DNA from: Persicobacter psychrovividus | Lineage (GTDB): Bacteria > Bacteroidota > Bacteroidia > Cytophagales > Cyclobacteriaceae | Direction of reading: 5' to 3' | Length of the DNA stretch: 64,000 nucleotides | Assembly: GCF_036492425.1 (NCBI RefSeq) | Contig: NZ_AP025295.1 | Span: 310,001-374,000 of the forward strand | In this document: positions 1 through 64,000 of the stretch, piece after piece | Position numbering within the stretch: position 1 is the first letter of the stretch | Layout: every line of letters starts with the position of its first letter | The notes under the pieces: model-generated | What the model was told of the DNA's origin: nothing | Database searches by the model: none | What the model saw: only the letters and a program-made list of their open reading frames with translations | Made by a program: the position numbers and the translations under genes

Positions 1-284
1 TCCACAATACCTTCATTGCCTTCCTCTTTTTCTAAGGTGCTGACAATCTCCAAGCCTTTCCATTGGGTCTTTACGGCCCAGGCGGTTACAGCAGCACGGT
101 CAATGTCGGCTTGTTGCTCAGGTAAGGTGGTATTGACGATATAGTCCACGTTTGCCTTCACATGCGCCGTATATCTTGAACGCATCAGATCTAATGCGGT
201 AGGGGCTTTTTCTCGTCCAGTAATGTATTTTCCGCAGCAGTCTTCATAAAGCCTTGGGCGTCCACATGGGCAAATCATACTCAT
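1..284 (-). CDS. YchJ-like SEC-C motif protein (3' end outside window)
   Basis: The reading frame opens at an ATG at 284 and stays open to the window edge, giving about 94 codons. The product begins MSMICPCGRP and continues YEDCCGKY, a CxCG-type metal-binding cluster like that at the start of the YchJ/SEC-C family. It is followed by the conserved stretch TALDLMRSRYTAHV and a Trp-containing NTF2-like segment (AVKTQWKGLEIV). Family knowledge: small cytoplasmic zinc-binding proteins of unclear function. A second ATG lies two codons downstream at 278. The gene follows the polysaccharide kinase gene on the same strand, but a terminator at 332-361 lies between them, so it is probably transcribed separately or only by read-through. 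Confidence 0.85.
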   Translation of the reverse strand, partial: MSMICPCGRPRLYEDCCGKYITGREKAPTALDLMRSRYTAHVKANVDYIVNTTLPEQQADIDRAAVTAWAVKTQWKGLEIVSTLEKEEGNEGIV

Positions 285-322
285 TATCGCTATTTTTTGT
301 TAATTTAAATCAAGCCACAAAG

Positions 323-361
323 GAAAGTAAAAACCCTCTAAAATTTTACTTTCAGAGGGTT
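323..361 (-). terminator. Terminator with an overlapping alternative hairpin
   Basis: AACCCTCT and AGAGGGTT (332-339 and 354-361) form a perfect 8-bp stem. On the minus strand it is followed by a T-rich run, as expected for an intrinsic terminator after the kinase gene ending at 454. A second perfect 10-bp pair, GAAAGTAAAA (323-332) with TTTTACTTTC (344-353), is interleaved with it. The two stems cannot form together. Confidence 0.75.
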
Positions 362-453
362 AATCAAGAAATTTATTTCCAAAAAAGCGGGCAGAAATTC
401 TTTAATAGAATTATTCTTGAAATTTTTAGCAATGCAATAAGCTTAAAATCGCC

Positions 454-2868
454 TTACGCTTTGGAGGTTATTTTTTTTGAGTTTTTATTCTTGTAGGTGT
501 TGGAGTAACTCGCCGCATAAGATTTATACTTGTCAGAAGAGAACATGCCTTCTTTTACGCAATTAAGCAGGATGGAAATATTGTTGATCTGTTTTTTCTG
601 ATACAGTTCATTGATGTTATTCAATAATGTCTGTTTTGTGTAGTTTGACCTGACCACGTAAACGGTGTTGTCCACGAGCTCCTTCAAAATAATATACTCC
701 GACACAAAAGTGAGTGGGGGAGTATCCAGAATAATGAAATCATAGGTTTTCCGAAGCTCCTGAATTAATTCATTCATTCTTACTGACGAAATCAGGTCGA
801 TGGGATTTGGTGGTGTTGGTCCAGCCACAATAATGTCAAGGTTCTCTACCTCTGATTTCTGAATAATACTTTTCGTATTATGCTGACCTACCAAATAAGA
901 GCTCAGCCCTTTGTCGGTTTTAAAATGACTATTCTCCCAGTAAGTTGAAATTTTTGGCCGTCGGAGGTCGCTTTCTACAAGAACGGTTTTCTTTCCAGAC
1001 TGTGCAAGTACGATACTCAAGTTGAGCGAGCAAAAGGTTTTTCCTTCACCACTGATAGAGGAGGTTACGCCCATCACTTTATGTTCCTCTTTAAAAGTGA
1101 GGTATTGCAGGTTCACCCTGATGGAGCGAAAGGCTTCCGCAAGGACTGTTTCGGGTTTGTAGTGGGTAATGGCCACTGCTTTCTGGTGTACCTTACTTCC
1201 ATTGGGAACCATTCCCAGAATTGGAATTTCCGTCAGTTGCTCGAGCTGTTGTTTTGAAATGATATTGTCGTTGATGGCATCCAGGACCACAATGGCGATC
1301 AGCGGCAACAGTATGCCGAAAAATAGCGCCAATAAGTAGGTGATTTTTGGTTTTGGCGCCACGGGGAAGTCACTTTTCAGCATGGCCTGATCCACAATGG
1401 TTTTATTGGAAGTGTTCGAAGCGATGGCAATGCCGGCCTCCGCCCGTTTTTCCAACAGGTAATTGTAGATATTATCATTGATATTGAATTGTCGCTGAAT
1501 ATTCACCAATGCGCGCTCATTGCTCGGAAGTTTGTTGAGCGTTTTTTTAATCTCAGCAAGTCGCTTGTTGATATCCGAAACAGCAAATTTTGTCGTGTTG
1601 ATGATGTTGTTCACATTCTCCTTTACCGCAGCTTTAGCGTTGGTAATTTTAGCATCAAACTGTTGGGTGATGGGGTTGGAGTTTTTTGTGGAGTAACCGA
1701 GGGCCGCTCTTTCCTGATTAAGTTGCGACAGCTCGATGAGTAGGTTGGTCAAAAGCGGATCATCCACCCCAATAGAGGAAGGCGCCACGATGTCCTGAAA
1801 ATCCTTCGCTGAGGCATTTAAGTAATCATAAACATACTGGTAATATTTGAGCTTCGCCTTCAATTCCCCCTGCTCGGTTTCCAGTCGGTCGAGCTTGGTA
1901 TAGAGGTTGGTGGAAGTGGTGGTAATGTCGAGAATTTCATTATCAGCACGGAAATTTTCCAATGATTTTTCCACACTTTTTAATGAATCGGAAACGCCAG
2001 CAAGCTGACCGTCAATAAACTTAATGGTTTGCAATCCCAGTTCATTCTTTTTATTCAGGTCGCTTTCCAAATAAACCTGAATGAGCATATTAACGAATTC
2101 CACTTCCTTTTCAGGGGTTGATCCCCGTAATGCAATTTCTACAATACTCGATTCCTTGGAAATCGGTGAAATGTCAAGTTTATTGACATACGTTTTGGTC
2201 ATTTTGTGCAAAGGATTAATCTTGAAAGCAAAGGTTTCACCGATATAATCAGAAAGGTCTTCCTCTAAAAATGACACCTTAAAATTGAGGTAGTCGGTGC
2301 GGTACCACTGATTCAGCGGTAGAAGTTTGTCTTCCTGAATATCCTCAACCTTGGTGATTTTTTTCTGCGACTCCAAATTATACAAAGGGCCTTTGTCAAT
2401 ATCAAAAAACACCTGAATTTCGGTATTGCTGATGACCTTGAAGTTGATGAAATTCTGTGCGAGCTGTAATTTTGAGTTGTCAAATTCCACGGAGAAAGGG
2501 GAGGTCTTATAGAGCTCTCTTTTCTTCAGTTGATTGCCCTGATAATAGGAAACATCAAAATCATCCAGGCGCATTAATGCCTTATTGATTAAGGTATATG
2601 AACTCAAAAGGCCAATTTCATCCTCCAGTTCGGTGTCCGTGGCAAAGAGTTCCATCCCTTTCATAAAGTCCTCAGGGCCAGCTTTTGAATTGTCGTCACT
2701 GACCAAAACTTTGGCAGAAATCTCAAAGACCATTGGCGAGGTATATACGACATAAAAGGCAGTAGCCAGGCAGCCAATAATGGAAATGGCAAAAAGGTAC
2801 CATCTGCTGAGTGCAGCTGAAATGAGGGCTGTAACATTTAGCTTTTCTCCTTTGATAATTGATCCCAT
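454..2868 (-). CDS. Wzc/GumC-like polysaccharide co-polymerase with tyrosine autokinase domain
   Basis: This 804-aa inner-membrane protein should control chain length and export of an exo- or capsular polysaccharide. An N-terminal Wzz domain has a first membrane segment near residues 18-38. A long periplasmic coiled-coil part follows, then a second membrane segment near 505-527 (ITYLLALFFGILLPLIAIV). The cytoplasmic BY-kinase domain has Walker A SSISGEGKTF (about 601-611), Walker A' VLVESDLRRP and Walker B FIILDTPP. The C-terminus carries four tyrosines in a short stretch (SSDKYKSYAASYSNTY), the usual autophosphorylation cluster. The acidic residue before SDLRRP is Glu, where Asp is common. 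The ATG lies 5 bp after the stop of the export lipoprotein gene, so the two are an operon. No glycosyltransferases are adjacent, so the polymer cannot be named. Confidence 0.93.
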   Translation of the reverse strand: MGSIIKGEKLNVTALISAALSRWYLFAISIIGCLATAFYVVYTSPMVFEISAKVLVSDDNSKAGPEDFMKGMELFATDTELEDEIGLLSSYTLINKALMRLDDFDVSYYQGNQLKKRELYKTSPFSVEFDNSKLQLAQNFINFKVISNTEIQVFFDIDKGPLYNLESQKKITKVEDIQEDKLLPLNQWYRTDYLNFKVSFLEEDLSDYIGETFAFKINPLHKMTKTYVNKLDISPISKESSIVEIALRGSTPEKEVEFVNMLIQVYLESDLNKKNELGLQTIKFIDGQLAGVSDSLKSVEKSLENFRADNEILDITTTSTNLYTKLDRLETEQGELKAKLKYYQYVYDYLNASAKDFQDIVAPSSIGVDDPLLTNLLIELSQLNQERAALGYSTKNSNPITQQFDAKITNAKAAVKENVNNIINTTKFAVSDINKRLAEIKKTLNKLPSNERALVNIQRQFNINDNIYNYLLEKRAEAGIAIASNTSNKTIVDQAMLKSDFPVAPKPKITYLLALFFGILLPLIAIVVLDAINDNIISKQQLEQLTEIPILGMVPNGSKVHQKAVAITHYKPETVLAEAFRSIRVNLQYLTFKEEHKVMGVTSSISGEGKTFCSLNLSIVLAQSGKKTVLVESDLRRPKISTYWENSHFKTDKGLSSYLVGQHNTKSIIQKSEVENLDIIVAGPTPPNPIDLISSVRMNELIQELRKTYDFIILDTPPLTFVSEYIILKELVDNTVYVVRSNYTKQTLLNNINELYQKKQINNISILLNCVKEGMFSSDKYKSYAASYSNTYKNKNSKKITSKA

Positions 2869-2873
2869 AGGTA

Positions 2874-3680
2874 TTATTGTAGGTAGTTAAGGACAAGGAC
2901 AAGGGTGGATATACCAGCGAAAAAGGTCGTCAGTAAACTCAGGTTATTTCTGGAGGTGACCGCTCCCATGGGTTCCACATAAATGATATCATTCGGCTGA
3001 AGATAGTATGCCTTCTTTTCCAGTAATTGTGGGTCGGTTAAATCAACAACGAAAACATCGGAGCCAGCATCGGTTTGTCGTATGACTTTCACCTGCCGCT
3101 TCCCGCGTGGGCTTAAATCTCCAGCGAGCCCTATACCGTGAAAAATTGACGCTTTGGAATGGAAGACCGTGTAACGGCCTGGGGCTCTGACTTCGCCAAG
3201 AATGGTGATATTGAAACTGACCAGTTTGGTGATCACCGTTGAGTTTTTCAGATAATTATTGATTTCCAACTGTATCGCGTCATTGGCCTGAGTGACTGTT
3301 TTACCTCTGACGGCTATTGGCCCTGCAAATGGTAAAGTGACATTGCCCTGTTCCGAGACGGAATATCCAGTCAGGAAGAAGGCCGCTTCCGCCTGTCGGA
3401 ACGACATATTATTGGTGTTTTTTCCTTTGCCGTTGAACATTCCTGTAACATTAGGGTCAGGACTGAGCACCTCTATGGAGAGGACATCATTGGCTTGAAT
3501 CCTATAATCTTCAATGTTTTGGGGCTGATAGGTTTTGACCTCGTCGAGCTTCATTTCCTCATCGCGGAGGTAGACCAACTTTTTATTGGAGATGCAACTG
3601 CTCAGTTGAATGCAAAGAAGAATTACAAACAAACTGAAAAAGTAAGGCTGTATTGCAGCGCTTTTTGGCGGTAGGCACAT
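2874..3680 (-). CDS. Wza-like polysaccharide export lipoprotein
   Basis: A 268-aa protein with a hydrophobic signal and a lipobox (LSSC at about residues 26-29), so it is an outer-membrane lipoprotein. Next comes the polysaccharide biosynthesis/export domain (YRIQANDVLSIEV at about 59-71), then a SLBB-like segment (VTKLVSFNITILGEVRAPG), as in Wza/GumB. A C-terminal hydrophobic tail (LLTTFFAGISTLVLVLNYL) is typical of the Bacteroidota form. It is the first gene of the operon with the Wzc-like kinase and together they should form the trans-envelope export channel. The annotated ATG sits some 20 residues before the hydrophobic core; no other ATG lies in that stretch. The upstream stretch 3681-3830 is non-coding and presumably holds the operon promoter, but no clear TAnnTTTG was found. 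Confidence 0.92.
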   Translation of the reverse strand: MCLPPKSAAIQPYFFSLFVILLCIQLSSCISNKKLVYLRDEEMKLDEVKTYQPQNIEDYRIQANDVLSIEVLSPDPNVTGMFNGKGKNTNNMSFRQAEAAFFLTGYSVSEQGNVTLPFAGPIAVRGKTVTQANDAIQLEINNYLKNSTVITKLVSFNITILGEVRAPGRYTVFHSKASIFHGIGLAGDLSPRGKRQVKVIRQTDAGSDVFVVDLTDPQLLEKKAYYLQPNDIIYVEPMGAVTSRNNLSLLTTFFAGISTLVLVLNYLQ

Positions 3681-3830
3681 AAGGTTAGGTTATTGGGTAA
3701 ATGCTTTTTTACAGTTACGAATAAACCTATGCAAGTGCACTAATTGTTGAATTATTTTTGTTTAAAAAGTAGCTGATCGATACATATTTAGGATGACCTT
3801 ACTTTAAACTTGCCATGTAAGAAAACAAAA

Positions 3831-3854
3831 AAGCACGCTGTGATCAGCGTGCTT
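3831..3854 (-). terminator. Intrinsic terminator of the two-component operon
   Basis: AAGCACGCTG pairs with CAGCGTGCTT around a TGAT loop, followed on the minus strand by a T-rich run. It lies 5 bp after the stop codon of the histidine kinase gene. Confidence 0.9.
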
Positions 3855-3858
3855 TAAA

Positions 3859-5217
3859 TTATTTTTTCATCTTAAATTGACAATGTGCCGTGGTGCCTTC
3901 CCCAACTTTGGAACTGAGTTCCAGTCGGCCGCCACAAATGGCAATAATTTTGGCAGCCAAGGCCAGTCCAATACCGTTCCCTGGTGCAAAATCTTTGGCA
4001 CGTTGCGATCGGTAAAATGGCTGGGTAACCTTACGGACATCCTCAGGATCAATACCAATACCTTTATCAATAATTCTGATGTTGGCAACGGGACCTTCAT
4101 GGTAATACTGTATCTCTACAGGTCTTTTTTGAGAGTACTTCAAGGCATTTTCTGCCAGGTTTCCAATCGCTAATCTCAGCAAGCCTTCGTTACCCATGAT
4201 TTCCATGTCGTCAGCATCTTCAGGCATATCCCAAAAATCAAGTTTGATTTCTCCCTGTGGGTGTTGCATCTGAATTTCAAATATCAGTTCATCCAGTCGT
4301 ACAGGAACCAGTTTTTCAGCCAGCAAGCCTTCACTTGTTTTGGCCAAAGTCAGCAACTGATTAATAATTTCGCGCAGGGATTTTGCACGGATTAGCGCTG
4401 TACTTACTCCTTCGTGATATTCTTCCACCGATCGTTCACGCATCAGCATCACTTCCAACTCCCCAATAAGGGCGGTAAGTGGTGTGCGCAATTCATGACT
4501 GGCATTTGAAACAAAGCTTTTTTGCTGCTGAAAGCCCTCCTGAATACGGTCGAGCATACCATTAAATGAATTCGCCAGTTGCGCAATTTCATCCTTGCCA
4601 TTTCCTTCAGGAAGCCGCTCTTCAAGATTAGAGGTGGTGATGTTTCCTACCCCACGAATCACTGAATTGATCGGCCTCAGTACTTTTTCTGCAAAAAACC
4701 AGCTCGTCAGCATTACCGTCACCAAACTGACTAAATAACTGAAGAGCATAATGAGCCATAAAGTACTCAGGTATTGCTCGCCATTGGAGTCCTGAGCACA
4801 AACAACCACAATATATTCTCCTGTATTATCGCGCTTATATTTGGCAACATACAATCGCTTGTTGGCTGAGAACTGCACCACCTTTTGCTCCCTGACATTA
4901 TTGAAGGTAAAGGGCATATCTTCAAACTCTGGGAGCAGTGGCGGAAGCACTGGACTCATCTGATCATCAAAAATCTGATCAATTTCTTCAGGAAGCTTTT
5001 TGAGGTACCTTGCGGCAAAATCCGCATAAATGGTGGCCTCAAGTTCATCCTTTTCAAAGTAAATCTTAGAGACAATCTGAACCCGTTGTTCCAGTCGCTC
5101 ATAAAATTTCACTTCAATAATTGCCTGGGTAATATAATACACCCCTCCAAGAATTAATGCCAAAAGGACACTAAAAAGAAGGGTGGTATTAAGGGCAATT
5201 TTTAAACGGATTTTCAT
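3859..5217 (-). CDS. Sensor histidine kinase (HAMP, HisKA, HATPase)
   Basis: A 452-aa membrane kinase. Membrane segment 1 lies at about residues 10-30 and a periplasmic sensor of roughly 120 residues follows. Membrane segment 2 is at about 150-175 (LWLIMLFSYLVSLVTVML), then a HAMP linker. The phospho-acceptor His is in the H-box NASHELRTPLTAL near residue 242. The ATPase domain shows the N-box (LAENALKYS), the G1 box (IIDKGIGID) and the G2 box (GNGIGLAL). It overlaps the upstream response regulator by 4 bp (ATGA), so the two are translationally coupled and form one phosphorelay. The architecture resembles CusS/RprX-type kinases, but the signal cannot be read from the sequence. A strong terminator follows directly. 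Confidence 0.95.
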   Translation of the reverse strand: MKIRLKIALNTTLLFSVLLALILGGVYYITQAIIEVKFYERLEQRVQIVSKIYFEKDELEATIYADFAARYLKKLPEEIDQIFDDQMSPVLPPLLPEFEDMPFTFNNVREQKVVQFSANKRLYVAKYKRDNTGEYIVVVCAQDSNGEQYLSTLWLIMLFSYLVSLVTVMLTSWFFAEKVLRPINSVIRGVGNITTSNLEERLPEGNGKDEIAQLANSFNGMLDRIQEGFQQQKSFVSNASHELRTPLTALIGELEVMLMRERSVEEYHEGVSTALIRAKSLREIINQLLTLAKTSEGLLAEKLVPVRLDELIFEIQMQHPQGEIKLDFWDMPEDADDMEIMGNEGLLRLAIGNLAENALKYSQKRPVEIQYYHEGPVANIRIIDKGIGIDPEDVRKVTQPFYRSQRAKDFAPGNGIGLALAAKIIAICGGRLELSSKVGEGTTAHCQFKMKK

Positions 5218-5921
5218 GCAGAAGCTGCTTCTTCATCCTTCAAAATATAACCAAAACCTACACGGGTGTGGATCAGTTTGGTGTCGAATTCTTTATCTAC
5301 TTTCTTACGAAGGTAATTCACATAAACATCAACAATGTTGGTTCCCGAATCGAAAGTCAATCCCCAGATTTTCTCTGCGATAGTCGCGCGGTCCAATACT
5401 TTGTTTTTGTTTCTCAGGAACAATTCCAAAAGGGCAAATTCTTTAGCTGTAAGCTGAATTTCCTTGCTGTCGCGAGTAACTTGTTTGTTATCCAAATCGC
5501 AAACCAAATCAGCAGCCGCCAATTTGCGGTGTTCAGTTTCAACAGGAGCACTTGCACCTAAAGTTGAACGTCTGATAAGGGCTTTTACACGCGCTTCCAA
5601 TTCACCGAAATCAAAAGGTTTAGGAAGGTAATCATCAGCTCCCGCATTCAGACCTTTTACTTTATCGTCAGTGGTATCCAAAGCGGTAAGCATAAGGATT
5701 GGCACTTCGTAGTTGGTCATTCTGATGTGTTTACACACTTCGATACCGTTCATCTTAGGCAGCATCAAATCCAGAATAATCAAATTATAAGTATCTGAGG
5801 TCGCCAGGTCAAGGCCTGTTTTACCATCTGAAGCGACAACTACTTCGTAATTTCTTTCACTTAATCCTTTTTTGATAAATTCCGAGATTTGGAATTCATC
5901 TTCAACTAATAAAATTTTCAT
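5214..5921 (-). CDS. OmpR/PhoB-family response regulator
   Basis: A 235-aa DNA-binding response regulator. The receiver domain (about 1-120) has the acidic pocket VEDE at 6-9, the phospho-acceptor Asp51 (IILDLMLP), the switch Thr (MLTALD) and the conserved Lys (LPKPFDFGEL). The C-terminal winged helix (about 135-232) contains LTAKEFALLELFLRN, and FDSGTNIVDVYVNYLRKK as recognition helix. It is the first gene of a two-gene operon with the kinase that it overlaps by 4 bp. The 660 bp upstream contain no other gene. Confidence 0.96.
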   Translation of the reverse strand: MKILLVEDEFQISEFIKKGLSERNYEVVVASDGKTGLDLATSDTYNLIILDLMLPKMNGIEVCKHIRMTNYEVPILMLTALDTTDDKVKGLNAGADDYLPKPFDFGELEARVKALIRRSTLGASAPVETEHRKLAAADLVCDLDNKQVTRDSKEIQLTAKEFALLELFLRNKNKVLDRATIAEKIWGLTFDSGTNIVDVYVNYLRKKVDKEFDTKLIHTRVGFGYILKDEEAASA

Positions 5922-6583
5922 GTTTCGGAATTGCGTTTATATGAATAATCCTCCATTTGTAATAGTAACAAATTTCGAACCAAAACCTCCTTTTAAGAAA
6001 TCAATGATGATTTTCTTTCACATTAAATTAAGTTTTTTTTACCGTAATTGCATGATTTATTGCAGAATAAATGCAGTTACTAAGGCTAATTTAATGATTA
6101 TCAAGCTGTTTTGTTGGGGTATTCGATCGTCTTTTTTTAGGAGGATAAATTTAAAATATATTACTATTGATTAATTATCAACTTAAACTTGAAAGATAAG
6201 GTGTTAAAGGGTGACTTTAAATATTAATACAATTGTTTTTGTGTTAAACAATCAAGGAATTGATAATGCTTTATTGTACTAATCAAAGGAATACTTTTTA
6301 CAGATGATTTATTAAATCCGTTTAACCTTTATTGGTGTATTCTTATAGCAGGTTAAAATAGAGGTGATGAAAAATGATGCCATAATCACCGATGTGCCGA
6401 ATTCAGCTATTATTAAATTGAAATTGGATACTTTATCTTGTTTGTTGAACTGTATTAAGCAGCCTGATGCTGGATTATTGTCTGCAACATTGAAGCATCA
6501 GACCAATTTTACAATTACTTTTGTCCTGTTGATTGAATTGAGCAGCGGATTTCAATTCATCGCTTTAAATTCAGAAAGATTTT
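5922..6583. other. AT-rich intergenic region between divergent genes
   Basis: About 660 bp separate the response regulator (minus) from the ABC-class ATPase (plus). The stretch is AT-rich with homopolymer runs and must hold the two divergent promoters. A frame from 6364 overlaps the ATPase start and gives a composition unlike a real protein, so it was not called. No convincing promoter, RNA gene or repeat was identified. Confidence 0.5.
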
Positions 6584-8278
6584 ATGAACCAATTAAGAAA
6601 ATTACTTTCCACGATCAATGGGCAATCTTACGGCGCCTATCGCAAAATAGCAGGTGCTTATCAGTTCGATGATTATCAGCTTGAGGTGGTAAGGGTACAA
6701 GGGGATCCATTTGCAGGCCCCTCTTTGATGCGGCTGAACTTTTCATTGGCTTCTTTTGGCTATCCGAATGCGTTATACTCCAATAAGGCGAAGATCGTTG
6801 GTCTGGAGAATGCAATCCATCACCTTGCTGCAGAAGGCCTAAAAGGTGGTGCACGACGCGGGAGTGGTAAAAGCGGACTGATCGAACTGCAGCGATGTGG
6901 GCAACAGATGTTCAGAAGGTCAGCGGTTGAAATTAAAGGTGGTCAGCTTTTTCTGACTTTTTTTGTGGGTTTACCTGCAGCAGGCCGCCGTGTCCTGGGT
7001 AAGGAAGCCATCATGATGTTCTTTGAGGATTTGCCTTCCTGGGTCTCCAGCCTCCGAGTCAATCAGCAGAATACGAAACGCATTGATGCCTTTGTAAATA
7101 CCAATCAGCGGACAGAAAAGGTGCGTGATTTACTGAGGTAAAAGCAATGGCTTGCGTTCATTGCCAATGGCAGTATTTTGGCGCGGAAATCAGGTGTAGA
7201 CGATCGGCCAATGCTTAATGCAGTCCCTTTCTCGAGCCCGAAATCCATGGAGGAAACCATTGATGTTGACGGGGAAAAGATTACAGGCATGGCCATTCCC
7301 AAAGGAATCACGGTCATTACTGGCGGTGGATTTCATGGAAAATCTACTTTGTTGAACGCCCTTGAAATGGGGGTGTATAATCATATTCCCAACGATGGTC
7401 GAACATTGTGCATTACCGATGAAGACGCGGTGAAGGTTCGTGCCGAAGATGGGCGTTATGTTGATGCCGTAGATATTTCCCCATTTATCAATAACCTTCC
7501 TCACCGTAAAGATACACAGTCGTTCAGTACCGAAAATGCTTCTGGCTCCACGTCTCAGGCCACCAACATCATCGAGGCGATTGGCTGCGGAGCAAAGTGC
7601 CTTTTGATTGATGAAGATACTTCTGCCTCCAATTTTATGATCAGGGATCAGCAGGTACAACAACTGATTTCAACAGCAAAAGAACCGATCACTGCTTATA
7701 TCGAGCGAATTCAGGAGTTGAGCGCCAAAGGGGTCTCTACGATTTTGGTGATTGGCGGCATCGGTGATTATTTCGGGGTGGCTGATCATGTGTTGATGCT
7801 TGACGAATATGAGGTACGTGAGGTAACCCAGCGTGCACGTGAAATTGCAGGGCCGCGTGAGTATCAGCAGGCAGGAGTATTTTCTATGGACCTGAAACCT
7901 TTCAATTGGTCATTGGCAGCGAAACATTTTGGCGACCGATCAAAAATGTCGGTCAGGGGCAGGGATGAGTTATCCGTAAACAGAGACGCCATAGATTTGA
8001 GGGCTTTGGAGCAGTTGGTTGAAGCTGAGCAGGCAATGATGGCTGGAAAGCTGATAGGTTTACAGTCCAAGAAGGCGTTGTTTGGACAGGGGAGCTTGGC
8101 CGAGATGGCGGAGAGAGTAAAGGAACAGTTAAAAAATGCCGACTTCAGTGATCTTTTTGGGATTCACGGCGGACTTTCTTATGTTAGAAAGTATGAGTGG
8201 GTGGCCATTCTGAAACGATGGAATGTCAGTGTTCCCACACCGCCCAAAGGTGGCAAAAGACATGGTAGAAGATACTAA
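6584..8278 (+). pseudogene. ABC-class ATPase (PF09818-type) with an in-frame TAA
   Basis: The frame starts at ATG 6584 and matches the ABC-class ATPase family along its whole length, but it contains TAA at 7139-7141. The two halves are in the same frame. Across the stop the reading is VRDLLR-stop-KQWLAFIANGSIL, and family members have a continuous segment ending LxAFVANGSILPR there. The N-terminal half (185 codons) has the RNA-ligase-like domain (QGDPFAGPSLMRL, GSGKSGLI). The second half has the P-loop GGGFHGKSTLL near residue 252, Walker B KCLLIDEDTSASNFM, and a C-terminal domain. Counting the stop codon as one residue the product would be 564 aa, about the usual family length. A TTG at 7178 could restart translation after the N-terminal domain. 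The function of the family is not established. A recent nonsense mutation, read-through or a sequencing error are all possible. Confidence 0.82.
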
Positions 8279-8289
8279 ATTTTTTTAAG

Positions 8290-8946
8290 ATGAGAAGTAC
8301 CGATTTTTTTGATCTCTCCAAAAGCATGATTGGGCCTTATTTGAAGGAGCAGTCTGTTTTCGAGGTGCTGGCCAATTTGCCTGAGATTATCCTTGAACTG
8401 ATTAATCAATTACCACCTGATTTTCACCATATAGGTCATCAGGTGTGGGTGGAAGAAGGAGTGATGATTGATGAGCATGTGAAAATGACTGGCCCTGCGA
8501 TTATTGGGCGTGGTACCGAGATTCGGCATGGGGCACTCCTCAGGCCAAATGTGATTATTGGGCGAGGCTGTGTTGTCGGGAATTCTTCGGAGATTAAACA
8601 TGCCATCCTGTTTGATGGCGCACAGGCGCCACATTTCAACTATATTGGGGATGGCATCATGGGTTACAAGGCCCATTTGGGGGCAGGAGCAATTATGTCG
8701 AATTTTCGATCGGTTGAGGGCGAAATAGTGATTCGCTTTCCTGATGGACGAAATGTCGCCAGTGGGCTGGAGAAGTTCAGTGGTTTATTGGGAGATTTTG
8801 TGGAAGTGGGGTGCCAGTCGGTATTGAACCCTGGCTTTGCTGTTGGGAAAAATACGGTCATCTACCCACTTCAATCAGTTCGTGGAGCAGTTCCATCTCA
8901 TGTAATTTATAAAACGGCTACTGAAATTGTTGAAAAAAGAGCGTAG
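8290..8946 (+). CDS. Left-handed beta-helix (hexapeptide repeat) acyltransferase-like protein
   Basis: A 218-aa protein with a short helical N-terminus, then consecutive hexapeptide repeats from about residue 60 (GPAIIGRGTEIRHGALL, NVIIGRGCVVGNSSEI). These are the left-handed beta-helix of GlmU C-terminal or LpxA-like enzymes. The segment NYIGDGIMGYKAHLGAGA resembles the GlmU acetyltransferase region, which supports a sugar N- or O-acyltransferase. The nucleotidyltransferase domain of GlmU is absent. The start lies 11 bp after the stop of the ATPase gene on the same strand, suggesting co-transcription. The acceptor sugar is unknown. Confidence 0.85.
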   Translation: MRSTDFFDLSKSMIGPYLKEQSVFEVLANLPEIILELINQLPPDFHHIGHQVWVEEGVMIDEHVKMTGPAIIGRGTEIRHGALLRPNVIIGRGCVVGNSSEIKHAILFDGAQAPHFNYIGDGIMGYKAHLGAGAIMSNFRSVEGEIVIRFPDGRNVASGLEKFSGLLGDFVEVGCQSVLNPGFAVGKNTVIYPLQSVRGAVPSHVIYKTATEIVEKRA

Positions 8947-9030
8947 CAGACTGATTTAAGTAATTTGAAATCAACATTAATTTGCTTAAAAAGCTGTATC
9001 TTTCGATGTGAAATCAATAAAAACGGAAGG

Positions 9031-9399
9031 ATGTCGAAAGTTATTTTAGAAGGGAAGTGCCCAAGGTGTCATCAGGGGGATATGTTCCAGTACCCTTTGG
9101 CGAAATTGCATAAATTCAGTGATATGAATGAAAAATGTGCACACTGTGATTTCCGATTTGAAGTGGAACCAGGGTTCTTTTTCGGGGCAATGTACATTTC
9201 CTACGCTGTTTCTGTTGCCATTTTTATTGCCGTAAGTATTGGCCTGAATGTACTGGTAGAAGAACCCAGCCTTTGGATGTACCTGGCGGGGATCAGTATT
9301 GTGGCCATCACGTTATTGCCTTTTACTTTCAGGTATTCCCGAATTATATTTTTGCACTGGTTCGGAGGGGTCAAATACGATGCTTCCTTCGCTAAATAA
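9031..9399 (+). CDS. DUF983 zinc-ribbon membrane protein
   Basis: A 122-aa protein. An N-terminal zinc ribbon is made by two CxxC knuckles (GKCPRCHQG and EKCAHCDFRF). The DUF983 signature EVEPGFFFGAMYISYAVS runs into a first membrane segment (about 55-80), and a second membrane segment lies at about 85-105. The ATG at 9031 was chosen over an upstream in-frame start at 8965 because it has a purine-rich ribosome-binding sequence (ACGGAAGG) directly before it, and the family starts just before the zinc ribbon. It may share a transcript with the acyltransferase gene, which ends 84 bp upstream. Function is unknown; the family is common in Bacteroidota. Confidence 0.9.
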   Translation: MSKVILEGKCPRCHQGDMFQYPLAKLHKFSDMNEKCAHCDFRFEVEPGFFFGAMYISYAVSVAIFIAVSIGLNVLVEEPSLWMYLAGISIVAITLLPFTFRYSRIIFLHWFGGVKYDASFAK

Positions 9400-9412
9400 T
9401 GTCAAACTGGGT

Positions 9413-9513
9413 TTAATTGTCCCTTTTTGGGAAATGTAAATAATTGAAAATTAGACAATTAAGCATGTTGAGGTGATTTTGTGTTAATATTCAAATATTA
9501 TTTAAGACAATTA
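9413..9513. promoter_or_regulatory. Three GACAATTA sites (candidate enhancer sites)
   Basis: The 8-mer GACAATTA occurs three times: inverted at 9414-9421, direct at 9454-9461 and direct at 9506-9513. The first two extend to a perfect 9-bp inverted repeat (TTAATTGTC ... GACAATTAA). They are centred about 149, 109 and 57 bp before the predicted start of the sigma-54 transcript, the range used by bacterial enhancer-binding proteins. Confidence 0.5.
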
Positions 9514-9538
9514 CGATATATATAAGGCTGACCCAATT

Positions 9539-9555
9539 TTGGCATAAAGCTTGCA
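9539..9555 (+). promoter_or_regulatory. Sigma-54 (RpoN) promoter, -24/-12
   Basis: TTGGCATAAAGCTTGCA matches the sigma-54 consensus TTGGCAYR-N4-TTGCA with the exact 12-bp offset between the GG (9541-9542) and the GC (9553-9554). A transcript should start near 9565-9567. No such match was noticed in the other intergenic regions of the window. Confidence 0.7.
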
Positions 9556-9564
9556 AATTAAATT

Positions 9565-9620
9565 GCATAGGTTGATGTTGGGTTGAGGGGCGGAAATACT
9601 TTGTGTTTTCGCCCTTTTTT
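9565..9620 (+). ncRNA. Candidate sigma-54-dependent small RNA, about 55 nt
   Basis: This segment lies between the sigma-54 promoter and a strong intrinsic terminator and is too short for a gene; its only ATG (9574) is followed by a stop after three codons. The 5' part is G/U-rich and has GGTTGA twice (9570-9575 and 9581-9586), a plausible single-stranded seed. The 3' part is the terminator hairpin and U-tail, the usual build of a bacterial small RNA. ATAGGTTGAT (9567-9576) is perfectly complementary to the leader of the PagL-like mRNA starting at 10912. This is inference from sequence only. Confidence 0.45.
9588..9619 (+). terminator. Strong intrinsic terminator
   Basis: GGGCGGAAATAC pairs with GTGTTTTCGCCC around a TTT loop (12 bp, two G-T wobbles), followed by seven T. 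It is 190 bp after the DUF983 stop codon and 33 bp after the sigma-54 -12 box. Confidence 0.88.
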
Positions 9621-9633
9621 TATGCCACGAAAA

Positions 9634-9651
9634 AACCACCCGAAGGTGGTT
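9634..9651 (-). terminator. Terminator of the PagL-like gene
   Basis: AACCACC and GGTGGTT flank a four-base loop that reads TTCG on the minus strand, and a T-run follows on that strand. It lies 22 bp after the stop codon of the PagL-like gene ending at 9674. Confidence 0.88.
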
Positions 9652-9673
9652 CTTAGCATTTCTTTATGAGCGC

Positions 9674-10912
9674 CTATTGGCCGAAACGGTAACCGATTTG
9701 CCATTCGAGAAAATCAGCAACTGAGAAGTGATAAGCTCGGACATATATTCCCGCGGTAATATCATTGTAAACATTATACTTCAGACCAATTCTTTGGTAC
9801 ATGATCGGTTTTACACCACTGTAATCATCCTTTCTTAAAATGTATGCTCCTGCATTGATCAAGATTGAAAGACGATCCAATACCAATTCATAGGCAGCGT
9901 ATCCCCCAAGGCTTACTTTGTCGCCATTGTGTAAGGATTCTACTTTTTCCAGTTCTCCTCCTTCGTTGAAATCCACCTGTGCATTGATCGACTCGTCATA
10001 GTTTAAGTCAAGCCCTGCACCAAATTTTGATTTCTGACTGATACGCTTCATGTAATAAGCGGTCAGGTTAACGGCAAGGTAATCAATATTCGCATATCTG
10101 TTTTCTTCGCCTACTTTATCAGTATCAAAATCAATTTGTTTTGAAGTGAACGACAAACCAATATTTAATTCTTTTTTCTTTTCTATTGGATCTAACTGTT
10201 TTCTTACCAAATCCCGTCGCAAGTTATTATTGAAATTGTACTGAACCGCCAAATAAGGTGCCATCAGGTTAATTCCATAATTAGGCGTTGATGAGGCTCC
10301 ATTTGAAAAGTGAGTAAACCCAGCACCAGCAGAAAGTTCCCAACGGTCCGTAAGTTCGTAATCTACCTTCAGGGCTGCTTCAATATACACGGTCTTAGAA
10401 GAACCAATGGCAATTTGAAATGGGTTGTCTGCTGGGTGGTACGGATTCCAGTTATAGGTAAGTCCGAAACCTATTCTGTAGCCAAAGCTGAATCGGTTCC
10501 ACCGTTTGAAAGGCCCTTCAAAATACCCGTAAATAGCTGATGGCTGCCCGAGTAAACTGGAAACTTCGGCATTATTTACATCGAAAAAATGCGCGGTGTA
10601 AAAGCCAATACCGTATTTCGGAAAGTTATAGGCATGTTCCCAGTCGTGCTCTCCAAAAGTTTGTTTTCCAAATTCAATAGCAAAAGATTGGTAATAATCT
10701 GTTGCGGGTAAGTCGGCATATTCCTTATTGTCTCCCAAGTTTCCTTTAAGGAAATCATTGGTCAGTAAAACAGCGCCGGCCTGGTATTTAAAACGAAGAT
10801 GGAAGTTTCGTTTGTTATGTTGTTTAAGGCTGTCCAATGAACTTGCTGTGGCACTGAATGGCCCCATAAGCAGCAAAAAAGCAGCCGCAAAAATGTAGGT
10901 AAAATGTTTCAT
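9674..10912 (-). CDS. PagL-like lipid A 3-O-deacylase (paralogue 1)
   Basis: A 412-aa outer-membrane beta-barrel protein, with a signal peptide (IFAAAFLLLMGPFSATA, about residues 6-22). The motif FTHFSNGAS near residue 200 carries the His and Ser of the PagL catalytic triad. The barrel closes with EWQIGYRFGQ. Family knowledge: PagL removes the 3-O acyl chain of lipid A in the outer leaflet. At over 400 aa it is more than twice the length of the classical PagL barrel; the C-terminal half looks like additional barrel strands. The start at 10912 (MKHFTY) was chosen over 10933 because 10933 lies inside the predicted -7 box (10933-10940). A paralogue lies at 11546-12760 with tag between them. Confidence 0.85.
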   Translation of the reverse strand: MKHFTYIFAAAFLLLMGPFSATASSLDSLKQHNKRNFHLRFKYQAGAVLLTNDFLKGNLGDNKEYADLPATDYYQSFAIEFGKQTFGEHDWEHAYNFPKYGIGFYTAHFFDVNNAEVSSLLGQPSAIYGYFEGPFKRWNRFSFGYRIGFGLTYNWNPYHPADNPFQIAIGSSKTVYIEAALKVDYELTDRWELSAGAGFTHFSNGASSTPNYGINLMAPYLAVQYNFNNNLRRDLVRKQLDPIEKKKELNIGLSFTSKQIDFDTDKVGEENRYANIDYLAVNLTAYYMKRISQKSKFGAGLDLNYDESINAQVDFNEGGELEKVESLHNGDKVSLGGYAAYELVLDRLSILINAGAYILRKDDYSGVKPIMYQRIGLKYNVYNDITAGIYVRAYHFSVADFLEWQIGYRFGQ

Positions 10913-10916
10913 AGGT

Positions 10917-10931
10917 ATAGGTTGATCAACC
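10917..10931. promoter_or_regulatory. Palindrome in the PagL-like leader
   Basis: GGTTGATCAACC at 10920-10931 is a perfect 12-bp palindrome between the predicted -7 box and the start codon. ATAGGTTGAT (10917-10926, plus strand) recurs exactly in the candidate small RNA at 9567-9576, so that RNA is complementary to this mRNA leader. It could be an RNA pairing site or a dyad operator. Confidence 0.5.
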
Positions 10932-10932
10932 A

Positions 10933-10961
10933 CAAATTTATGATCAAATATGTAAAAACAT
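10933..10961 (-). promoter_or_regulatory. Bacteroidota-type promoter of the PagL-like gene
   Basis: On the minus strand TAAATTTG (10933-10940) is a perfect TAnnTTTG -7 box. The -33 element 18 bp upstream is weak (ATG instead of TTG). The transcript would start near 10926, leaving a 14-nt leader. Confidence 0.55.
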
Positions 10962-10986
10962 AATTTTTATACCCATTAATATTTAT

Positions 10987-11538
10987 TTAGTGACAGGGAC
11001 AATCCATGAGGTGATCGTTCACCATTCCGATAGCCTGCATGTAGGCATAAATGATTTTTGGACCGACGAATTTGAACCCTCTTTTTTTCAGGTCTTTACT
11101 CAATTGAATAGAGATTTCTGACTCGGCAGGAACCTCGCTTAGTGTAGTAAATTTATTGTCGATAGGCTGATGATCAACAAAACCCCACAGGTACTGATCG
11201 AATGAGCCAAATTCCTCTTTCACCTTCAAAAAGGCCGTGGCATTGGTAAATACGGCCTTTATTTTTAGTTTATTTCTGATGATTCCAGGCTCCAGCAAAA
11301 GGTGTTCACGGTAATCGGCAGAAGTGGCCAATAAGGCTTCAGCATCAAAATTCAAGAACAATTCCTGGTAAGCCTTTCTTTTTTTGAGGATGATATGCCA
11401 GGAAATTCCTGCTTGTGCCCCTTCAAGGTTGAGCATTTCAAACAGCAGGCGGTCGTCATGAACAGGTTTACCCCATTCGTTGTCATGGTAGTTTCGGTAG
11501 AGGTCATCCACCTCTGCCCAAGGGCATCTTTTTTTCAT
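10987..11538 (-). CDS. tag: DNA-3-methyladenine glycosylase I
   Basis: A 183-aa cytoplasmic repair enzyme that removes 3-methyladenine from alkylated DNA. It matches E. coli Tag along its length (CPWAEVDDLYRNYHDNEWG, EGAQAGISWHIILKKR, FKFVGPKIIYAYMQAIGMVNDH in overlapping blocks). All four zinc ligands of the family are present as Cys5, His18, His176 and Cys180, and a helix-hairpin-helix-like core lies between. The gene sits on the same strand between two PagL-like paralogues: its ATG is 7 bp from the stop of paralogue 2 upstream, so those two are likely co-transcribed. There is no functional link evident between lipid A editing and base excision. Confidence 0.96.
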   Translation of the reverse strand: MKKRCPWAEVDDLYRNYHDNEWGKPVHDDRLLFEMLNLEGAQAGISWHIILKKRKAYQELFLNFDAEALLATSADYREHLLLEPGIIRNKLKIKAVFTNATAFLKVKEEFGSFDQYLWGFVDHQPIDNKFTTLSEVPAESEISIQLSKDLKKRGFKFVGPKIIYAYMQAIGMVNDHLMDCPCH

Positions 11539-11545
11539 GGTCGTT

Positions 11546-12760
11546 TTAGCTTTTAATGAATCGGTAGCCTACTTGCCATTCTATAAAATCGGCGATACCG
11601 AATTTGTAAGCACGCACGTAAATTCCGCCATACAGGTGATCAGTCGCCTGGTATTTTACCCCCAAACGTTGGTACATGACTGGTTTCATGCCCTCGTAAT
11701 GCTCGCGCAACAGGTAGGCGCCCACATTCATCACCAAAGATACTTTATTGACCACTAATTCATAGCCGACATACGAGCCCGCACTTAGCTTGTAGATTAA
11801 TTTATTCTTTTCCTTTTCAGGAATACCTTGCTCGTCTTCACGAACCTGTGCATGACTTGACTCATCGAAATTCAGGTCAATACCTACACCAATCTTTGAT
11901 TTCTGACTGATGCGTCGCATGTAGTTGGTGTTAATATTGGCGGTTACGAAGTTAAGATCAGGGAAAGGGGTATTCGGCGTATTTTGTGGATTGCTGATTT
12001 GTTTGACACCCATGGCGTACCCGATATTAACTTCATCCTTTTTTTCAAAGGGTTCCCGTACACGCTCATTAAATTTGGGTGCAATATTATCGTTGAAATT
12101 ATATTGTACACTCAGGTAGGGGGCAAATAGGTTGACTCCATAATTGGGCGTTGTTGTCGCTCCATTTGAAAAGTGCGTGGCAGAAAAACCTGCCTGCAAA
12201 TTCCATCTTGGGCTGACCATATAATCCACAAAAGTACCCGCCTCGATATAAACTGTTTTTTTTGATCCAATAGCCACCTGAAAATGATTGTCATCAGGGT
12301 CGTAGGCATTCCAATTGTAAGTCAGACCAAAGGCCATCCGATATTGTAAACTAAATCGGTGCCACCTTTTAAATGGGCCTTCAAAAAAGGCGTAAACAGC
12401 CATGGGGTGGCCAAGTTCATTGGCTGCTAATCTCTGATCCTCATTTTCCTGGTCATAAAAAAAAGCGGCAGTATAAAAGCCCAGGCCATATTTAGGCATT
12501 AAGTAAGCACGTTCCCAAGCCTTATTGCCCGCAGTTTGCCGACCATATTCAAGGGCATATGCATGGTAATAATCGATAGGCGAAGAAGTTTCGTTATCGC
12601 CTTTCAGAAAATCGTTGGTTAAAAGTACTTTTCCCGATTGCGATTTTATTTTTAAGAAGCTGTTGTTGGTATTTTGAGCAAAAAGGTGTGGTGGGGAAAA
12701 GGGTAGCCAAAGTAAAATGAGCACGATTAGCGTGCCTGTCAGGTTGTCGTTTTTTTTCAT
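11546..12760 (-). CDS. PagL-like lipid A 3-O-deacylase (paralogue 2)
   Basis: A 404-aa outer-membrane barrel with an N-terminal signal (LIVLILLWLPFSPPHLFA). It aligns along its whole length with the protein at 9674-10912: both have LLTNDFLKGD/N, KYGLGFYTA/KYGIGFYTA, FEGPFKRW, the catalytic motif ATHFSNGAT near residue 194, NYGVNLFAPYL and a C-terminal EWQVGYRF. It should act on lipid A in the outer leaflet. The tag gene starts 7 bp downstream, so the two are probably one transcript. No clear TAnnTTTG was found upstream, and the palindrome in the leader of paralogue 1 is absent here, which suggests different control of the two copies. Confidence 0.85.
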   Translation of the reverse strand: MKKNDNLTGTLIVLILLWLPFSPPHLFAQNTNNSFLKIKSQSGKVLLTNDFLKGDNETSSPIDYYHAYALEYGRQTAGNKAWERAYLMPKYGLGFYTAAFFYDQENEDQRLAANELGHPMAVYAFFEGPFKRWHRFSLQYRMAFGLTYNWNAYDPDDNHFQVAIGSKKTVYIEAGTFVDYMVSPRWNLQAGFSATHFSNGATTTPNYGVNLFAPYLSVQYNFNDNIAPKFNERVREPFEKKDEVNIGYAMGVKQISNPQNTPNTPFPDLNFVTANINTNYMRRISQKSKIGVGIDLNFDESSHAQVREDEQGIPEKEKNKLIYKLSAGSYVGYELVVNKVSLVMNVGAYLLREHYEGMKPVMYQRLGVKYQATDHLYGGIYVRAYKFGIADFIEWQVGYRFIKS

Positions 12761-12908
12761 CAGTTATACGGTAGTTGTCAAATTCAACGTACCACATCAA
12801 AAATCGTGTCAAAAAAATAAAATTATAATCTATTTTATATAATAATTTTGATGCTCGACAACAAAAAGTAGAGAAACAGTAAATAGGGTGGGGAAAAGTG
12901 AAAAGCTC

Positions 12909-13322
12909 TTAGACTTGATCGGCCTTGAAATGTTTTTCGATAATATCCTCTACCGAGGCTTGGGTCAGCGGCTTATTGATAAATCCATTGATACTCATGT
13001 CTTCCAAGGCTTTGAATTCATCATCATCGTGTACAGAGGTGGTCAGAATATAAAGCTTTGTATTTCTGAAGTCTGTGATGCTTTTGAGGTTCCCGAAAAT
13101 TTCCATGAACTCCCAGCCCGATATTCCAGGCATATTGAGATCTAAAAAGATGAGGGTCCGATCGTTATCCTCATTATTTTTCAACAAATAATTGATGGCA
13201 TCCGTGCCGTTTTCGAAGCATTCTATCTTTTCTGCTACCCCAATTTCTGAGATAATGTGCTTGTGGTAGAAATTGGTGGCTTCTTCATCATCAATTAGCA
13301 AAATTTTGGTTAGTGAAGTCAT
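12909..13322 (-). CDS. Single-domain (CheY-like) response regulator
   Basis: A 137-aa protein made only of a receiver domain. It has the acidic pair Asp11-Asp12, phospho-acceptor Asp61 (LIFLDLNMPG), the switch Thr (LTTSVH) and Lys in NKPL. No output domain is present, so it probably acts as a phosphorelay carrier or by protein contact. The DDEEATNFYHKHI start is typical of Bacteroidota Rcp1-like receivers. Its start overlaps the end of the upstream receiver gene by 32 bp, so translation is coupled. No histidine kinase is adjacent, hence both are orphans. Confidence 0.92.
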   Translation of the reverse strand: MTSLTKILLIDDEEATNFYHKHIISEIGVAEKIECFENGTDAINYLLKNNEDNDRTLIFLDLNMPGISGWEFMEIFGNLKSITDFRNTKLYILTTSVHDDDEFKALEDMSINGFINKPLTQASVEDIIEKHFKADQV

Positions 13323-13734
13323 AGTTTTGATAGTTTAGTGAGTAGTGTTTAGCTAATATGTCTTTGATATGTCTGCGGGATAAAGGCTTTTGAATAAATT
13401 CATTGACTAAAGAATGATACCTTGATTTGATCATGTCTCTTTGGCTATTGGAAGTTGTTAGTAAAAATAATTTAGTAGGTACTTGTTGTTGTTGCTGAAT
13501 TTCTTCAAAATATTTTAAAAATTCCCAACCATCCATTTCTGGCATATTAATGTCGAGGAAAAGCAGTTCAGGACCATTGGGCAATTGCTGTTTAAGGTGC
13601 GAGATGGCCTCTTTTGGATTGTCAAAAAGAACCACTTGGTTGGTGATTTTTAAACTGTTAGTAATTATTCTATTCAGAAAATTGGTGGCTTCATCATCAT
13701 CAATAAATACAATTTGCTGGAATAGTGAGTTCAT
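13291..13734 (-). CDS. Single-domain (CheY-like) response regulator
   Basis: A 147-aa receiver-only protein, a paralogue of the one that follows it (VFIDDDEATNFLNRII versus LLIDDEEATNFYHKHI). The phospho-acceptor is Asp61 (LLFLDINMPEMDGWEF) and the conserved Lys lies in QKPLSRRHIKDI. The start at 13734 (MNSLFQQ) was preferred to 13770 because the receiver fold begins directly there, and its paralogue has the same spacing. The C-terminal tail is rich in Asn and aromatic residues and runs over the start of the next gene. Function is unknown beyond phosphorelay signalling. Confidence 0.88.
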   Translation of the reverse strand: MNSLFQQIVFIDDDEATNFLNRIITNSLKITNQVVLFDNPKEAISHLKQQLPNGPELLFLDINMPEMDGWEFLKYFEEIQQQQQVPTKLFLLTTSNSQRDMIKSRYHSLVNEFIQKPLSRRHIKDILAKHYSLNYQNYDFTNQNFAN

Positions 13735-14206
13735 AGGGTTATACTTTATTGTTAAGGAGTAAAACACCATCAGTGTTAAAGCTAATGTGCTTTGTTATAA
13801 AGTATAATTTATTGAAAATGATTTTTATGATTAAGGGTTCAAATGTAAGTCTTAACATGAATTTCGTTTGTTCAAATCCATCAAAAGTGCTTATACTCCC
13901 TAAAAAATGGCTTTTGTACGTATGATTCACGTTATATATTTTACGGTTTTAAAGCTTTGATAAGTTTACGGTTGAAGAATTTTTTTTTCGATAGTGTAGA
14001 TATTTTTTCTAATTTTTAAGCTTTTTGGAAGTTACCTTGGAGCGTATTATAAATTATAATTTGCGGCAGGATTGTAAGTTTTTAAACAGACTCATAGAAA
14101 GTACAATTATTTTTGAAATCCTTAACAATATGTAGATCTTACCATTAAAAATTATTATGGTCTATTTTTTGCTTTTAACATTGTAAAAAACACAAACCTC
14201 ATTGTT
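13735..14206. other. AT-rich intergenic region
   Basis: About 470 bp between the divergent receiver pair and the acidic repeat protein, very AT-rich. A near-promoter TTGGAGC ... TATAATTTG at about 14036-14063 has three rather than two bases between TA and TTTG, so it was not called. Nothing else was identified. Confidence 0.5.
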
Positions 14207-15484
14207 ATGATATTTAATGCAAGTATGGGTGTTGACCCAAGCCAACTGACAAAAATTCAGCGTGTTGTTCCGACTGGTGGCTTTCGAAAGTTTTGTCATA
14301 ACCTTACTTTTGGCCTCAGCAGCAGAAAAGAAGAAATTGAAACTTTTACTGCGGTAGCCATTTTAGAACAACTTAAGTTGGGCTTGCAAAGGGTACAGGT
14401 GAATAATATCATTCGGTTATCTCATGATGATATTGATTTTTACCTCGACAGGGAAGGTAAAGAAGATGATTTTGATGAAGCGTTTGAAAATTATGACATG
14501 CGCATTGATCAGTCGATGGCTAAATTTTTTAAACAGCTATTTTTGGTGTTGGAGCATAGCCACGGCTCTTTTAATTATATCATTGAGGTAACCATTAACC
14601 GAACACATGATGTAGGTACTTTTCCTATTGAAGTGAAGGTGGATGGTTTTATTAAGGAATTCAAGGCGGCAAATGGGGCGACAAGTGCCCAGATGCGCAA
14701 AAGAATGGAGACTATTTTCCAGACGCAAGAGTCCTACAATCAATTTGTGGAAGGGAAACGGGTAGAGTTTGAATCTTTTGTTAAAGAGCTGAAAAGCACT
14801 TTGGCGATGTTCATTCGTGTGGATGAAATAGCCGTTTCGTTTAGTCAGAAAATGATCGTTCCTGAGGAGGAAGACGTGCCCTCTGCAGCAGGTTCATCAT
14901 ATCAGCATTACGATCAATACTATGGTTTTTCAGATGCATTGTTTTATGCGATGTTATGGTCGGGCATGAGCCGCAGTCATAATATTCATATTCATAATAC
15001 TTATGTGGTGAATCACGATGGTTATGAAATGGGTTATCTTGATGGTGTAGAAGCGGGTGATATCGCCTTGTTTGACTATGGATTGACAACCCAAGAGCGC
15101 ATGGAAGCTTTCCATGAACAGAATATGGAGCATGAGCAACACGATTTTGATGATCATGATTTTGATGGCAATGATTATGACTATTCCGATGGTGGGGACA
15201 ATGATTACAGTCAATACCAGGATCAGGAGGAACAGGGCAGCTTTTTAGAGGATGATTCCTCAGATAACGAAGGCAGCTTTTTTGATTTTGGCAGCAATGA
15301 TGATGCTTCGGATGACAGTGGCAGCTTTTTCGACTTCTTCAGCGACAGCAGTGATTCAGACGGCGACAGTGGTGGTGGTGGTTTGTTTGACTTTTTTGAC
15401 AGCGGGAGTTCTGACGATGGTGGCAGCTTCTTTGACTTTGGTGGCGACGATAGTGACAGTGACGGCGGCGGATTTTTCGATTAA
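14207..15484 (+). CDS. Unrecognised protein with acidic GGSFFDF-repeat tail
   Basis: A 425-aa protein that I do not recognise. There is no signal peptide or membrane segment. Residues 1-230 look like a folded alpha/beta domain (SRKEEIETFTAVAILEQL, FKQLFLVLEHSHGSFNYI). A linker around 230-300 is rich in His, Tyr and Asp (HNIHIHNTYVV, YEMGYLDGVEAGDIALFDYG). From about 310 the protein is extremely acidic, mostly Asp, Ser and Gly, and repeats the unit GSFFDF or LFDFFDSG five times with Asp/Ser spacers, ending in GGGFFD. The periodic Phe-Phe in an acidic background resembles disordered sticker-and-spacer tails. It stands alone, followed by a strong terminator at 15582. Confidence is for it being a gene, not for any function. 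Confidence 0.85.
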   Translation: MIFNASMGVDPSQLTKIQRVVPTGGFRKFCHNLTFGLSSRKEEIETFTAVAILEQLKLGLQRVQVNNIIRLSHDDIDFYLDREGKEDDFDEAFENYDMRIDQSMAKFFKQLFLVLEHSHGSFNYIIEVTINRTHDVGTFPIEVKVDGFIKEFKAANGATSAQMRKRMETIFQTQESYNQFVEGKRVEFESFVKELKSTLAMFIRVDEIAVSFSQKMIVPEEEDVPSAAGSSYQHYDQYYGFSDALFYAMLWSGMSRSHNIHIHNTYVVNHDGYEMGYLDGVEAGDIALFDYGLTTQERMEAFHEQNMEHEQHDFDDHDFDGNDYDYSDGGDNDYSQYQDQEEQGSFLEDDSSDNEGSFFDFGSNDDASDDSGSFFDFFSDSSDSDGDSGGGGLFDFFDSGSSDDGGSFFDFGGDDSDSDGGGFFD

Positions 15485-15581
15485 TTGAACGCTCAAGAAA
15501 TACTCAAAGCACGAAATGATTGGGGCTGCTTTTGTATCAGGTTCCAGCTCATTTCTTACAACTTTCTTTAAAAATAAAAAA

Positions 15582-15602
15582 CGCGATCTGTGGTAGATCG
15601 CG
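15582..15602. terminator. Bidirectional intrinsic terminator
   Basis: CGCGATCT pairs with AGATCGCG around GTGGT; T-runs follow on both strands. It serves the acidic repeat gene (plus) and the SnoaL-like gene (minus), which converge here. Confidence 0.9.
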
Positions 15603-15617
15603 CTTTTTATTCGGTGA

Positions 15618-16133
15618 TTAGCTTACGGTGCTTTCCTTAATTTTCTTTTTGGCAATTTCTGGAAGAAGTTCGTTGCCCTCGGTAAACTTCAGATTGAATC
15701 TTAACAGGTGAATTCGCCATTTATTGTGCTCGTTCGGAGCAATTTCAAAATTGTACGTCCCAACCACTCGCCAAATATGGTCTCCTGAATCATTATACAG
15801 ATAATGCGATGCAGTGGCATAACAAACCACTGTGGTGTTATTCTGCGAATGCTCAATAACGTGGTTGCCGACCTGGTGGTGAGTGTTGTCAAATCCTGGA
15901 AGGAGTTTTTTCCATTCTGTAATGATTTCCTCAGGGCGAACAGTTCCTGCAGGGCCCGCGCCCATCGAGGAGTAATCAAGCACCACTTCAGGTGCAAATT
16001 GGCGCTGCACGATAGGCCAATTACGGTCATCAACAGCGACAAAAAATCTGTTGATAAAGTTAACTATTGACTCTTTATTATTAAGAAGATCGATCATTGT
16101 TTGATATGAGTTATTTTCTCCCAATTTATGCAT
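15618..16133 (-). CDS. SnoaL-like (NTF2 fold) protein
   Basis: A 171-aa cytoplasmic protein with the SnoaL_4 pattern: ESIVNFINRFFVAVDDRNWP near residue 20, then FAPEVVLDYSSMG, TVRPEEIITEWKKLLPGFDNTHH and a C-terminal YNFEIAPNEHNKWRIHLLRFN. Members bind small hydrophobic ligands and some catalyse isomerisation, dehydration or aldol reactions. The Asp-Arg pair (DDRNW) and the His pair (THHQVG) line the cavity in related proteins. No substrate is suggested by the neighbours. A second possible start is M13 (MIDLL). The gene is monocistronic, with the terminator at 15582-15602. Confidence 0.85.
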   Translation of the reverse strand: MHKLGENNSYQTMIDLLNNKESIVNFINRFFVAVDDRNWPIVQRQFAPEVVLDYSSMGAGPAGTVRPEEIITEWKKLLPGFDNTHHQVGNHVIEHSQNNTTVVCYATASHYLYNDSGDHIWRVVGTYNFEIAPNEHNKWRIHLLRFNLKFTEGNELLPEIAKKKIKESTVS

Positions 16134-16210
16134 AAAGGAAATACAATAAAATAATAATTTGGGAAATAATAATAGTCTTTCAGTTTCCTGCCGATCACCT
16201 TATCCCTCGA

Positions 16211-16996
16211 TTATTTTTTTGCCGACTTGGCAAAATTCACGATGTCGCCATTAAGTTCCTCTTTCACCAACTGCACCTCAATTTTTTGGCCCTTGAAATC
16301 TTCAGGCTTATCAATTAATTCTTTAAGTAAGCCCGTGGCCTTGCTGGGGTGCACAAAGAAGGAACTTTGAACATGCTCTTTTCCATTTAGTACAATTAAA
16401 CTGATATCATCGGAAATCTTTTGAATTTGTTCAAAGTGCCAATCAAAGTTTCCTTGCGCTGCTACGGCATCATAGTAATTATGCTTGAGCATCCATATTG
16501 GGCGGAACTGGCCTTCGGTAAGCGATTTTGGCTTCCAGGTTTCCCACTTTGCATTTTGCAAATCCTCTTTGTGACTCGCTGTTTTTTCTTTGGCCACTCT
16601 TATAGTATCCGCCGTAATATATACCTTCCTTTCATAAAACTCTCCGCCCCTGGGCAGCTCGGGCCCACGTCTCAAACCATTTTGAGTGATCAGCAGCAAC
16701 TGATTGTTTCGATCCAGATAGAATTGACTTTCCTCATGCCCATAATCTCCGGCGTTTATGCGTACCTGCATATAGGTCGGAAAGCTGTCGGAGTCATATC
16801 TTGATACTTCATATTGTGAATCTCCACCAAATGAAAATGGGTAGCTTTTGGTTTCTTTGAAGCTGTTATAATGCTGATCTGCATTGGCAGCAATTTGGTC
16901 TTCAGGGCTAAGCACCTGCTGAATGGTTTTCTCCTGAGGACTGTTACAGGAAAACAATACCACCGCACCAAGGATAATTGATAAGTATGCTTTCAT
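16211..16996 (-). CDS. Hypothetical lipoprotein
   Basis: A 261-aa protein with an SpII signal (AYLSIILGAVVLFSC), so it is probably anchored in a membrane facing the periplasm. I do not recognise a domain. The mature part is mixed alpha/beta with several aromatic-rich strands (SFPTYMQVRINAGDYGHEESQFYLDRNNQLL in part) and a Lys-rich C-terminus. It is alone on its transcript: a good promoter lies 14 nt upstream (17017-17047). Downstream it is followed by the separately facing SnoaL-like gene. Confidence 0.8.
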   Translation of the reverse strand: MKAYLSIILGAVVLFSCNSPQEKTIQQVLSPEDQIAANADQHYNSFKETKSYPFSFGGDSQYEVSRYDSDSFPTYMQVRINAGDYGHEESQFYLDRNNQLLLITQNGLRRGPELPRGGEFYERKVYITADTIRVAKEKTASHKEDLQNAKWETWKPKSLTEGQFRPIWMLKHNYYDAVAAQGNFDWHFEQIQKISDDISLIVLNGKEHVQSSFFVHPSKATGLLKELIDKPEDFKGQKIEVQLVKEELNGDIVNFAKSAKK

Positions 16997-17016
16997 TATT
17001 TTCGTAGATTAGAAGT

Positions 17017-17047
17017 CAAAAATAGAAACTTTATTGGTTGTGGACAA
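17017..17047 (-). promoter_or_regulatory. Bacteroidota-type promoter of the lipoprotein gene
   Basis: On the minus strand TTG (17045-17047) is followed after 20 bp by TATTTTTG (17017-17024), a perfect TAnnTTTG. The spacer is one or two bases longer than usual. The predicted leader is about 14 nt. Confidence 0.6.
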
Positions 17048-17114
17048 ATATTGGCGGCCTTGCGCATGTTACTTTAGTTTAAAACCATAACAAATGGTGC
17101 CTGTTTGTTTTTTG

Positions 17115-17168
17115 CCGATTCCTGAAGCATATATCGGTGATGGGAACGGTTGCGAAACCGCTTTTTTT
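17115..17168 (+). terminator. Intrinsic terminator in the leader region of the aldolase gene
   Basis: CGGTT and AACCG (17147-17151 and 17156-17160) enclose a GCGA (GNRA-type) tetraloop and are followed by C and seven T. A second small stem, CCGAT/ATCGG (17115-17119 and 17133-17137), stands before it. No plus-strand gene ends upstream, and the aldolase gene starts 90 bp downstream, so this is either an attenuator or the end of a short RNA. Confidence 0.6.
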
Positions 17169-17258
17169 GTTTTAAACCTAAAATGGGGTTAAAAATTCGA
17201 TTATTATACTTTATCTTAATACTGACAAAAGTCTATTTCCATTTTTATTTTAGCAATT

Positions 17259-17930
17259 ATGAAATTTTTTATTGATACCGCCAACCTAAGTGAGATTCGC
17301 CAAGCACAAGATTTGGGTATTTTGGATGGCGTAACCACCAACCCATCTTTGATGGCCAAAGAGGGAATTGCAGGTGATGAGGCCGTTTTGGCACATTATA
17401 AAGCCATCTGTGATTTAGTGGATGACAAAGTATCTGCAGAGGTTATTTCTACAGATTATGAAGGCATGATTAAGGAAGGCGTCGCTTTAGCAGCGATTGA
17501 TCCAAAGATTGTAGTGAAGATTCCTATGATCGAAGCAGGTGTAAAAGCGATCAAGTACCTTTCTGATAAGGGAATCCGAACGAACTGTACCTTGATTTTC
17601 TCTGCCACACAAGCTCTTATTGCAGCCAAAGCGGGTGCGACTTATGTATCACCTTTTATCGGCCGATTGGATGATATCGCTACGGAAGGGATGACATTGA
17701 TCCGTGATATTGTTACTATTTTCAACAATTATCCATCGCTGAATACCGAGGTATTGGCCGCATCGGTACGTGGTTCTTTGCACCTTTTGGATTGTGCCAA
17801 AGCAGGAGCGCATGTTGCCACCTGTCCGTTCAAAGTTATCACCAACCTGACAAAACACCCTTTAACAGACAAAGGGCTTGCACAATTTTTGGCGGATCAC
17901 GCCAAAGCACAGGAATTAATTGAAGCATAA
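17259..17930 (+). CDS. fsa: Fructose-6-phosphate aldolase / TalC-type transaldolase
   Basis: A 223-aa class I aldolase of the small transaldolase family (subfamily 3B/3C). It begins [14 protein letters not shown] and has [13 protein letters not shown] near residue 24. The Schiff-base lysine is Lys87 (KIVVKIPM), followed by [19 protein letters not shown] and [11 protein letters not shown]. The enzyme either splits fructose 6-phosphate into dihydroxyacetone and glyceraldehyde 3-phosphate or moves dihydroxyacetone units in the pentose phosphate pathway. Sequence alone does not separate these activities; proteins of this size in Bacteroidota are usually named transaldolase. It is followed by a terminator and then, 45 bp after its stop, by a sugar transporter gene, which suggests a role in sugar use. 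Confidence 0.94.
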
Positions 17931-17938
17931 TTTTTATT

Positions 17939-17964
17939 GGGATCTTTTCAGGATCCCTTTTTTT
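17939..17964 (+). terminator. Terminator between the aldolase and transporter genes
   Basis: GGGATC pairs with GATCCC and is followed by a T-run. It lies just 12 bp before the ATG of the transporter gene, so transporter expression probably depends on partial read-through. Confidence 0.85.
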
Positions 17965-17975
17965 AACTTTTTGAT

Positions 17976-19391
17976 ATGCAGGAAACCTTAAAAGTAGCGG
18001 AACCCGAGATTAAATCGGGCGCTACAAATTACTTTTTCATCGTCGGCATTACTTTGGTGGCCGCTTTAGGAGGTCTCTTATTTGGATATGACACTGCCGT
18101 GATATCTGGGGCCATTGGGCCACTCCGAGAGTATTTCAATTTGAGTGCCGCCGAGATGGGCTGGGCAGCAAGTAGCGCGCAGTTTGGCTGTATGTTTGGT
18201 GCGGCCATTGCGGGTTGGTGGTCTAATCGTTTTGGACGTCGGCAGGCCATGTTATTGGCCGCGGTGTTGTTTTCGATCTCTGCGGTCGGTTCTGGCCTGG
18301 CAGATAACTTTACCATGTTTTCTATTTACCGTATTGTCGGTGGGGTAGGTGTTGGTTTGGCATCTATGGTTTCGCCTTTATACATTGCTGAGATGGCACC
18401 TGCAGAAATGCGGGGGAAACTGGTGGCATGCAATCAGTTCGCCATTATTTTCGGAATGTTAGTCGTTTATTTTGTAAACTATGGTATCGCGGTACAAGGC
18501 GATGCGGTCTGGAATGTTAATATGGGTTGGCGTTATATGTTTGGTTCTGAAACCATCCCTGCACTTGCCTTTTTTATCATGTTGTTTTTTGTTCCTGAAA
18601 GCCCTCGTTGGTTAGTGATGAAAAACAGGGACGAGCAGGCGAGCCAGGTTTTGCAGAAAATTGGTGATGTATCGTTGATCAGTGCAAAAATTGCGGAGAT
18701 CCGAGATTCACTGAGTGATAAAGCAGGAAAGAAAATTCGTGTCAATTACCGAAACATGAAAGTAGTGTGGGTGATTTTCGTCGGGGTTTGTATCAGTATC
18801 TTTCAGCAAATCACAGGTATTAATGTGTTTTTGTATTTTGCGCCAGAGATTTTCAAGAATATGGGTAGCGGAGCCGACTCGGCGATGTTGCAGACCATCA
18901 TTGTTGGCGCGGTGAACCTGTCGTTCACGGTAGTGGCCATTTATACGGTTGATAAAGTGGGGCGTAAGCCGTTGATGCTGATTGGCGCACTCGGAATGGG
19001 GATATGTATTACCGCCATCGGTTTTGCGGCATATTTTGAGAATACCGCAGGATATTTGCTGATTTTTGTGTTGGGCTACATTGCCTGTTTTGCGGTTTCA
19101 TTAGGACCTGTAACCTGGGTTTTATTGTCAGAAATTTTCCCTAACAAACTGAGGGGAACAGGTATGGCAATTGCTGTAGCGGCACAATGGATTTCTAACG
19201 CATTAGTGGCACAAACTTTCCCGATGATGATGGAAAACGAAACCCTTGATCAGCAATTCCACGGTGGATTTCCATTTTGGGTGTATGGACTGATGTGTTT
19301 CGTTACGATCGCATTCATTTACAAATGTGTTCCTGAAACCAAGGGTAAATCTTTGGAAGAGATGGAAGAACTGTGGGATTTGAAAGACTAA
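17976..19391 (+). CDS. Sugar:proton symporter (MFS, XylE/GalP type)
   Basis: A 471-aa inner-membrane transporter with 12 predicted membrane segments. It shows the sugar porter signatures: GGLLFGYDTAVISGA in segment 1, the loop motif NRFGRRQAM, PESPRWLVMK after segment 6, QQITGINVFLYFAPEIFK in segment 7, DKVGRKPLM, and PETKGKSLEEME at the C-terminus. Such proteins take up a hexose or pentose with protons. The gene is placed directly after the aldolase gene with a terminator in between, giving a small sugar utilisation unit. The substrate cannot be decided. A bidirectional terminator follows. Confidence 0.95.
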   Translation: MQETLKVAEPEIKSGATNYFFIVGITLVAALGGLLFGYDTAVISGAIGPLREYFNLSAAEMGWAASSAQFGCMFGAAIAGWWSNRFGRRQAMLLAAVLFSISAVGSGLADNFTMFSIYRIVGGVGVGLASMVSPLYIAEMAPAEMRGKLVACNQFAIIFGMLVVYFVNYGIAVQGDAVWNVNMGWRYMFGSETIPALAFFIMLFFVPESPRWLVMKNRDEQASQVLQKIGDVSLISAKIAEIRDSLSDKAGKKIRVNYRNMKVVWVIFVGVCISIFQQITGINVFLYFAPEIFKNMGSGADSAMLQTIIVGAVNLSFTVVAIYTVDKVGRKPLMLIGALGMGICITAIGFAAYFENTAGYLLIFVLGYIACFAVSLGPVTWVLLSEIFPNKLRGTGMAIAVAAQWISNALVAQTFPMMMENETLDQQFHGGFPFWVYGLMCFVTIAFIYKCVPETKGKSLEEMEELWDLKD

Positions 19392-19412
19392 TTCTTCAGG
19401 CTTAAACAGAAA

Positions 19413-19449
19413 AAAGGCTGCCAGCGATTGATGATCGAAGGCAGCCTTT
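19413..19449. terminator. Bidirectional terminator
   Basis: AAAGGCTGCC (19413-19422) pairs with GGCAGCCTTT (19440-19449), with A/T-runs on both sides. It separates the converging symporter and betaine transporter operon. Confidence 0.92.
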
Positions 19450-19466
19450 TTTTATTTTAATTGATC

Positions 19467-20324
19467 TTAGTCAAACCAAGCATCAATGGTTTTTTTGTGC
19501 TTCTGATAGAAGTTTTTAGCACCGATTTTATCGTCTTTTTGCACATCTTTCATCAGCTCATTCAGCATCTCTTCTGAAAGGTTGAGCTTGGTAAGTACAG
19601 AAAACAATCTCGGCTTATCTTGCTTCAAACGCTTTCTTGCGATAATCGAGCAGGCATCTTTCGGGAAAACCTCTTTCGGGTCTTTCAAGAATTTCAGATC
19701 AAATTGTCCCCACATAAAGTGTGGTTTCCAGCCTGTAACCACTACAGGTTCATGTCTTAAAATGGCCTTTTCGAGGGTCGCTACCATTGCAGAACCACTG
19801 GAAGTTACCTGTTCAAAATTCAGGTTATAGGTTTTGATGGCTTTTTCCGTGTTGGCATGAATACCAGCACCACTACCAATTCCGATAATTTTTCCTTTGA
19901 ACTCATCACGATGCGCATTCAGCTCCTCGATAGAGTTAATGTCCACGTAAGAAGGCACGACCAATCCCGTAGATCCATCATCGAAAGCATTACCTACAAT
20001 ATCAATTTTGTCGCCATACACTTTCCAGTAATCTGATTGGGTATGTGGCAACCATGCATCGAGCATGAAATCACCTGTAGGGTGTTTTTTTGAAAGGTCA
20101 CCATAAATAAGTCCTGGTTCAAGGCTTATCAGTGCCACCTCAAAACCATGGGCTTTCAAAGCAACTTCCGCAAGGAAAGTCATCGCAATACCTTCCGCCC
20201 AATTGGGATAAAGGATGGTCGCTTTGTTTGGGTCGATGGGTCTTGATCCCGAACAGGAGATCATGCAGACGGTCATACATACCACCAACAGAAGAGAGAT
20301 ACTTTTATTGAGTATAAATTTCAT
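19467..20324 (-). CDS. proX: Glycine betaine ABC transporter substrate-binding lipoprotein
   Basis: A 285-aa periplasmic binding protein of the OpuAC/ProX type, tethered by a lipobox Cys (CMTVCMISCSG). The mature part has ILYPNWAEGIAMTFLAEV, DFMLDAWLPHTQSDYWKVYG and VVTGWKPHFMWGQFDLKFL. The Trp residues in these blocks are expected to form the aromatic cage that holds the quaternary ammonium group. It delivers glycine betaine or proline betaine to the permease encoded just upstream. It is the last gene of the four-gene operon porin-proV-proW-proX, 16 bp after proW. Betaine uptake protects against salt stress. Confidence 0.94.
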   Translation of the reverse strand: MKFILNKSISLLLVVCMTVCMISCSGSRPIDPNKATILYPNWAEGIAMTFLAEVALKAHGFEVALISLEPGLIYGDLSKKHPTGDFMLDAWLPHTQSDYWKVYGDKIDIVGNAFDDGSTGLVVPSYVDINSIEELNAHRDEFKGKIIGIGSGAGIHANTEKAIKTYNLNFEQVTSSGSAMVATLEKAILRHEPVVVTGWKPHFMWGQFDLKFLKDPKEVFPKDACSIIARKRLKQDKPRLFSVLTKLNLSEEMLNELMKDVQKDDKIGAKNFYQKHKKTIDAWFD

Positions 20325-20340
20325 AATCTGTTTTGCTTGG

Positions 20341-21204
20341 TTATTTTTTCTTTCCGAACGATTGCGTTACGCGATCCAGGATGATGGCAAGGATTACGAT
20401 ACCCAAACCTGATTCAAATCCTTTGGCCATATCATTCTGCTGAATTCCCTGATAAACTACTGCACCAAGTCCGCGCGCACCTACCATAGAGGCAATAACA
20501 ACCATAGAAAGTGACAGCAAGATCACCTGGTTAATCCCCGCAAGAATTGTTGGCATGGCCAGAGGCAACTGAATTTTGAAAAGAATCTGTTGTTCCGTGG
20601 CACCAAAAGCATAACCTGCTTCTATCACATCATAAGGTACATTTTTAATCCCAAGTGAGGTCAGACGAACCGCTGGCGGCAGGGAGAAAATAACAGTAGC
20701 CACTACACCAGGTGTATTACCAACACTGAAAAAGAAAATAGCAGGAATCAGGTAAACGAAGGCAGGCATGGTTTGCATCAAATCCAGCAATGGCTTGATA
20801 ATCATGTTGGCTACCCTGTTTTTTGCCGCCATGATCCCCATTGGAATTCCCAATAACAGAGAGATAAACGTAGCCGTGAGTACCAGTGTGGTCGTTTGGA
20901 TGGCTTCCACCCAATAGCCCAGAAGGTAAATTAGAATGAGTCCCAAAATAGAACCAAGTGCTAAGCCCCAACCTTTTTTGAATCCTTTTTTATTAAATCC
21001 ATCTTTCCCTGCTCGAGAGTAGTAGGCAATGGCGCCAATAAGCAAAACAAAGATTGGGAAGGGGATTGCCAACAATAGATGATTGAAGGTATCAACAGTC
21101 CAGCTGATGGCGATGTCGATGGCATTCCATATCGGGTAGAGCTTTTCTTCAAGCACCTCAATGGCCACCTTGATATATTTTCCTAAGAATATTTTTTTCT
21201 CCAT
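20341..21204 (-). CDS. proW: Glycine betaine ABC transporter permease
   Basis: A 287-aa inner-membrane permease of the OpuAB/ProW type. It has about six membrane segments: one near 48-62 (LLLAIPFPIFVLLIGAIAYY), one near 78-98, and the remainder in the BPD_transp_1 domain. The EAA loop that contacts the ATPase is YDVIEAGYAFGATEQQILFKIQLP near 194-218, with the conserved Glu, Ala and Gly pattern. The gene starts 2 bp after the stop of proV and is followed by proX. It forms the membrane channel of the betaine importer. Confidence 0.94.
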   Translation of the reverse strand: MEKKIFLGKYIKVAIEVLEEKLYPIWNAIDIAISWTVDTFNHLLLAIPFPIFVLLIGAIAYYSRAGKDGFNKKGFKKGWGLALGSILGLILIYLLGYWVEAIQTTTLVLTATFISLLLGIPMGIMAAKNRVANMIIKPLLDLMQTMPAFVYLIPAIFFFSVGNTPGVVATVIFSLPPAVRLTSLGIKNVPYDVIEAGYAFGATEQQILFKIQLPLAMPTILAGINQVILLSLSMVVIASMVGARGLGAVVYQGIQQNDMAKGFESGLGIVILAIILDRVTQSFGKKK

Positions 21205-21206
21205 GA

Positions 21207-22457
21207 TTATTGGTCGTTTGCTTGTTCTTTCATTTCCTTAATTTCTGCCCTGTCATATTTTGTTGCCTCAATGATCAGCGAAGTTTGGTAAACAACTCCA
21301 AGCAATTTGTTCGTATTCGGGTCAACCACTGCAAGCGGGGATTTCGTGCCCACCATCAAAGGCAGCATTTCTTCCACGGTATATTCAGCGTACACACTCG
21401 GTACCTCCGTTTTGATGATGTCCTGAATAGAGCTTTTCTTCGCCTTTGAAGACTCGATCGCATCTTGCAGCCACACAAAGCCGAGGAAGGATTTATTTTC
21501 ATCAACAACAGGAAGCACTTCCATTCCAGCGGTTCGCATTCTGCGGATAACCCCTTCAGGTCCGTGGTGCTTCACGTTTACTTTAGTCACTTTTTCGAAC
21601 ATCATGGTGCCAGCGGTAATGACAGACTTGCGGTCAATTTTTTCCACAAACGCCTCGACATATTCACTGGCAGGATTGGTAAGAATTTCCTCTGCGGTAC
21701 CCAACTGCTCGATCACCCCATCTTTCATAATCACGATTCGGTCACCAATTTTAATGGCTTCATCAAGGTCGTGGGTAATGAAAACGATGGTTTTCTTGAG
21801 CTTGCTTTGGATCTCCAGCAACTCATCCTGCATATCCGATTTAATCAGTGGATCCAATGCTGAAAAAGCTTCATCCATCAATAAAACTTCAGGGTTATTG
21901 GCCAAAGCACGTGCTAAACCTACACGTTGCTGCATTCCCCCCGAAAGTTCAGAAGGGAGCTTGTCGCCATAGCCTTTGAGTCCTACTGTTTCCAGGGCTT
22001 CCGCCGCTTGAGCGAGGCGTTGTTGTTCGCCTTCTCCCCGAATTTCCAGCCCAAAAGCAGCATTTTCCAATACCGAACGGTGAGGTAGCAAGCCAAATTT
22101 TTGGAATACCATGCCCAGTTCAGTGCGTCGGGTTTCAAGCAATTCTTTGTTGGTTTCCTTAGTGATGTCGTGTCCGTTGATCAACACCTTACCCGCCGTT
22201 GGGGTGTGCAATCTATTAAGGCATCGAAGCAAAGTAGATTTCCCACTGCCCGAAAGCCCCATGATCACGAAGATTTCACCTTCGAAAATTTCAAAATTGG
22301 CTTTATTGACCCCAATGGTGCAGCCTGTTTTTGCTAAAATCTCTGTTTTTGATACGCCTTCATCCAACAATTTTTGCGCACGTTTCTTTTGCGCTCCAAA
22401 GATTAATGAAAGATCTTCAACTTTAATTTTTACTGGTGTATTTTCACTCATATTCAT
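21207..22457 (-). CDS. proV: Glycine betaine ABC transporter ATP-binding protein with CBS domains
   Basis: A 416-aa ATPase of the OpuAA/ProV type. It has Walker A GLSGSGKSTLL near residues 70-80, the Q-loop (GMVFQKFGLLPHRSVLENAAFG), the signature LSGGMQQRVGLARALA, Walker B EVLLMDEAFSALDP and the switch His (FITHDLDEA). Residues from about 285 hold two CBS domains (GVIRRMRTAGMEVLPVVDENK and IQDIIKTEVPSVYAEYTVEEM, in part). In OpuA these sense ionic strength or bind cyclic di-AMP. The N-terminal extension SLIFGAQKKRAQKLL is typical for betaine ATPases. The gene follows the porin gene by 14 bp. Confidence 0.95.
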   Translation of the reverse strand: MNMSENTPVKIKVEDLSLIFGAQKKRAQKLLDEGVSKTEILAKTGCTIGVNKANFEIFEGEIFVIMGLSGSGKSTLLRCLNRLHTPTAGKVLINGHDITKETNKELLETRRTELGMVFQKFGLLPHRSVLENAAFGLEIRGEGEQQRLAQAAEALETVGLKGYGDKLPSELSGGMQQRVGLARALANNPEVLLMDEAFSALDPLIKSDMQDELLEIQSKLKKTIVFITHDLDEAIKIGDRIVIMKDGVIEQLGTAEEILTNPASEYVEAFVEKIDRKSVITAGTMMFEKVTKVNVKHHGPEGVIRRMRTAGMEVLPVVDENKSFLGFVWLQDAIESSKAKKSSIQDIIKTEVPSVYAEYTVEEMLPLMVGTKSPLAVVDPNTNKLLGVVYQTSLIIEATKYDRAEIKEMKEQANDQ

Positions 22458-22471
22458 GATGAATTTTTTTC

Positions 22472-23632
22472 TTAGAAATAGTATCCGACGTTAATATTGA
22501 AGCGAAAAGTGTAATCCGCATCTGGATTGCCTTCTCCTAAGCCTTCGTTAAAATCGGGGCCGAGCCATGGTTGGTTCTTTCCACCTGCAAGGTCAATATA
22601 AGTATAGACATTGCCTGCGGTAACCAAAACGCCAGTAGTGTTCTGGTAAGTATCTGTAAAAGATGCGACCGCTTTGTCCATATAGCCGAAGTCGTTATAG
22701 AACTGTAAGGAAGAGACTGGTCCCCAACTTACGGGTTGTGTATAAGAAACTCCGAAAGTATATAAATTGGCAGCTGCCGCAACAAAATAAGGCGCGCCAT
22801 AAGCACCCATGGCAATTAAATCTTTACTTTCGGTATCTGGTCCAGCAGTATGATATTCATATTGAGCGAACTGGCTTTTGATATTAAAGCGTTTGTAGTT
22901 CATCTCATAGTGCAGCGCAAAAGCATAATGGTCGCCCATGTTTTCGGTATCCAGATTATAGATTCCTCCATATTGGCCTGAAATTCCAAACTCATGCTTA
23001 ACCTCACCCGTGGTTGCCTTATACTTTAAGCGCCCATTAACGGTGTTTGTTTCTTTATTTCGATAACTATAATTGCCTGCCGCGTCCCTGAACGAGGTTA
23101 CATCATAGGAATAGCGACTGTAAGAAGCATCAGAGTAGCTGCCAAAATTCATCTCTTCAGCATTTTTGAAAAACGCCAGATCAAAATCCCAGTGTTCGCC
23201 CTGATGAGAATATTTGAATCCCATGTCGTGATCATCCTCAAGCCCAACGTAATAATTGATGCTGAAAAACCAGTTATGTGAATTGTATTGTGTAATCCCG
23301 AAAGGTACTTGCGTTAAACCGAGCTGAATTTCATCATTTTGGCTGAAATCATAGGCTAACCAACCCTGCTTTAGCATGCCACCACCAAACGGTGTTGAAT
23401 AGAGGCGATATTCGGCATCAAGCTTAACGCCTTTGTATTTGGCTTGTGCATTAATCCTGAAGACATCATAGCCAAAATCGCCACCTCTTTTTTTGTGGCC
23501 TTCTTTCCAGTTGGAGTAATTGTAGTTAAACCGCAACGCTCCCCCTACATGGAGTTCGGGCTTATCTTGTGCCTGTATACTGAAAGGCAGAATGGTAAAC
23601 AGTAATAGAATAATAGGTAATGAATACTTCAT
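22472..23632 (-). CDS. Outer-membrane porin of the betaine operon
   Basis: A 386-aa protein with a Sec signal (IILLLFTILPFSIQAQ). It is followed by a beta-barrel rich in aromatic girdle residues (LHVGGALRFNYNYSNWKEG, FGYDVFRINAQAKYKG) and a C-terminal strand ending FNINVGYYF, a terminal Phe as needed for BAM insertion. The family resembles phosphate/organic-anion selective porins. It is the first gene of the operon with proVWX, so it most likely brings betaine or a related osmolyte across the outer membrane. This combination is unusual because betaine normally passes general porins. The 495-bp upstream region contains candidate operators. Confidence 0.88.
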   Translation of the reverse strand: MKYSLPIILLLFTILPFSIQAQDKPELHVGGALRFNYNYSNWKEGHKKRGGDFGYDVFRINAQAKYKGVKLDAEYRLYSTPFGGGMLKQGWLAYDFSQNDEIQLGLTQVPFGITQYNSHNWFFSINYYVGLEDDHDMGFKYSHQGEHWDFDLAFFKNAEEMNFGSYSDASYSRYSYDVTSFRDAAGNYSYRNKETNTVNGRLKYKATTGEVKHEFGISGQYGGIYNLDTENMGDHYAFALHYEMNYKRFNIKSQFAQYEYHTAGPDTESKDLIAMGAYGAPYFVAAAANLYTFGVSYTQPVSWGPVSSLQFYNDFGYMDKAVASFTDTYQNTTGVLVTAGNVYTYIDLAGGKNQPWLGPDFNEGLGEGNPDADYTFRFNINVGYYF

Positions 23633-24127
23633 GCAAAAATTTTGAGTTCAGAATATTTTTAAGTTGGAAGGGTTGGGTAGGGATTGATAATCATATTGAT
23701 CAAGAGAAGTATGCTATTGAAAATAACAATACTAAATTGAATAACAAGCAGGAGGCTTATCGGTGTTATTGGGAATCAGCAATTTGTATAAAAAATTTCC
23801 CGTAATGTAAAAAATATTTACATGTTGCCTGTTTCTTTGACAGGCACGCAGGGAGTAACGGCGTGAAATATGTTGGCCCGTAGGTAAGAGGGCTATTGGT
23901 GGTAATAATTTTTTTGCCGTATTTTTTGCTGTAAAACCGATAATGACTAATTTAGTTGAAGAATAAGCAGGCGATACCCGCTTTTTTTAATTATTCTGCA
24001 AAATTAGACAATAATTTTTACAATTCAAGGCTGTTTGTAAAAAATAATTACAACTTGTGGTGTATTGAGCAATGAAATATGTCTTATATTTGTAGATTAA
24101 TTATTGATAACACCCTTTTAGATTTTC
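23633..24127. promoter_or_regulatory. Divergent regulatory region, betaine operon / XRE regulator
   Basis: This 495-bp region holds TGTAAA-type dyads. ATGTAAA and TTTACAT (23805-23811 and 23817-23823) form one, and TTTTTACA with TGTAAAAA (24015-24022 and 24036-24043) form another. A perfect 7-bp hairpin TGCCTGT/ACAGGCA lies at 23826-23846. It sits on the likely 5' leader of the porin operon, some 195 nt before the porin start. No open frame of note was seen. The promoter of the XRE gene is listed separately. Confidence 0.5.
24065..24092 (+). promoter_or_regulatory. Bacteroidota-type promoter of the XRE regulator gene
   Basis: TTG (24065-24067), a 17-bp spacer and TATATTTG (24085-24092) match the TTG/TAnnTTTG consensus fully. 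Transcription should start near 24099, about 30 nt before the ATG. Confidence 0.75.
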
Positions 24128-24655
24128 ATGAAATACTTTGCGGATAACTTAAAGTTTTTACGTCGGCAGAATAATTTTAGCCAGGAGCAATTGGCTAAGC
24201 ATCTCGGACTTAACAGAGGAAATATCGCCTCTTACGAGAAAATGACGGCAGAGCCAAAAATTGAAAATCTATTAAAAATATGTAAATTTTTCAATGTAGA
24301 GGTGTCGGAGTTTCTTGAAAAAGATTTGCAAAATATCGCAATCATTCAAGAAGAAATGGAGAAAGTGAATAGTGAATCCAATCCTACGAATTTAGGAGAA
24401 GGAGAAGCTACGGAGCACTTCATTGAGGAATTAGAGGACAATAAGAAACGCTTGGAGCGATTTATCGGACAGTCGGACGACATGCAGAAAATCCTCGAAG
24501 GTTTTCGTCAATTTCATAAATTTAAGATGTCCAACAATCCGATCATCACCGAAGATGTCAAGAAAATGTCTGATGAATATGAAAAGCTCCTTGAACTGAT
24601 GGATGCCCTTTTGTCGTCGAACAAAGAACTTATCCATTGGCTGAAGGATTCCTGA
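24128..24655 (+). CDS. XRE-family transcriptional regulator
   Basis: A 175-aa protein. The N-terminal HTH_3 domain (about 6-60) reads LKFLRRQNNFSQEQLAKHLG, LNRGNIASYEK and PKIENLLKICKFFNVEVSEFL, a standard lambda-repressor-like fold. The rest is predicted helical and charged, with a likely coiled coil around 100-170 (EDNKKRLERFIGQSDDMQKIL) that could give dimerisation. It is transcribed divergently from the betaine operon and may control it or itself; that is inferred from position only. The ATG at 24128 is 30 nt after the predicted transcription start. It converges with a barrel protein gene, with 1 bp between the stops and no visible terminator. Confidence 0.92.
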   Translation: MKYFADNLKFLRRQNNFSQEQLAKHLGLNRGNIASYEKMTAEPKIENLLKICKFFNVEVSEFLEKDLQNIAIIQEEMEKVNSESNPTNLGEGEATEHFIEELEDNKKRLERFIGQSDDMQKILEGFRQFHKFKMSNNPIITEDVKKMSDEYEKLLELMDALLSSNKELIHWLKDS

Positions 24656-24656
24656 A

Positions 24657-25427
24657 TCAATAGCCTTTGTTTATATAGGGATTCTTTTTCCTGAACTTTG
24701 AATAATCCCGATACAAGAATTTGCTTTTCCCCTTGCCTTTAAATCGGTAACTGATTTTTATATTGAGCGGGAAGAGTAAATCTGGTAAGCGCGATTTCAG
24801 CTCTTTCCCATCAAGCAAATCTGTGCCAGATATACGGACACCCCCCTCGGCAGTAAGCTGCCAGGTGTCGTTGAAGTGATACCGCAGCCCGCCACCCAAA
24901 GGAACCATCACTTCCAGCTGTTGATCAAGGAAATTTTCACCATCGATACCATCATCTGCATTGGCGATTTCAGGTTTAAAGGCCATCATGCCAAGACCGA
25001 TATATAAATACATGGAAAAGAAATTCCGACTTCTTCCTGATTGCAGGGACAAAAAGATATTCCGATTATAGCCCACCCAGGCTTCGTAACCTGTGGTACT
25101 TGCTCTTGCTTGCGAATTGTTATTATTGATTTGTTTGGTGATCAGTTTAAACCAGCTGGCATCAATCCGTAACATGGCCCTGTTCGATACATCATACTCC
25201 AGACCAATTCCGAGGTTCGGATTGGCATAGCCATTTTGTGATTTGGGCTGAAATGGTTTGCCAAATTCCCCATAATAGGCATTGACTCCCGCAAACAGAT
25301 TCACCTTCAAAGGACTTTGCGGTGAAGTGTGGTACGCATACCCTTTTTTGGCCATTCGGCCCTGAGCCCAATTGATGGAGGGGAGGAAGAAAAGTAAGCT
25401 GAGCAGGAATAGGAAAGGTCTTATCAT
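24657..25427 (-). CDS. Outer-membrane beta-barrel protein
   Basis: A 256-aa protein with a signal peptide (FLFLLSLLFFLPSINWAQG) and alternating amphipathic strands. These include PLKVNLFAGVNAYYGEFGKP, LGIGLEYDVSNRAMLRIDAS and GGGLRYHFNDTWQLTAEGGV. It resembles OmpA-like transmembrane or outer-membrane protein-type barrels of Bacteroidota with about eight strands, but ends in a basic tail (SKFRKKNPYINKGY) instead of a terminal Phe. The start at 25427 (MIRPFLF) was preferred over 25445 because it directly precedes the hydrophobic core. No function can be assigned, and no partner gene is adjacent on the same strand. Confidence 0.85.
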   Translation of the reverse strand: MIRPFLFLLSLLFFLPSINWAQGRMAKKGYAYHTSPQSPLKVNLFAGVNAYYGEFGKPFQPKSQNGYANPNLGIGLEYDVSNRAMLRIDASWFKLITKQINNNNSQARASTTGYEAWVGYNRNIFLSLQSGRSRNFFSMYLYIGLGMMAFKPEIANADDGIDGENFLDQQLEVMVPLGGGLRYHFNDTWQLTAEGGVRISGTDLLDGKELKSRLPDLLFPLNIKISYRFKGKGKSKFLYRDYSKFRKKNPYINKGY

Positions 25428-25662
25428 AGAATAGCATTTGGGCATCTAATCTTACAACTCTCCCGCGGGCATTTATTTTTCAAACAATTATCAATAGCCT
25501 GATTTATTCGCTAACCGCAGCTTTTTATGTTGTATGCTTTTTATCGTCTTTTTTTACTGTTGAACAGCTACAGTGGCTTTGTATGCCTGATGTATCCGAA
25601 TTATTGACTGAAATTTGCCCCATCGTTTCGATATTGGAATTTGATTTTTAGGAAAGACTGAT

Positions 25663-27303
25663 ATGATTAAACGATTATTATTTTTTGTGGGCGTCATTCT
25701 ATTGATGACAGAAAGCGCCAAAGCCTGTACGAACCTTATCGTTACTAAAGGAGCCTCTGCGGATGGTTCAACGATGTTGTTTTATGCCAACGATGGCGAG
25801 TATATCCCTGTTCTGCCTATTCATGCGGGGCAACGTTGGTCCAAACGGGATAGTGTGGAGTTGATCAGCTGGCCAAATGGCGTTCGGGCAAATATCCCTC
25901 AGCCTAAAAAAAGCTATACAGCTTTGGGCTATCATATTAATGAATATCAGGTCGCCATCGGTGAAACCACTTTTGGGGGCCGCCACGAGTTACATAACCG
26001 TTCCGTTGCGCAGGAATACTGGCACCTTATGGAGGAAGCGGTTCGCCGTGCGAAAACGGCCAAAGAGGCGGTACATATTATTATTGATCTTGTGGAGCAA
26101 TATGGTTATGGTTCGGAAGGGGAGAGTTTCAGTATTGTTGATCCCAATGAGGCTTGGTTGCTGGAGATGATTGGCAAGGGCGAGGGGAGCCACGGCGCGC
26201 TTTATGTGGCTCAGCGAATTCCTGATGGTATGGTGGTGGCACATGCAAACCATAGTAGAATCAGTAGTTTTCCAATGAATGATCCTGAAAACTGTATTTA
26301 TTCCCATGATGTGGTGAGTTTCGCTGTTGAAAAGGGGTATTACGATCCGAAATCTGGAAAGCCTTTTGAGTTCAATTCAGCCTATGATCCCGTTTCCCCT
26401 GCAAAGCTTCGCTATTGTGAAAGTCGGGTGTATAGTTTGTACCACCGTATGGCACCCTCAATGGATTTGTCTTCGGACTATTGTCGTGGTGTTCAGGGGG
26501 CTGAGGCCTACCCGCTATGGATTAAGCCTGATGAAAAAATCAGTTTAAAAAATATGATGTCTTTGGTTCGGGATCATTACGAGGGCATGCCTTGGGATAT
26601 GCGTAAAGGGATTGCGTCGGGGGCTTACGGCTCGCCAAATTATGCGCGCCCAATGACCTGGAAAGTCGATGACACGACTTGCTCCTGGGAGCGCCCGATT
26701 TCCACTCCTGTAACGGCTTATAGTTTTATTGCGCAGTTAAGGGCTGATTTGCCCCGAGAGGTTGGGGCTTTAATGTGGTACGGATTGGATAACAATTATA
26801 CCAATTGCTATATGCCTGTTTATGTGTCAAGCACCAAAATGCCTGTCGCTTTCAATACTGGTGATATCAATAAATTTTCGTGGTCGTCGGCTTGGTGGGT
26901 TTTTAATTTTGTAGGCAATTACGTCAATCTTCGCTATAACGATATGGTGAAAGATGTTCAAAAGAAGCAATCAGCGATTGAATCAGAGCTGATCGATCAG
27001 CAGGCGACATTTGAAGCAAAAGTGGTGGCGGAATTGAAGAAGAATAAAAAAGGAGCCATAGAAATGATGACGGACTACACGAATAATACCGCAGAATCTG
27101 TCGTTGCCGACTGGATTGACTTGGGGCAGTTCCTGATCATGAAATACAATGATGGCTATGTGAAAGATGAGCAAAACCGCATCAAGCAAAAGGGGGCAAG
27201 TGAAAGTTACTATAGAAAGGTATTGAAAGATGATCCTGAACGCAAATTACCTGTTTGGGATCAGCAGGAGGAGCACAACGAAAAAGAGCCCTCTAATTTT
27301 TAA
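25663..27303 (+). CDS. C69-family dipeptidase (peptidase U34)
   Basis: A 546-aa secreted Ntn-hydrolase. The signal peptide (LLFFVGVILLMTESAKA) is directly followed by Cys22 (ACTNLIVTKGASADGSTM), which becomes the N-terminal nucleophile after processing, as in the C69 family. Further conserved blocks are QVAIGETTFGGRHEL, SFSIVDPNEAWLLEMIG and WDMRKGIASGAYGSPNYARP. The enzyme cleaves dipeptides with broad specificity, probably in the periplasm. The length is normal for the family. It is monocistronic and ends at a weak hairpin shared with the open frame on the other strand. Confidence 0.93.
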   Translation: MIKRLLFFVGVILLMTESAKACTNLIVTKGASADGSTMLFYANDGEYIPVLPIHAGQRWSKRDSVELISWPNGVRANIPQPKKSYTALGYHINEYQVAIGETTFGGRHELHNRSVAQEYWHLMEEAVRRAKTAKEAVHIIIDLVEQYGYGSEGESFSIVDPNEAWLLEMIGKGEGSHGALYVAQRIPDGMVVAHANHSRISSFPMNDPENCIYSHDVVSFAVEKGYYDPKSGKPFEFNSAYDPVSPAKLRYCESRVYSLYHRMAPSMDLSSDYCRGVQGAEAYPLWIKPDEKISLKNMMSLVRDHYEGMPWDMRKGIASGAYGSPNYARPMTWKVDDTTCSWERPISTPVTAYSFIAQLRADLPREVGALMWYGLDNNYTNCYMPVYVSSTKMPVAFNTGDINKFSWSSAWWVFNFVGNYVNLRYNDMVKDVQKKQSAIESELIDQQATFEAKVVAELKKNKKGAIEMMTDYTNNTAESVVADWIDLGQFLIMKYNDGYVKDEQNRIKQKGASESYYRKVLKDDPERKLPVWDQQEEHNEKEPSNF

Positions 27304-27316
27304 TAGAGCGCTCTTT
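27283..27316. terminator. Hairpin at the end of the dipeptidase gene
   Basis: AAAGAGC-C-CTCT (27283-27294) pairs with AGAG-C-GCTCTTT (27305-27316). The stem overlaps the last codons of the peptidase and lacks a strong T-run, so it is a weak terminator at best. Confidence 0.45.
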
Positions 27317-27564
27317 AGCATGTTTTAGCGAAATTTCATTTTGGGTCAATGCCTGTCGGTATAGCCGTTCGGCAGGTAAGTACATTGCGCCATAGATATT
27401 TGAAAGGGGCTGTGGTATCCTTGTCGTTTCTTCATAAGTTACTGATTTATTCCGTGGTTTGCATCGGGCAAAAGCTTCAAGCGATGTGATGCAAAATAGG
27501 AATGAGCATTTATAATCAGGTGATTTGATGATGGAAACGACCGATACGGCAGCCTCTTTTTTGT

Positions 27565-28218
27565 CTAAAAATAGAAAGTGGCATCCAATACCAACAAGTC
27601 TTTTTTCAGTCGGATGTCCTGCCCATCTCTTGCGGCATTGATCAGCCCGCGTTGGTACATAATCCCCAAACCAATGGTGTTACCAAATGGGAGGTCATAC
27701 ATGATCCCGCCGCCAACAACTAAGGATACATCCATAAAGAAGAATTTCTCGACAATGAATTTGTCGCCACCTGTATCGTCATTGATTTTGAAATCCACGG
27801 CAGTTCCAAGTTGAGCATAACCGCTGATGCTTTCTGCGATTTCGTTGGTTCTTAACTTGATGGTCAGTGGAACTTGCAAATAGTGTGTTTTGTATTTTTC
27901 AGTGCCTGATTCCCCTGTGGTTTTGTTGGTATAGTCTATTTTGGCTCCTTTTGGCAGGTAAATTAAACCTGTACTGAAATAGTAGTTGGCGCCGAAGGGA
28001 AGATCAGCGACCAAACCAAAAGCAAATTTTGTTCCTGTGCCACCTCTTGAAATGTCATAGTCAGGGCTGCTGTTATCAATTCGTGAGTAGGAAAATACGG
28101 GGGAGAATTTTAGCCCAAGTTGAATATCCCCACCTGCACCAACATCAGTTTGCGCCTGGGTCGGCTGAATGAATAAAATGCATAAGCATAGGCTAAGCAA
28201 TAGGTAGATTGTTTTCAT
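27565..28218 (-). CDS. PorT-like outer-membrane barrel (OMP_b-brl_2)
   Basis: A 217-aa protein with a cleavable signal (LSLCLCILFIQPTQAQ). The barrel strands are typical of the PF13568-type family: IQLGLKFSPVFSYSRI, GLVADLPFGANYYFSTGLIY, THYLQVPLTIKLRTNEI, SGYAQLGTAVDFKIN, and the closing LLVLDATFYF with terminal Phe. The family includes PorT of type IX secretion but most members have no known role; this one lacks further clues. No TAnnTTTG was found in its short upstream region. Confidence 0.9.
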   Translation of the reverse strand: MKTIYLLLSLCLCILFIQPTQAQTDVGAGGDIQLGLKFSPVFSYSRIDNSSPDYDISRGGTGTKFAFGLVADLPFGANYYFSTGLIYLPKGAKIDYTNKTTGESGTEKYKTHYLQVPLTIKLRTNEIAESISGYAQLGTAVDFKINDDTGGDKFIVEKFFFMDVSLVVGGGIMYDLPFGNTIGLGIMYQRGLINAARDGQDIRLKKDLLVLDATFYF

Positions 28219-28329
28219 GAATTTGGAGTATAAGTTGTATTTGTATAATTACAAGTAAGCAACAAGCAATACTTGCTGATAGTTTTTCAACGACAAATAT
28301 ATGGATATACAACAAATTTATATGGTTTT

Positions 28330-28509
28330 TTATTCTTTATAGGGGCATTCTTTACATTTATTGGCTCTTCTTGGCTTACAGCAGTGCCCCCTTTTCAGGT
28401 GAAAAGCTCGGGTAAAGACTGTTCGTCCCCGCTCATCTTTGTAAAAATCCACTCCTTCAATCAATTCATTGAGGTTTAATTTTACTTTTTTTATCCCTGG
28501 GCTTTGCAT
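28330..28509 (-). CDS. DUF5522 small cysteine-rich protein
   Basis: A 59-aa protein read directly from the minus strand, ATG at 28509 and TAA at 28330-28332. The sequence FYKDERGRTVFTRAFHLKRG is followed by HCCKPRRANKCKECPY. The order of tyrosine/phenylalanine strand, HLKRGxCC and CxxCPY matches DUF5522, a small Bacteroidota family with a conserved Cys cluster that probably binds a metal. Function is unknown. It is short enough to be missed by common length cut-offs. It lies between the barrel protein gene and speD; the gap to speD is 132 bp and divergent. Confidence 0.82.
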   Translation of the reverse strand: MQSPGIKKVKLNLNELIEGVDFYKDERGRTVFTRAFHLKRGHCCKPRRANKCKECPYKE

Positions 28510-28641
28510 TAGATTGCTTGTTTATAGGCTTATGAATTGGTGCAAAATTAAGGAGTATAGGCTATTTGTGGCTCAAAATAGCAATTTTTTTCGGGTTTAA
28601 GATATTTTTATCATCTTTGGAGTTGCAAAAAATAGAATGGT

Positions 28642-29025
28642 ATGAATTCAAAGATTGGTATTGGCGGACAGCATTTGTTGCTGGACCTGAAAGCGTGTGA
28701 TGCTGCCCTTTTAGATGATTGTAAAATGGTACAATCATTATTGGAACAAGTGGCACAACAGGTGGGAGCAACCATCGTAAAATCAGTCATTCATCAGTTT
28801 GAGCCTCAGGGTGTCTCTGGGGTGGTTGTGATTCAGGAAAGTCACCTCTCTATTCATACCTGGCCTGAATGTGGCTTTGCTTCTTTTGATTTTTATTCAT
28901 GTGCTGATGATATTGATTTAAATCAAAGTATCTCTTTATTATGCTCGGCTTTCAGTGGGAAAGTTCATCGGGCAGAAATTATTGATCGGCGATTAGCTGT
29001 AGGTCAAACCTTAGAAACATTATGA
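28642..29025 (+). CDS. speD: S-adenosylmethionine decarboxylase proenzyme
   Basis: A 127-aa pyruvoyl-dependent enzyme of the short prokaryotic (SpeH) class. It cleaves itself between Glu66 and Ser67 in ESHLSIHTWPE, and Ser67 becomes the pyruvoyl group. The conserved Cys in FYSCADD acts as proton donor. It supplies decarboxylated AdoMet for spermidine synthesis in the cytoplasm. The stop overlaps the agmatinase ATG by 4 bp (ATGA), so the two are translationally coupled. A spermidine synthase is not present in the window. GIGGQHLLLDLKACD at the start is the typical family opening. Confidence 0.96.
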   Translation: MNSKIGIGGQHLLLDLKACDAALLDDCKMVQSLLEQVAQQVGATIVKSVIHQFEPQGVSGVVVIQESHLSIHTWPECGFASFDFYSCADDIDLNQSISLLCSAFSGKVHRAEIIDRRLAVGQTLETL

Positions 29026-30083
29026 GTTCAGAAAAATTCGACATCAATACATTTGATCCAAATGGTGTAGGCGTGCAAGGGCGGCTGTTCGGCATGCCCT
29101 TTTCTGTAGAAAACGCCAAGCTGGTCGTGATTCCTGTGGCGTGGGACGTAACGGTTTCTTTTAGAGAAGGGACAAGCAAGGGACCCGCGGCAATTTTGGA
29201 AGCTTCTCCTCAATTGGATTTTTATCAGGAGGATATTACTGATGCCTGGAAGCTGGGTATTGCTTTGGCGGAATTCCCCGAAAAGCTATCTGCTTTGGGG
29301 GCTGATTTGCGTCAGAAGGTCAATCCATATATTGAAGCGTTGGAAGAAGGGACGACCACCGTTGATGCAAAAGAAAATCAGGCTGTTTTATCGGAAATTA
29401 ATAAGGGGAGTGAAAAGCTGAATGACTGGCTTTATCAGCAAAGCAGTGAACTTTTAGCCGCACGGAAGTTGGTTGCCACAATTGGCGGTGATCACTCTAC
29501 GCCTTTGGGACTGATTCGTGCTTTGGCTGAGGTGCACAACGATTTTGGCATTCTGCATATTGATGCGCATGCTGATTTGCGTGAAGCCTATGAAGGTTTC
29601 GAGTTTTCCCATGCTTCAATTATGCACAATGTGCTGCAATTGGAAGAAGTAAAATCATTGGTTCAGGTAGGAATTCGAGATTTTTGTGAGGATGAAGTAA
29701 AGCTCGTCGAGGCGTCTGATGGGCGGGTGGTCATGTTTACTGATGCTCAGCTAAAAAAAGGACATTTCCAAGGCATCAGTTGGCATCAGCAAGTGACGGA
29801 AATTGTGGAACGATTGCCTCAGCATGTTTATATTAGCTTTGATATTGATGGGCTCGATCCATCCCTTTGCCCAAATACGGGAACGCCTGTTGCAGGAGGT
29901 TTATCCTTCAATGAGGCGCTATACCTTTTGGAGCAGACTGTTCGTTCGGGTAGAACCATCATTGGTTTCGATCTTTCAGAAGTAGGTGATGATCCCTGGG
30001 ACGCCAATGTGGGGGCACGAATTTTATATCGTTTATCAAATTTAATGGGCGTTTCTCAAAATCAATTAAGTTTTAACATTTAA
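29022..30083 (+). CDS. speB: Agmatinase (arginase/ureohydrolase family)
   Basis: A 353-aa manganese enzyme. It shows the ureohydrolase metal motifs GGDHSTPLG (about 157-165), ILHIDAHADLREAYEG and YISFDIDGLDPSLCP, with the late GFDLSEVGDD. It should hydrolyse agmatine to putrescine and urea, downstream of arginine decarboxylase (33974-35374). Family knowledge alone cannot exclude arginase or formimidoylglutamase, but overlap with speD and the nearby speA favour agmatinase. It has an N-terminal extension and a central insertion (about residues 100-135) compared with short bacterial agmatinases, as is usual in Bacteroidota. Confidence 0.93.
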   Translation: MSSEKFDINTFDPNGVGVQGRLFGMPFSVENAKLVVIPVAWDVTVSFREGTSKGPAAILEASPQLDFYQEDITDAWKLGIALAEFPEKLSALGADLRQKVNPYIEALEEGTTTVDAKENQAVLSEINKGSEKLNDWLYQQSSELLAARKLVATIGGDHSTPLGLIRALAEVHNDFGILHIDAHADLREAYEGFEFSHASIMHNVLQLEEVKSLVQVGIRDFCEDEVKLVEASDGRVVMFTDAQLKKGHFQGISWHQQVTEIVERLPQHVYISFDIDGLDPSLCPNTGTPVAGGLSFNEALYLLEQTVRSGRTIIGFDLSEVGDDPWDANVGARILYRLSNLMGVSQNQLSFNI

Positions 30084-30221
30084 ATAATGTGACTATTCAG
30101 CCTTTAAATTTGCTTATCCTGTTTTTTTGAAAGTTTCGCACGATTTTCCCTTTTAATATTTTTGTACCAAGGCGTATCGCTTCAAAATGTACGCCTAATG
30201 TTGAACAGATAGATTTTTATT

Positions 30222-31601
30222 GTGATTTTTGACCGTCTAAAAGCGCATTCATTTTTAGTGATATTCAGTATGCTCAGCCTACTGATGGTGATTTTTCCCG
30301 TGGCGCCCTTCTCTGCGCATACGGGTAAAGAGCCCATTGACTATGAAAAGGAATACCTGACCCCTTCTTTGGAAAATGTGATTTCGGAAGGAAAAGATTT
30401 CAAAAAGATGAACGCTTATATTGAGCGGTGGATGCGCCGTTGGGATATTGTGGGGGCATCGGTTGCGGTGATGAAACATAATAAATTGGTGTATGCCAAG
30501 GGGTTTGGATATACCGATACTTCGCATACTTTAGAAGTCAATCCCACCCATCTTTTTCGCATTGCTTCTGTTTCTAAATTGGTAACAGGTATTGCGATTA
30601 TGCGCCTGGTAGAATCTGGTATTCTTGATCTTGATAAGCCTGTTTTTGGCACCGACGGCTACCTGCAAGGGCCTATTTATAATTCTTTCAGGGATTCACG
30701 AACACGCCGTATCACCTGTCGGGAACTTTTGTATCATCAAGGAGGCTTTACGGCAAAGCTTGGCGACCCTCTTTTCGAAGGGCCTGAACTTGCAAAATCC
30801 CAGGGTTGGACATTGCCCGTTCCAACCGACAGTTTGATTTCCTTCACGCTGAAAAAGCGCCGATTACGCTTCACTCCGGGACGAGGCTATGAATACAGCA
30901 ACTTCGGTTACCTGATATTATCAAGGGTTATTGAATCGGTTACCGATATGAAGTATGAGGATTTTGTGCGCTGGAGTGTGCTTCAGCCTTTGGGGATTTC
31001 TGATATGGAGCTTGGCAAGGCTTTGCATAAAGACCGTAACCGCTTCGAAGTGGATTATTATGATTTTCCGAAGATGGACAAGCGGGAATCCAATTACGAT
31101 TTTAATAAAGAAGCCTTGACAACCGCTGGTGCTTCGGGCTTGCCTCACCTTGAAGGTGCTGGAGGCTGGATTGCTTCCGCTTCGGATTTGGCAAGGATTG
31201 TCGCTGGCGCCAATGGGGTGCAGGACAGCCAGGTCCCGCCATTGCTTTCCAAATCCTCTGTTCACGAGATGGTCACGCCTCAGAATAAACTGAACCCCTC
31301 TTTAGTGATGGGCTGGCGAGCAGCTTCAGGGAAACACTGGTGGCGAACGGGTACTTTAGCAGGTACTTCAGCGATGGTTTCCCGTGAAAAGGATGGCACG
31401 GTATGGGTGATGATTCTCAATACTTCAACCTATAAACGAAACCATATGCCTACCCAAATTCGGAATGCCATGCGTTATGGAATGGCCTTGGTGCCTCATT
31501 GGCCCGAACGCGATTTGTTTGACCGCTATTTAAATGGTGGCCGATACCTCAAACATGCCCAAGTGCCTGCTATCGATCCAATTGCACTTGAAGATGATTG
31601 A
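30222..31601 (+). CDS. Serine hydrolase (beta-lactamase/PBP4* class C type)
   Basis: A 459-aa exported protein with a hydrophobic signal (FLVIFSMLSLLMVIFPVAPF). The beta-lactamase domain has the catalytic SxxK in RIASVSKLVTG near residue 115, the Tyr motif YEYSNFGYL, and the third box WRTGTLAGTSAM. The family covers DD-peptidases, esterases and AmpC-like enzymes; the substrate is unknown. The start codon is probably GTG at 30222, since the next in-frame ATG (30270) lies inside the signal core. The stop overlaps the ATG of the TatD gene by 8 bp, making an operon with that gene and perhaps tcdA. Confidence 0.9.
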   Translation: MIFDRLKAHSFLVIFSMLSLLMVIFPVAPFSAHTGKEPIDYEKEYLTPSLENVISEGKDFKKMNAYIERWMRRWDIVGASVAVMKHNKLVYAKGFGYTDTSHTLEVNPTHLFRIASVSKLVTGIAIMRLVESGILDLDKPVFGTDGYLQGPIYNSFRDSRTRRITCRELLYHQGGFTAKLGDPLFEGPELAKSQGWTLPVPTDSLISFTLKKRRLRFTPGRGYEYSNFGYLILSRVIESVTDMKYEDFVRWSVLQPLGISDMELGKALHKDRNRFEVDYYDFPKMDKRESNYDFNKEALTTAGASGLPHLEGAGGWIASASDLARIVAGANGVQDSQVPPLLSKSSVHEMVTPQNKLNPSLVMGWRAASGKHWWRTGTLAGTSAMVSREKDGTVWVMILNTSTYKRNHMPTQIRNAMRYGMALVPHWPERDLFDRYLNGGRYLKHAQVPAIDPIALEDD

Positions 31602-32241
31602 GTTGCCCGTAAATAAGCTGCTGAATATCCATAGTCATCGGGAGGCTTCGACTTCTGAATTTACCATAATGAATCATTGCTATGGGGAGGATTTTCGCTC
31701 AGATATTGGCTCTGTAGGTTTTCATCCTTTGCAATTTCAGCAAACGCCCAAACCATCCTTACAACTTTCTGCATTCGACGACCCCCGGGTGCTTATGATA
31801 GGGGAGTGTGGTATTGATTATCGGTACGAGGTTGATGTGAAAACTCAGACGCTAATTTTTGAAGAGCAACTTGATATTGCTAAACAGTTGAGAAAGCCCG
31901 TGGTTATTCATCAGGTAAAAGCGTATGCTGATTTGCTTCGCTTGCGCAAGCAACGCCCCTCATCATTAAAAATGGTTATTCATGGTTTCAGAGGAAAAAA
32001 AATATTGGCCGATCAGTTGATTCAGGCGGGTTTTTACCTTTCTTTTGGGGCGCATTTACTGGAGACTGATCAATTACAGCAGACCTTCGGAGAACTGCCT
32101 ATTGATCGCTTGTTTCTGGAAACCGATGAATCGGAAGCTCCGCTGGTCAAAATTTATCAGACGGCAGCCGACCTCAGTGGTAAGTCGCTCGATGAGCTTC
32201 GCCTTCAGTTGTGGCAAAACTTTAAGGATCTATATCCATAA
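31594..32241 (+). CDS. TatD-family hydrolase (short form)
   Basis: A 215-aa metal-dependent nuclease-like protein. The first metal site is NIHSHRE near residue 9. GECGIDYRYEVDVKTQ, VVIHQVKAYADLL, MVIHGFRG and the final LFLETDESEA follow in the TatD order. Members are 3'-5' exonucleases acting on DNA or RNA repair. It is about 40 residues shorter than usual TatD. The start at 31594 was chosen because it overlaps the stop of the upstream serine hydrolase (ATGATTGA), and the upstream in-frame start at 31534 lies deep inside that gene. Confidence 0.9.
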   Translation: MIELPVNKLLNIHSHREASTSEFTIMNHCYGEDFRSDIGSVGFHPLQFQQTPKPSLQLSAFDDPRVLMIGECGIDYRYEVDVKTQTLIFEEQLDIAKQLRKPVVIHQVKAYADLLRLRKQRPSSLKMVIHGFRGKKILADQLIQAGFYLSFGAHLLETDQLQQTFGELPIDRLFLETDESEAPLVKIYQTAADLSGKSLDELRLQLWQNFKDLYP

Positions 32242-32274
32242 TTGACTCAAACAAAATCCCTATAATAATTCGCT

Positions 32275-33003
32275 ATGGATAATGCATGGTTAGAACGTGC
32301 CGAGTTAATGCTCGGCGATGAGAAATTAAAAATGTTGGCCAATAGCCACGTCCTGATTGTTGGGCTCGGTGGTGTTGGTGGCTTCGCGACAGAATGTATT
32401 GCGCGGGCAGGAGTGGGCAAGATGACGATCGTTGATGGCGATACGGTGGACTTGTCCAATAAAAATCGACAGTTGGTTGCTTTAGATAGCACGGTGGGTA
32501 AAGAAAAGGCTACTGTGCTTGGCGAACGACTGTTGGACATCAATCCTTATTTGGAGCTGACGGTGGTAAATCAATACCTGACTGATGTTGAGATTCAGGA
32601 ATTGCTTGACCGTGACCAATATGATTATGTGATGGACTGTATAGATACCCTGACACCAAAAATATTCCTGATTTCCAACTGTTTGCAACGTAAGTTACCT
32701 TTAGTTTCAGCGATGGGTGCAGGAGGGAAAATGGATCCAAGTAAATTGACGGTCGCTGATATCTCGAAATCCTACAATTGTAAGCTGGCAAGAATGCTTC
32801 GCAAAAGATTGCATAAAATGGGGATTCGTAAAGGCTTTAAAGTAGTGTTTTCTCCTGAAGATATCGACACTTCAAAGGTTCACGAGGTAGATGGGCTCAT
32901 GCACAAGAAATCGGTTATCGGTACCATTTCCTACATGCCACCGATGTTAGGAGGGATGGTCGCTTCTGTAGTGATTAGGTCGCTATTGGGCGAAAAAGTT
33001 TAG
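32275..33003 (+). CDS. tcdA: tRNA threonylcarbamoyladenosine dehydratase (TcdA/CsdL)
   Basis: A 242-aa E1-like enzyme of the ThiF/MoeB superfamily. The nucleotide-binding motif is VLIVGLGGVGGFATE near residues 26-40, followed by MTIVDGDTVDLSNKNRQ with the adenylate-contacting residues, and MDCIDTLTPK. TcdA uses ATP to cyclise the ct6A modification at position 37 of tRNAs reading ANN codons. The segment ISKSYNCKLARMLRKRLHKMGI is typical of TcdA and absent in MoeB or ThiF. It lies 33 bp after the TatD gene on the same strand. Confidence 0.94.
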   Translation: MDNAWLERAELMLGDEKLKMLANSHVLIVGLGGVGGFATECIARAGVGKMTIVDGDTVDLSNKNRQLVALDSTVGKEKATVLGERLLDINPYLELTVVNQYLTDVEIQELLDRDQYDYVMDCIDTLTPKIFLISNCLQRKLPLVSAMGAGGKMDPSKLTVADISKSYNCKLARMLRKRLHKMGIRKGFKVVFSPEDIDTSKVHEVDGLMHKKSVIGTISYMPPMLGGMVASVVIRSLLGEKV

Positions 33004-33317
33004 TGCTGTAGCACTGTTGTCCACAGATTATTGAGATTAGATATTTAGGGAGCAACCACCAAAGTCCTTTTTATTTATTGTGAAAAGATGATATTGAGGT
33101 GTTTAAAGTGTGCTTGTTGTCTTCAATTACATCCCTTTAATCTGTGGATAAAAAATTAAAAAACAATTGAAAATTGTCGGGCGATTAAGTCCATGCGATG
33201 ATAGAACGGTCTTTTGTTATCTCCTTGAAATAGCCGTACAATTCGGCCGATAGAAATGAAATAGCATTTCGCTATTCAGTGATCTGATCACAAAACAGAC
33301 TTATACGACCGTCCTTC
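33004..33317. promoter_or_regulatory. Intergenic region with two inverted DnaA boxes
   Basis: TTGTCCACAGATTA (33017-33030) and TAATCTGTGGATAA (33138-33151) are inverted copies, each with a DnaA box; the second is a perfect TTATCCACA on the minus strand. A very AT-rich stretch follows at 33150-33177. There are also small dyads: AGTGC/GCACT at 33002-33015, AATAGC/GCTATT near 33261-33277 and GTGATC-T-GATCAC at 33279-33291. No gene is seen. Confidence 0.5.
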
Positions 33318-33677
33318 TCAGGTACGTTTAAAGGTGAAAATCCCCAACACACCTTGGTCGTCTTCGGCCTCACCCACAATTAATTTGTCCGACATGATTC
33401 GCCCCCGCCACTTATCAAGCTGGTAGTCGTCTACTTCACCTTCGATAATTTCATAGGAGGTCGCACTGAGCTGTAGAAAGCTAATTTCCCCTTCCTGTAT
33501 TTTTCCTTCTACCAATAATTTCACACGGAAAGTTTCCGCATCTTCGCTTTGTTCAGTCGCCAATAGGGTGCCCGTGATTTCTCCCGCCTGATCTGTTAAA
33601 ACTAAATGCCCTTTAGAAGTCCCATAGCCAAAATCTTCATGATAGTGCCATTCGCCTGTTAAATTGATTTCATCCAT
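33318..33677 (-). CDS. Hypothetical small protein
   Basis: A 119-aa cytoplasmic protein, strongly acidic and beta-rich (LTGEWHYHEDFGYGTSKGHLV, in part, and ATSYEIIEGEVDDYQLDKW). The pattern resembles small lipocalin-like or DUF-type beta-barrels that start with LxGxW, but I cannot name a family. The start at 33677 (MDEINLTGEW) was preferred to 33698, because the LTGEW opening usually lies near the N-terminus. It is a single gene convergent with tcdA, separated by the DnaA-box region. Confidence 0.75.
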   Translation of the reverse strand: MDEINLTGEWHYHEDFGYGTSKGHLVLTDQAGEITGTLLATEQSEDAETFRVKLLVEGKIQEGEISFLQLSATSYEIIEGEVDDYQLDKWRGRIMSDKLIVGEAEDDQGVLGIFTFKRT

Positions 33678-33973
33678 GAAGCAAAAATGGCTATTCACGC
33701 TTTATTTTGCTACCAATAAATCAAATTATTTGCGATCAAATAAAGTATTTAACCGATTTAGATGGCTTTGATTTTTACTCAGTAAAGTGAATGGAAATAT
33801 TGTTGCATATTAAATTTTATACACTATATTTCGAAATATTTTAATGGTATGGTCATAATGGCCGTTTTTAGTCATTATTTTAGATTTATTTTATTTAAGT
33901 GATTTCATTTTTACTGATTCATCTTTCTTATTTGTTCTTTTCAAAGGGTAAGTGTCTTGGTTAGTTTAGTGTT

Positions 33974-35374
33974 ATGAAGAATAAATACATTGATTTGGTG
34001 GATCAAACTTTTGATTTCCCAAATGAAGCATTCGATGTGAATGAGCAAGGAGAACTTTCCTTCGAGGGAATTGAATTGTCTGATTTGATCAAACAATATG
34101 GTACTCCATTGCGCTTTTCCTACCTTCCGAATATTTCGCGCAATATCAAGCGGGCAAAAAAGTGGTTTAATGTAGCCATGGCGAAGGTGGATTATCAGGC
34201 CTCTTATAATTATTGTTACTGTACCAAAAGCTCACACTTTTCTTTTATTGTTGAGGAGGCGCTCAAAAATAATATCCACCTCGAGACTTCCTCTGCCTTT
34301 GATATCAATATTGTAGAAAATCTGATTGAGCGAGGGCTGCTCAGCAAGGAGAATTACATCATTTGTAATGGGTTTAAAAAAGAGCAATATGTGGAGAATA
34401 TTGCCAATTTAATCAACAGTGGTTATCATAATACCTTTCCGATACTGGATAACTATCGTGAACTGGACGCCCTAACGGAATTGGTGGACGATGATAAAAC
34501 GATCAATCTTGGCATTCGAATCGCTTCTGAAGAGGAGCCTAAATTTGAATTCTATACTTCGAGATTGGGGATAGGGTATAAAAATATCGTTCCCTTTTAT
34601 AAAAAGAAGATTCAGGAAAATCCGCGATTGAAATTGCGCATGTTGCACTTCTTCATCAATACGGGTATCCGCGATACGGGGTATTACTGGAACGAATTGC
34701 GGAAGTGTTTGAAGGTTTATCGTGAACTGAAAAAGATCTGCCCTGAATTGGATTGTCTTAATATTGGTGGGGGCTTCCCTGTATCCACTTCGTTAAGCTT
34801 CAACTTCGATTATGAATATATGGCGGAGGAAATTATCGGCCTGATAAAAGTAATGTGTGAAGAAGATCAGATTGATGAACCTCATATTTTTACAGAATTT
34901 GGTTCTTTTACTGTGGGTGAAAGTGGTGGTATGATTTATTCGATCCTCAATCAGAAAAAACAAAATGATCGGGAGTCGTGGAATATGATTGACAGTTCTT
35001 TCATGACGACGCTTCCTGATGTTTGGGCGATCAGTCGAAGGTTTATTATGTTGCCGATCAATCGCTGGAATGATCCCTACGAGCGAGTATTACTGGGCGG
35101 AATGACCTGTGATTCGGATGATTATTATAATTCTGAACAACATGCCAACGCGATTTTCTTGCCTGAATACAATCGTGACGAACCGTTATACATTGGTTTT
35201 TTTCATACTGGAGCGTATCAGGAGACCATTGGTGGTTTCGGAGGCCTACAGCATTGTTTGATTCCGCAGCCTAAACACGTCATTATCGATCGTGATCAGG
35301 ATGGAGAAATTACAACCAAATTGTTCTCCAAAGAGCAAAGCCACAAAGCCATGATGAAAATTTTAGGCTACTGA
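33974..35374 (+). CDS. speA: Biosynthetic arginine decarboxylase (fold III PLP, Bacteroidota type)
   Basis: A 466-aa PLP enzyme of the alanine racemase fold. The likely cofactor lysine is Lys85 in YCYCTKSSHF. Later signatures are LNIGGGFPVSTS, FTEFGSFTVGESGG (PLP phosphate loop) and the C-terminal LLGGMTCDSDDYY, corresponding to the decarboxylase GxxCDS motif. It makes agmatine from arginine, feeding the agmatinase encoded 4 kb upstream. It is shorter than the E. coli SpeA and close to the short decarboxylases found in this phylum; a role on another basic amino acid cannot be excluded. It stands alone with a strong terminator. Confidence 0.88.
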   Translation: MKNKYIDLVDQTFDFPNEAFDVNEQGELSFEGIELSDLIKQYGTPLRFSYLPNISRNIKRAKKWFNVAMAKVDYQASYNYCYCTKSSHFSFIVEEALKNNIHLETSSAFDINIVENLIERGLLSKENYIICNGFKKEQYVENIANLINSGYHNTFPILDNYRELDALTELVDDDKTINLGIRIASEEEPKFEFYTSRLGIGYKNIVPFYKKKIQENPRLKLRMLHFFINTGIRDTGYYWNELRKCLKVYRELKKICPELDCLNIGGGFPVSTSLSFNFDYEYMAEEIIGLIKVMCEEDQIDEPHIFTEFGSFTVGESGGMIYSILNQKKQNDRESWNMIDSSFMTTLPDVWAISRRFIMLPINRWNDPYERVLLGGMTCDSDDYYNSEQHANAIFLPEYNRDEPLYIGFFHTGAYQETIGGFGGLQHCLIPQPKHVIIDRDQDGEITTKLFSKEQSHKAMMKILGY

Positions 35375-35427
35375 TAGGTCAGTTCAATAGGGATTGCCCT
35401 TATGAGTCGGCTGAAAAAATTAAGATA

Positions 35428-35474
35428 AAAAAAGGTGATGGGTCATTTTTATAAATGGCCAATCACCTTTTTTT
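35428..35474. terminator. Bidirectional terminator
   Basis: AAAGGTGAT (35431-35439) pairs with ATCACCTTT (35462-35470); inner GG-T-CAT/ATG-G-CC extends the stem. Runs of A and T flank both ends. It serves speA and the converging RmlD-like gene. Confidence 0.92.
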
Positions 35475-35484
35475 CATTGCAGCC

Positions 35485-36345
35485 CTATTGTTGTTGATAT
35501 GCCTTAATAGAAGCGGAAATAGCTGTTTTACTATCGCGGAAGGAAAGCCCTTCTCCCTTTATTTTTTCGTTGCTGAGGCGTAAATCCCTGATGCCGGCCC
35601 TTTTTTCCCTTAGCAAATTGTCTGCATCAAAGTTAAGCTCCCGCAGAATGTATTCCGTGATTTCATATCGGCTTACGTTATTTTCACTGCCGAAATGATA
35701 AATGCCATAGGGGATGGTTTCAATATGGTCCAAGTGGCTCATCAGTTCACCAACTTCAGTCAGCCCTCTGTATTCATTTTTGGAAGCGCTGATTAAAGTT
35801 TCTTCCTTTCCCGCAACAATGCTATCCCATAAAATATTCGGATTTACCTTAGGGAATTCTTTGGTCGGGAGCCCATAAACCCAGGTAAGGCGCAGAATCC
35901 AGGCAGTCGGACAATGTTTGAGCACCTCCGTTTCTGCCATTAGTTTGGTAGTGCCATAATAGGTGTTGGGAATCGGCGTACTGCTTTCGGTATAGGGCCC
36001 CGCTTCTGAATTTCCATTAAACACCTGCTCGGTACTGAAAAAGACCATTTTCGCTTGATGTGCTTTGCAGGCTTTGGCGATTTCAGTGGTGGCATCGACA
36101 TTGATTTTTTTAGCCAATAATTGATTTTGCTCGCAGCCTTCTGTAGACGACATGCCCGCAAGGTGAAAAACCAATGTGGGTTGGTGTAATTCAAAATATT
36201 GCCGAATAGCGTCACTGTCTGAAATGTCCAAACTTTTTCGGTTTGGCGCAAGAACGGTTAAGCCGCTTTGCTGATATCTTTGGGCAAGCCTTGAGGCGAT
36301 AAAGCCACTGCCGCCTGTAATTAAAATAGTGTGTGTTGTATTCAT
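35485..36345 (-). CDS. RmlD-like NAD(P)-dependent sugar-nucleotide reductase
   Basis: A 286-aa short-chain dehydrogenase of the extended type. The N-terminal Rossmann motif is ITGGSGFIASRLA (about 9-21), LVFHLAGMSSTEGC follows, and the catalytic YxxxK is YYGTTKLMAE near 130. The closest well-known family is dTDP-4-dehydrorhamnose reductase (the RmlD-type ending with a short C-terminal domain). No other rhamnose genes are near, so the substrate is uncertain. It is a single gene divergent from the FUSC gene. Fits with an envelope polysaccharide role. Confidence 0.88.
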   Translation of the reverse strand: MNTTHTILITGGSGFIASRLAQRYQQSGLTVLAPNRKSLDISDSDAIRQYFELHQPTLVFHLAGMSSTEGCEQNQLLAKKINVDATTEIAKACKAHQAKMVFFSTEQVFNGNSEAGPYTESSTPIPNTYYGTTKLMAETEVLKHCPTAWILRLTWVYGLPTKEFPKVNPNILWDSIVAGKEETLISASKNEYRGLTEVGELMSHLDHIETIPYGIYHFGSENNVSRYEITEYILRELNFDADNLLREKRAGIRDLRLSNEKIKGEGLSFRDSKTAISASIKAYQQQ

Positions 36346-36555
36346 GTTCGATCGATTGTGCTTCAGGTATAACGATTTTTCTGATTATTCATCCCAAAAT
36401 TAATCGCCCTAATTTACGGTTTTGATTTCAAAAGCAAGGGATGATCAGCCTTTGTGCGTTTTTATCGATGGATATTGCCCCGAAATAAGCTGTTTTTTAT
36501 CATTCCTTGCGCAGAGATTTTATCATGCTAAATATTATCCTTTACTTTGTGACTT

Positions 36556-38760
36556 ATGATTAAAAGCAGGAATTTTCTTCGCCTGACATCAGGGAATTTA
36601 TCTTTGGGTTTTAGAATTACATTGGCGACGGTTTTCCCCGTATTTTGGGGATATTTTACAAACAATTGGGGGGTGGCGGTCCCTTGGGCACTTGGTGCTT
36701 TGGCTTTGGGCCTTTCAGATTCTCCAGGAGTTTTGAAGGATCGGCTCATTTGGCTGTTGCGTAATTTGGCCTTGCTCTCAATTACGATTTTTATAACTGG
36801 TTTATTTACCCAATCCTATTGGCTGTTAGTGGTCTGGATGGTTTTCGGTGCTTTTCTGTGGGCAATGGTAGCTGTTTTTGGAAACCGATTTGCCGTTATG
36901 GGTAACGCCATGCTGATTGGTGCTTGTTATATTATGGCCACGCAAAAAGACTTTGCGGGAACGGTACACTGGACCGAATGGATGAGCATTGGCGGTTTTG
37001 GGTATATCTTGGTTTCTTTGTTTCTGGGTCGGGTGGGCCGATATAAAGGAGCGGAGGAAAGTCTTCGGAATGCTTTCATTAGCCTGTCTAAATTTACCTT
37101 GTTAAGAAGCACACAATTTACGGCAGATCCTGCGGCCGACCATCTGATTTTAGCGCAGAGGGTGAAGGTGATTGAAGATTTGGCCACCTGTCGGACAGAG
37201 CTTTTTGATCGTCGAAAAGGCCTGAAAGGAGGGACCAAAAGGGCCCGCAAGTTAGGGATGATTGTATGGCATATGGTGGACACTTTTGAGATGTTGTCGG
37301 CATCACATACTGACCTTCAGCAACTGCAAAAAGATTTAGGCGAGTCTGATATCATCTGTAAAATTCATAAAATCCTTAAATGTTATGGGCAGGAATTGCA
37401 GCGGATGTCCGAATCGTTGCCTGTAGGTGCGGTGCATACCACGCATCATGATCAGCAGGAACATTTAAATTACCTTGATATTGAAATTCAACAGGTAAAA
37501 GAGCTTTCCCTGGATCATTTTCCTGTGGCCTCTTTTACAGCGCTGAAGAATATTATGCGTAACCTGACGGAGATTAACTGGCGGTTGAACCGCATGACAA
37601 AAATCAGTCAGGGAGATATTTCCCTTGAAAAGGAAGAAATTGATTTCAAGGTTTTTGCGAGTGAATACAATCATCAGGAGCGTATTTTATCAGAGCTGAA
37701 TATTCGATCTCCATTTTATCGTCATGCCATTCGTCTGTCTTTGGCCATTTTACTGTCGATGGCGATTGGTCACTTTTTAGGTATGGAGCAAGTTTATTGG
37801 ATTGTCCTGACGGTGATTGTCATCATGAAACCCAATTTTTCAGAAACCAAAAAACGAACTTTTGAACGTTTCCTCGGGACCGTGCTGGGCTGCGGAATTG
37901 CGTCAGTAATTTTGTTTTTCTTTCAGGGAAATGCCGTTGTAATGCTTTTTTTCCTGACTTTACTGTCGCTTTTATCCTTCTTCTGGCTGGGCAAAAATTA
38001 TGGTTTTGGGGTGCTGTTCCTGACGCCCTTTGTATTGGTGTTGTTCTCTTTTATCGACACACAGGCCATTCATTTGGTGGGTATCCGTTTTTATGATACC
38101 GTGTTGGGATCGGTGATTGCCTTTCTGTTAAATTATTTGTTTCTGCCTAATTTTCAACGGCTTTCAATTATTGACCATGTGCAGCACAGCATTTTGACGA
38201 TGAGGAAGTATCTTGAAAGTGTATCTTCTTATTTCACGGAAGAGGAAGCGAAAAGACTGAATTATAAAATTGATCGTAAGTCGGCACATTTGGCACAGAG
38301 TCAGCTTAATGTTTCCTTTAATCAGATGCTGACTGAACCAAAATCCAAGCAAATTTATGGGGAAGAAATTTATGCGATGGTCATTCAATCGGCCAATTTA
38401 ATGACTTCCATTGCCACCCTTTCAATTTATGCAGAGCGGATGGGAAATAAATATGCCGAGGATTTAGGGTTGGCTGAAGTAAGGCGGCTGGTACTGCGTG
38501 CTTTTGATGATGCCTTGCTGATTTTGAAAGGCTGGAAAAAGTATGAGGATGACCGTCAGGTAGATCAGGTTTTTGAGCAAATGGCCGAAGGCCTGAAATG
38601 TGTGGAAGAAATTCGTATGCGAGAAATGAAAGCGGGTGAATGGAGTTCTCCAAATCAGGAAAAGTTGGCTGATTTACAATTGCTGAACGATCAGTGGGGG
38701 TCAATTTACCGTCAGGCGGTAGAAATCAAGAAAAAAAGCCAGGCACTTTCTGAAAGTTAA
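36556..38760 (+). CDS. FUSC-family (YccS-like) membrane protein
   Basis: A 734-aa inner-membrane protein with two bundles of membrane helices (about residues 15-165 and 385-540). Each is followed by a cytoplasmic helical domain. The second bundle has the FUSC_2 pattern YWIVLTVIVIMKPNFSETKK followed by RFLGTVLGCGIASVI. This is the fusaric acid resistance/aromatic acid exporter superfamily, YccS/YhfK branch. Members are proposed to export aromatic acids, but substrates are mostly unknown. It is alone, with a promoter not identified and a terminator at 38765-38829. A shorter FUSC homologue is encoded at 57367-58440. Confidence 0.92.
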   Translation: MIKSRNFLRLTSGNLSLGFRITLATVFPVFWGYFTNNWGVAVPWALGALALGLSDSPGVLKDRLIWLLRNLALLSITIFITGLFTQSYWLLVVWMVFGAFLWAMVAVFGNRFAVMGNAMLIGACYIMATQKDFAGTVHWTEWMSIGGFGYILVSLFLGRVGRYKGAEESLRNAFISLSKFTLLRSTQFTADPAADHLILAQRVKVIEDLATCRTELFDRRKGLKGGTKRARKLGMIVWHMVDTFEMLSASHTDLQQLQKDLGESDIICKIHKILKCYGQELQRMSESLPVGAVHTTHHDQQEHLNYLDIEIQQVKELSLDHFPVASFTALKNIMRNLTEINWRLNRMTKISQGDISLEKEEIDFKVFASEYNHQERILSELNIRSPFYRHAIRLSLAILLSMAIGHFLGMEQVYWIVLTVIVIMKPNFSETKKRTFERFLGTVLGCGIASVILFFFQGNAVVMLFFLTLLSLLSFFWLGKNYGFGVLFLTPFVLVLFSFIDTQAIHLVGIRFYDTVLGSVIAFLLNYLFLPNFQRLSIIDHVQHSILTMRKYLESVSSYFTEEEAKRLNYKIDRKSAHLAQSQLNVSFNQMLTEPKSKQIYGEEIYAMVIQSANLMTSIATLSIYAERMGNKYAEDLGLAEVRRLVLRAFDDALLILKGWKKYEDDRQVDQVFEQMAEGLKCVEEIRMREMKAGEWSSPNQEKLADLQLLNDQWGSIYRQAVEIKKKSQALSES

Positions 38761-38764
38761 AAAT

Positions 38765-38829
38765 AAGAGGCTAAGGCAATCGTATTTTTTGCAAGTAGTA
38801 AAGAAGGTTTAACGCAACCTTAGCCTCTT
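38765..38829. terminator. Long-loop bidirectional terminator
   Basis: AAGAGGCTAAGG (38765-38776) pairs perfectly with CCTTAGCCTCTT (38818-38829). The 12-bp stem has an unusually long loop of 41 nt. It lies between the convergent FUSC and DUF6873-like genes. Confidence 0.8.
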
Positions 38830-38867
38830 TTATCAATATTGTTATTTTTCGGCGATTTTACAACATC

Positions 38868-39563
38868 TTAGCCCACAAATAGAATCCCGCCACCATCATA
38901 AAGTGGCCCATTGTACAGGGCTTGCCATTGAATATCGTGTTTTTTCAGGTAAGCCAATAGTGGTCGGTAGCATTCATGGTGCCTCGGATCTCCTATAAAA
39001 TAAAGCGTGCCCCGCCAATATCCCATCGTCCCACCGATGAAACCATAAGGATACGGCGGAAGGAGAATTTGTTGAGGAGGCACCAGGCAATGCGAAAGTT
39101 GCCGTTGCTTCAGCACCTTGGCAATTCCACCATCCGAAGTGATTAAATGTTTCCCCACGCCAAACACAGAACACCTTGTATATGCTTGAGGTAATGCTGT
39201 AAAAGGTAAAGCGGCAGTTTTTTCGAGGATGGTTTTACTGGTAAATCCCACTTTGTGATAAAGGGTATGCTGGTGAAACAACACATTATAATAAGTGCTT
39301 TCGCTTAAACTTTCGCCAATTTCTTCTTCGCCAAGCTCAAAAGGGATTTCATGGGCGGTGAAATGGTCGATGTATTTTTGTGGTGTATTTGGGGCAATAA
39401 TCCATTCTTGATTTATACTGGCGAAGAAAATATCCGGGTGCCCTGAAATCGCCGCATAGGTTAATCCTTGGGTCAGGAATGGAATCGTTGGCATTATTTT
39501 TTGTAAAGCCTCGATGGCCTCCTTTGGAGCACGGGCATCAATTAGTGCAAATGGCTTTATCAT
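38868..39563 (-). CDS. DUF6873-like protein (possible GME fold)
   Basis: A 231-aa cytoplasmic protein. The sequence IKPFALIDARAPKEAIEAL, SGHPDIFFASINQEWIIAPN and VGKHLITSDGGIAKVLKQR resembles the family named DUF6873, thought to adopt the fold of guanidino-group-modifying enzymes. Cys and His positions (RCSVFGVG, GDPRHHECYRP) might correspond to a catalytic site, but I cannot assign residues. Substrate and pathway are unknown. The ATG at 39563 stands 48 bp from the divergently transcribed small gene at 39612. Confidence 0.75.
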   Translation of the reverse strand: MIKPFALIDARAPKEAIEALQKIMPTIPFLTQGLTYAAISGHPDIFFASINQEWIIAPNTPQKYIDHFTAHEIPFELGEEEIGESLSESTYYNVLFHQHTLYHKVGFTSKTILEKTAALPFTALPQAYTRCSVFGVGKHLITSDGGIAKVLKQRQLSHCLVPPQQILLPPYPYGFIGGTMGYWRGTLYFIGDPRHHECYRPLLAYLKKHDIQWQALYNGPLYDGGGILFVG

Positions 39564-39611
39564 TCTTATAATATTGGTTATTATTGCTTGATCAACCTGA
39601 AATTTAAATTT

Positions 39612-40016
39612 ATGAAAAAGTTGTGGCTTATCGGTAGTTTTGGCCTGCTACTGTTCATTTCTGTCGGTACCTTATATTTTGATAATTTATCCAACGACTC
39701 CCGCCCAAAGCAGCAAACTGCCATTTCCATTCAGGAAAGATCAGACCTGAGTCAGTACCTCCATGACTTTAAGATTGATGAACAGGGATTTGTGGTCGAT
39801 GCTGATAGTGAGGGAGCATATTTTTCCCTGGATGAAAAGGATGCGGTAGTGACCGTAATTGTAGATTACTATTTAAACCAAGGATTTGAGCTGCAAAGTA
39901 AAAAAGGGACGCAGGACGGCAATACTTACCTGGTACCATTGCAGAGCCCATTAAAAGGGCAGCGCGGAATTTTAGTCAAAAGGTATTTAGGAAGCTATAA
40001 AGTTCGCATACAATAG
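39612..40016 (+). CDS. Hypothetical membrane-anchored small protein
   Basis: A 134-aa protein with one N-terminal membrane segment (LWLIGSFGLLLFISVGTLYF) that may be an uncleaved anchor. A periplasmic domain follows, with a beta-rich end (LVPLQSPLKGQRGILVKRYLGS). No family was recognised. The start at 39612 (MKKLWLIG) was chosen because it directly precedes the hydrophobic segment, over a TTG at 39588. It is not evidently in an operon. Confidence 0.7.
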   Translation: MKKLWLIGSFGLLLFISVGTLYFDNLSNDSRPKQQTAISIQERSDLSQYLHDFKIDEQGFVVDADSEGAYFSLDEKDAVVTVIVDYYLNQGFELQSKKGTQDGNTYLVPLQSPLKGQRGILVKRYLGSYKVRIQ

Positions 40017-40334
40017 GGTTTGGGGCTGATCAATGCCGATAGGTGAGGTTAAATTTTAAGATTTTCTTACAACTGCCCCTTCTCATGGTTACCTTTTTAT
40101 TTCATGATTAGTGCCACTGTTTTCAGCAATGTATCATTCTCATCATGAAAACGTGATGTTTGTCTAAAAAATTACAAGCTATTTACTCCTTTTTTGTACC
40201 CAAATTTTAATTTTTCAGCGATTTAACTTGATCATTTATAGTTAATTTCAGCCAACTATCTATTCCGTATTGGACGTTGTGATTCAGTGAAGGGAGGGTG
40301 TTAATCCTCAGTAGTAATCACAAAATATAGAACA
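40017..40334. other. Intergenic region with a leader hairpin
   Basis: About 318 bp, AT-rich. TTGTGATT (40277-40284) and AATCACAA (40316-40323) are perfect inverted copies ending 11 bp before the next start codon, so the mRNA leader can fold there. No gene or clear TAnnTTTG promoter was identified. Confidence 0.45.
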
Positions 40335-41792
40335 ATGCGAAATTATCTTGGCCTATTGCTGGTTTCATTTCTGAGCTTTTCATGTGAAGAAGGATGGACG
40401 GATTTTCAGAATTATGATATTGATGTTGAAGGATCTAAAACTTATGCTGTTCCAATAGGAAATACCTCCTTTAAATTTGAGGATGTATGGGCTTATTCAG
40501 ATGCGGACAGTTCGAGTAATTTTGAGTTGGTTTCGACCACGGAAGGGTATGAATTGCATAATACGGTCGAGATTGATTTGTCGGAACTGTTTTCTTTCGA
40601 CCCTGTAACGCAGCAGGAAAATTTTGCGGTGAGCCCAATAGCGAATACGGAAGAAGAATATGTACTTCAACTGCAATCTACAGACGGAATCATTGCGGAA
40701 ATGGATCAGGTTTCTCTTTCAGGAGGGCAGGTTGATTTCAGTTTCAGCCATTCTCAGATGAATGATCTATCGGCCACACTGACCATCTATGCGGCCGTGC
40801 CCGAGGTTATTAATTTGTCGGCGCAAGATTTGTCCGATGGAATTTCGATCAGCTTGGCAGGCTTCCAATTTAACGGTGTGCCCAATGAAACGGGCTTCCC
40901 AGTGAAGGTAAAGCTTGAAATCAATACCGAAAATTTGGCAACCAATACGTTGCCTGAAAATATGCAGGTCGATGCTTCCTTATCCGCCTTGGCGATCAAT
41001 AGCTTCACGGGAAAAGTAAAGGATTTCAGCCAAAACATTGCTTCAGTTATTCCTTCGCCGATGGTGCCTGATTTTGACCATTCCAATTTTGTGTGGGGTG
41101 ACGGAACCGTTAGCCTCAGCCTGAATAACCCTACGGCATTGCCTATCAGTGCAACTTGTGCGATTTCCAACGGTGCAGCGCAACTGTCTCCATCACCAGC
41201 TTTTACACACATTGCTCAGAGTGAAAGTTTATATAGCCTTCAAAGCACCAACAGTAATTTATTGGAGGTCATGAATGCCTCAACAGAGGACATTAACATT
41301 ATGCTTGCAGTGGATGCACAAGGGAACTCTGGCGGAACATTCACTTGGTCAGCGACTAATCCCATCAGCCTAACGGCGACTTTTGTGATTCCGATGTTGG
41401 TGAAATTTCAAGAGGTGAATTTTGAATATGTGACTGCGATCGATACGGATATTTTTCAGGGTGAAGGTTTATCGACAGGCCTGCTGACGATTTCTGGCTT
41501 CAGTGATTTGCCGATGGGTGTAAAACTCGAAGTTGATTTCTTAAATGGCTCGGAGGCTTTTGCGGCTGCTCCTGCGGATTTTTGGATCGTTGAAGCTGTA
41601 GCAGACAGTATCGATACTTACATCTACCTCGACGAAACAGCCATGGATGAATTTCTTGCGGCAGATAAAGTGCGTTTCAATTTCACTTTTGATACGGAAT
41701 ATATTTCGCCTGACTTTGCAAGGTTCACAAGCGATCAGCATATGGAATTTGATCTCGGACTGATGACTGAAGTTACCCCTCCTTCCAACTAA
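40335..41792 (+). CDS. Hypothetical lipoprotein paired with DUF5723
   Basis: A 485-aa protein with a lipoprotein signal (LGLLLVSFLSFSCEEG, lipid Cys at about 17). The mature part is almost all beta-strand with repeated Ser, Asn and Asp-rich loops (VWAYSDADSSSNFELVS, EDINIMLAVDAQGNSGG) and few basic residues, as in adhesin-like or Ig-like surface proteins. I do not recognise a named domain. It lies 11 bp before the DUF5723 gene, so the two form an operon and probably work at the outer membrane together. Similar lipoprotein/DUF5723 pairs are known in the phylum, without assigned function. Confidence 0.82.
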   Translation: MRNYLGLLLVSFLSFSCEEGWTDFQNYDIDVEGSKTYAVPIGNTSFKFEDVWAYSDADSSSNFELVSTTEGYELHNTVEIDLSELFSFDPVTQQENFAVSPIANTEEEYVLQLQSTDGIIAEMDQVSLSGGQVDFSFSHSQMNDLSATLTIYAAVPEVINLSAQDLSDGISISLAGFQFNGVPNETGFPVKVKLEINTENLATNTLPENMQVDASLSALAINSFTGKVKDFSQNIASVIPSPMVPDFDHSNFVWGDGTVSLSLNNPTALPISATCAISNGAAQLSPSPAFTHIAQSESLYSLQSTNSNLLEVMNASTEDINIMLAVDAQGNSGGTFTWSATNPISLTATFVIPMLVKFQEVNFEYVTAIDTDIFQGEGLSTGLLTISGFSDLPMGVKLEVDFLNGSEAFAAAPADFWIVEAVADSIDTYIYLDETAMDEFLAADKVRFNFTFDTEYISPDFARFTSDQHMEFDLGLMTEVTPPSN

Positions 41793-41803
41793 CTTTTACT
41801 CCT

Positions 41804-43207
41804 ATGAAAATCATTTACGCCTTTTTGCTGTCCTGTTGTATGGTGTTCCATGCACAGGCACAGTTTCAGAAAACCCTTTATCAGTTTGCTTCAGAGGATC
41901 TGGTGGCGACCCACTCAATGAATCCTGCCTTTAAAGCCAAGGGAAGTTTTATTTTAGGGCTTCCGGGCATTTCACAAAATACACTGAATTTCTCTGCGCC
42001 AACTACTTTGGGAAATTTGTTTATGCTTGAAAATGGAAAGCGAAACCTTTCGCTGGGGACGGCAGTGAAGAATTTGCCACAGGTATCGACAACCTATGCG
42101 TCTTCACAGTTGAATATCCTGTCTTTGGGAGGTGGTGATGAAAAGAATATGTTTATGATGTCGTTGGATGTTCGGGGTTTCACCAAGCAAAAAATGTCAC
42201 GGGACTTTCTTGACTTGGCGATCAATGGAAATAGCAGTTCGATCAGTATTCAGGATGTTTTGGAAGGAAAGCGGCTGACAGATCAGGAAAAGTACCTATA
42301 CGCCGAAACTTACAGTCACTTTTTTGGGCAGTTGTCATTAAGCGATAGCAGAAAACTTTCCGATCGTGTACGCCTCGGGCTGCGTGTGAAGTTCCTGTGG
42401 GGAATGGGGTACATGTCCTCAAGTCCGATTGAAGGGACTTACCGTATGGATGGGCAAAGTTTCAATTCTTCTATTGATTTTGAAGCGGCTAATGTAAATA
42501 TGTCGGGGGTGGTTGATCCACTCATCTTTTTGGAAGAGCAGAAAATGGAGAATAAAAAGATGCAGGGGAATTTCGGTGGAGCGATTGATATCGGGACACA
42601 GGTGAAGATCACCGATCGTTGGGAAGCGAGTTTTTTTGTGCAGGATATTGGGGCGATCAACTGGAACTTGAATGGGCAGTCGGTTAAAATTGAAAAAGGC
42701 TATTATGAAATCAATGCACAGGAAATCAGCCTAACAGGTGGAATAGATGGAGACAGTCAGCTTGCTGATTTTGACCTTCAAACATTTATGGAGGAAGAGG
42801 TGAAGATGGATACGCTTCAAAACCAAAAATTTGTAGAGTGGTTGCCTGCCAAGGCTTATTTGGGAACGCGCTACAGGGTCGGTGAAAAACATTATTTTGG
42901 CGCTACTTTCATGGGGCAGTGGTTTCAGAATGAATTCAACTATGCCATGACGGCTTCTTACGATTTAAGGGTCGGCAAAATGCTATCAACGATTGTTTCT
43001 TACTCTTATTCTCCGCAACAAACTATGGCTGTTGGTGGTGGGGTAAGGCTGAATTTGGGACCATTGCAGGTATATGCTGTTACCGATGATTTTACTGGGC
43101 TGATCAAGCCATCCACTCTTCAGAATGTAAATATTACCACCGGGGCGGTATTTACTTTCGGCAGGAAACACAAGGCCAAAGTTGAGGCGGAGACGACAGC
43201 AGAATAG
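41804..43207 (+). CDS. DUF5723-family outer-membrane protein
   Basis: A 467-aa protein with a signal peptide (AFLLSCCMVFHAQAQ). It shows the DUF5723 features: HSMNPAFKAKGSFILGLPGI near residue 37, RVRLGLRVKFLWGMGY, WEASFFVQDIGAINW and a barrel-like C-terminal half with VGGGVRLNLGPLQVYAVTDD. The fold resembles PorV/FadL-like barrels. It is the second gene of an operon with the lipoprotein at 40335. Function unknown. The C-terminus (KHKAKVEAETTAE) is charged rather than Phe-terminated. Confidence 0.88.
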   Translation: MKIIYAFLLSCCMVFHAQAQFQKTLYQFASEDLVATHSMNPAFKAKGSFILGLPGISQNTLNFSAPTTLGNLFMLENGKRNLSLGTAVKNLPQVSTTYASSQLNILSLGGGDEKNMFMMSLDVRGFTKQKMSRDFLDLAINGNSSSISIQDVLEGKRLTDQEKYLYAETYSHFFGQLSLSDSRKLSDRVRLGLRVKFLWGMGYMSSSPIEGTYRMDGQSFNSSIDFEAANVNMSGVVDPLIFLEEQKMENKKMQGNFGGAIDIGTQVKITDRWEASFFVQDIGAINWNLNGQSVKIEKGYYEINAQEISLTGGIDGDSQLADFDLQTFMEEEVKMDTLQNQKFVEWLPAKAYLGTRYRVGEKHYFGATFMGQWFQNEFNYAMTASYDLRVGKMLSTIVSYSYSPQQTMAVGGGVRLNLGPLQVYAVTDDFTGLIKPSTLQNVNITTGAVFTFGRKHKAKVEAETTAE

Positions 43208-43228
43208 GAAATGTAGGCAAACTTGAGT

Positions 43229-43256
43229 TTGATAACGAATCCTAATATTAAATTTG
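43229..43256 (+). promoter_or_regulatory. Bacteroidota-type promoter of the aldo/keto reductase gene
   Basis: TTG (43229-43231), a 17-bp spacer and TAAATTTG (43249-43256) match the consensus fully. The predicted start near 43263 leaves a leader of about 78 nt. Confidence 0.75.
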
Positions 43257-43340
43257 TATTTTCGATATAAGTGATTGATTATTTTTATTGAAGTCTGAGA
43301 TTTAGTTTTTAATTTGCTATAGACACAATAAACATAAAAC

Positions 43341-44177
43341 ATGAAGAAGATAACTTTAAATAACGGCATTGAAATTCCCGTAGTTGGTTTGGGAACTTGG
43401 AAATCTACTGATGACGAGGTCCATAATGCCGTAGTTCACGCATTACAGAATGGCTACACACATATTGATACCGCTGCAGTTTATGGTAATGAAGAGGAAG
43501 TCGGTAAGGCATGGAAAGCCAGTGGCGTAAAGCGTGAGGATTTTTTCTTGACCACTAAAATTTGGAATGATGTTGCTACTTTTGAAGGTACAAAAGCGGC
43601 ATTTAAGACATCTCTTGAAAAGTTACAGACTGATTATGTAGATTTGATTTTAGTGCATTGGCCGGGTTCTTATGAGCGATTTGTGGCAGTGTATCAGGCA
43701 TTGGAAGAACTATATGCAGAGGGTAAGGCTCGTGCTATTGGGGTATCGAACTTTAATGTTCATCACCTTAATGAATTGTTCAGAACCTGTAAAGTGGTTC
43801 CTGCGGTCAATCAGGTGGAATGTCATGTAAAGTATCAAAATCAGTTTTTGCAGGCATTCTGTAAAGAGCACGGAATATTTCTACAGGCCTATGCACCGAT
43901 GATGTCTTGGAAAGTGAAAGACTTGGCGGCAGATGAAACCTTAGTAGAATTGGGTAAAAAATATGGAAAGTCAGCAACTCAGGTGGCATTACGTGCGCTC
44001 ATTGAACGAGATATTATAGTGCTCCCCAAATCGGTTAATCTTGCACGTCTCGATCAGAATGTGGACCTGTTTGATTTTGAGCTATCAGCAGAGGATATGG
44101 GTAAGATTCGTTATTTGAACGAAGGGACAAGATTGTTCATTGAGCCTGATAATATGGATTTTGGGTTTCTGAAATAG
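43341..44177 (+). CDS. Aldo/keto reductase
   Basis: A 278-aa cytoplasmic NADPH-dependent oxidoreductase with a TIM barrel. The catalytic tetrad is visible: Asp in THIDTAAVYGNEEEVG (with the active Tyr), Lys in LTTKIWN and His in LVHWPG. The cofactor-binding block is IVLPKSVNLARLDQN near the C-terminus. It is of the AKR5-like type (2,5-diketo-D-gluconate reductase-like), acting on small aldehydes or ketones. It has its own promoter and terminator, so it is monocistronic. Confidence 0.95.
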   Translation: MKKITLNNGIEIPVVGLGTWKSTDDEVHNAVVHALQNGYTHIDTAAVYGNEEEVGKAWKASGVKREDFFLTTKIWNDVATFEGTKAAFKTSLEKLQTDYVDLILVHWPGSYERFVAVYQALEELYAEGKARAIGVSNFNVHHLNELFRTCKVVPAVNQVECHVKYQNQFLQAFCKEHGIFLQAYAPMMSWKVKDLAADETLVELGKKYGKSATQVALRALIERDIIVLPKSVNLARLDQNVDLFDFELSAEDMGKIRYLNEGTRLFIEPDNMDFGFLK

Positions 44178-44200
44178 ACCAATGATTAAAGGATAAAATG

Positions 44201-44230
44201 AAAGCCTCTAACTTTGTTAGGGGCTTTTTT
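44201..44230. terminator. Bidirectional terminator
   Basis: AAAGCCTCTAAC pairs with GTTAGGGGCTTT around TTT with one wobble pair, followed by T on the plus strand. The minus-strand gene at 44229 ends inside its T-run. Confidence 0.9.
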
Positions 44231-44435
44231 ACGCCTTTTCAGTTTCTGAGGCAGGAGCATCAGTGGTGGAGTCTTCGTGATTTTCGGTGATATCTTCGAT
44301 CAGGTATTGCAAAACGGCCTTGATACGGTCAGGTTGAATGTCGGAATCAATATTGACTGTTTGAAGTAAACCATCTTCTGTATGCTCAAGTTCAATGGTA
44401 ATCGTTTTTTTCAATGCGGGGGTATTCATTTGCAT
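44229..44435 (-). CDS. Hypothetical small acidic protein
   Basis: A 68-aa protein starting MQMNTPALKKTITIELEHTE. A likely beta-hairpin is followed by a helix (PDRIKAVLQYLIEDI) and an acidic disordered tail (ENHEDSTTDAPASETEKA). No signal or membrane segment. The sequence is regular and protein-like, and the gene directly abuts a terminator, which supports that it is real, but I know no family. M3 is an alternative start. Confidence 0.6.
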   Translation of the reverse strand: MQMNTPALKKTITIELEHTEDGLLQTVNIDSDIQPDRIKAVLQYLIEDITENHEDSTTDAPASETEKA

Positions 44436-44955
44436 CAGCTTTAGTAATGTAAATCAATTTACAATAAATATTTTCTTATATCCGACTTTTTCAGATTAAA
44501 ATATTACATAAACAATAAAAAATTCATTTTTTCAAAGTTGAGGACTGTGCCGTTCTCCGCTACCTGTAGGGCTATTAAAATTCTGTTAATCGCTTCTGCG
44601 TGCAAATATTGTTATAAATATTATTCTTTTTTGATATTTATGTTGCTTTGGCTAAAAAAATACAAAATTTTAATACGCTCAAATCATTTTGATATTTGTA
44701 AAAATGAGCCTATTCAAATGGTTTATTTTGAAATTTTATGACAGATACCGTTGTAAATGGCTCAAGACGTCAAAATCTATATAAAATTCACAATTTAGAC
44801 TTACTATTTATTCCGTTGTAAAACGAACAGTGCTATTGAGTATTATTTAAAAATACTGTATTATAGTGATGAAATTGGCAATGGAACGCCGCTTTCAATG
44901 TTATGGATGATTGTTTTTTGATTAACACTAAAGAGATTTTAAAATAGGAATTTGT
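44436..44955. other. AT-rich intergenic region before gltB
   Basis: About 520 bp without a supportable gene; it must hold the gltBD promoter. A 67-codon frame at 44538-44741 is rich in Cys, Ile and Tyr with no family pattern and was not called. No TAnnTTTG with a proper -33, no sigma-54 match and no riboswitch were recognised. Confidence 0.5.
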
Positions 44956-47900
44956 ATGGCAGAAGGACATCAACAGGGATTATATGATCCATCTTTTGAA
45001 CATGATAGTTGTGGAATAGGTTTTATTGCGCAATTACAATCTATGGCTTCTCACAAAGTTGTAGCTGATGCGCTTACCATGTTGCGAAATATGGAGCATC
45101 GCGGAGGTTGTGGTACCGATCACCGTTCAGGTGATGGTGCGGGTATTCTTACCAAAATCCCCCATGAATTTTTCAGTACACAAGCCAGCGAGCTTGGTTT
45201 TCAGTTAGGCGATGAAGGAAGCTATGGCGTAGCGATGACTTTCCTGCCGCCTTCACCTAATGCTTATCAGGAATCTGTTCGGGCACTTAAAACCTCTATT
45301 GCTGAACACGGCTTCGATTTAATCGGTCGTCGCCCAGTACCTACTGATCCCTCTATCCTCGGAGAAGCACCAGCGCGGAATATGCCAAATATTGAGCAAT
45401 GGTTTGTCAGTCATAAATCTGGGGCCACAGGGGTTGACCTGGAGCGTAAATTATATGTGCTGAGAAAGTACACCACTTTTCTTAACCGTGACCTTTCTGC
45501 AATAGCACAGAAGCATTTTTATATTCCTTCTTTTTCGAGTAAAACGATTATATATAAAGGGCAACTGACCACCTTTCAGTTGTCGCAGTATTATCCTGAT
45601 TTGCATAATCCAGAGTATCATTCTTGTCTGGCATTGGTGCACTCAAGATTTAGTACCAATACATTTCCAGAGTGGAAGCTTGCACAGCCTTTCCGTTTTA
45701 TCGCTCACAATGGTGAAATTAACACGATTCGCGGAAATGTGAACTGGATGCGCTCCTATGAGAAAAACCTGGAAACAGAAGTGTTTACCAAGGCGGAGCT
45801 CGATTTGCTGAAGCCAATCTGTGATGACCACCATTCTGATTCCGCCAACCTTGATGCGGTTGTAGAGTTGCTGACCCTTAGTGGTCGTCCTTTGCCGCAT
45901 GTTATGCGAATGCTGATCCCTGAGGCATGGCATCAGGATCCGGATATGAACGACGAAACGAAAGACTTTTACCGTTTTCATGCCAGTCTGATCGAACCAT
46001 GGGATGGACCTGCAGCAGTTTGTTTCACGGATGGTAACATGGTAGGGGCTACCCTCGACCGTAATGGTTTGCGTCCAGCGCGTTATGCTGTTACAGATGA
46101 CGATTATGTGGTAATGGCTTCTGAAGTTGGCGCCTTGCCTATAGATCCTGCCAAGGTTGTGAAACAGGGACGATTACAGCCAGGAAAGCTGTTTGTCTGT
46201 GACTTGATTGAAGGGAAGATCATCGAAGATGAGCAAATTAAAGAGGAGCTTTCTTCTCAAAAACCATATGGTCAATGGCTCAAAGAAAATCAATTGGCAA
46301 TTGAGGATTTGCCTGCCACTGAAGAGTCAGAGGAAGCTTATCCATTTTTAGCCAATCAGGTTGCTTTCGGAGTTACTGAAGAAGAAATCAAGGAAATATT
46401 GATTCCTTTGGCGGAGCAAGGAAAAGAACCGCTTGGAGCAATGGGGGCAGATATTCCGTTGGCTGTTTTGTCGAAAAACAGTCAGCATATTTCGCATTAT
46501 TTCCGACAGTTGTTTGCGCAGGTAAGTAACCCGCCAATTGATCCTATCCGTGAGCGCACAGTGATGTCACTCTATACTTCTGTGGGGGTTTCTCTAAACC
46601 TTTTGGGAGAATCTGCAGGACATTGTCGTCAGATTGTGATGGAACAGCCCGTGCTTACACAAAAGGACATGACGCGCCTGAAGCACCTTGATCACAAACA
46701 TTTCAATATCCAAAAGCTGTCCATTCTTTTTGATAAATCTGAAAAAGAAGGCGCACTGGAGAATGCTCTCGATGCATTGATCGCACAGGCCGCAACGATG
46801 GTAGAGGAAGGGGCAAATGTGCTGATTCTTTCGGACCGTGGTTTGGACGAAAACAAATTGGCAATGCCAGCCTTATTGGCTGTAGGCGCCGTTCATCAGT
46901 CATTGGTGAAAAGCGGACAACGCGGATTGTGTGGTTTGATCGTTGAGAGTGGTGATGTACGCACTGTTCATCATTATGCTACATTGATCGGTTATGGAGC
47001 CAATGCGATTCATCCATATTTGGCTTTTGATGCCCTTCGTGCGCTTGAGCTAGAGGATCGACTGAAAGTTGACTTCGAAACAGCTTCGGAAAATTATATT
47101 AAGGCGATTGGTGCAGGATTGCTGAAGATATTCTCGAAAATGGGAATTTCTACCCTGCAATCTTATCACGGTGCGCAGATTTTCGAAGCCCTTGGCGTTG
47201 CGAAAAATGTGGTGTCAAAATGTTTTACGGGAACGGTTACACGCCTGGAAGGACTGAGTTTCGATGATCTCTGTAAAGAGAGTATCGAACGACATGCACA
47301 GGCATTTGCACAAACAACAGATCACCTCGAATTTGGTGGCTACTATCAGTGGCGCAAAGAAGGGGAGAAGCACCTTTTTACGCCTGAGACCATCCACTTG
47401 ATGCAGAAAGCTTGTCGTACAGGAGACTATGAGCTTTACAAACAGTATGCAAAACTGATCAACGAGTCTTCAGACAGCCCGATCACTTTGCGTAACCTCT
47501 TTACTTTCCAGCAAAGTAACCCCGTGCCTTTGGAAGAAGTGGATTCTGTGGAGAAAATCATGCGCAGATTTGCCACAGGAGCAATGTCCTTTGGCTCTTT
47601 GTCTCATGAGGCGCACAGTACATTGGCGATTGCCATGAACTCCATCAAGGCGAAATCAAATTCTGGTGAAGGAGGAGAAGATGAAGCTCGCTATAAGCCA
47701 GGGCCGAACGGTGAGAACCTTCGCTCAGCAATTAAGCAGGTAGCTTCTGGCCGTTTCGGTGTTACAAGTTATTATTTGTCGGAAGCGGATGAAATCCAGA
47801 TCAAAATGGCACAAGGGGCCAAACCAGGTGAAGGAGGACAATTACCAGGGCATAAAGTAGATGCCTGGATTGGTAAGGTTCGTCATTCCACACCAGGGGT

Positions 47901-49452
47901 AGGATTGATTTCTCCGCCACCACATCACGATATTTATTCCATTGAGGATTTGGCTCAGCTGATCCACGATCTGAAGTGCGCCAACCGTAATGCAAGAATC
48001 AATGTGAAATTGGTTTCTGAGGCAGGGGTAGGTACGGTAGCCGCTGGGGTAGCAAAAGCCAAAGCGGATGCTATTCTGATTTCAGGTGCTGATGGCGGAA
48101 CAGGTGCATCTCCTATCAGTTCCATTTACCATGCAGGTTTGCCGTGGGAGCTTGGTCTTGCAGAGGCACACCAAACATTGGTGATGAACCAACTGAGAAA
48201 CAGAATTACGCTACAAACCGATGGGCAGATCAGAACAGGGCGTGACCTTGCTTTTGCCACCCTTTTAGGGGCGGAAGAATGGGGCGTTTCTACTGCTGCA
48301 CTGATTGCCGAAGGTTGTATCATGATGCGTAAGTGTCATTTGAATACTTGTCCTGTCGGCGTGGCCACGCAAAATCCTGAGCTGCGGAAGCTATTCACAG
48401 GTAAGCCAGAGCATGTTGTGAATCTTTTCAAATTCATGGCCATGGAATTGCGTGAAATTATGGCTGATCTTGGGTTCCGTACCATTAATGAAATGGTTGG
48501 GCAGGTTCAGAAATTAACGGTTAAGAAAGAACTGGCACACTGGAAGCACAAAACATTGGATTTGTCGCCAATCTTGCATCAGGAAGATTCCATGCAGGTA
48601 CAGTATAAGCAAGTTCCACAAGAGCATGCTTTACACGCCCACCTGGATTTCCGATTGATTGATGCCACCTGGCCTTCGATTGATGCTGGTGAGCCTTCTT
48701 CAGTGCGTTATCCTATCAGAAATACTGACCGATCTGTTGGGGCGATTATCTCTCATGAGATCAGTAAACGTTACCGTTCGCGCGGTTTGCCTGAAGATTC
48801 CATTCAGCTGAAATTTAAAGGGGATGCCGGACAGAGTTTTGGTGTTTTTGGTGCACCAGGTATTACTTTTAAACTGGAAGGATTGGCCAATGATTACTTG
48901 GGCAAAGGCTTCTCTGGTGCGAAAATGGTTGTTTACCCTGACCGTAAAGCAGGTTATTCTCCTCGCCGAAATATGATTGTGGGTAATGTAGCGTTTTATG
49001 GAGCGACCAAAGGGGAAGCTTATATTCGTGGAATTGCCGGTGAGCGTTTTTGTGTTCGTAACTCAGGCGTAAATGTAGTTGTTGAGGGCATCGGAGACCA
49101 TGGTTGTGAGTACATGACTGGTGGTCGGGTGATTGTGCTTGGCGAAACAGGCAGAAACTTTGCTGCAGGAATGAGTGGTGGTATCGCTTATATCTATGAT
49201 CCTAAAAAGAAATTCGCGAAGAACTGTAATATGGAAATGGTTGACCTCGATCCATTGGATGGTGAAGATGTAGTCTTTATCATGAAAATGATTGATAAGC
49301 ACAAAGAGCTTACAGGTAGCCGTACCGCACGCTCGCTGGTGAATAACTGGCAGGAAGGTCTGGCGCAATTCATCAAGGTAATGCCTAAGGATTTCAAGCG
49401 AGTTTTAGAGGCCCAACGTCAGGCGGAAAATCCTAAGTTGACGGAAGTTTAA
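44956..49452 (+). CDS. gltB: Glutamate synthase, large (alpha) subunit
   Basis: A 1498-aa enzyme of ammonium assimilation that makes two glutamates from glutamine and 2-oxoglutarate. The N-terminal class II glutamine amidotransferase begins at Cys19 (EHDSCGIGF) after an 18-residue propeptide, with MRNMEHRGGCGTDHRSGDGAG following. The central and FMN-binding synthase domains have SNSGEGGEDEARY and ISGADGGTGASPISS. The 3Fe-4S ligands are in CHLNTCPVGVATQ. The C-terminal beta-helix ends in GGRVIVLGETGRNFAAGMSGG. Length is standard. It forms an operon with gltD, 18 bp downstream. Confidence 0.97.
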   Translation: MAEGHQQGLYDPSFEHDSCGIGFIAQLQSMASHKVVADALTMLRNMEHRGGCGTDHRSGDGAGILTKIPHEFFSTQASELGFQLGDEGSYGVAMTFLPPSPNAYQESVRALKTSIAEHGFDLIGRRPVPTDPSILGEAPARNMPNIEQWFVSHKSGATGVDLERKLYVLRKYTTFLNRDLSAIAQKHFYIPSFSSKTIIYKGQLTTFQLSQYYPDLHNPEYHSCLALVHSRFSTNTFPEWKLAQPFRFIAHNGEINTIRGNVNWMRSYEKNLETEVFTKAELDLLKPICDDHHSDSANLDAVVELLTLSGRPLPHVMRMLIPEAWHQDPDMNDETKDFYRFHASLIEPWDGPAAVCFTDGNMVGATLDRNGLRPARYAVTDDDYVVMASEVGALPIDPAKVVKQGRLQPGKLFVCDLIEGKIIEDEQIKEELSSQKPYGQWLKENQLAIEDLPATEESEEAYPFLANQVAFGVTEEEIKEILIPLAEQGKEPLGAMGADIPLAVLSKNSQHISHYFRQLFAQVSNPPIDPIRERTVMSLYTSVGVSLNLLGESAGHCRQIVMEQPVLTQKDMTRLKHLDHKHFNIQKLSILFDKSEKEGALENALDALIAQAATMVEEGANVLILSDRGLDENKLAMPALLAVGAVHQSLVKSGQRGLCGLIVESGDVRTVHHYATLIGYGANAIHPYLAFDALRALELEDRLKVDFETASENYIKAIGAGLLKIFSKMGISTLQSYHGAQIFEALGVAKNVVSKCFTGTVTRLEGLSFDDLCKESIERHAQAFAQTTDHLEFGGYYQWRKEGEKHLFTPETIHLMQKACRTGDYELYKQYAKLINESSDSPITLRNLFTFQQSNPVPLEEVDSVEKIMRRFATGAMSFGSLSHEAHSTLAIAMNSIKAKSNSGEGGEDEARYKPGPNGENLRSAIKQVASGRFGVTSYYLSEADEIQIKMAQGAKPGEGGQLPGHKVDAWIGKVRHSTPGVGLISPPPHHDIYSIEDLAQLIHDLKCANRNARINVKLVSEAGVGTVAAGVAKAKADAILISGADGGTGASPISSIYHAGLPWELGLAEAHQTLVMNQLRNRITLQTDGQIRTGRDLAFATLLGAEEWGVSTAALIAEGCIMMRKCHLNTCPVGVATQNPELRKLFTGKPEHVVNLFKFMAMELREIMADLGFRTINEMVGQVQKLTVKKELAHWKHKTLDLSPILHQEDSMQVQYKQVPQEHALHAHLDFRLIDATWPSIDAGEPSSVRYPIRNTDRSVGAIISHEISKRYRSRGLPEDSIQLKFKGDAGQSFGVFGAPGITFKLEGLANDYLGKGFSGAKMVVYPDRKAGYSPRRNMIVGNVAFYGATKGEAYIRGIAGERFCVRNSGVNVVVEGIGDHGCEYMTGGRVIVLGETGRNFAAGMSGGIAYIYDPKKKFAKNCNMEMVDLDPLDGEDVVFIMKMIDKHKELTGSRTARSLVNNWQEGLAQFIKVMPKDFKRVLEAQRQAENPKLTEV

Positions 49453-49470
49453 GCGATAAATTTTAGAAAA

Positions 49471-50895
49471 ATGGGAAAAATCACTGGATTTTTAGAATAT
49501 AATAGAGCTCTTCCAGGTAAACTTCAGCCTGAAGAGCGCATCAAAAATTATAAAGAGTTTTATCAGGAATTTTCTGATGAAGAAACCAATGCTCAGGCGG
49601 CAAGATGTATGGACTGCGGTATTCCGTTTTGCCATTCTGGTTGCCCTCTGGGGAATAATATTCCTGATTTCAACGATGCCGTTTACAAGCAGAACTGGAA
49701 GCAGGCTTTGGAGATCCTCTCGAAAACAAACCCTTTCCCTGAGTTTACCGGGCGTATTTGTCCAGCTCCATGTGAAGGTTCATGTGTTTTGGGGCTCAAC
49801 AATGAGTCGGTGGCGATTGAACATATCGAGAAATCGATTGCTGAAAAAGGCTTTGAGCTTGGCCTGATAAAAGCGGAAGTTCCTGCGGAACGTACGGGTA
49901 AATCAGTGGCTGTAATTGGCAGTGGACCTGCGGGTCTTGCCGTTGCCCACTGGATGAACAAGTACGGACATTCAGTAACTGTTTTTGAGCGTGATGACCG
50001 TATTGGCGGATTGTTGCGCTATGGTATTCCAGATTTCAAACTTGAAAAATGGACTGTGGAACGTCGCGTACAACTGATGATGGACGCAGGTATTGAATTT
50101 GTAACCAATGCCGAAGTTGGTAAGTCGGTTTCTGCAAAGAAATTGGCCGATGACTTCGATGCGATCGTTATTTGCACGGGATCTACCGTTCCTCGCGATT
50201 TGGATATTCCTGGACGACACCTGAAAGGGGTTCATAAAGCGATGGACTATTTGAAACAATCCAACAAGCGGGTTGCAGGCGATCAGCTTGCTGCCGAGGA
50301 TGAAATTCTTGTCGAAGGAAAGCATGTTTGCATTATCGGTGCAGGTGATACTGCCTCGGATTGTATTGGAACATCCAACCGATTGAAGGCCGCGACAATC
50401 AGTCAGCTTTACCGCCGCCAGCAACCACCGAAAGAACGCCAGGAGAACAACCCTTGGCCGGAGCAGCCGAAGGTTTTTGTCGAGTCTACCTCTCAGCAGG
50501 AAGGTTGTGGTTTTCAGTGGTCGGTAGTGCCAAAGGCATTTATTGGCAATGAAGCAGGAGAATTGACGCACATTCAGACCGTAACAGTGGAATGGGTTGA
50601 GGAGAATGGTCGATTGAAGATGATCGAGCTTGAAGGAACGGAGGAAAAAGTTCCCTGTGATGTGGCGTTGCTGGCGATTGGCTATGCACACCCAGAGCAT
50701 GATAATGTGGTTGAGGAATTAAAACTTCAGCTGGATAAGTGGGGCAATATCAAATCTACGGGTTTTGCAACCAATGAATCCAAAGTGTTTGCTGCAGGAG
50801 ATGCCCGTATCGGTCAGAGCCTTGTAGTTACTGCGTTGGCGGAAGGCCGCCAGGTGTCAAAAGCTGTTCATCAGTTTTTGGGCTTTAACATTTAA
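49471..50895 (+). CDS. gltD: Glutamate synthase, small (beta) subunit
   Basis: A 474-aa flavoprotein passing electrons from NAD(P)H to the large subunit. The N-terminus carries the two cysteine clusters for 4Fe-4S centres (CMDCGIPFCHSGCPLGN and CPAPCEGSC). The FAD site is AVIGSGPAGLAVAHWM, and the NAD(P)H site is VCIIGAGDTASDCIG. GDARIGQSLVVTALAEGRQ near the C-terminus is the second FAD motif. It is co-transcribed with gltB and followed by a terminator. Confidence 0.97.
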   Translation: MGKITGFLEYNRALPGKLQPEERIKNYKEFYQEFSDEETNAQAARCMDCGIPFCHSGCPLGNNIPDFNDAVYKQNWKQALEILSKTNPFPEFTGRICPAPCEGSCVLGLNNESVAIEHIEKSIAEKGFELGLIKAEVPAERTGKSVAVIGSGPAGLAVAHWMNKYGHSVTVFERDDRIGGLLRYGIPDFKLEKWTVERRVQLMMDAGIEFVTNAEVGKSVSAKKLADDFDAIVICTGSTVPRDLDIPGRHLKGVHKAMDYLKQSNKRVAGDQLAAEDEILVEGKHVCIIGAGDTASDCIGTSNRLKAATISQLYRRQQPPKERQENNPWPEQPKVFVESTSQQEGCGFQWSVVPKAFIGNEAGELTHIQTVTVEWVEENGRLKMIELEGTEEKVPCDVALLAIGYAHPEHDNVVEELKLQLDKWGNIKSTGFATNESKVFAAGDARIGQSLVVTALAEGRQVSKAVHQFLGFNI

Positions 50896-50917
50896 AATCA
50901 TCCATCCATATGATTCC

Positions 50918-50958
50918 AGCACGGCAGGGCTTTATGCTTTCGTCGTGCTTTTTTTTTC
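50918..50958 (+). terminator. Terminator of gltBD
   Basis: AGCACG pairs with CGTGCT around a long loop, followed by nine T. It lies 22 bp after the gltD stop. Confidence 0.75.
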
Positions 50959-50999
50959 TCAAAAATGGTGGATCTGAAAACTATCCTTAATTTTACACC

Positions 51000-52244
51000 A
51001 TGAAGATAATGATCAAATATGTTTTTGTGGTGATGGCGGTATTTTTAGCCTATGGTTGTACCCAACAAGAGGCCACACAATCATTCACCCAATTTTTGCA
51101 GCAATACGATAAAGCCAATGCTCGTTTTCATAGCCGACTGAGCCCTATGGATTATCAGCAGTACTTTCAGACTATCCCGTCTATGGATTCCCTGTTGATC
51201 CAGCAACATTTTTATCAACAAATGCAGCAACAATTCATTAAATATGATAAAAATGAATTGCCTCAGGCACAGCTCGTTTTGTACGATGCAATTGCTTTTG
51301 ACCTGGAAACTAACCTGCGTAGAATTAAACTACAATCAGGTTTTCATACCAATTGGGGATTGTTGGGCTTGCCTACAGATGGTATTCACAGTTTCCCTTT
51401 TGCAGTGGACTGGTACCGCTTTCGGATTGCAGAACTTTCCGGGCTTCGTAATATCAGACTTGAAGACATCTTCACGAGTGCGAACTTGCAAATCAACGAT
51501 TGCAAACAAGAGCAGTTGAGCTTGCTGAAGGAATTCCATTATGATCAGCTCGTGGATTTAAATCGGGAATTTGACAAGCAAAACTTTTTACTGAAAGATT
51601 CTACGGATCAATGGCGTTATGCCACGCTGAAGAATGAAACCGTTCTGAGCCGAATGCCTTCCTATTTTTCAGGCAGAAAATATCCCAATTTCAATCTGAC
51701 TACTGTTTTTGAAAAGCCCTTATCTTATCAGCAATTGGATACTTACTGGTTGGGGCAACAAGTTCCTGGCAAGCAATATTATCAGCTGAATGCCTATAAA
51801 TTGCCTTACCCAGCATTGGCACATGAACAGCAAAGAGGGCTACTCGATGGCTGGGCCGCATTTTGTGAGGGGATGGGCCCTGATCTCGGCTTGCAGCATG
51901 AGCCGATTTCACGCTTCTACTGCCTCAATGCCCGTATACGAAGAAATGCCAAATTGGTGGTGGATTTGGGCGTGAACTATTTTCAGTGGAAAGAAGAAAT
52001 GATTGCTCATTTTTGGAAAAATGCCCTTCCGCAGGATCCTGACGGATGGAAGGAAGAAGTGGCCAAAGTAACCAAAAAACCTGCCGTAAATGTGATCCCC
52101 GCTTTGGTGGAAATTCATTTGATGCAAATGCGTGAAGAATTTATGGCCAAAGAAGATGTGCCGAGTTATAAGCGTTACAACGACCATCTATTAAAGCTTG
52201 GGCCTCTTCCGTTGGCCGTCATTCAGGCACATATTTTGGATTAG
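51000..52244 (+). CDS. DUF885-like lipoprotein without the zinc motif
   Basis: A 414-aa protein with a lipoprotein signal (YVFVVMAVFLAYGC). The C-terminal half matches the DUF885 metallopeptidase-like family: LLDGWAAFCEGMGPDLG, RRNAKLVVDLGVNYFQWK and KKPAVNVIPALVEIHLMQMRE. Where active members have HExxPGHH this protein has YPALAHEQQ, so the zinc ligands are missing. The protein is also about 150 residues shorter than usual DUF885. It is probably not a peptidase and may be a binding protein; this is inference. It is transcribed in the same direction as the beta-mannosidase gene, which has its own promoter. Confidence 0.75.
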   Translation: MKIMIKYVFVVMAVFLAYGCTQQEATQSFTQFLQQYDKANARFHSRLSPMDYQQYFQTIPSMDSLLIQQHFYQQMQQQFIKYDKNELPQAQLVLYDAIAFDLETNLRRIKLQSGFHTNWGLLGLPTDGIHSFPFAVDWYRFRIAELSGLRNIRLEDIFTSANLQINDCKQEQLSLLKEFHYDQLVDLNREFDKQNFLLKDSTDQWRYATLKNETVLSRMPSYFSGRKYPNFNLTTVFEKPLSYQQLDTYWLGQQVPGKQYYQLNAYKLPYPALAHEQQRGLLDGWAAFCEGMGPDLGLQHEPISRFYCLNARIRRNAKLVVDLGVNYFQWKEEMIAHFWKNALPQDPDGWKEEVAKVTKKPAVNVIPALVEIHLMQMREEFMAKEDVPSYKRYNDHLLKLGPLPLAVIQAHILD

Positions 52245-52331
52245 GGGCATACAAGGGGTGACATCTGGCTTAAATATTGGGTTAGTTTTTTCTATTTTCT
52301 GCTTTGCTAAAAAATACTGTTTCAGTGGTTT

Positions 52332-52360
52332 TTGATTCAGCATTAAAGGGGCTAAATTTG
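52332..52360 (+). promoter_or_regulatory. Bacteroidota-type promoter of the beta-mannosidase operon
   Basis: TTG (52332-52334), an 18-bp spacer and TAAATTTG (52353-52360) match the consensus fully. Transcription near 52367 leaves only 8 nt before the ATG at 52375 but 29 nt before 52396, favouring the latter start. Confidence 0.75.
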
Positions 52361-52395
52361 ATTGTATTTTTTTTATGATCGGTAAATCTATATTG

Positions 52396-54939
52396 ATGAA
52401 TAAATCCATTTATCTTCTTGTTTACACTGTTTTGTGTTTTGGCCTTTGGTCTTGCTCAAAGCCTGAAAAGCCCTCAAGCATGAAAATGCTGCTTTCACAA
52501 AACTGGACCCTGCAACAATTGGGAAAAGAGGCCACTTACCCCTCCAAGGTGCCTTCAGAAGTTCACCTCGATTTACTTAATGCAGGCATCATCCCTGACC
52601 CTTTTTACGGTACCAATGAGGATTCTGTGCAATGGGTTTCACAGCAGGATTGGGTGTATAAAACCACCTTCAATCTTGAGGATAATTGGATGGATTTTGA
52701 GCAAATTGCCCTAACCTGTGAAGGTCTGGACACTTATGCGGCGGTGGTGCTGAATGGGCATCAGGTCATTACTTCAAAAAACATGTTTGTAGGCCATCAG
52801 GCTGATGTCAAGCAATACCTGAAAAAAGGGGAGAACAAGCTGGAAATTACTTTTCAGTCTCCATTGAAAGCAGTGAAAGCACAACATGATGCTTTAAACT
52901 ATGAATACCCGGCCTCCAATGATGCTGCAGAAGAAAAACTGAGTGTTTTCACCCGTAAGGCGCCATATCAGTACGGTTGGGACTGGGGGCCGCGTTTGGT
53001 TACCATGGGAATTTTCCGCCCTATTTCTTTGCGTGCTTATAACCACGGAGAAATCCGCGATCTGCATTTTCAACCACAACTGAATGCCGATGAATCAGCG
53101 GCAACTGTTCATGTGGATGTGGAAGTTCATGCGGTGGATCATGAGTTTGGTGAAATAGAAATTTATGATCAGCAGGGGCAGCTTGTTGGAAGTGTTGGTG
53201 AGAAATTACAAAAAGGAACAAATCATTTATCCACTGATTTTAAAGTGGAAAACCCTGTGCTTTGGTGGCCGAATGGTTTAGGGCAACAGCACCTTTACGA
53301 ATATACTGCCAAGTTTAAAATGTTGGGGAAAACGGTGGACACCCAATCCGAGAAGATTGGTTTCAGGACGATTGAGGTGGTCAATGAGCCTGATTCTCTT
53401 GGAGAGAGCTTTTTTGTAAAAGTAAATGGCAAGCCTGTATTCATGAAAGGTACGAATTATATTCCGCAGGATAATATTCTTCCGAGAGTTCAAAAACAGG
53501 ATTATGTCAATATGTTAACCGCCGCCAAAGAGGCCAACAACAATATGATTCGTGTTTGGGGTGGCGGAATTTATGAAAACGATCAGTTCTATGATTTGTG
53601 CGATTCACTCGGCTTGTTGGTGTGGCAGGATTTTATGTTCGCCTGTACGATTTACCCTGGCGATGCTGATTTCTTGCAAAATGTAAAAGAGGAAGCGGCT
53701 TATAATATCAAGCGTATCCGTAATCATGCTTCGCTGGCTTTGTGGTGTGGAAACAATGAAGTACAAGTCGGTTGGGACAACTGGGGTTGGCATAGTGAGT
53801 TTGGCTATACGCCTGAAGATTCGGTGAAGCTTTATAAGGATTATGAAAAGCTCTTCAAAGAAGTACTTCCTGAAATGGTGGACAAGTACGATGCAGGTCG
53901 TTTTTATTACCCATCGTCGCCGATTTCAAACTGGGGCGACATTAAAGATTTTGCTATCGGTGATAACCATTATTGGGGAGTTTGGTGGGGCAAGAAGCCT
54001 TTCGAATCTTTCAATGAGTATGTGCCGAGGTTTATGTCGGAGTTTGGTTTTCAGTCCTTCCCGATCATGTCAAGTATCAAGCGATTTTCCGAAGAAAAAG
54101 ACTGGCAGCTGGATTCACCAGTAATGAATACCCATCAGAAATCATCGATCGGTAATATTACAATACAGGAATATATGCAACGCGATTACCAGGTGCCTTC
54201 TTCCTTCAGCGATTTCGTTTATGTCAGTCAGATACTGCAAGGGCATGGCATGCAAATAGGCATGGAAGCACAACGTAGAAATATGCCTTTCTGTATGGGA
54301 TCACTGGTTTGGCAATTGAATGATGTTTGGCCTGCCGCATCATGGTCGGCAATAGATTATTACGGTAAGCGTAAAGCTTTTTATTTTACCATGCAACGCG
54401 CCTTTGCCCCTCAGATTATTTCTACTGAAACGAAAGGCGATCAGCTGGATATTTACCTGGTGTCCGACTTGCTGGAAAAAGATCAGGGTAAACTGACGTT
54501 AAACTGGGTAGATTTTAAAGGCAAGATATTAAAGAGCGAGGATAAAGCGGTGAAAATTGGGGCGCAAACAAGCACCAAAATTTTAACGGTTGATGCTCAG
54601 CTACCTAAAGGAATGAACCCTCGTGATACCTTCCTGAAAATGGTATATACGGGCACGCACGGCACCATTGAGAAAGTGCACTACTTTACTAAAGTCAAGG
54701 ATTTATCTTTGCCAAAAGCCAATGTACTGATGAAAGTCAAGAAAGTTTCTGAAGGATTCGAAGTAACTTTACGAAGTGAGGTCTTGGCTAAGGATGTATA
54801 TGTAGATGCCGGAAGCATTGACGGGACATTCAACGACAACTTTTTTGATTTATTACCCAATACACCACATACGATCCTTTTTAGAACCAAAGAAGATCAA
54901 GTAAAATTTTCAACTACAAGTATTAGAGATACTTATTAA
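52396..54939 (+). CDS. Beta-mannosidase (GH2), lipoprotein
   Basis: An 847-aa exported glycoside hydrolase, anchored by a lipobox Cys (VLCFGLWSC). Domains in order: a galactose-binding-like domain (about 35-200), Ig-like domain, TIM barrel (about 315-620) and C-terminal Ig-like domains. The acid/base is Glu455 in WCGNNEVQVGW and the nucleophile Glu549 in FMSEFGFQS. NRQTPYQYGWDWGPRL-like block appears as KAPYQYGWDWGPRLVTMG, typical of beta-mannosidases. It releases mannose from mannooligosaccharides or N-glycan cores in the periplasm. manA follows by 14 bp, a coherent mannose-use unit. The start at 52396 is preferred over 52375 from the promoter position. Confidence 0.95.
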   Translation: MNKSIYLLVYTVLCFGLWSCSKPEKPSSMKMLLSQNWTLQQLGKEATYPSKVPSEVHLDLLNAGIIPDPFYGTNEDSVQWVSQQDWVYKTTFNLEDNWMDFEQIALTCEGLDTYAAVVLNGHQVITSKNMFVGHQADVKQYLKKGENKLEITFQSPLKAVKAQHDALNYEYPASNDAAEEKLSVFTRKAPYQYGWDWGPRLVTMGIFRPISLRAYNHGEIRDLHFQPQLNADESAATVHVDVEVHAVDHEFGEIEIYDQQGQLVGSVGEKLQKGTNHLSTDFKVENPVLWWPNGLGQQHLYEYTAKFKMLGKTVDTQSEKIGFRTIEVVNEPDSLGESFFVKVNGKPVFMKGTNYIPQDNILPRVQKQDYVNMLTAAKEANNNMIRVWGGGIYENDQFYDLCDSLGLLVWQDFMFACTIYPGDADFLQNVKEEAAYNIKRIRNHASLALWCGNNEVQVGWDNWGWHSEFGYTPEDSVKLYKDYEKLFKEVLPEMVDKYDAGRFYYPSSPISNWGDIKDFAIGDNHYWGVWWGKKPFESFNEYVPRFMSEFGFQSFPIMSSIKRFSEEKDWQLDSPVMNTHQKSSIGNITIQEYMQRDYQVPSSFSDFVYVSQILQGHGMQIGMEAQRRNMPFCMGSLVWQLNDVWPAASWSAIDYYGKRKAFYFTMQRAFAPQIISTETKGDQLDIYLVSDLLEKDQGKLTLNWVDFKGKILKSEDKAVKIGAQTSTKILTVDAQLPKGMNPRDTFLKMVYTGTHGTIEKVHYFTKVKDLSLPKANVLMKVKKVSEGFEVTLRSEVLAKDVYVDAGSIDGTFNDNFFDLLPNTPHTILFRTKEDQVKFSTTSIRDTY

Positions 54940-54953
54940 CGACGCAAATTCAG

Positions 54954-56174
54954 ATGACCAATTTAGTAGAAGCGGCAAAAATTAAGGGCGTAGTTCAACA
55001 TTACGCCTGGGGTGGGTTTAACTTTATCCCTGAATTGATTGCAGCACAAAATGAAAGCAATGAACCATTCGCTGAATATTGGATGGGGGCACATAAAAAT
55101 GCACCTGCCACTTTGGTAAATGTGGAACCAGCGTTGGCATTGAACGAACTGATTGCTGAAAATCCCTCTTTTTATTTAGGAGAGGCCGTTGCCAAAAGAT
55201 TTGACAATCAGCTGCCATTTTTATTCAAAGTACTGGATGTGAAAGATATGCTTTCGATTCAGGTACACCCCACCAAAGAAGAGGCAGTTAAAGGATTTGC
55301 CCGTGAAAATCAGGAGGGAATTCCTGCCAATGCGCCTCACCGTAACTATAAGGATGATAACCATAAGCCTGAAATTATGGTGGCGGTTACCGAATTTTAC
55401 TTGCTGCATGGGTTTAAGCCTGTCGAGGAATTGAAAGCGGTATTGAACAATACAGAGGAATTTAAAGCTTTTGCGCCTATTTTCGGCGAGGGTGATTATA
55501 AAGCGTTGTATGCCCATATCATGCAATTGCCACAGGCAGAGGTTGATCAAATTTTAGCTCCTTTGGTGGCACGTATTTCTGAAGATTATCAGGAAGGGAA
55601 CCTGGAAAAAACCTCCTCGGATTTCTGGGCGGCAAAAACGGTGGAAGGCCAGGAGAATATTGCCGAACAGCTTGACCGCGGAATCTTCTCTATTTACTTT
55701 TTCAATGTGGTGAAAGTGAATAAAGGGGATGCTGTTTTTCAGGATGCAGGGGTTCCTCACGCTTATTTGGAAGGGGTGAATATGGAATTGATGGCCAACT
55801 CTGATAATGTTTTGCGTGGTGGCTTAACACCTAAACATATCGATGTTCCAGAACTACTTAAACATACCAAGTTTGAGGCGACCATCCCAAATATTCTTAA
55901 AGGAGATGATCGCTCTGCTGCAGAAAAAGTTTATACTTCTCCAGCACCCGATTTTGAGGTTAGCCGTGTAGAGGTCAGTACAGATCAAAAATTTCAGGCA
56001 CCAAAAGGCCATTCGTTTGATATTCTTGTGATGCTCGAAGGGCAAACGGTAAAGGTAACGACACCACAAACTTCTTACACCCTTTCGAAGGGAGAAACAG
56101 GAATGGTTTCCGCAAATATTGATTATACTATTGAAGGTGAAGGTTTGCTTTTCAGAGCTACAGTACCTCAGTAA
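54954..56174 (+). CDS. manA: Mannose-6-phosphate isomerase, class I
   Basis: A 406-aa zinc enzyme interconverting mannose 6-phosphate and fructose 6-phosphate. The zinc ligands lie in SIQVHPTKEEA, DDNHKPEIMVAV and DAGVPHAYLEGVNMELM, followed by NSDNVLRGGLTPKHID with the catalytic Arg region. It is the second gene after beta-mannosidase, so the released mannose is channelled to glycolysis, although the mannose kinase is not in the window. A terminator follows at 56191. Confidence 0.95.
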   Translation: MTNLVEAAKIKGVVQHYAWGGFNFIPELIAAQNESNEPFAEYWMGAHKNAPATLVNVEPALALNELIAENPSFYLGEAVAKRFDNQLPFLFKVLDVKDMLSIQVHPTKEEAVKGFARENQEGIPANAPHRNYKDDNHKPEIMVAVTEFYLLHGFKPVEELKAVLNNTEEFKAFAPIFGEGDYKALYAHIMQLPQAEVDQILAPLVARISEDYQEGNLEKTSSDFWAAKTVEGQENIAEQLDRGIFSIYFFNVVKVNKGDAVFQDAGVPHAYLEGVNMELMANSDNVLRGGLTPKHIDVPELLKHTKFEATIPNILKGDDRSAAEKVYTSPAPDFEVSRVEVSTDQKFQAPKGHSFDILVMLEGQTVKVTTPQTSYTLSKGETGMVSANIDYTIEGEGLLFRATVPQ

Positions 56175-56190
56175 GATTTAAAAATTTAGC

Positions 56191-56226
56191 AAACACCTGG
56201 AGGGCAACTTTCAGGTGTTTTTTTAT
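56191..56226 (+). terminator. Terminator of the beta-mannosidase/manA operon
   Basis: AAACACCTG (56191-56199) pairs with CAGGTGTTT (56212-56220), followed by a T-run. Confidence 0.92.
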
Positions 56227-56333
56227 GCTTAATATTTCGAAATTCAAGCGTATCCAAAATGTAACCCATTTCATAATGCATTTTAATACTGATAGCGGTT
56301 ATTATTGCTATTGATATTAATTTTTTGGATGCG

Positions 56334-57338
56334 ATGAAAAACGGAAGAAGATCATTTTTGAAAAAAGCTGCGGTAGCTGGTAGTCTATTTTCCCTTTCTG
56401 CCATGGAGACAATGGGCAAAGGGGTACGGAAAAAGAAATCGGCACAACGGGTAAAAAAGCCAATGGTTATCAGTACATGGAACCATGGTGTTGCAGCCAA
56501 TGCGGAAGCCTGGCGAATCCTGTCAAAAAAAGGAACTGCACTCGATGCTGTTGAACTTGGGGTACGGATTCCCGAAGCAGACCCCAAAGTTCGTTCTGTG
56601 GGTTATGGTGGTTACCCAGACCGCGATGGCAATGTAACATTGGATGCCTGTATCATGGATCACCGTTCTGAATGTGGTTCTGTGGCATTTCTTCAGCATA
56701 TCAAACACCCGATCAGTGTTGCACGGAAAGTGATGGAGGAAACGCCGCACGTAATGATCGTCGGTGAAGGCGCATATCGTTTTGCCATAGATCAGGGCTT
56801 CAAGCATGAAAATTTGCTGACCGATGAGGCGAAGAAAGATTGGGAAGAATGGAAAGAGGCCTCGAAATATGAGCCTGTCATTAATATTGAAAATCATGAT
56901 ACCATCGGTATGCTCGCCCTTGATGAGCATGGGAAAATTGCGGGTTCTTGTACTACATCCGGTGCTGCCTGGAAGATGCACGGCAGGGTAGGAGACTCAC
57001 CGATTATTGGTGGGGGTTTATTTATTGATGGCGAAGTAGGTGGAGCCGTTGCCACAGGTTTGGGCGAGGCGGTAATCCGCACTGCAGCAGCAACGATTGT
57101 GGTGGAGTTAATGCGCAATGGCTATTCTGCTCAGGAGGCCGCCGACGAAGCTATTCAGCGGATCATCAAAAAACATAAAAATCATCGGGACATGGAGTAC
57201 CTCCAGATCGGTATTTTGTCGCTCAATATCAATGGGGAATATGGCGCATCAAGCATTCGCCCAGGCTTTAATTATGCCATTCAGTCTGCTGATAAAGACA
57301 ATGAACTGATTGACGCACCGCATCGATTGAAAGGATAA
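56334..57338 (+). CDS. N4-(beta-N-acetylglucosaminyl)-L-asparaginase (glycosylasparaginase)
   Basis: A 334-aa Ntn-hydrolase. The start at 56334 (MKNGRRSFLKK) gives a twin-arginine signal (RRSFLKKAAVAGSLF), so it is probably exported folded. The precursor cleaves itself before Thr190 in NHDTIGMLALDEHG, which becomes the nucleophile. Earlier blocks are STWNHGVAANAEAWRIL, and VRSVGYGGYPDRDG. It splits the GlcNAc-Asn bond of N-glycoproteins, fitting the upstream beta-mannosidase, so both may act on high-mannose N-glycans. The alternative TTG at 56325 is less likely. Terminator at 57349. Confidence 0.94.
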   Translation: MKNGRRSFLKKAAVAGSLFSLSAMETMGKGVRKKKSAQRVKKPMVISTWNHGVAANAEAWRILSKKGTALDAVELGVRIPEADPKVRSVGYGGYPDRDGNVTLDACIMDHRSECGSVAFLQHIKHPISVARKVMEETPHVMIVGEGAYRFAIDQGFKHENLLTDEAKKDWEEWKEASKYEPVINIENHDTIGMLALDEHGKIAGSCTTSGAAWKMHGRVGDSPIIGGGLFIDGEVGGAVATGLGEAVIRTAAATIVVELMRNGYSAQEAADEAIQRIIKKHKNHRDMEYLQIGILSLNINGEYGASSIRPGFNYAIQSADKDNELIDAPHRLKG

Positions 57339-57348
57339 AAATTGCAAG

Positions 57349-57380
57349 AAGGCTGGGGTTATTTCCTCAGCCTTTTGTTT
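57349..57380 (+). terminator. Terminator of the glycosylasparaginase gene
   Basis: AAGGCTG pairs with CAGCCTT around a 12-nt loop, followed by a T-rich stretch. It overlaps the 3' end of the convergent FUSC gene. Confidence 0.7.
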
Positions 57381-58440
57381 GCGGCTCAAATAATTGATGT
57401 GCAAGCTGCTGCAGGCGGATCAATTGTACAGCATAATGGCGGTGAAGCCACACATAAGCCACTGGGCTCAAGGGGGTGTCGTCGGGATGGGCAACAAACA
57501 TTTCATGGAGTTCTTTCCGACTTTCCGACATGCTGACAGTAATATCATTATGTACCCGATAATGGTTGTTTTGGCGTAAATCAGCCACCAGCTCATCACT
57601 AATCTGCTCCCACTGAGTCTGCTGTTCTTCAATAGAACTCATTTCCTTAATATACTCAAAACCCCGCTTTGACGCCCACTGCGTTTGCCACAAAAGCTCC
57701 AATGCTCCTGCCATTAGCCGTTGAGCCACAATAAACTGATCAAGGGATTCTTCCTGCGCTTTCAGGTATTTACTTTCGTTGATGGCCGAACTGCTCGATT
57801 TACGCTGAGCGACGATATGTTTGGTCAGTTTTCGGAACTGTTTGGAGGCATCTTTCGGGCGCTCACTGCGGTGAGGGGTATAGTAAGTCTTATAAATTTC
57901 ATTCATCTTGGCAATACAGTCTGAAGCCTCGAGCTGAATTCGTCGTTGTGCTTTTATGGGCATGATCGATGCCGCTATATAGGAAATAATACTGCCGATA
58001 ATCACCTGTCCACATCGCCACAATCCTGATTCAAGACTATGAGATGCGCCAAAAACGATCGTCAATGCCAAAAGACCTGTCAGGGTGGCGTAATCAAATT
58101 TTTTGAACAGTTTTTCAGAAAAAATAATCACCGCAATAATGAAAAACAGGGCATTGAGCCAAATATTGCCATGAAAAAGAAATAGGGTGATAATGCCATA
58201 AATCGCCCCAACTGCAGTTCCCATAGAGCGCTGCAGGCTCCGACGTGCAACATCGCCTACCTGAGGGTAAGGTAACAAAAGCACCACGACAGTAATGGTG
58301 GCCCAGCCAGAGTGGGGTACATTATAATAGATACCAATCAAATAGGTCAGCATCAAAGTAACAGCAGTCTTATATAAGTGAATTTTTTTATGATTCTGAT
58401 ATAAAAACTGTTCCGTAAAAATCTCTCCAATTGCGCTCAA
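57367..58440 (-). CDS. FUSC-family membrane protein (short)
   Basis: A 357-aa inner-membrane protein with about six membrane segments in the first 165 residues (KTAVTLMLTYLIGIYYNV, GWATITVVVLLLPYPQ, GTAVGAIYGIITLFLF, LNALFFIIAVIIFSEKL). A cytoplasmic helical C-terminal domain follows. The pattern ITVVVLLLPYPQVGDVARRSLQR in part is the FUSC_2 signature. It would export an aromatic acid or similar anion; the substrate is unknown. The start is a TTG at 58440: no in-frame ATG occurs before the first membrane segment, so the true start is uncertain. It is distinct from the 734-aa FUSC protein at 36556. Confidence 0.85.
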   Translation of the reverse strand: MSAIGEIFTEQFLYQNHKKIHLYKTAVTLMLTYLIGIYYNVPHSGWATITVVVLLLPYPQVGDVARRSLQRSMGTAVGAIYGIITLFLFHGNIWLNALFFIIAVIIFSEKLFKKFDYATLTGLLALTIVFGASHSLESGLWRCGQVIIGSIISYIAASIMPIKAQRRIQLEASDCIAKMNEIYKTYYTPHRSERPKDASKQFRKLTKHIVAQRKSSSSAINESKYLKAQEESLDQFIVAQRLMAGALELLWQTQWASKRGFEYIKEMSSIEEQQTQWEQISDELVADLRQNNHYRVHNDITVSMSESRKELHEMFVAHPDDTPLSPVAYVWLHRHYAVQLIRLQQLAHQLFEPQTKG

Positions 58441-58622
58441 AATGCAGGTTATTTCTTGAAAGAAGTCAATTCAGCATAAAATTAGTGGTTGTGTTTATAG
58501 ATTCAAATAAATGATGTTTAAATGTCAATTAATTTAGAAGGTATTTCGGGTAATCGTCCAAAAAATGGTCAGTTTGATAACCACCCGCCTGAAGCGCTGT
58601 TATGTAGAAAAAAATAGATCTT

Positions 58623-60161
58623 ATGGATAGTGGACAATTTAGCGCCGATCAGCAAAAACAATTCGATTTTTCAGGCCCAAGCTTTACTTTAGGAACAGGT
58701 ATTTTTGATGGCAAACCGATTAGTGGGGCAACCGTCAAAGTTCCCCTGAAAACGCTCAATCGTCATGGTTTGGTGGCGGGGGCGACAGGAACAGGAAAAA
58801 CCAAAACGGTACAAGTGCTTGCGGAAGGTCTTTCAAAAGCGGGGGTACCAGTGTTATTAATGGATTTGAAAGGGGATTTAAGTGGCCTGGCTGCTCAAGG
58901 TACGGAAAATACCCATATTACACATCGGCAAACTTTGATCGGGGAACCTTATGCTCCTCAGCCATTTCCAGTCGAATTACTGACCCTGACCTCCGAGGAT
59001 CATGGGGTGCCGCTCCGTGCTACAGTAACAGAATTTGGGCCAATTTTATTGGGCAAAACTTTGGAGTTGAATGCCACGCAGCAAGGCGTGTTGGCCGTAT
59101 TGTTCAAGTATTTTGATGATCACGGTTTGCCATTGATTGACCTCAAAGATTTAAAGAAAGGCCTGCAATACCTGTCCAATGAAGGAAAAAAGGAATTTGA
59201 AGAACATTATGGTCGGATTTCATCCGCATCAGTGGGGGCGATTCAGCGGAAAATTATCGCACTGGAACAGCAGGGAGCAAATGAATTTTTTGGCGAACCT
59301 TCCTTTGAAGTGGATGACCTCATGCGGGTGGATCAGAAGGGAGAAGCCTTTATTTCGGTGGTCCGACTGACGGAAATTCAGGATAAGCCAGCATTGTTTT
59401 CTTCTTTTATGCTGAGTTTATTGGTGGAGCTTTACGACAATTTGCCAGAACAAGGCGACTCAGAAAAACCAAAGCTCACCATTTTTATTGATGAAGCACA
59501 CCTGATGTTTCGTGAGGCTTCTAAAGCATTGATTGATCAGTTGGAAATCGTGGTCAAACTGATTCGTTCCAAAGGGGTGGGTGTGTTTTTTTGTACGCAG
59601 GTGCCTTCTGATGTTCCAGATCAAATATTAGGACAGCTGGGCTTGCGTATTCAACACGCTATGCGCGCCGTAACCGCCAAAGACAGGAAGGCCATTAGAT
59701 TGGTTGCGCAGAATTTCCCAGACTCTCCCTACTATGATTTAGAGACCATGCTGACTACTCTGGGTATTGGTGAAGCGTTGTTTACCTGTCTAAATGAGAA
59801 AGGAATTCCGACGGCTTCGGTAGCAACTTATCTGAATGCGCCAAAATCAAGAATGGGAACGCTGACCACTCAGGAACTTGATCAGCTTGTGGAAACTTCA
59901 GAAATTTATGGTCAGTATAAAGATCCTGTTGATCGGGAAAGTGCTTATGAAATGCTGATCAAAAAAATTGATGGTGCTGAAGAATCTGAGGAGTCCCCAA
60001 AAACGGAAGCACCTAAAGATCAATCAGCCCGACCAAAGAAGGAGAAAAGTATGATGGAAACCCTGTCGAACAATACCTTTGTAAGGCAACTGGGCCGTAC
60101 TGTTGTTCGAGAAATAAGCCGTGGGCTTTTGGGTGCCTTGGGTTTAAGAAACAGGCGTTAG
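58623..60161 (+). CDS. DUF853 / HerA-like P-loop ATPase (YjgR type)
   Basis: A 512-aa cytoplasmic ATPase of the DUF853 family. Walker A is GATGTGKTKTVQ with Lys59, LLMDLKGDLSGLAAQG follows, and Walker B is TIFIDEAHLMF near residue 289. Arg-rich IRSKGVGVFFCTQ and LGLRIQHAMRAVTAKDRKAI are the helicase-like core. The C-terminus from about 455 is a charged linker (ESEESPKTEAPKDQ) and a basic tail. Members resemble HerA translocases; cellular role is not established. Its stop overlaps the stop of the convergent aminotransferase gene by 4 bp. Confidence 0.93.
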   Translation: MDSGQFSADQQKQFDFSGPSFTLGTGIFDGKPISGATVKVPLKTLNRHGLVAGATGTGKTKTVQVLAEGLSKAGVPVLLMDLKGDLSGLAAQGTENTHITHRQTLIGEPYAPQPFPVELLTLTSEDHGVPLRATVTEFGPILLGKTLELNATQQGVLAVLFKYFDDHGLPLIDLKDLKKGLQYLSNEGKKEFEEHYGRISSASVGAIQRKIIALEQQGANEFFGEPSFEVDDLMRVDQKGEAFISVVRLTEIQDKPALFSSFMLSLLVELYDNLPEQGDSEKPKLTIFIDEAHLMFREASKALIDQLEIVVKLIRSKGVGVFFCTQVPSDVPDQILGQLGLRIQHAMRAVTAKDRKAIRLVAQNFPDSPYYDLETMLTTLGIGEALFTCLNEKGIPTASVATYLNAPKSRMGTLTTQELDQLVETSEIYGQYKDPVDRESAYEMLIKKIDGAEESEESPKTEAPKDQSARPKKEKSMMETLSNNTFVRQLGRTVVREISRGLLGALGLRNRR

Positions 60162-61333
60162 CGGTGTAACTTAGCCCAGGCGGCCATACCGACATTCAGT
60201 CGCTCCATCGCTTGGGTTAAAATTTCCTTACTTGTGGAATAACACAATCGAATGTGTCCCTGTGCCCCTTCGCCAAAAAAACGGCTGTTGCCTGGTACTA
60301 CCGCGAGCTGGTGTTCTTCGAGCAGAAATTCCGTCAAGGCACTTTCTTGATTATTGGTATTAATAATCTTCGGAAACAATAGGTAAGTAGCGGCAGGTTT
60401 ATGTTCAATTTCAAGATAATCATTTGCTGATATTGCGTCAAAACATAAATCGCGCATTTCTTGAAGGTGTTCAACGAATCGCTTTTGCCATGCAGTTGCT
60501 TTTTCCAAAGCAAATTGACCGGCGAGTTGCGCTATGGGTGGACAGCCACCAATGGTGGAATGGTAGTTGCCGACGACCATCAAGCCCGTTTTATCTTCAG
60601 GAGTAGGGCAAAATACCACACCAATCCTGAAGCCTGCCAGGGCATATCCCTTTGAAAGGCCATAAACAGTATAGGTAATGGCATTGGTGGAAGCATTTAA
60701 GCTTGCAAATGGGGTGAAGGTTTGGTCATCATAAATAATATCACTCCAAATTTCATCACTGATGATTTTAAGCTGATGATCCACGGCAAATTTACTGATT
60801 AACTCGAGGTCCGCCTTCTGATAGAGCTGCCCCATTGGATTATGCGGATGGCAAATCATGATGGCTTTCGTTTTGGCGGTCACTTTCGATGCTAGGACCT
60901 CATAATCCAGAGGAGCAAAAGCGGAAAAGGTGACCACTTTGCCACCTGCATTGGCGATGGTTTCAAAAAAGAGAAAGTCAACAGGGTCCGGGCAGATCAC
61001 TTCGTCCCCAGGTGAGATCAGTTTTTTGATCACCATATTCAAGCCTTCGGCTGCGCTGTTGGTCGGCAGAATCTGATCTGGCGTGTAATTCATTCCTCTT
61101 TTCTTGGCCCACATTGTGAGGGCCTGTAGGAACTCAGGAACACCCTCGGGTCTACCGTAGGGCATGTAGGCGTGCGCGAGGTAATTTTGTAATTCGGACT
61201 GGATTTCTGTGGCAAAAGGGAAATCAGGATCTGCGGCCGTTAATGGGATGCATGTTTCGGGCACGGTAGCCCAACGATAATTATAGGCGTATTTTTTTAA
61301 AAATTTGAAATCAATGTCTTGATGGTCAAACAT
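60158..61333 (-). CDS. PLP-dependent aminotransferase (MalY/PatB type)
   Basis: A 391-aa class I/II fold enzyme. The PLP lysine is Lys228 in YGLSKGYALAGFRIG. Others are LPTNSAAEGLNMVIKKLISPGDEV, ICHPHNPMGQLY and ISDEIWSDIIYDDQTF, with the Asp that contacts the pyridine nitrogen, and the C-terminal Arg in HIRLCYS binding the substrate carboxylate. It may be a transaminase or a C-S beta-lyase; DEIWSDI is shared by both. It overlaps the stop of the flavin monooxygenase gene by 8 bp, forming a two-gene operon and suggesting that both act on one amino-acid-derived substrate. Confidence 0.9.
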   Translation of the reverse strand: MFDHQDIDFKFLKKYAYNYRWATVPETCIPLTAADPDFPFATEIQSELQNYLAHAYMPYGRPEGVPEFLQALTMWAKKRGMNYTPDQILPTNSAAEGLNMVIKKLISPGDEVICPDPVDFLFFETIANAGGKVVTFSAFAPLDYEVLASKVTAKTKAIMICHPHNPMGQLYQKADLELISKFAVDHQLKIISDEIWSDIIYDDQTFTPFASLNASTNAITYTVYGLSKGYALAGFRIGVVFCPTPEDKTGLMVVGNYHSTIGGCPPIAQLAGQFALEKATAWQKRFVEHLQEMRDLCFDAISANDYLEIEHKPAATYLLFPKIINTNNQESALTEFLLEEHQLAVVPGNSRFFGEGAQGHIRLCYSTSKEILTQAMERLNVGMAAWAKLHR

Positions 61334-62387
61334 AGCTTGCTTTTTTATGCGCGAGCGGCATGAGCATGCGTTCGGCAGGGTAGAGAAAATTACTCCTTAA
61401 AGTGGCACTTTCACTAAGGATCTTTTTTATTTTAATACCCTGAATTTCATAAAATCGTTGCCCTATTTTTGCCTTTGGAACGGCATGAATTAGCTCATGG
61501 ACCAAAACCGCATCCTCGAGGGCAGTATTCATCCCTTGACTTGAAAATGTGGGTAAAGGATGCGCCGCATCACCCATTAAAAGAATATGCTCAGCGTGAT
61601 ATTGCTCAAGTGGGGTTATCGTTTTGTTAATACAATGGTGGACATGGTCAAACTTCAGGTGCAATCGAAATTGATCGAGGATTCGGAAATCTTTAGTCAA
61701 GTCATCAAAGAAGGAGGCGAACTGATCGGCAGGTTCTCCATATTTTTGCTGATCCCATTGCATATACCATATAAAATTTTGATCACCCAAGGACATTAAT
61801 CCGAAGGATAAACCGCCCTGTTGGTGCGTAAATTTCGTTAATTGGTGATCATATTGTGCAGCGATAAATTTCGGGAGCTTGGCAAAACCTACTAATTCAT
61901 GGCAACGGTCATTCTTTGCCTGGTGGTTGGGGAAAAGCTTTCGCCGTGTCGGAGAATTGATACCATCAGCACCAATAACCAAATCAGCATTTATAGCCTG
62001 ACCATTACAGGTTACTTCATGCTGTTCGGAGATTTCTAAGGAGGAATTCCATTTGATCGATGCCTCCTTTTCCATCAGCATATTTAAAAGCTGATTTCTG
62101 TAGATGCCGTAACAATTCGTCAGTGTATTTTTACTTTGTAATTTACCCTCGAAATTATAGTTCATGTAATATTTCAAAGGGTGTAAGTTTTCTCGTACGA
62201 TATCAGCACCCACGATTTTCTTTAAAGCACTATATCCATTGGGCATAAGCACAAAACCAAAGCCGTTAGTGGATAACTGGCTGTTTTTTTCAAAGATCAT
62301 GGCACGATGGGTAGCACTGTTTTTTTGTATCAGTTTATTTAAGGCTAAACCAGCAACCCCTGCACCATTTATAAAAATTTCCATCAT
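61326..62387 (-). CDS. FAD-dependent monooxygenase (PHBH-like)
   Basis: A 353-aa flavoprotein of group A aromatic hydroxylases. The FAD site is INGAGVAGLALNKLI near residues 6-20, the second motif DLVIGADGINSPTRRKLF (NADPH/FAD contact), and the third GDAAHPLPTFSSQGMNTALEDA in two blocks. No membrane segment. It should hydroxylate an aromatic or enol substrate using NAD(P)H and oxygen. It is the first gene of an operon with an aminotransferase (8-bp overlap). No other biosynthetic genes adjoin. The second Met (62384) is an alternative start. Confidence 0.9.
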   Translation of the reverse strand: MMEIFINGAGVAGLALNKLIQKNSATHRAMIFEKNSQLSTNGFGFVLMPNGYSALKKIVGADIVRENLHPLKYYMNYNFEGKLQSKNTLTNCYGIYRNQLLNMLMEKEASIKWNSSLEISEQHEVTCNGQAINADLVIGADGINSPTRRKLFPNHQAKNDRCHELVGFAKLPKFIAAQYDHQLTKFTHQQGGLSFGLMSLGDQNFIWYMQWDQQKYGEPADQFASFFDDLTKDFRILDQFRLHLKFDHVHHCINKTITPLEQYHAEHILLMGDAAHPLPTFSSQGMNTALEDAVLVHELIHAVPKAKIGQRFYEIQGIKIKKILSESATLRSNFLYPAERMLMPLAHKKASYV

Positions 62388-62674
62388 CGTTTGACCGTTG
62401 TTTTTTCATTGGTACGGAAGAAAAAATAGTCGATTGTGTAAGGAACGGTGAGGGGGGCAGGAGGCGAATTCCTGATTTATGGATAAACGGGAATCGGTCA
62501 TGATCAATGCCTATCTGATTCATTTAAAGTCAATACATCATCATGTGCTATTTTTATGATTATTAAATCTTTTGCCATAAGTACCCCCAAAATACTTTCG
62601 TAATTCTTTTTAAAGGTATCTGTCCCGAAACCTTGCCTGTAAGTATTTATATTTTTGATGGTCAATAAAAATTA

Positions 62675-64000
62675 ATGCAGAACCCAATTAGTCAATTCAT
62701 AGAAAGCCTGCAAAAGTGTGGAGATAAAGAAGCCCTGGCAACGCATATTGCAGAGGGTTTCCCGAAGCTCTTTCCTTATTTGCAGTTGGTCGGAATTCAT
62801 TTACTGTCCCAGCCCTATTTTCGATTGGAGTCATTCTTTTATTATGACAATAACTGTATTTCTGAAGAAAATATGGTAGCAGAGATTAATTACATGATCT
62901 GGACCAACAGTAAAAAGCCTTCTAAATTACCCAATGCAGCCATTTTGCCTGTTCATGTCAATACACAAATAGCGGGGGGAATTACCGTGCTCAATACCGA
63001 AGGGGTTAATTTATTGGATGACGATCGCTTAAACATGGTTATTGCACTGATTGGGGCAAATTTAAGTTTGCAGCATCAGAAATATCAATTAACAGAAACT
63101 CAGAAAAGGGTTATTCAGCAGTCCAAGTTGATGGATAATTCCCCCAATCCAATTTTAGTGATCGACGAACAGTGTACTTTGCTGTACACCAATCCCGCTT
63201 CAGACCATTTACTGACTTTTTATGGAATGATTAGTGGCGGGCAAGTGGTGACCAGCTGGCAACAAGCGATCCGAAAAATACTTAAAGGGGCAACCGAAGT
63301 GCGGTTTCAGGTGCGTACCGAGGATAAAGTCTATTCTTTGTCTTTTTTCAGGCACACGCACCCCCATCTGATTACCGTTTATGCCAATGATATTACCGAG
63401 CTTAAAAAACTGGAAAATAGCCTGGTGGTTCAACGGAATTTCTTTGAAGATATCTTTAATCATATTCCGTCGGATTTGGTGGTGTTTAATAAGCGCCATG
63501 AATATCTGTTCGTTAATCCGCAGGCAATTAAAAATCGGCAAATTCGGGAGTGGATCATCGGCAAAACAGATTATGACTATTGTGATTTGAAAAATACGCC
63601 TTACGATATGGCCAATGCGCGGAGGGACTTATTCAATAGGATAAAGAATTCCCGACAGGTGGCAGAGATCAAGGACATCAAATATCATGAGGATCGAAGT
63701 ATTCGCGAAGCCATTTTACGCCGGATGTTACCTGTTTATGATAAGGAGGGCGAACTGGAATATATGATTGGTTACGGTAGTGATATCACTGATCTTATGC
63801 GAGCGGAGAATGCTTCCACGCGTTCCCGTGAACAGCTTGAATTGGTATTGACAGCCTCTAATGATGGTTTTTGGGATTGGGACCTCGATACTGGCCGACT
63901 GTTCTTGAGTGATCGCCTGAAGCTGATGTTGGGTATAGAAATGTTGGGGAACAGTGTTTCCAGCCCTGAGGAACTAAATTTGTTGTCGTTCAAAAATCGC
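62675..64000 (+). CDS. PAS-domain sensor protein, probably histidine kinase (truncated by the window)
   Basis: The frame opens at ATG 62675 and remains open for 442 codons to the window edge. Residues 1-145 resemble a GAF-like domain (FPYLQLVGIHLLSQPYF, AILPVHVNTQIAGGITVLN). PAS domains follow: one near 155-240 (NSPNPILVIDEQCTLLYTNPA, VYANDITELKKLEN), a second near 245-370 (IFNHIPSDLVVFNKRHEYLF, GYGSDITDLMRAEN) and the start of a third (ASNDGFWDWDLDTGRLFLS). This architecture is usual in multi-PAS hybrid histidine kinases, but the output domain lies outside. A TATTTTTG at 62650-62657 could be its -7 box, though a TTG lies only 14 bp upstream of it. Confidence 0.85.
   Translation, partial: MQNPISQFIESLQKCGDKEALATHIAEGFPKLFPYLQLVGIHLLSQPYFRLESFFYYDNNCISEENMVAEINYMIWTNSKKPSKLPNAAILPVHVNTQIAGGITVLNTEGVNLLDDDRLNMVIALIGANLSLQHQKYQLTETQKRVIQQSKLMDNSPNPILVIDEQCTLLYTNPASDHLLTFYGMISGGQVVTSWQQAIRKILKGATEVRFQVRTEDKVYSLSFFRHTHPHLITVYANDITELKKLENSLVVQRNFFEDIFNHIPSDLVVFNKRHEYLFVNPQAIKNRQIREWIIGKTDYDYCDLKNTPYDMANARRDLFNRIKNSRQVAEIKDIKYHEDRSIREAILRRMLPVYDKEGELEYMIGYGSDITDLMRAENASTRSREQLELVLTASNDGFWDWDLDTGRLFLSDRLKLMLGIEMLGNSVSSPEELNLLSFKNR

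Follow-up and report, generated by a model that had tools for sequence, protein, structure and literature searches.

A multi-copy family of predicted sigma-54-dependent small RNAs in Persicobacter psychrovividus

A -24/-12 promoter box followed closely by a terminator-like hairpin, with no room for a gene between them, raises the question of whether it drives the synthesis of a small RNA (sRNA) or has come by chance to lie before an ordinary terminator. One such arrangement is found in the 64,000-nt stretch of DNA of the marine bacterium Persicobacter psychrovividus analyzed here (positions 310,001 to 374,000 of NZ_AP025295.1; referred to as the window), which lies on the 379,741-base replicon C4 of a genome with 6,148,614 bases and 13 contigs.

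Anatomy of the window copy

The sigma-54-type box TTGGCATAAAGCTTGCA (positions 9539 to 9555, plus strand) has the standard spacing, in agreement with an earlier note on this DNA that described a near-perfect -24/-12 element with exact spacing. Setting the RNA start at the established distance of 12 nt past the C of the -12 element (9565 to 9567 being the likely positions) and taking the end from the fold gives a predicted small RNA of about 56 nt at 9566 to 9621 on the plus strand. It contains a 5' core, AGGTTGATGTTGGGT (9569 to 9583, plus strand), which is the proposed pairing seed, and ends with a predicted intrinsic terminator (9585 to 9621, plus strand), recognized by both folding and a terminator scan and consisting of a 15-bp hairpin at 9585 to 9617 and a T run at 9615 to 9621. 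The inner hairpin, GGGCGGAAATAC-TTT-GTGTTTTCGCCC (9588 to 9614), has 12 bp, begins about 33 nt past the end of the box, and is followed by seven T residues, just as originally read. The expected product of about 55 nt with no frame longer than three codons is likewise borne out, as the sole ATG frame in the predicted RNA of the window copy is ATG TTG GGT TGA; frames started from GTG or TTG cross the terminator and, counted so, reach up to 14 codons.

The gene upstream, a member of the DUF983 family (8965 to 9399, plus strand; an open frame from the TTG at 8965, with an ATG at 9031), serves as a syntenic marker in Persicobacter sp. strain JZB09. Downstream, a convergent gene of the PagL family (9674 to 10933, minus strand), identified as an open frame with a family match, appears to have a separate terminator-like hairpin of its own (9634 to 9651, minus strand), which was seen by eye and falls under the threshold of the terminator scan. 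The PagL-like product and that of a frame at 11546 to 12760 (minus strand), which by eye looks like its paralogue, are similar outer-membrane-type proteins encoded nearly in tandem.

Taken alone and in one genome, the box does not exceed chance expectation: the pattern TGGCN7TTGC with up to one mismatch is found 69 times in the window, compared to 68.9 expected, and 55 of 100 shuffled sequences reach that number (the exact pattern is found three times). The hairpin folds at -20.2 kcal/mol (z score of -4.2), a value equaled in 1 of 200 shuffles, and the terminator scan of positions 9350 to 9750 found one terminator, against a mean of 0.2 in shuffled sequences. Searches of the window revealed no tRNA and no Rfam family at the gathering cutoff. 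The looser matches, L20_leader (E value of 0.0033, 24.6 of the required 58.7 bits), the best one for the window unit, and sroD (E value of 0.0046, 24.9 of 50 bits), were taken as chance because they fall under their cutoffs. With a promoter box and a terminator of its own and no conserved reading frame, the unit has the makeup of a stand-alone small RNA gene.

Ten copies and their conservation

When the region was compared by blastn with the genome it comes from, short paralogous matches to the 5' portion of the RNA were obtained, and ten units were recognized in all, of which C1 has one, C2 seven, and C4 two. With the core only (AGGTTRATGTTGGGT) as the query, which thus includes no promoter, exactly ten sites are found in P. 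psychrovividus. At all ten, GGCA-N6-TTG starts 27 or 29 nt upstream of the core and a hairpin lies downstream of it; at the five core sites outside this genome (one in each of five of the 290 other genomes), the box is never present. It is because of this recurrence at ten core sites that the combination of box and hairpin goes beyond chance. The same result makes it barely credible that a chance box sits before an ordinary terminator that merely ends readthrough from the DUF983 gene, with no transcript starting there. The chance level of the box in the window and the orientation of the DUF983 gene toward the hairpin would suit that explanation, but the upstream genes differ at the other copies, and the syntenic copy in JZB09 retains the letters of the box despite a changed spacer. 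The description of a stand-alone sigma-54-dependent sRNA, which gains support from the relatives and from the presence of RpoN (see below), needs correction in one respect: the RNA would not be a lone one, as ten copies exist.

The broader pattern TTGGCAYN5TTG is found at 52 places in the genome, compared to 23 for the reversed pattern. Among 30 of these loci that were read, L093 alone lies between genes and has a terminator-like hairpin; L073 and L082 combine the pattern with a hairpin inside reading frames, and the remaining ones lie in frames or before genes. Seven of the other 22 places are copies of the family. Directly upstream of the C2 copy h (L026, positions 2083 to 2200; from position 406582 of C2), there is a further sigma-54-like box, TTGGCACAAACATTG, together with ATAGGTTAATATA and, some 100 nt farther along, a strong terminator; model R2 matches the same place in Persicobacter isolate 477. 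The locus L024 (positions 176 to 589) contains an open frame made up mostly of a repeated 10-residue unit of the YEVESLTELP type. Two core-like repeats on C13, the smallest replicon, GGTTGATGTTGGGT and GGTTGATGATGGGT, located 93 bp apart downstream of a bioD-like gene (positions 25565 and 25658 of C13; L220, 1501 and 1594), were rejected as extra copies, having neither box nor terminator; the JZB09 match there is confined to a different part of the query.

An alignment of 21 copies (20 distinct rows) shows the -24 GG and A, the -12 TTG, and 14 of the 15 core letters to be invariant, whereas the majority letters in the six spacer columns account for only 38 to 81%. The conservation of the box is partly circular because the model or rule used to choose the copies already contained the box and the box-less L186 and L323 were left out; the core-only test is free of this circularity. 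A hairpin with a T-rich tail is found in 20 of the 21 copies (z scores from -2.3 to -4.8), the exception by the hairpin rule being the copy in genome G044, which has no adjacent T run. The stem sequences differ between lineages. Since the core, AGGUURAUGUUGGGU, stays nearly identical while the stems are free to change, the function would be expected to lie in the core.

In six of the ten P. psychrovividus copies (C2 a, c, d, e, f, and h), and likewise in six of the eight full copies in JZB09, a second conserved stretch, AATCATAGTGGTTCATAAGGTTATAGTTTGGTATTAG, and another hairpin with a T run come next on the 3' side. By eye, the second stem reads AGCTCGG/CCGAGCT in one species and AGTCCGG/CCGGACT in the other, so that two positions differ and pairing is kept; in the RNAalifold prediction for the second stretch, which does not contain this stem, none of the 17 pairs is changed on both sides. 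A sigma-70-like promoter considered for the second RNA was dropped because its -35-like letters are not kept in JZB09.

The downstream context bears on whether the unit could be a sigma-54-driven leader or attenuator of the next gene. C2c, C2d, C2e, and C4g do precede a codirectional gene, located about 280 to 490 nt downstream, but the window copy, C2b, C2f, and the copies next to maf face convergent genes, and the second hairpin, where present, likewise ends in a T run, leaving a leader function very improbable.

Copies on plasmids and chromosomes of relatives

Persicobacter sp. strain JZB09 was found by blastn of a plasmid collection. Model R1 has 12 matches at an E value of ≤1 on three plasmid records of this strain. 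They comprise eight full units, two (L186 and L323) that have the core and hairpin with no recognizable box, and two (L188 and L324) that have neither. L181 is the syntenic partner of the window copy, located downstream of, and in the same orientation as, a DUF983 homolog (73% identity over 119 amino acids), and C4g and L184 form a second syntenic pair, whose neighbor is 72% identical over 254 amino acids. Both pairs retain TGGCAT, TTG, the core, and most of the hairpin but have diverged in the spacer and the upstream flank. Box and hairpin are therefore conserved together at these loci, a point that the earlier note wanted checked in relatives, with L186 and L323 as contrary cases. The remaining six full JZB09 units have no shared neighbor within the 3-kb loci.

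Three Persicobacter genomes (P. psychrovividus, isolate 477, and G001) and Aureibacter have a chromosomal unit between maf and smr; in the 27 other family loci among the 30 smr loci read, the maf motif is absent from the 1.5 kb upstream of smr. Genome G044 carries one unit at another place, the one whose hairpin lacks a T run next to it. The family probably descends from the chromosomal maf-smr copy.

These shared positions also bear on the idea of a repeated mobile or selfish DNA element whose sigma-54 promoter is incidental and whose copies have no regulatory role. Such an element might account for the presence of 7 of the 10 copies on one replicon with nearly identical hairpins, for the second hairpin shared by six copies, and for the box-less L186 and L323, which could be decaying copies. 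It is nonetheless rather improbable, given that two plasmid copies and the chromosomal copy occupy the same places across species, that conservation is limited to the box, the core, and stem pairing, and that no terminal repeats were seen by eye in the alignment of the copies.

Model R2 matched 21 of the 245 genomes of the taxonomic family at an E value of ≤0.01, and values below 1e-5 (under stricter filters) were obtained in five (G000, which is P. psychrovividus, G064, G001, G011, and G044); confident members are found only in these 5 of the 245 genomes, all from the Persicobacter, Aureibacter, G001, and G044 lineages. The loci of the 16 other matched genomes were read; at one of them, L296, an 18-nt core match lies in simple repeats with no box. 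Near positions 1470 to 1620, two loci from other genera of the taxonomic family, L300 and L309 (genomes G051 and G411), have a sigma-54-like box and, within about 100 nt of it, a terminator; their cores are of the AGGTTTAGGTT type, unlike the family core, and they are possibly other sigma-54 small RNAs, judging from sequence. The order-wide core-only scan found sites in 6 of 291 genomes, including P. psychrovividus; the candidate L099, with TTGGCA and no matching -12 element and with a hairpin lacking a T run some 75 nt down, was rejected. A pattern scan within the taxonomic family, allowing up to three mismatches, gave hits in 21 of 60 genomes; inspection of seven loci left only L037 (Aureibacter) apart from this species. 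A scan of one genome per species returned 20 stretches, eight of which (nine matches) belong to isolate 477; the other 12 were taken as chance after reading because none combines a box, the core, a strong hairpin, and an adjacent T run.

RpoN, a candidate activator, and possible targets

The earlier proposal depended on the presence of rpoN, and the P. psychrovividus genome does encode RpoN (PF04552, E value of 9.5e-57), along with five clear sigma-54 activators (E values below 1e-60; another six AAA+ matches, which are weaker, were not counted). The units thus have the sequence features expected of sigma-54 promoters, i.e., -24/-12 elements at standard spacing in a genome with RpoN and its activators. 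One of these activators, encoded at positions 1314687 to 1315844 of C1 (L142, 8688 to 9845), starts some 1.8 kb away from the chromosomal copy, past smr and the RNase P RNA gene rnpB (RF00010, 281 bits). It consists of receiver and AAA+ domains, and no HTH domain was detected at an E value of ≤0.01 in it or in its Aureibacter counterpart; among the other four activators, three have HTH_8 above the cutoff and the fourth has only matches below it. P. psychrovividus, Aureibacter, and G001 share the order maf, sRNA, smr, activator, and motif matches indicate the same order in isolate 477. In G044, and by motif matches in G024, smr adjoins the activator, and neither genome has the sRNA between maf and smr. 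The alignment of the copies reveals no visible shared upstream site, which an activator without DNA binding would suit. From this neighborhood, we infer that the neighboring activator serves these promoters.

The pattern CCCAACATYAACC with up to one mismatch is found at 42 places in the genome, ten of them in the sRNA genes and 32 elsewhere. Six of the 32 complement sites lie in sense orientation at -35 to +12 of an ATG, as assigned by a simple gene caller. In 244 kb of control DNA, permuted patterns fell at starts in 11 of 808 and 51 of 2,913 cases (1.4 and 1.75%), and the real pattern did so in none of 14 cases at two mismatches and in 6 of 154 (3.9%) at three; the tail probabilities for 6 of 32 are 4e-6, 2e-5, and 0.0013 at rates of 1.36, 1.75, and 3.9%, respectively. 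By eye, five of the six start-site proteins have an export-signal-like start. G001 and Aureibacter together have 38 sites that are not in the sRNA genes; 28 of these were read, and 2 of the 28 lie near starts. An exact complement located 74 nt before a gene in L209, outside the start window, is a further lead. The start-codon signal is a lead rather than a result, and targets are only suggested by it. Exported-protein targets would fit the sigma-54 regulon of Flavobacterium psychrophilum, which, in the available part of PMC9723704, covers protein quality control, envelope stress, gliding motility, and exported proteins.

The most likely interpretation is a set of redundant sRNAs that would act in trans, with a Qrr-like logic, and pair through the 5' core. 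RpoN polymerase would transcribe an RNA of ∼56 to 70 nt from its own -24/-12 promoter, with the intrinsic terminator ending it; the response-regulator activator without a DNA-binding domain, past smr and rnpB, would be the prime candidate activator. Once a sigma-54 activator fires, many loci would simultaneously yield RNAs with one seed, and this seed could pair with mRNAs bearing ACCCAACAUYAACCU-like sites, perhaps near the start codons of exported proteins, whose translation would be lowered. Instead of antisense pairing, the RNA might bind a protein through its core as a sponge, in the way that CrcZ/CrcY act on Hfq-Crc. A fixed G/U-rich core in many RNAs suits protein titration, and no conserved target site emerged from those read in G001 and Aureibacter, but the P. 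psychrovividus genome has an excess of core-complementary sites at start codons (6 of 32), which speaks against a sponge, and the sponge is considered unlikely. A multi-copy family of RpoN-transcribed sRNAs, acting in trans as antisense RNAs through the core and served by the neighboring candidate activator, is therefore favored as the probable explanation, with good confidence. A bolder version, a sigma-54 sRNA regulon of Bacteroidota, appears speculative: one activator without a DNA-binding domain would simultaneously fire some ten sRNA genes, dispersed and amplified on plasmids, over half of which form two-RNA cassettes, and so lower the synthesis of exported proteins, with L300 and L309 hinting at sigma-54 sRNAs with other cores in other genera of the taxonomic family.

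Relation to known systems

Redundant sigma-54 sRNAs are familiar in Vibrio and Pseudomonas. The qrr1 gene adjoins luxO, and the Qrrs are Hfq-dependent; CrcZ and CrcY, which counteract Hfq-Crc, are longer than the RNA predicted here. As described in the accessible text of PMC2680268, Qrr1 to Qrr5 of Vibrio harveyi are near-identical sRNAs with sigma-54 promoters and one response-regulator activator, LuxO. The family described here similarly has several redundant, near-identical sigma-54-type copies with a common seed and a candidate response-regulator activator, as read from the DNA; unlike in the Qrr system, the candidate activator has no HTH domain and there are ten copies, mostly on secondary replicons. 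Qrr is not among the Rfam matches to the window unit at E values up to 10, and no sequence relation was seen. The CrcZ/CrcY RNAs of Azotobacter and Pseudomonas, redundant RpoN-dependent sRNAs under the response regulator CbrB, with crcZ adjoining cbrB (PMC6292655, in the portion available), have a similar logic, with redundant sigma-54 sRNAs and a response regulator.

Within Bacteroidota, the 14-member paralogous FopS family (RF04319) of Bacteroides thetaiotaomicron, which represses translation of SusC-like transporters, is likewise a multi-copy sRNA family; according to excerpts of PMC11697453, its promoters are canonical sigma-ABfr ones, recognized by the primary sigma factor, whereas the unit described here has a sigma-54-type box. 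RF04319 did not match the window unit at E values up to 10 and gave 15.7 bits, compared to the cutoff of 56, at L175. For a sigma-54-dependent sRNA in Bacteroidota, of which the earlier note knew no case, a precedent exists: in F. psychrophilum, the putative regulatory RNA Rfp36 is listed behind a -24/-12 (SM4) motif (Table 2A of PMC9723704, as far as available). It is a single table entry, with no multi-copy family described in that part of the paper, and the likeness lies in the motif listing. The same source describes this flavobacterium as having no Shine-Dalgarno sites and a primary promoter of TAnnTTTG. Literature titles and abstracts on sigma-54 or rpoN sRNAs in Bacteroidetes and Cytophagales, and on Persicobacter, yielded no report of this family. 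Redundant sigma-54 sRNAs being already known, the novelty lies in the sequence, the unusual candidate activator, and a multi-copy sigma-54 set in a phylum where none was found.

The occurrence of this architecture in so distant a phylum suggests that the circuit evolved convergently. The distribution of the copies across the chromosome and plasmids raises the question of how replicon copy number sets the sRNA dose. The seed is fixed, there are ten natural replicates, and the candidate activator is a single one, so that sigma-54 function in these Bacteroidota becomes directly testable.
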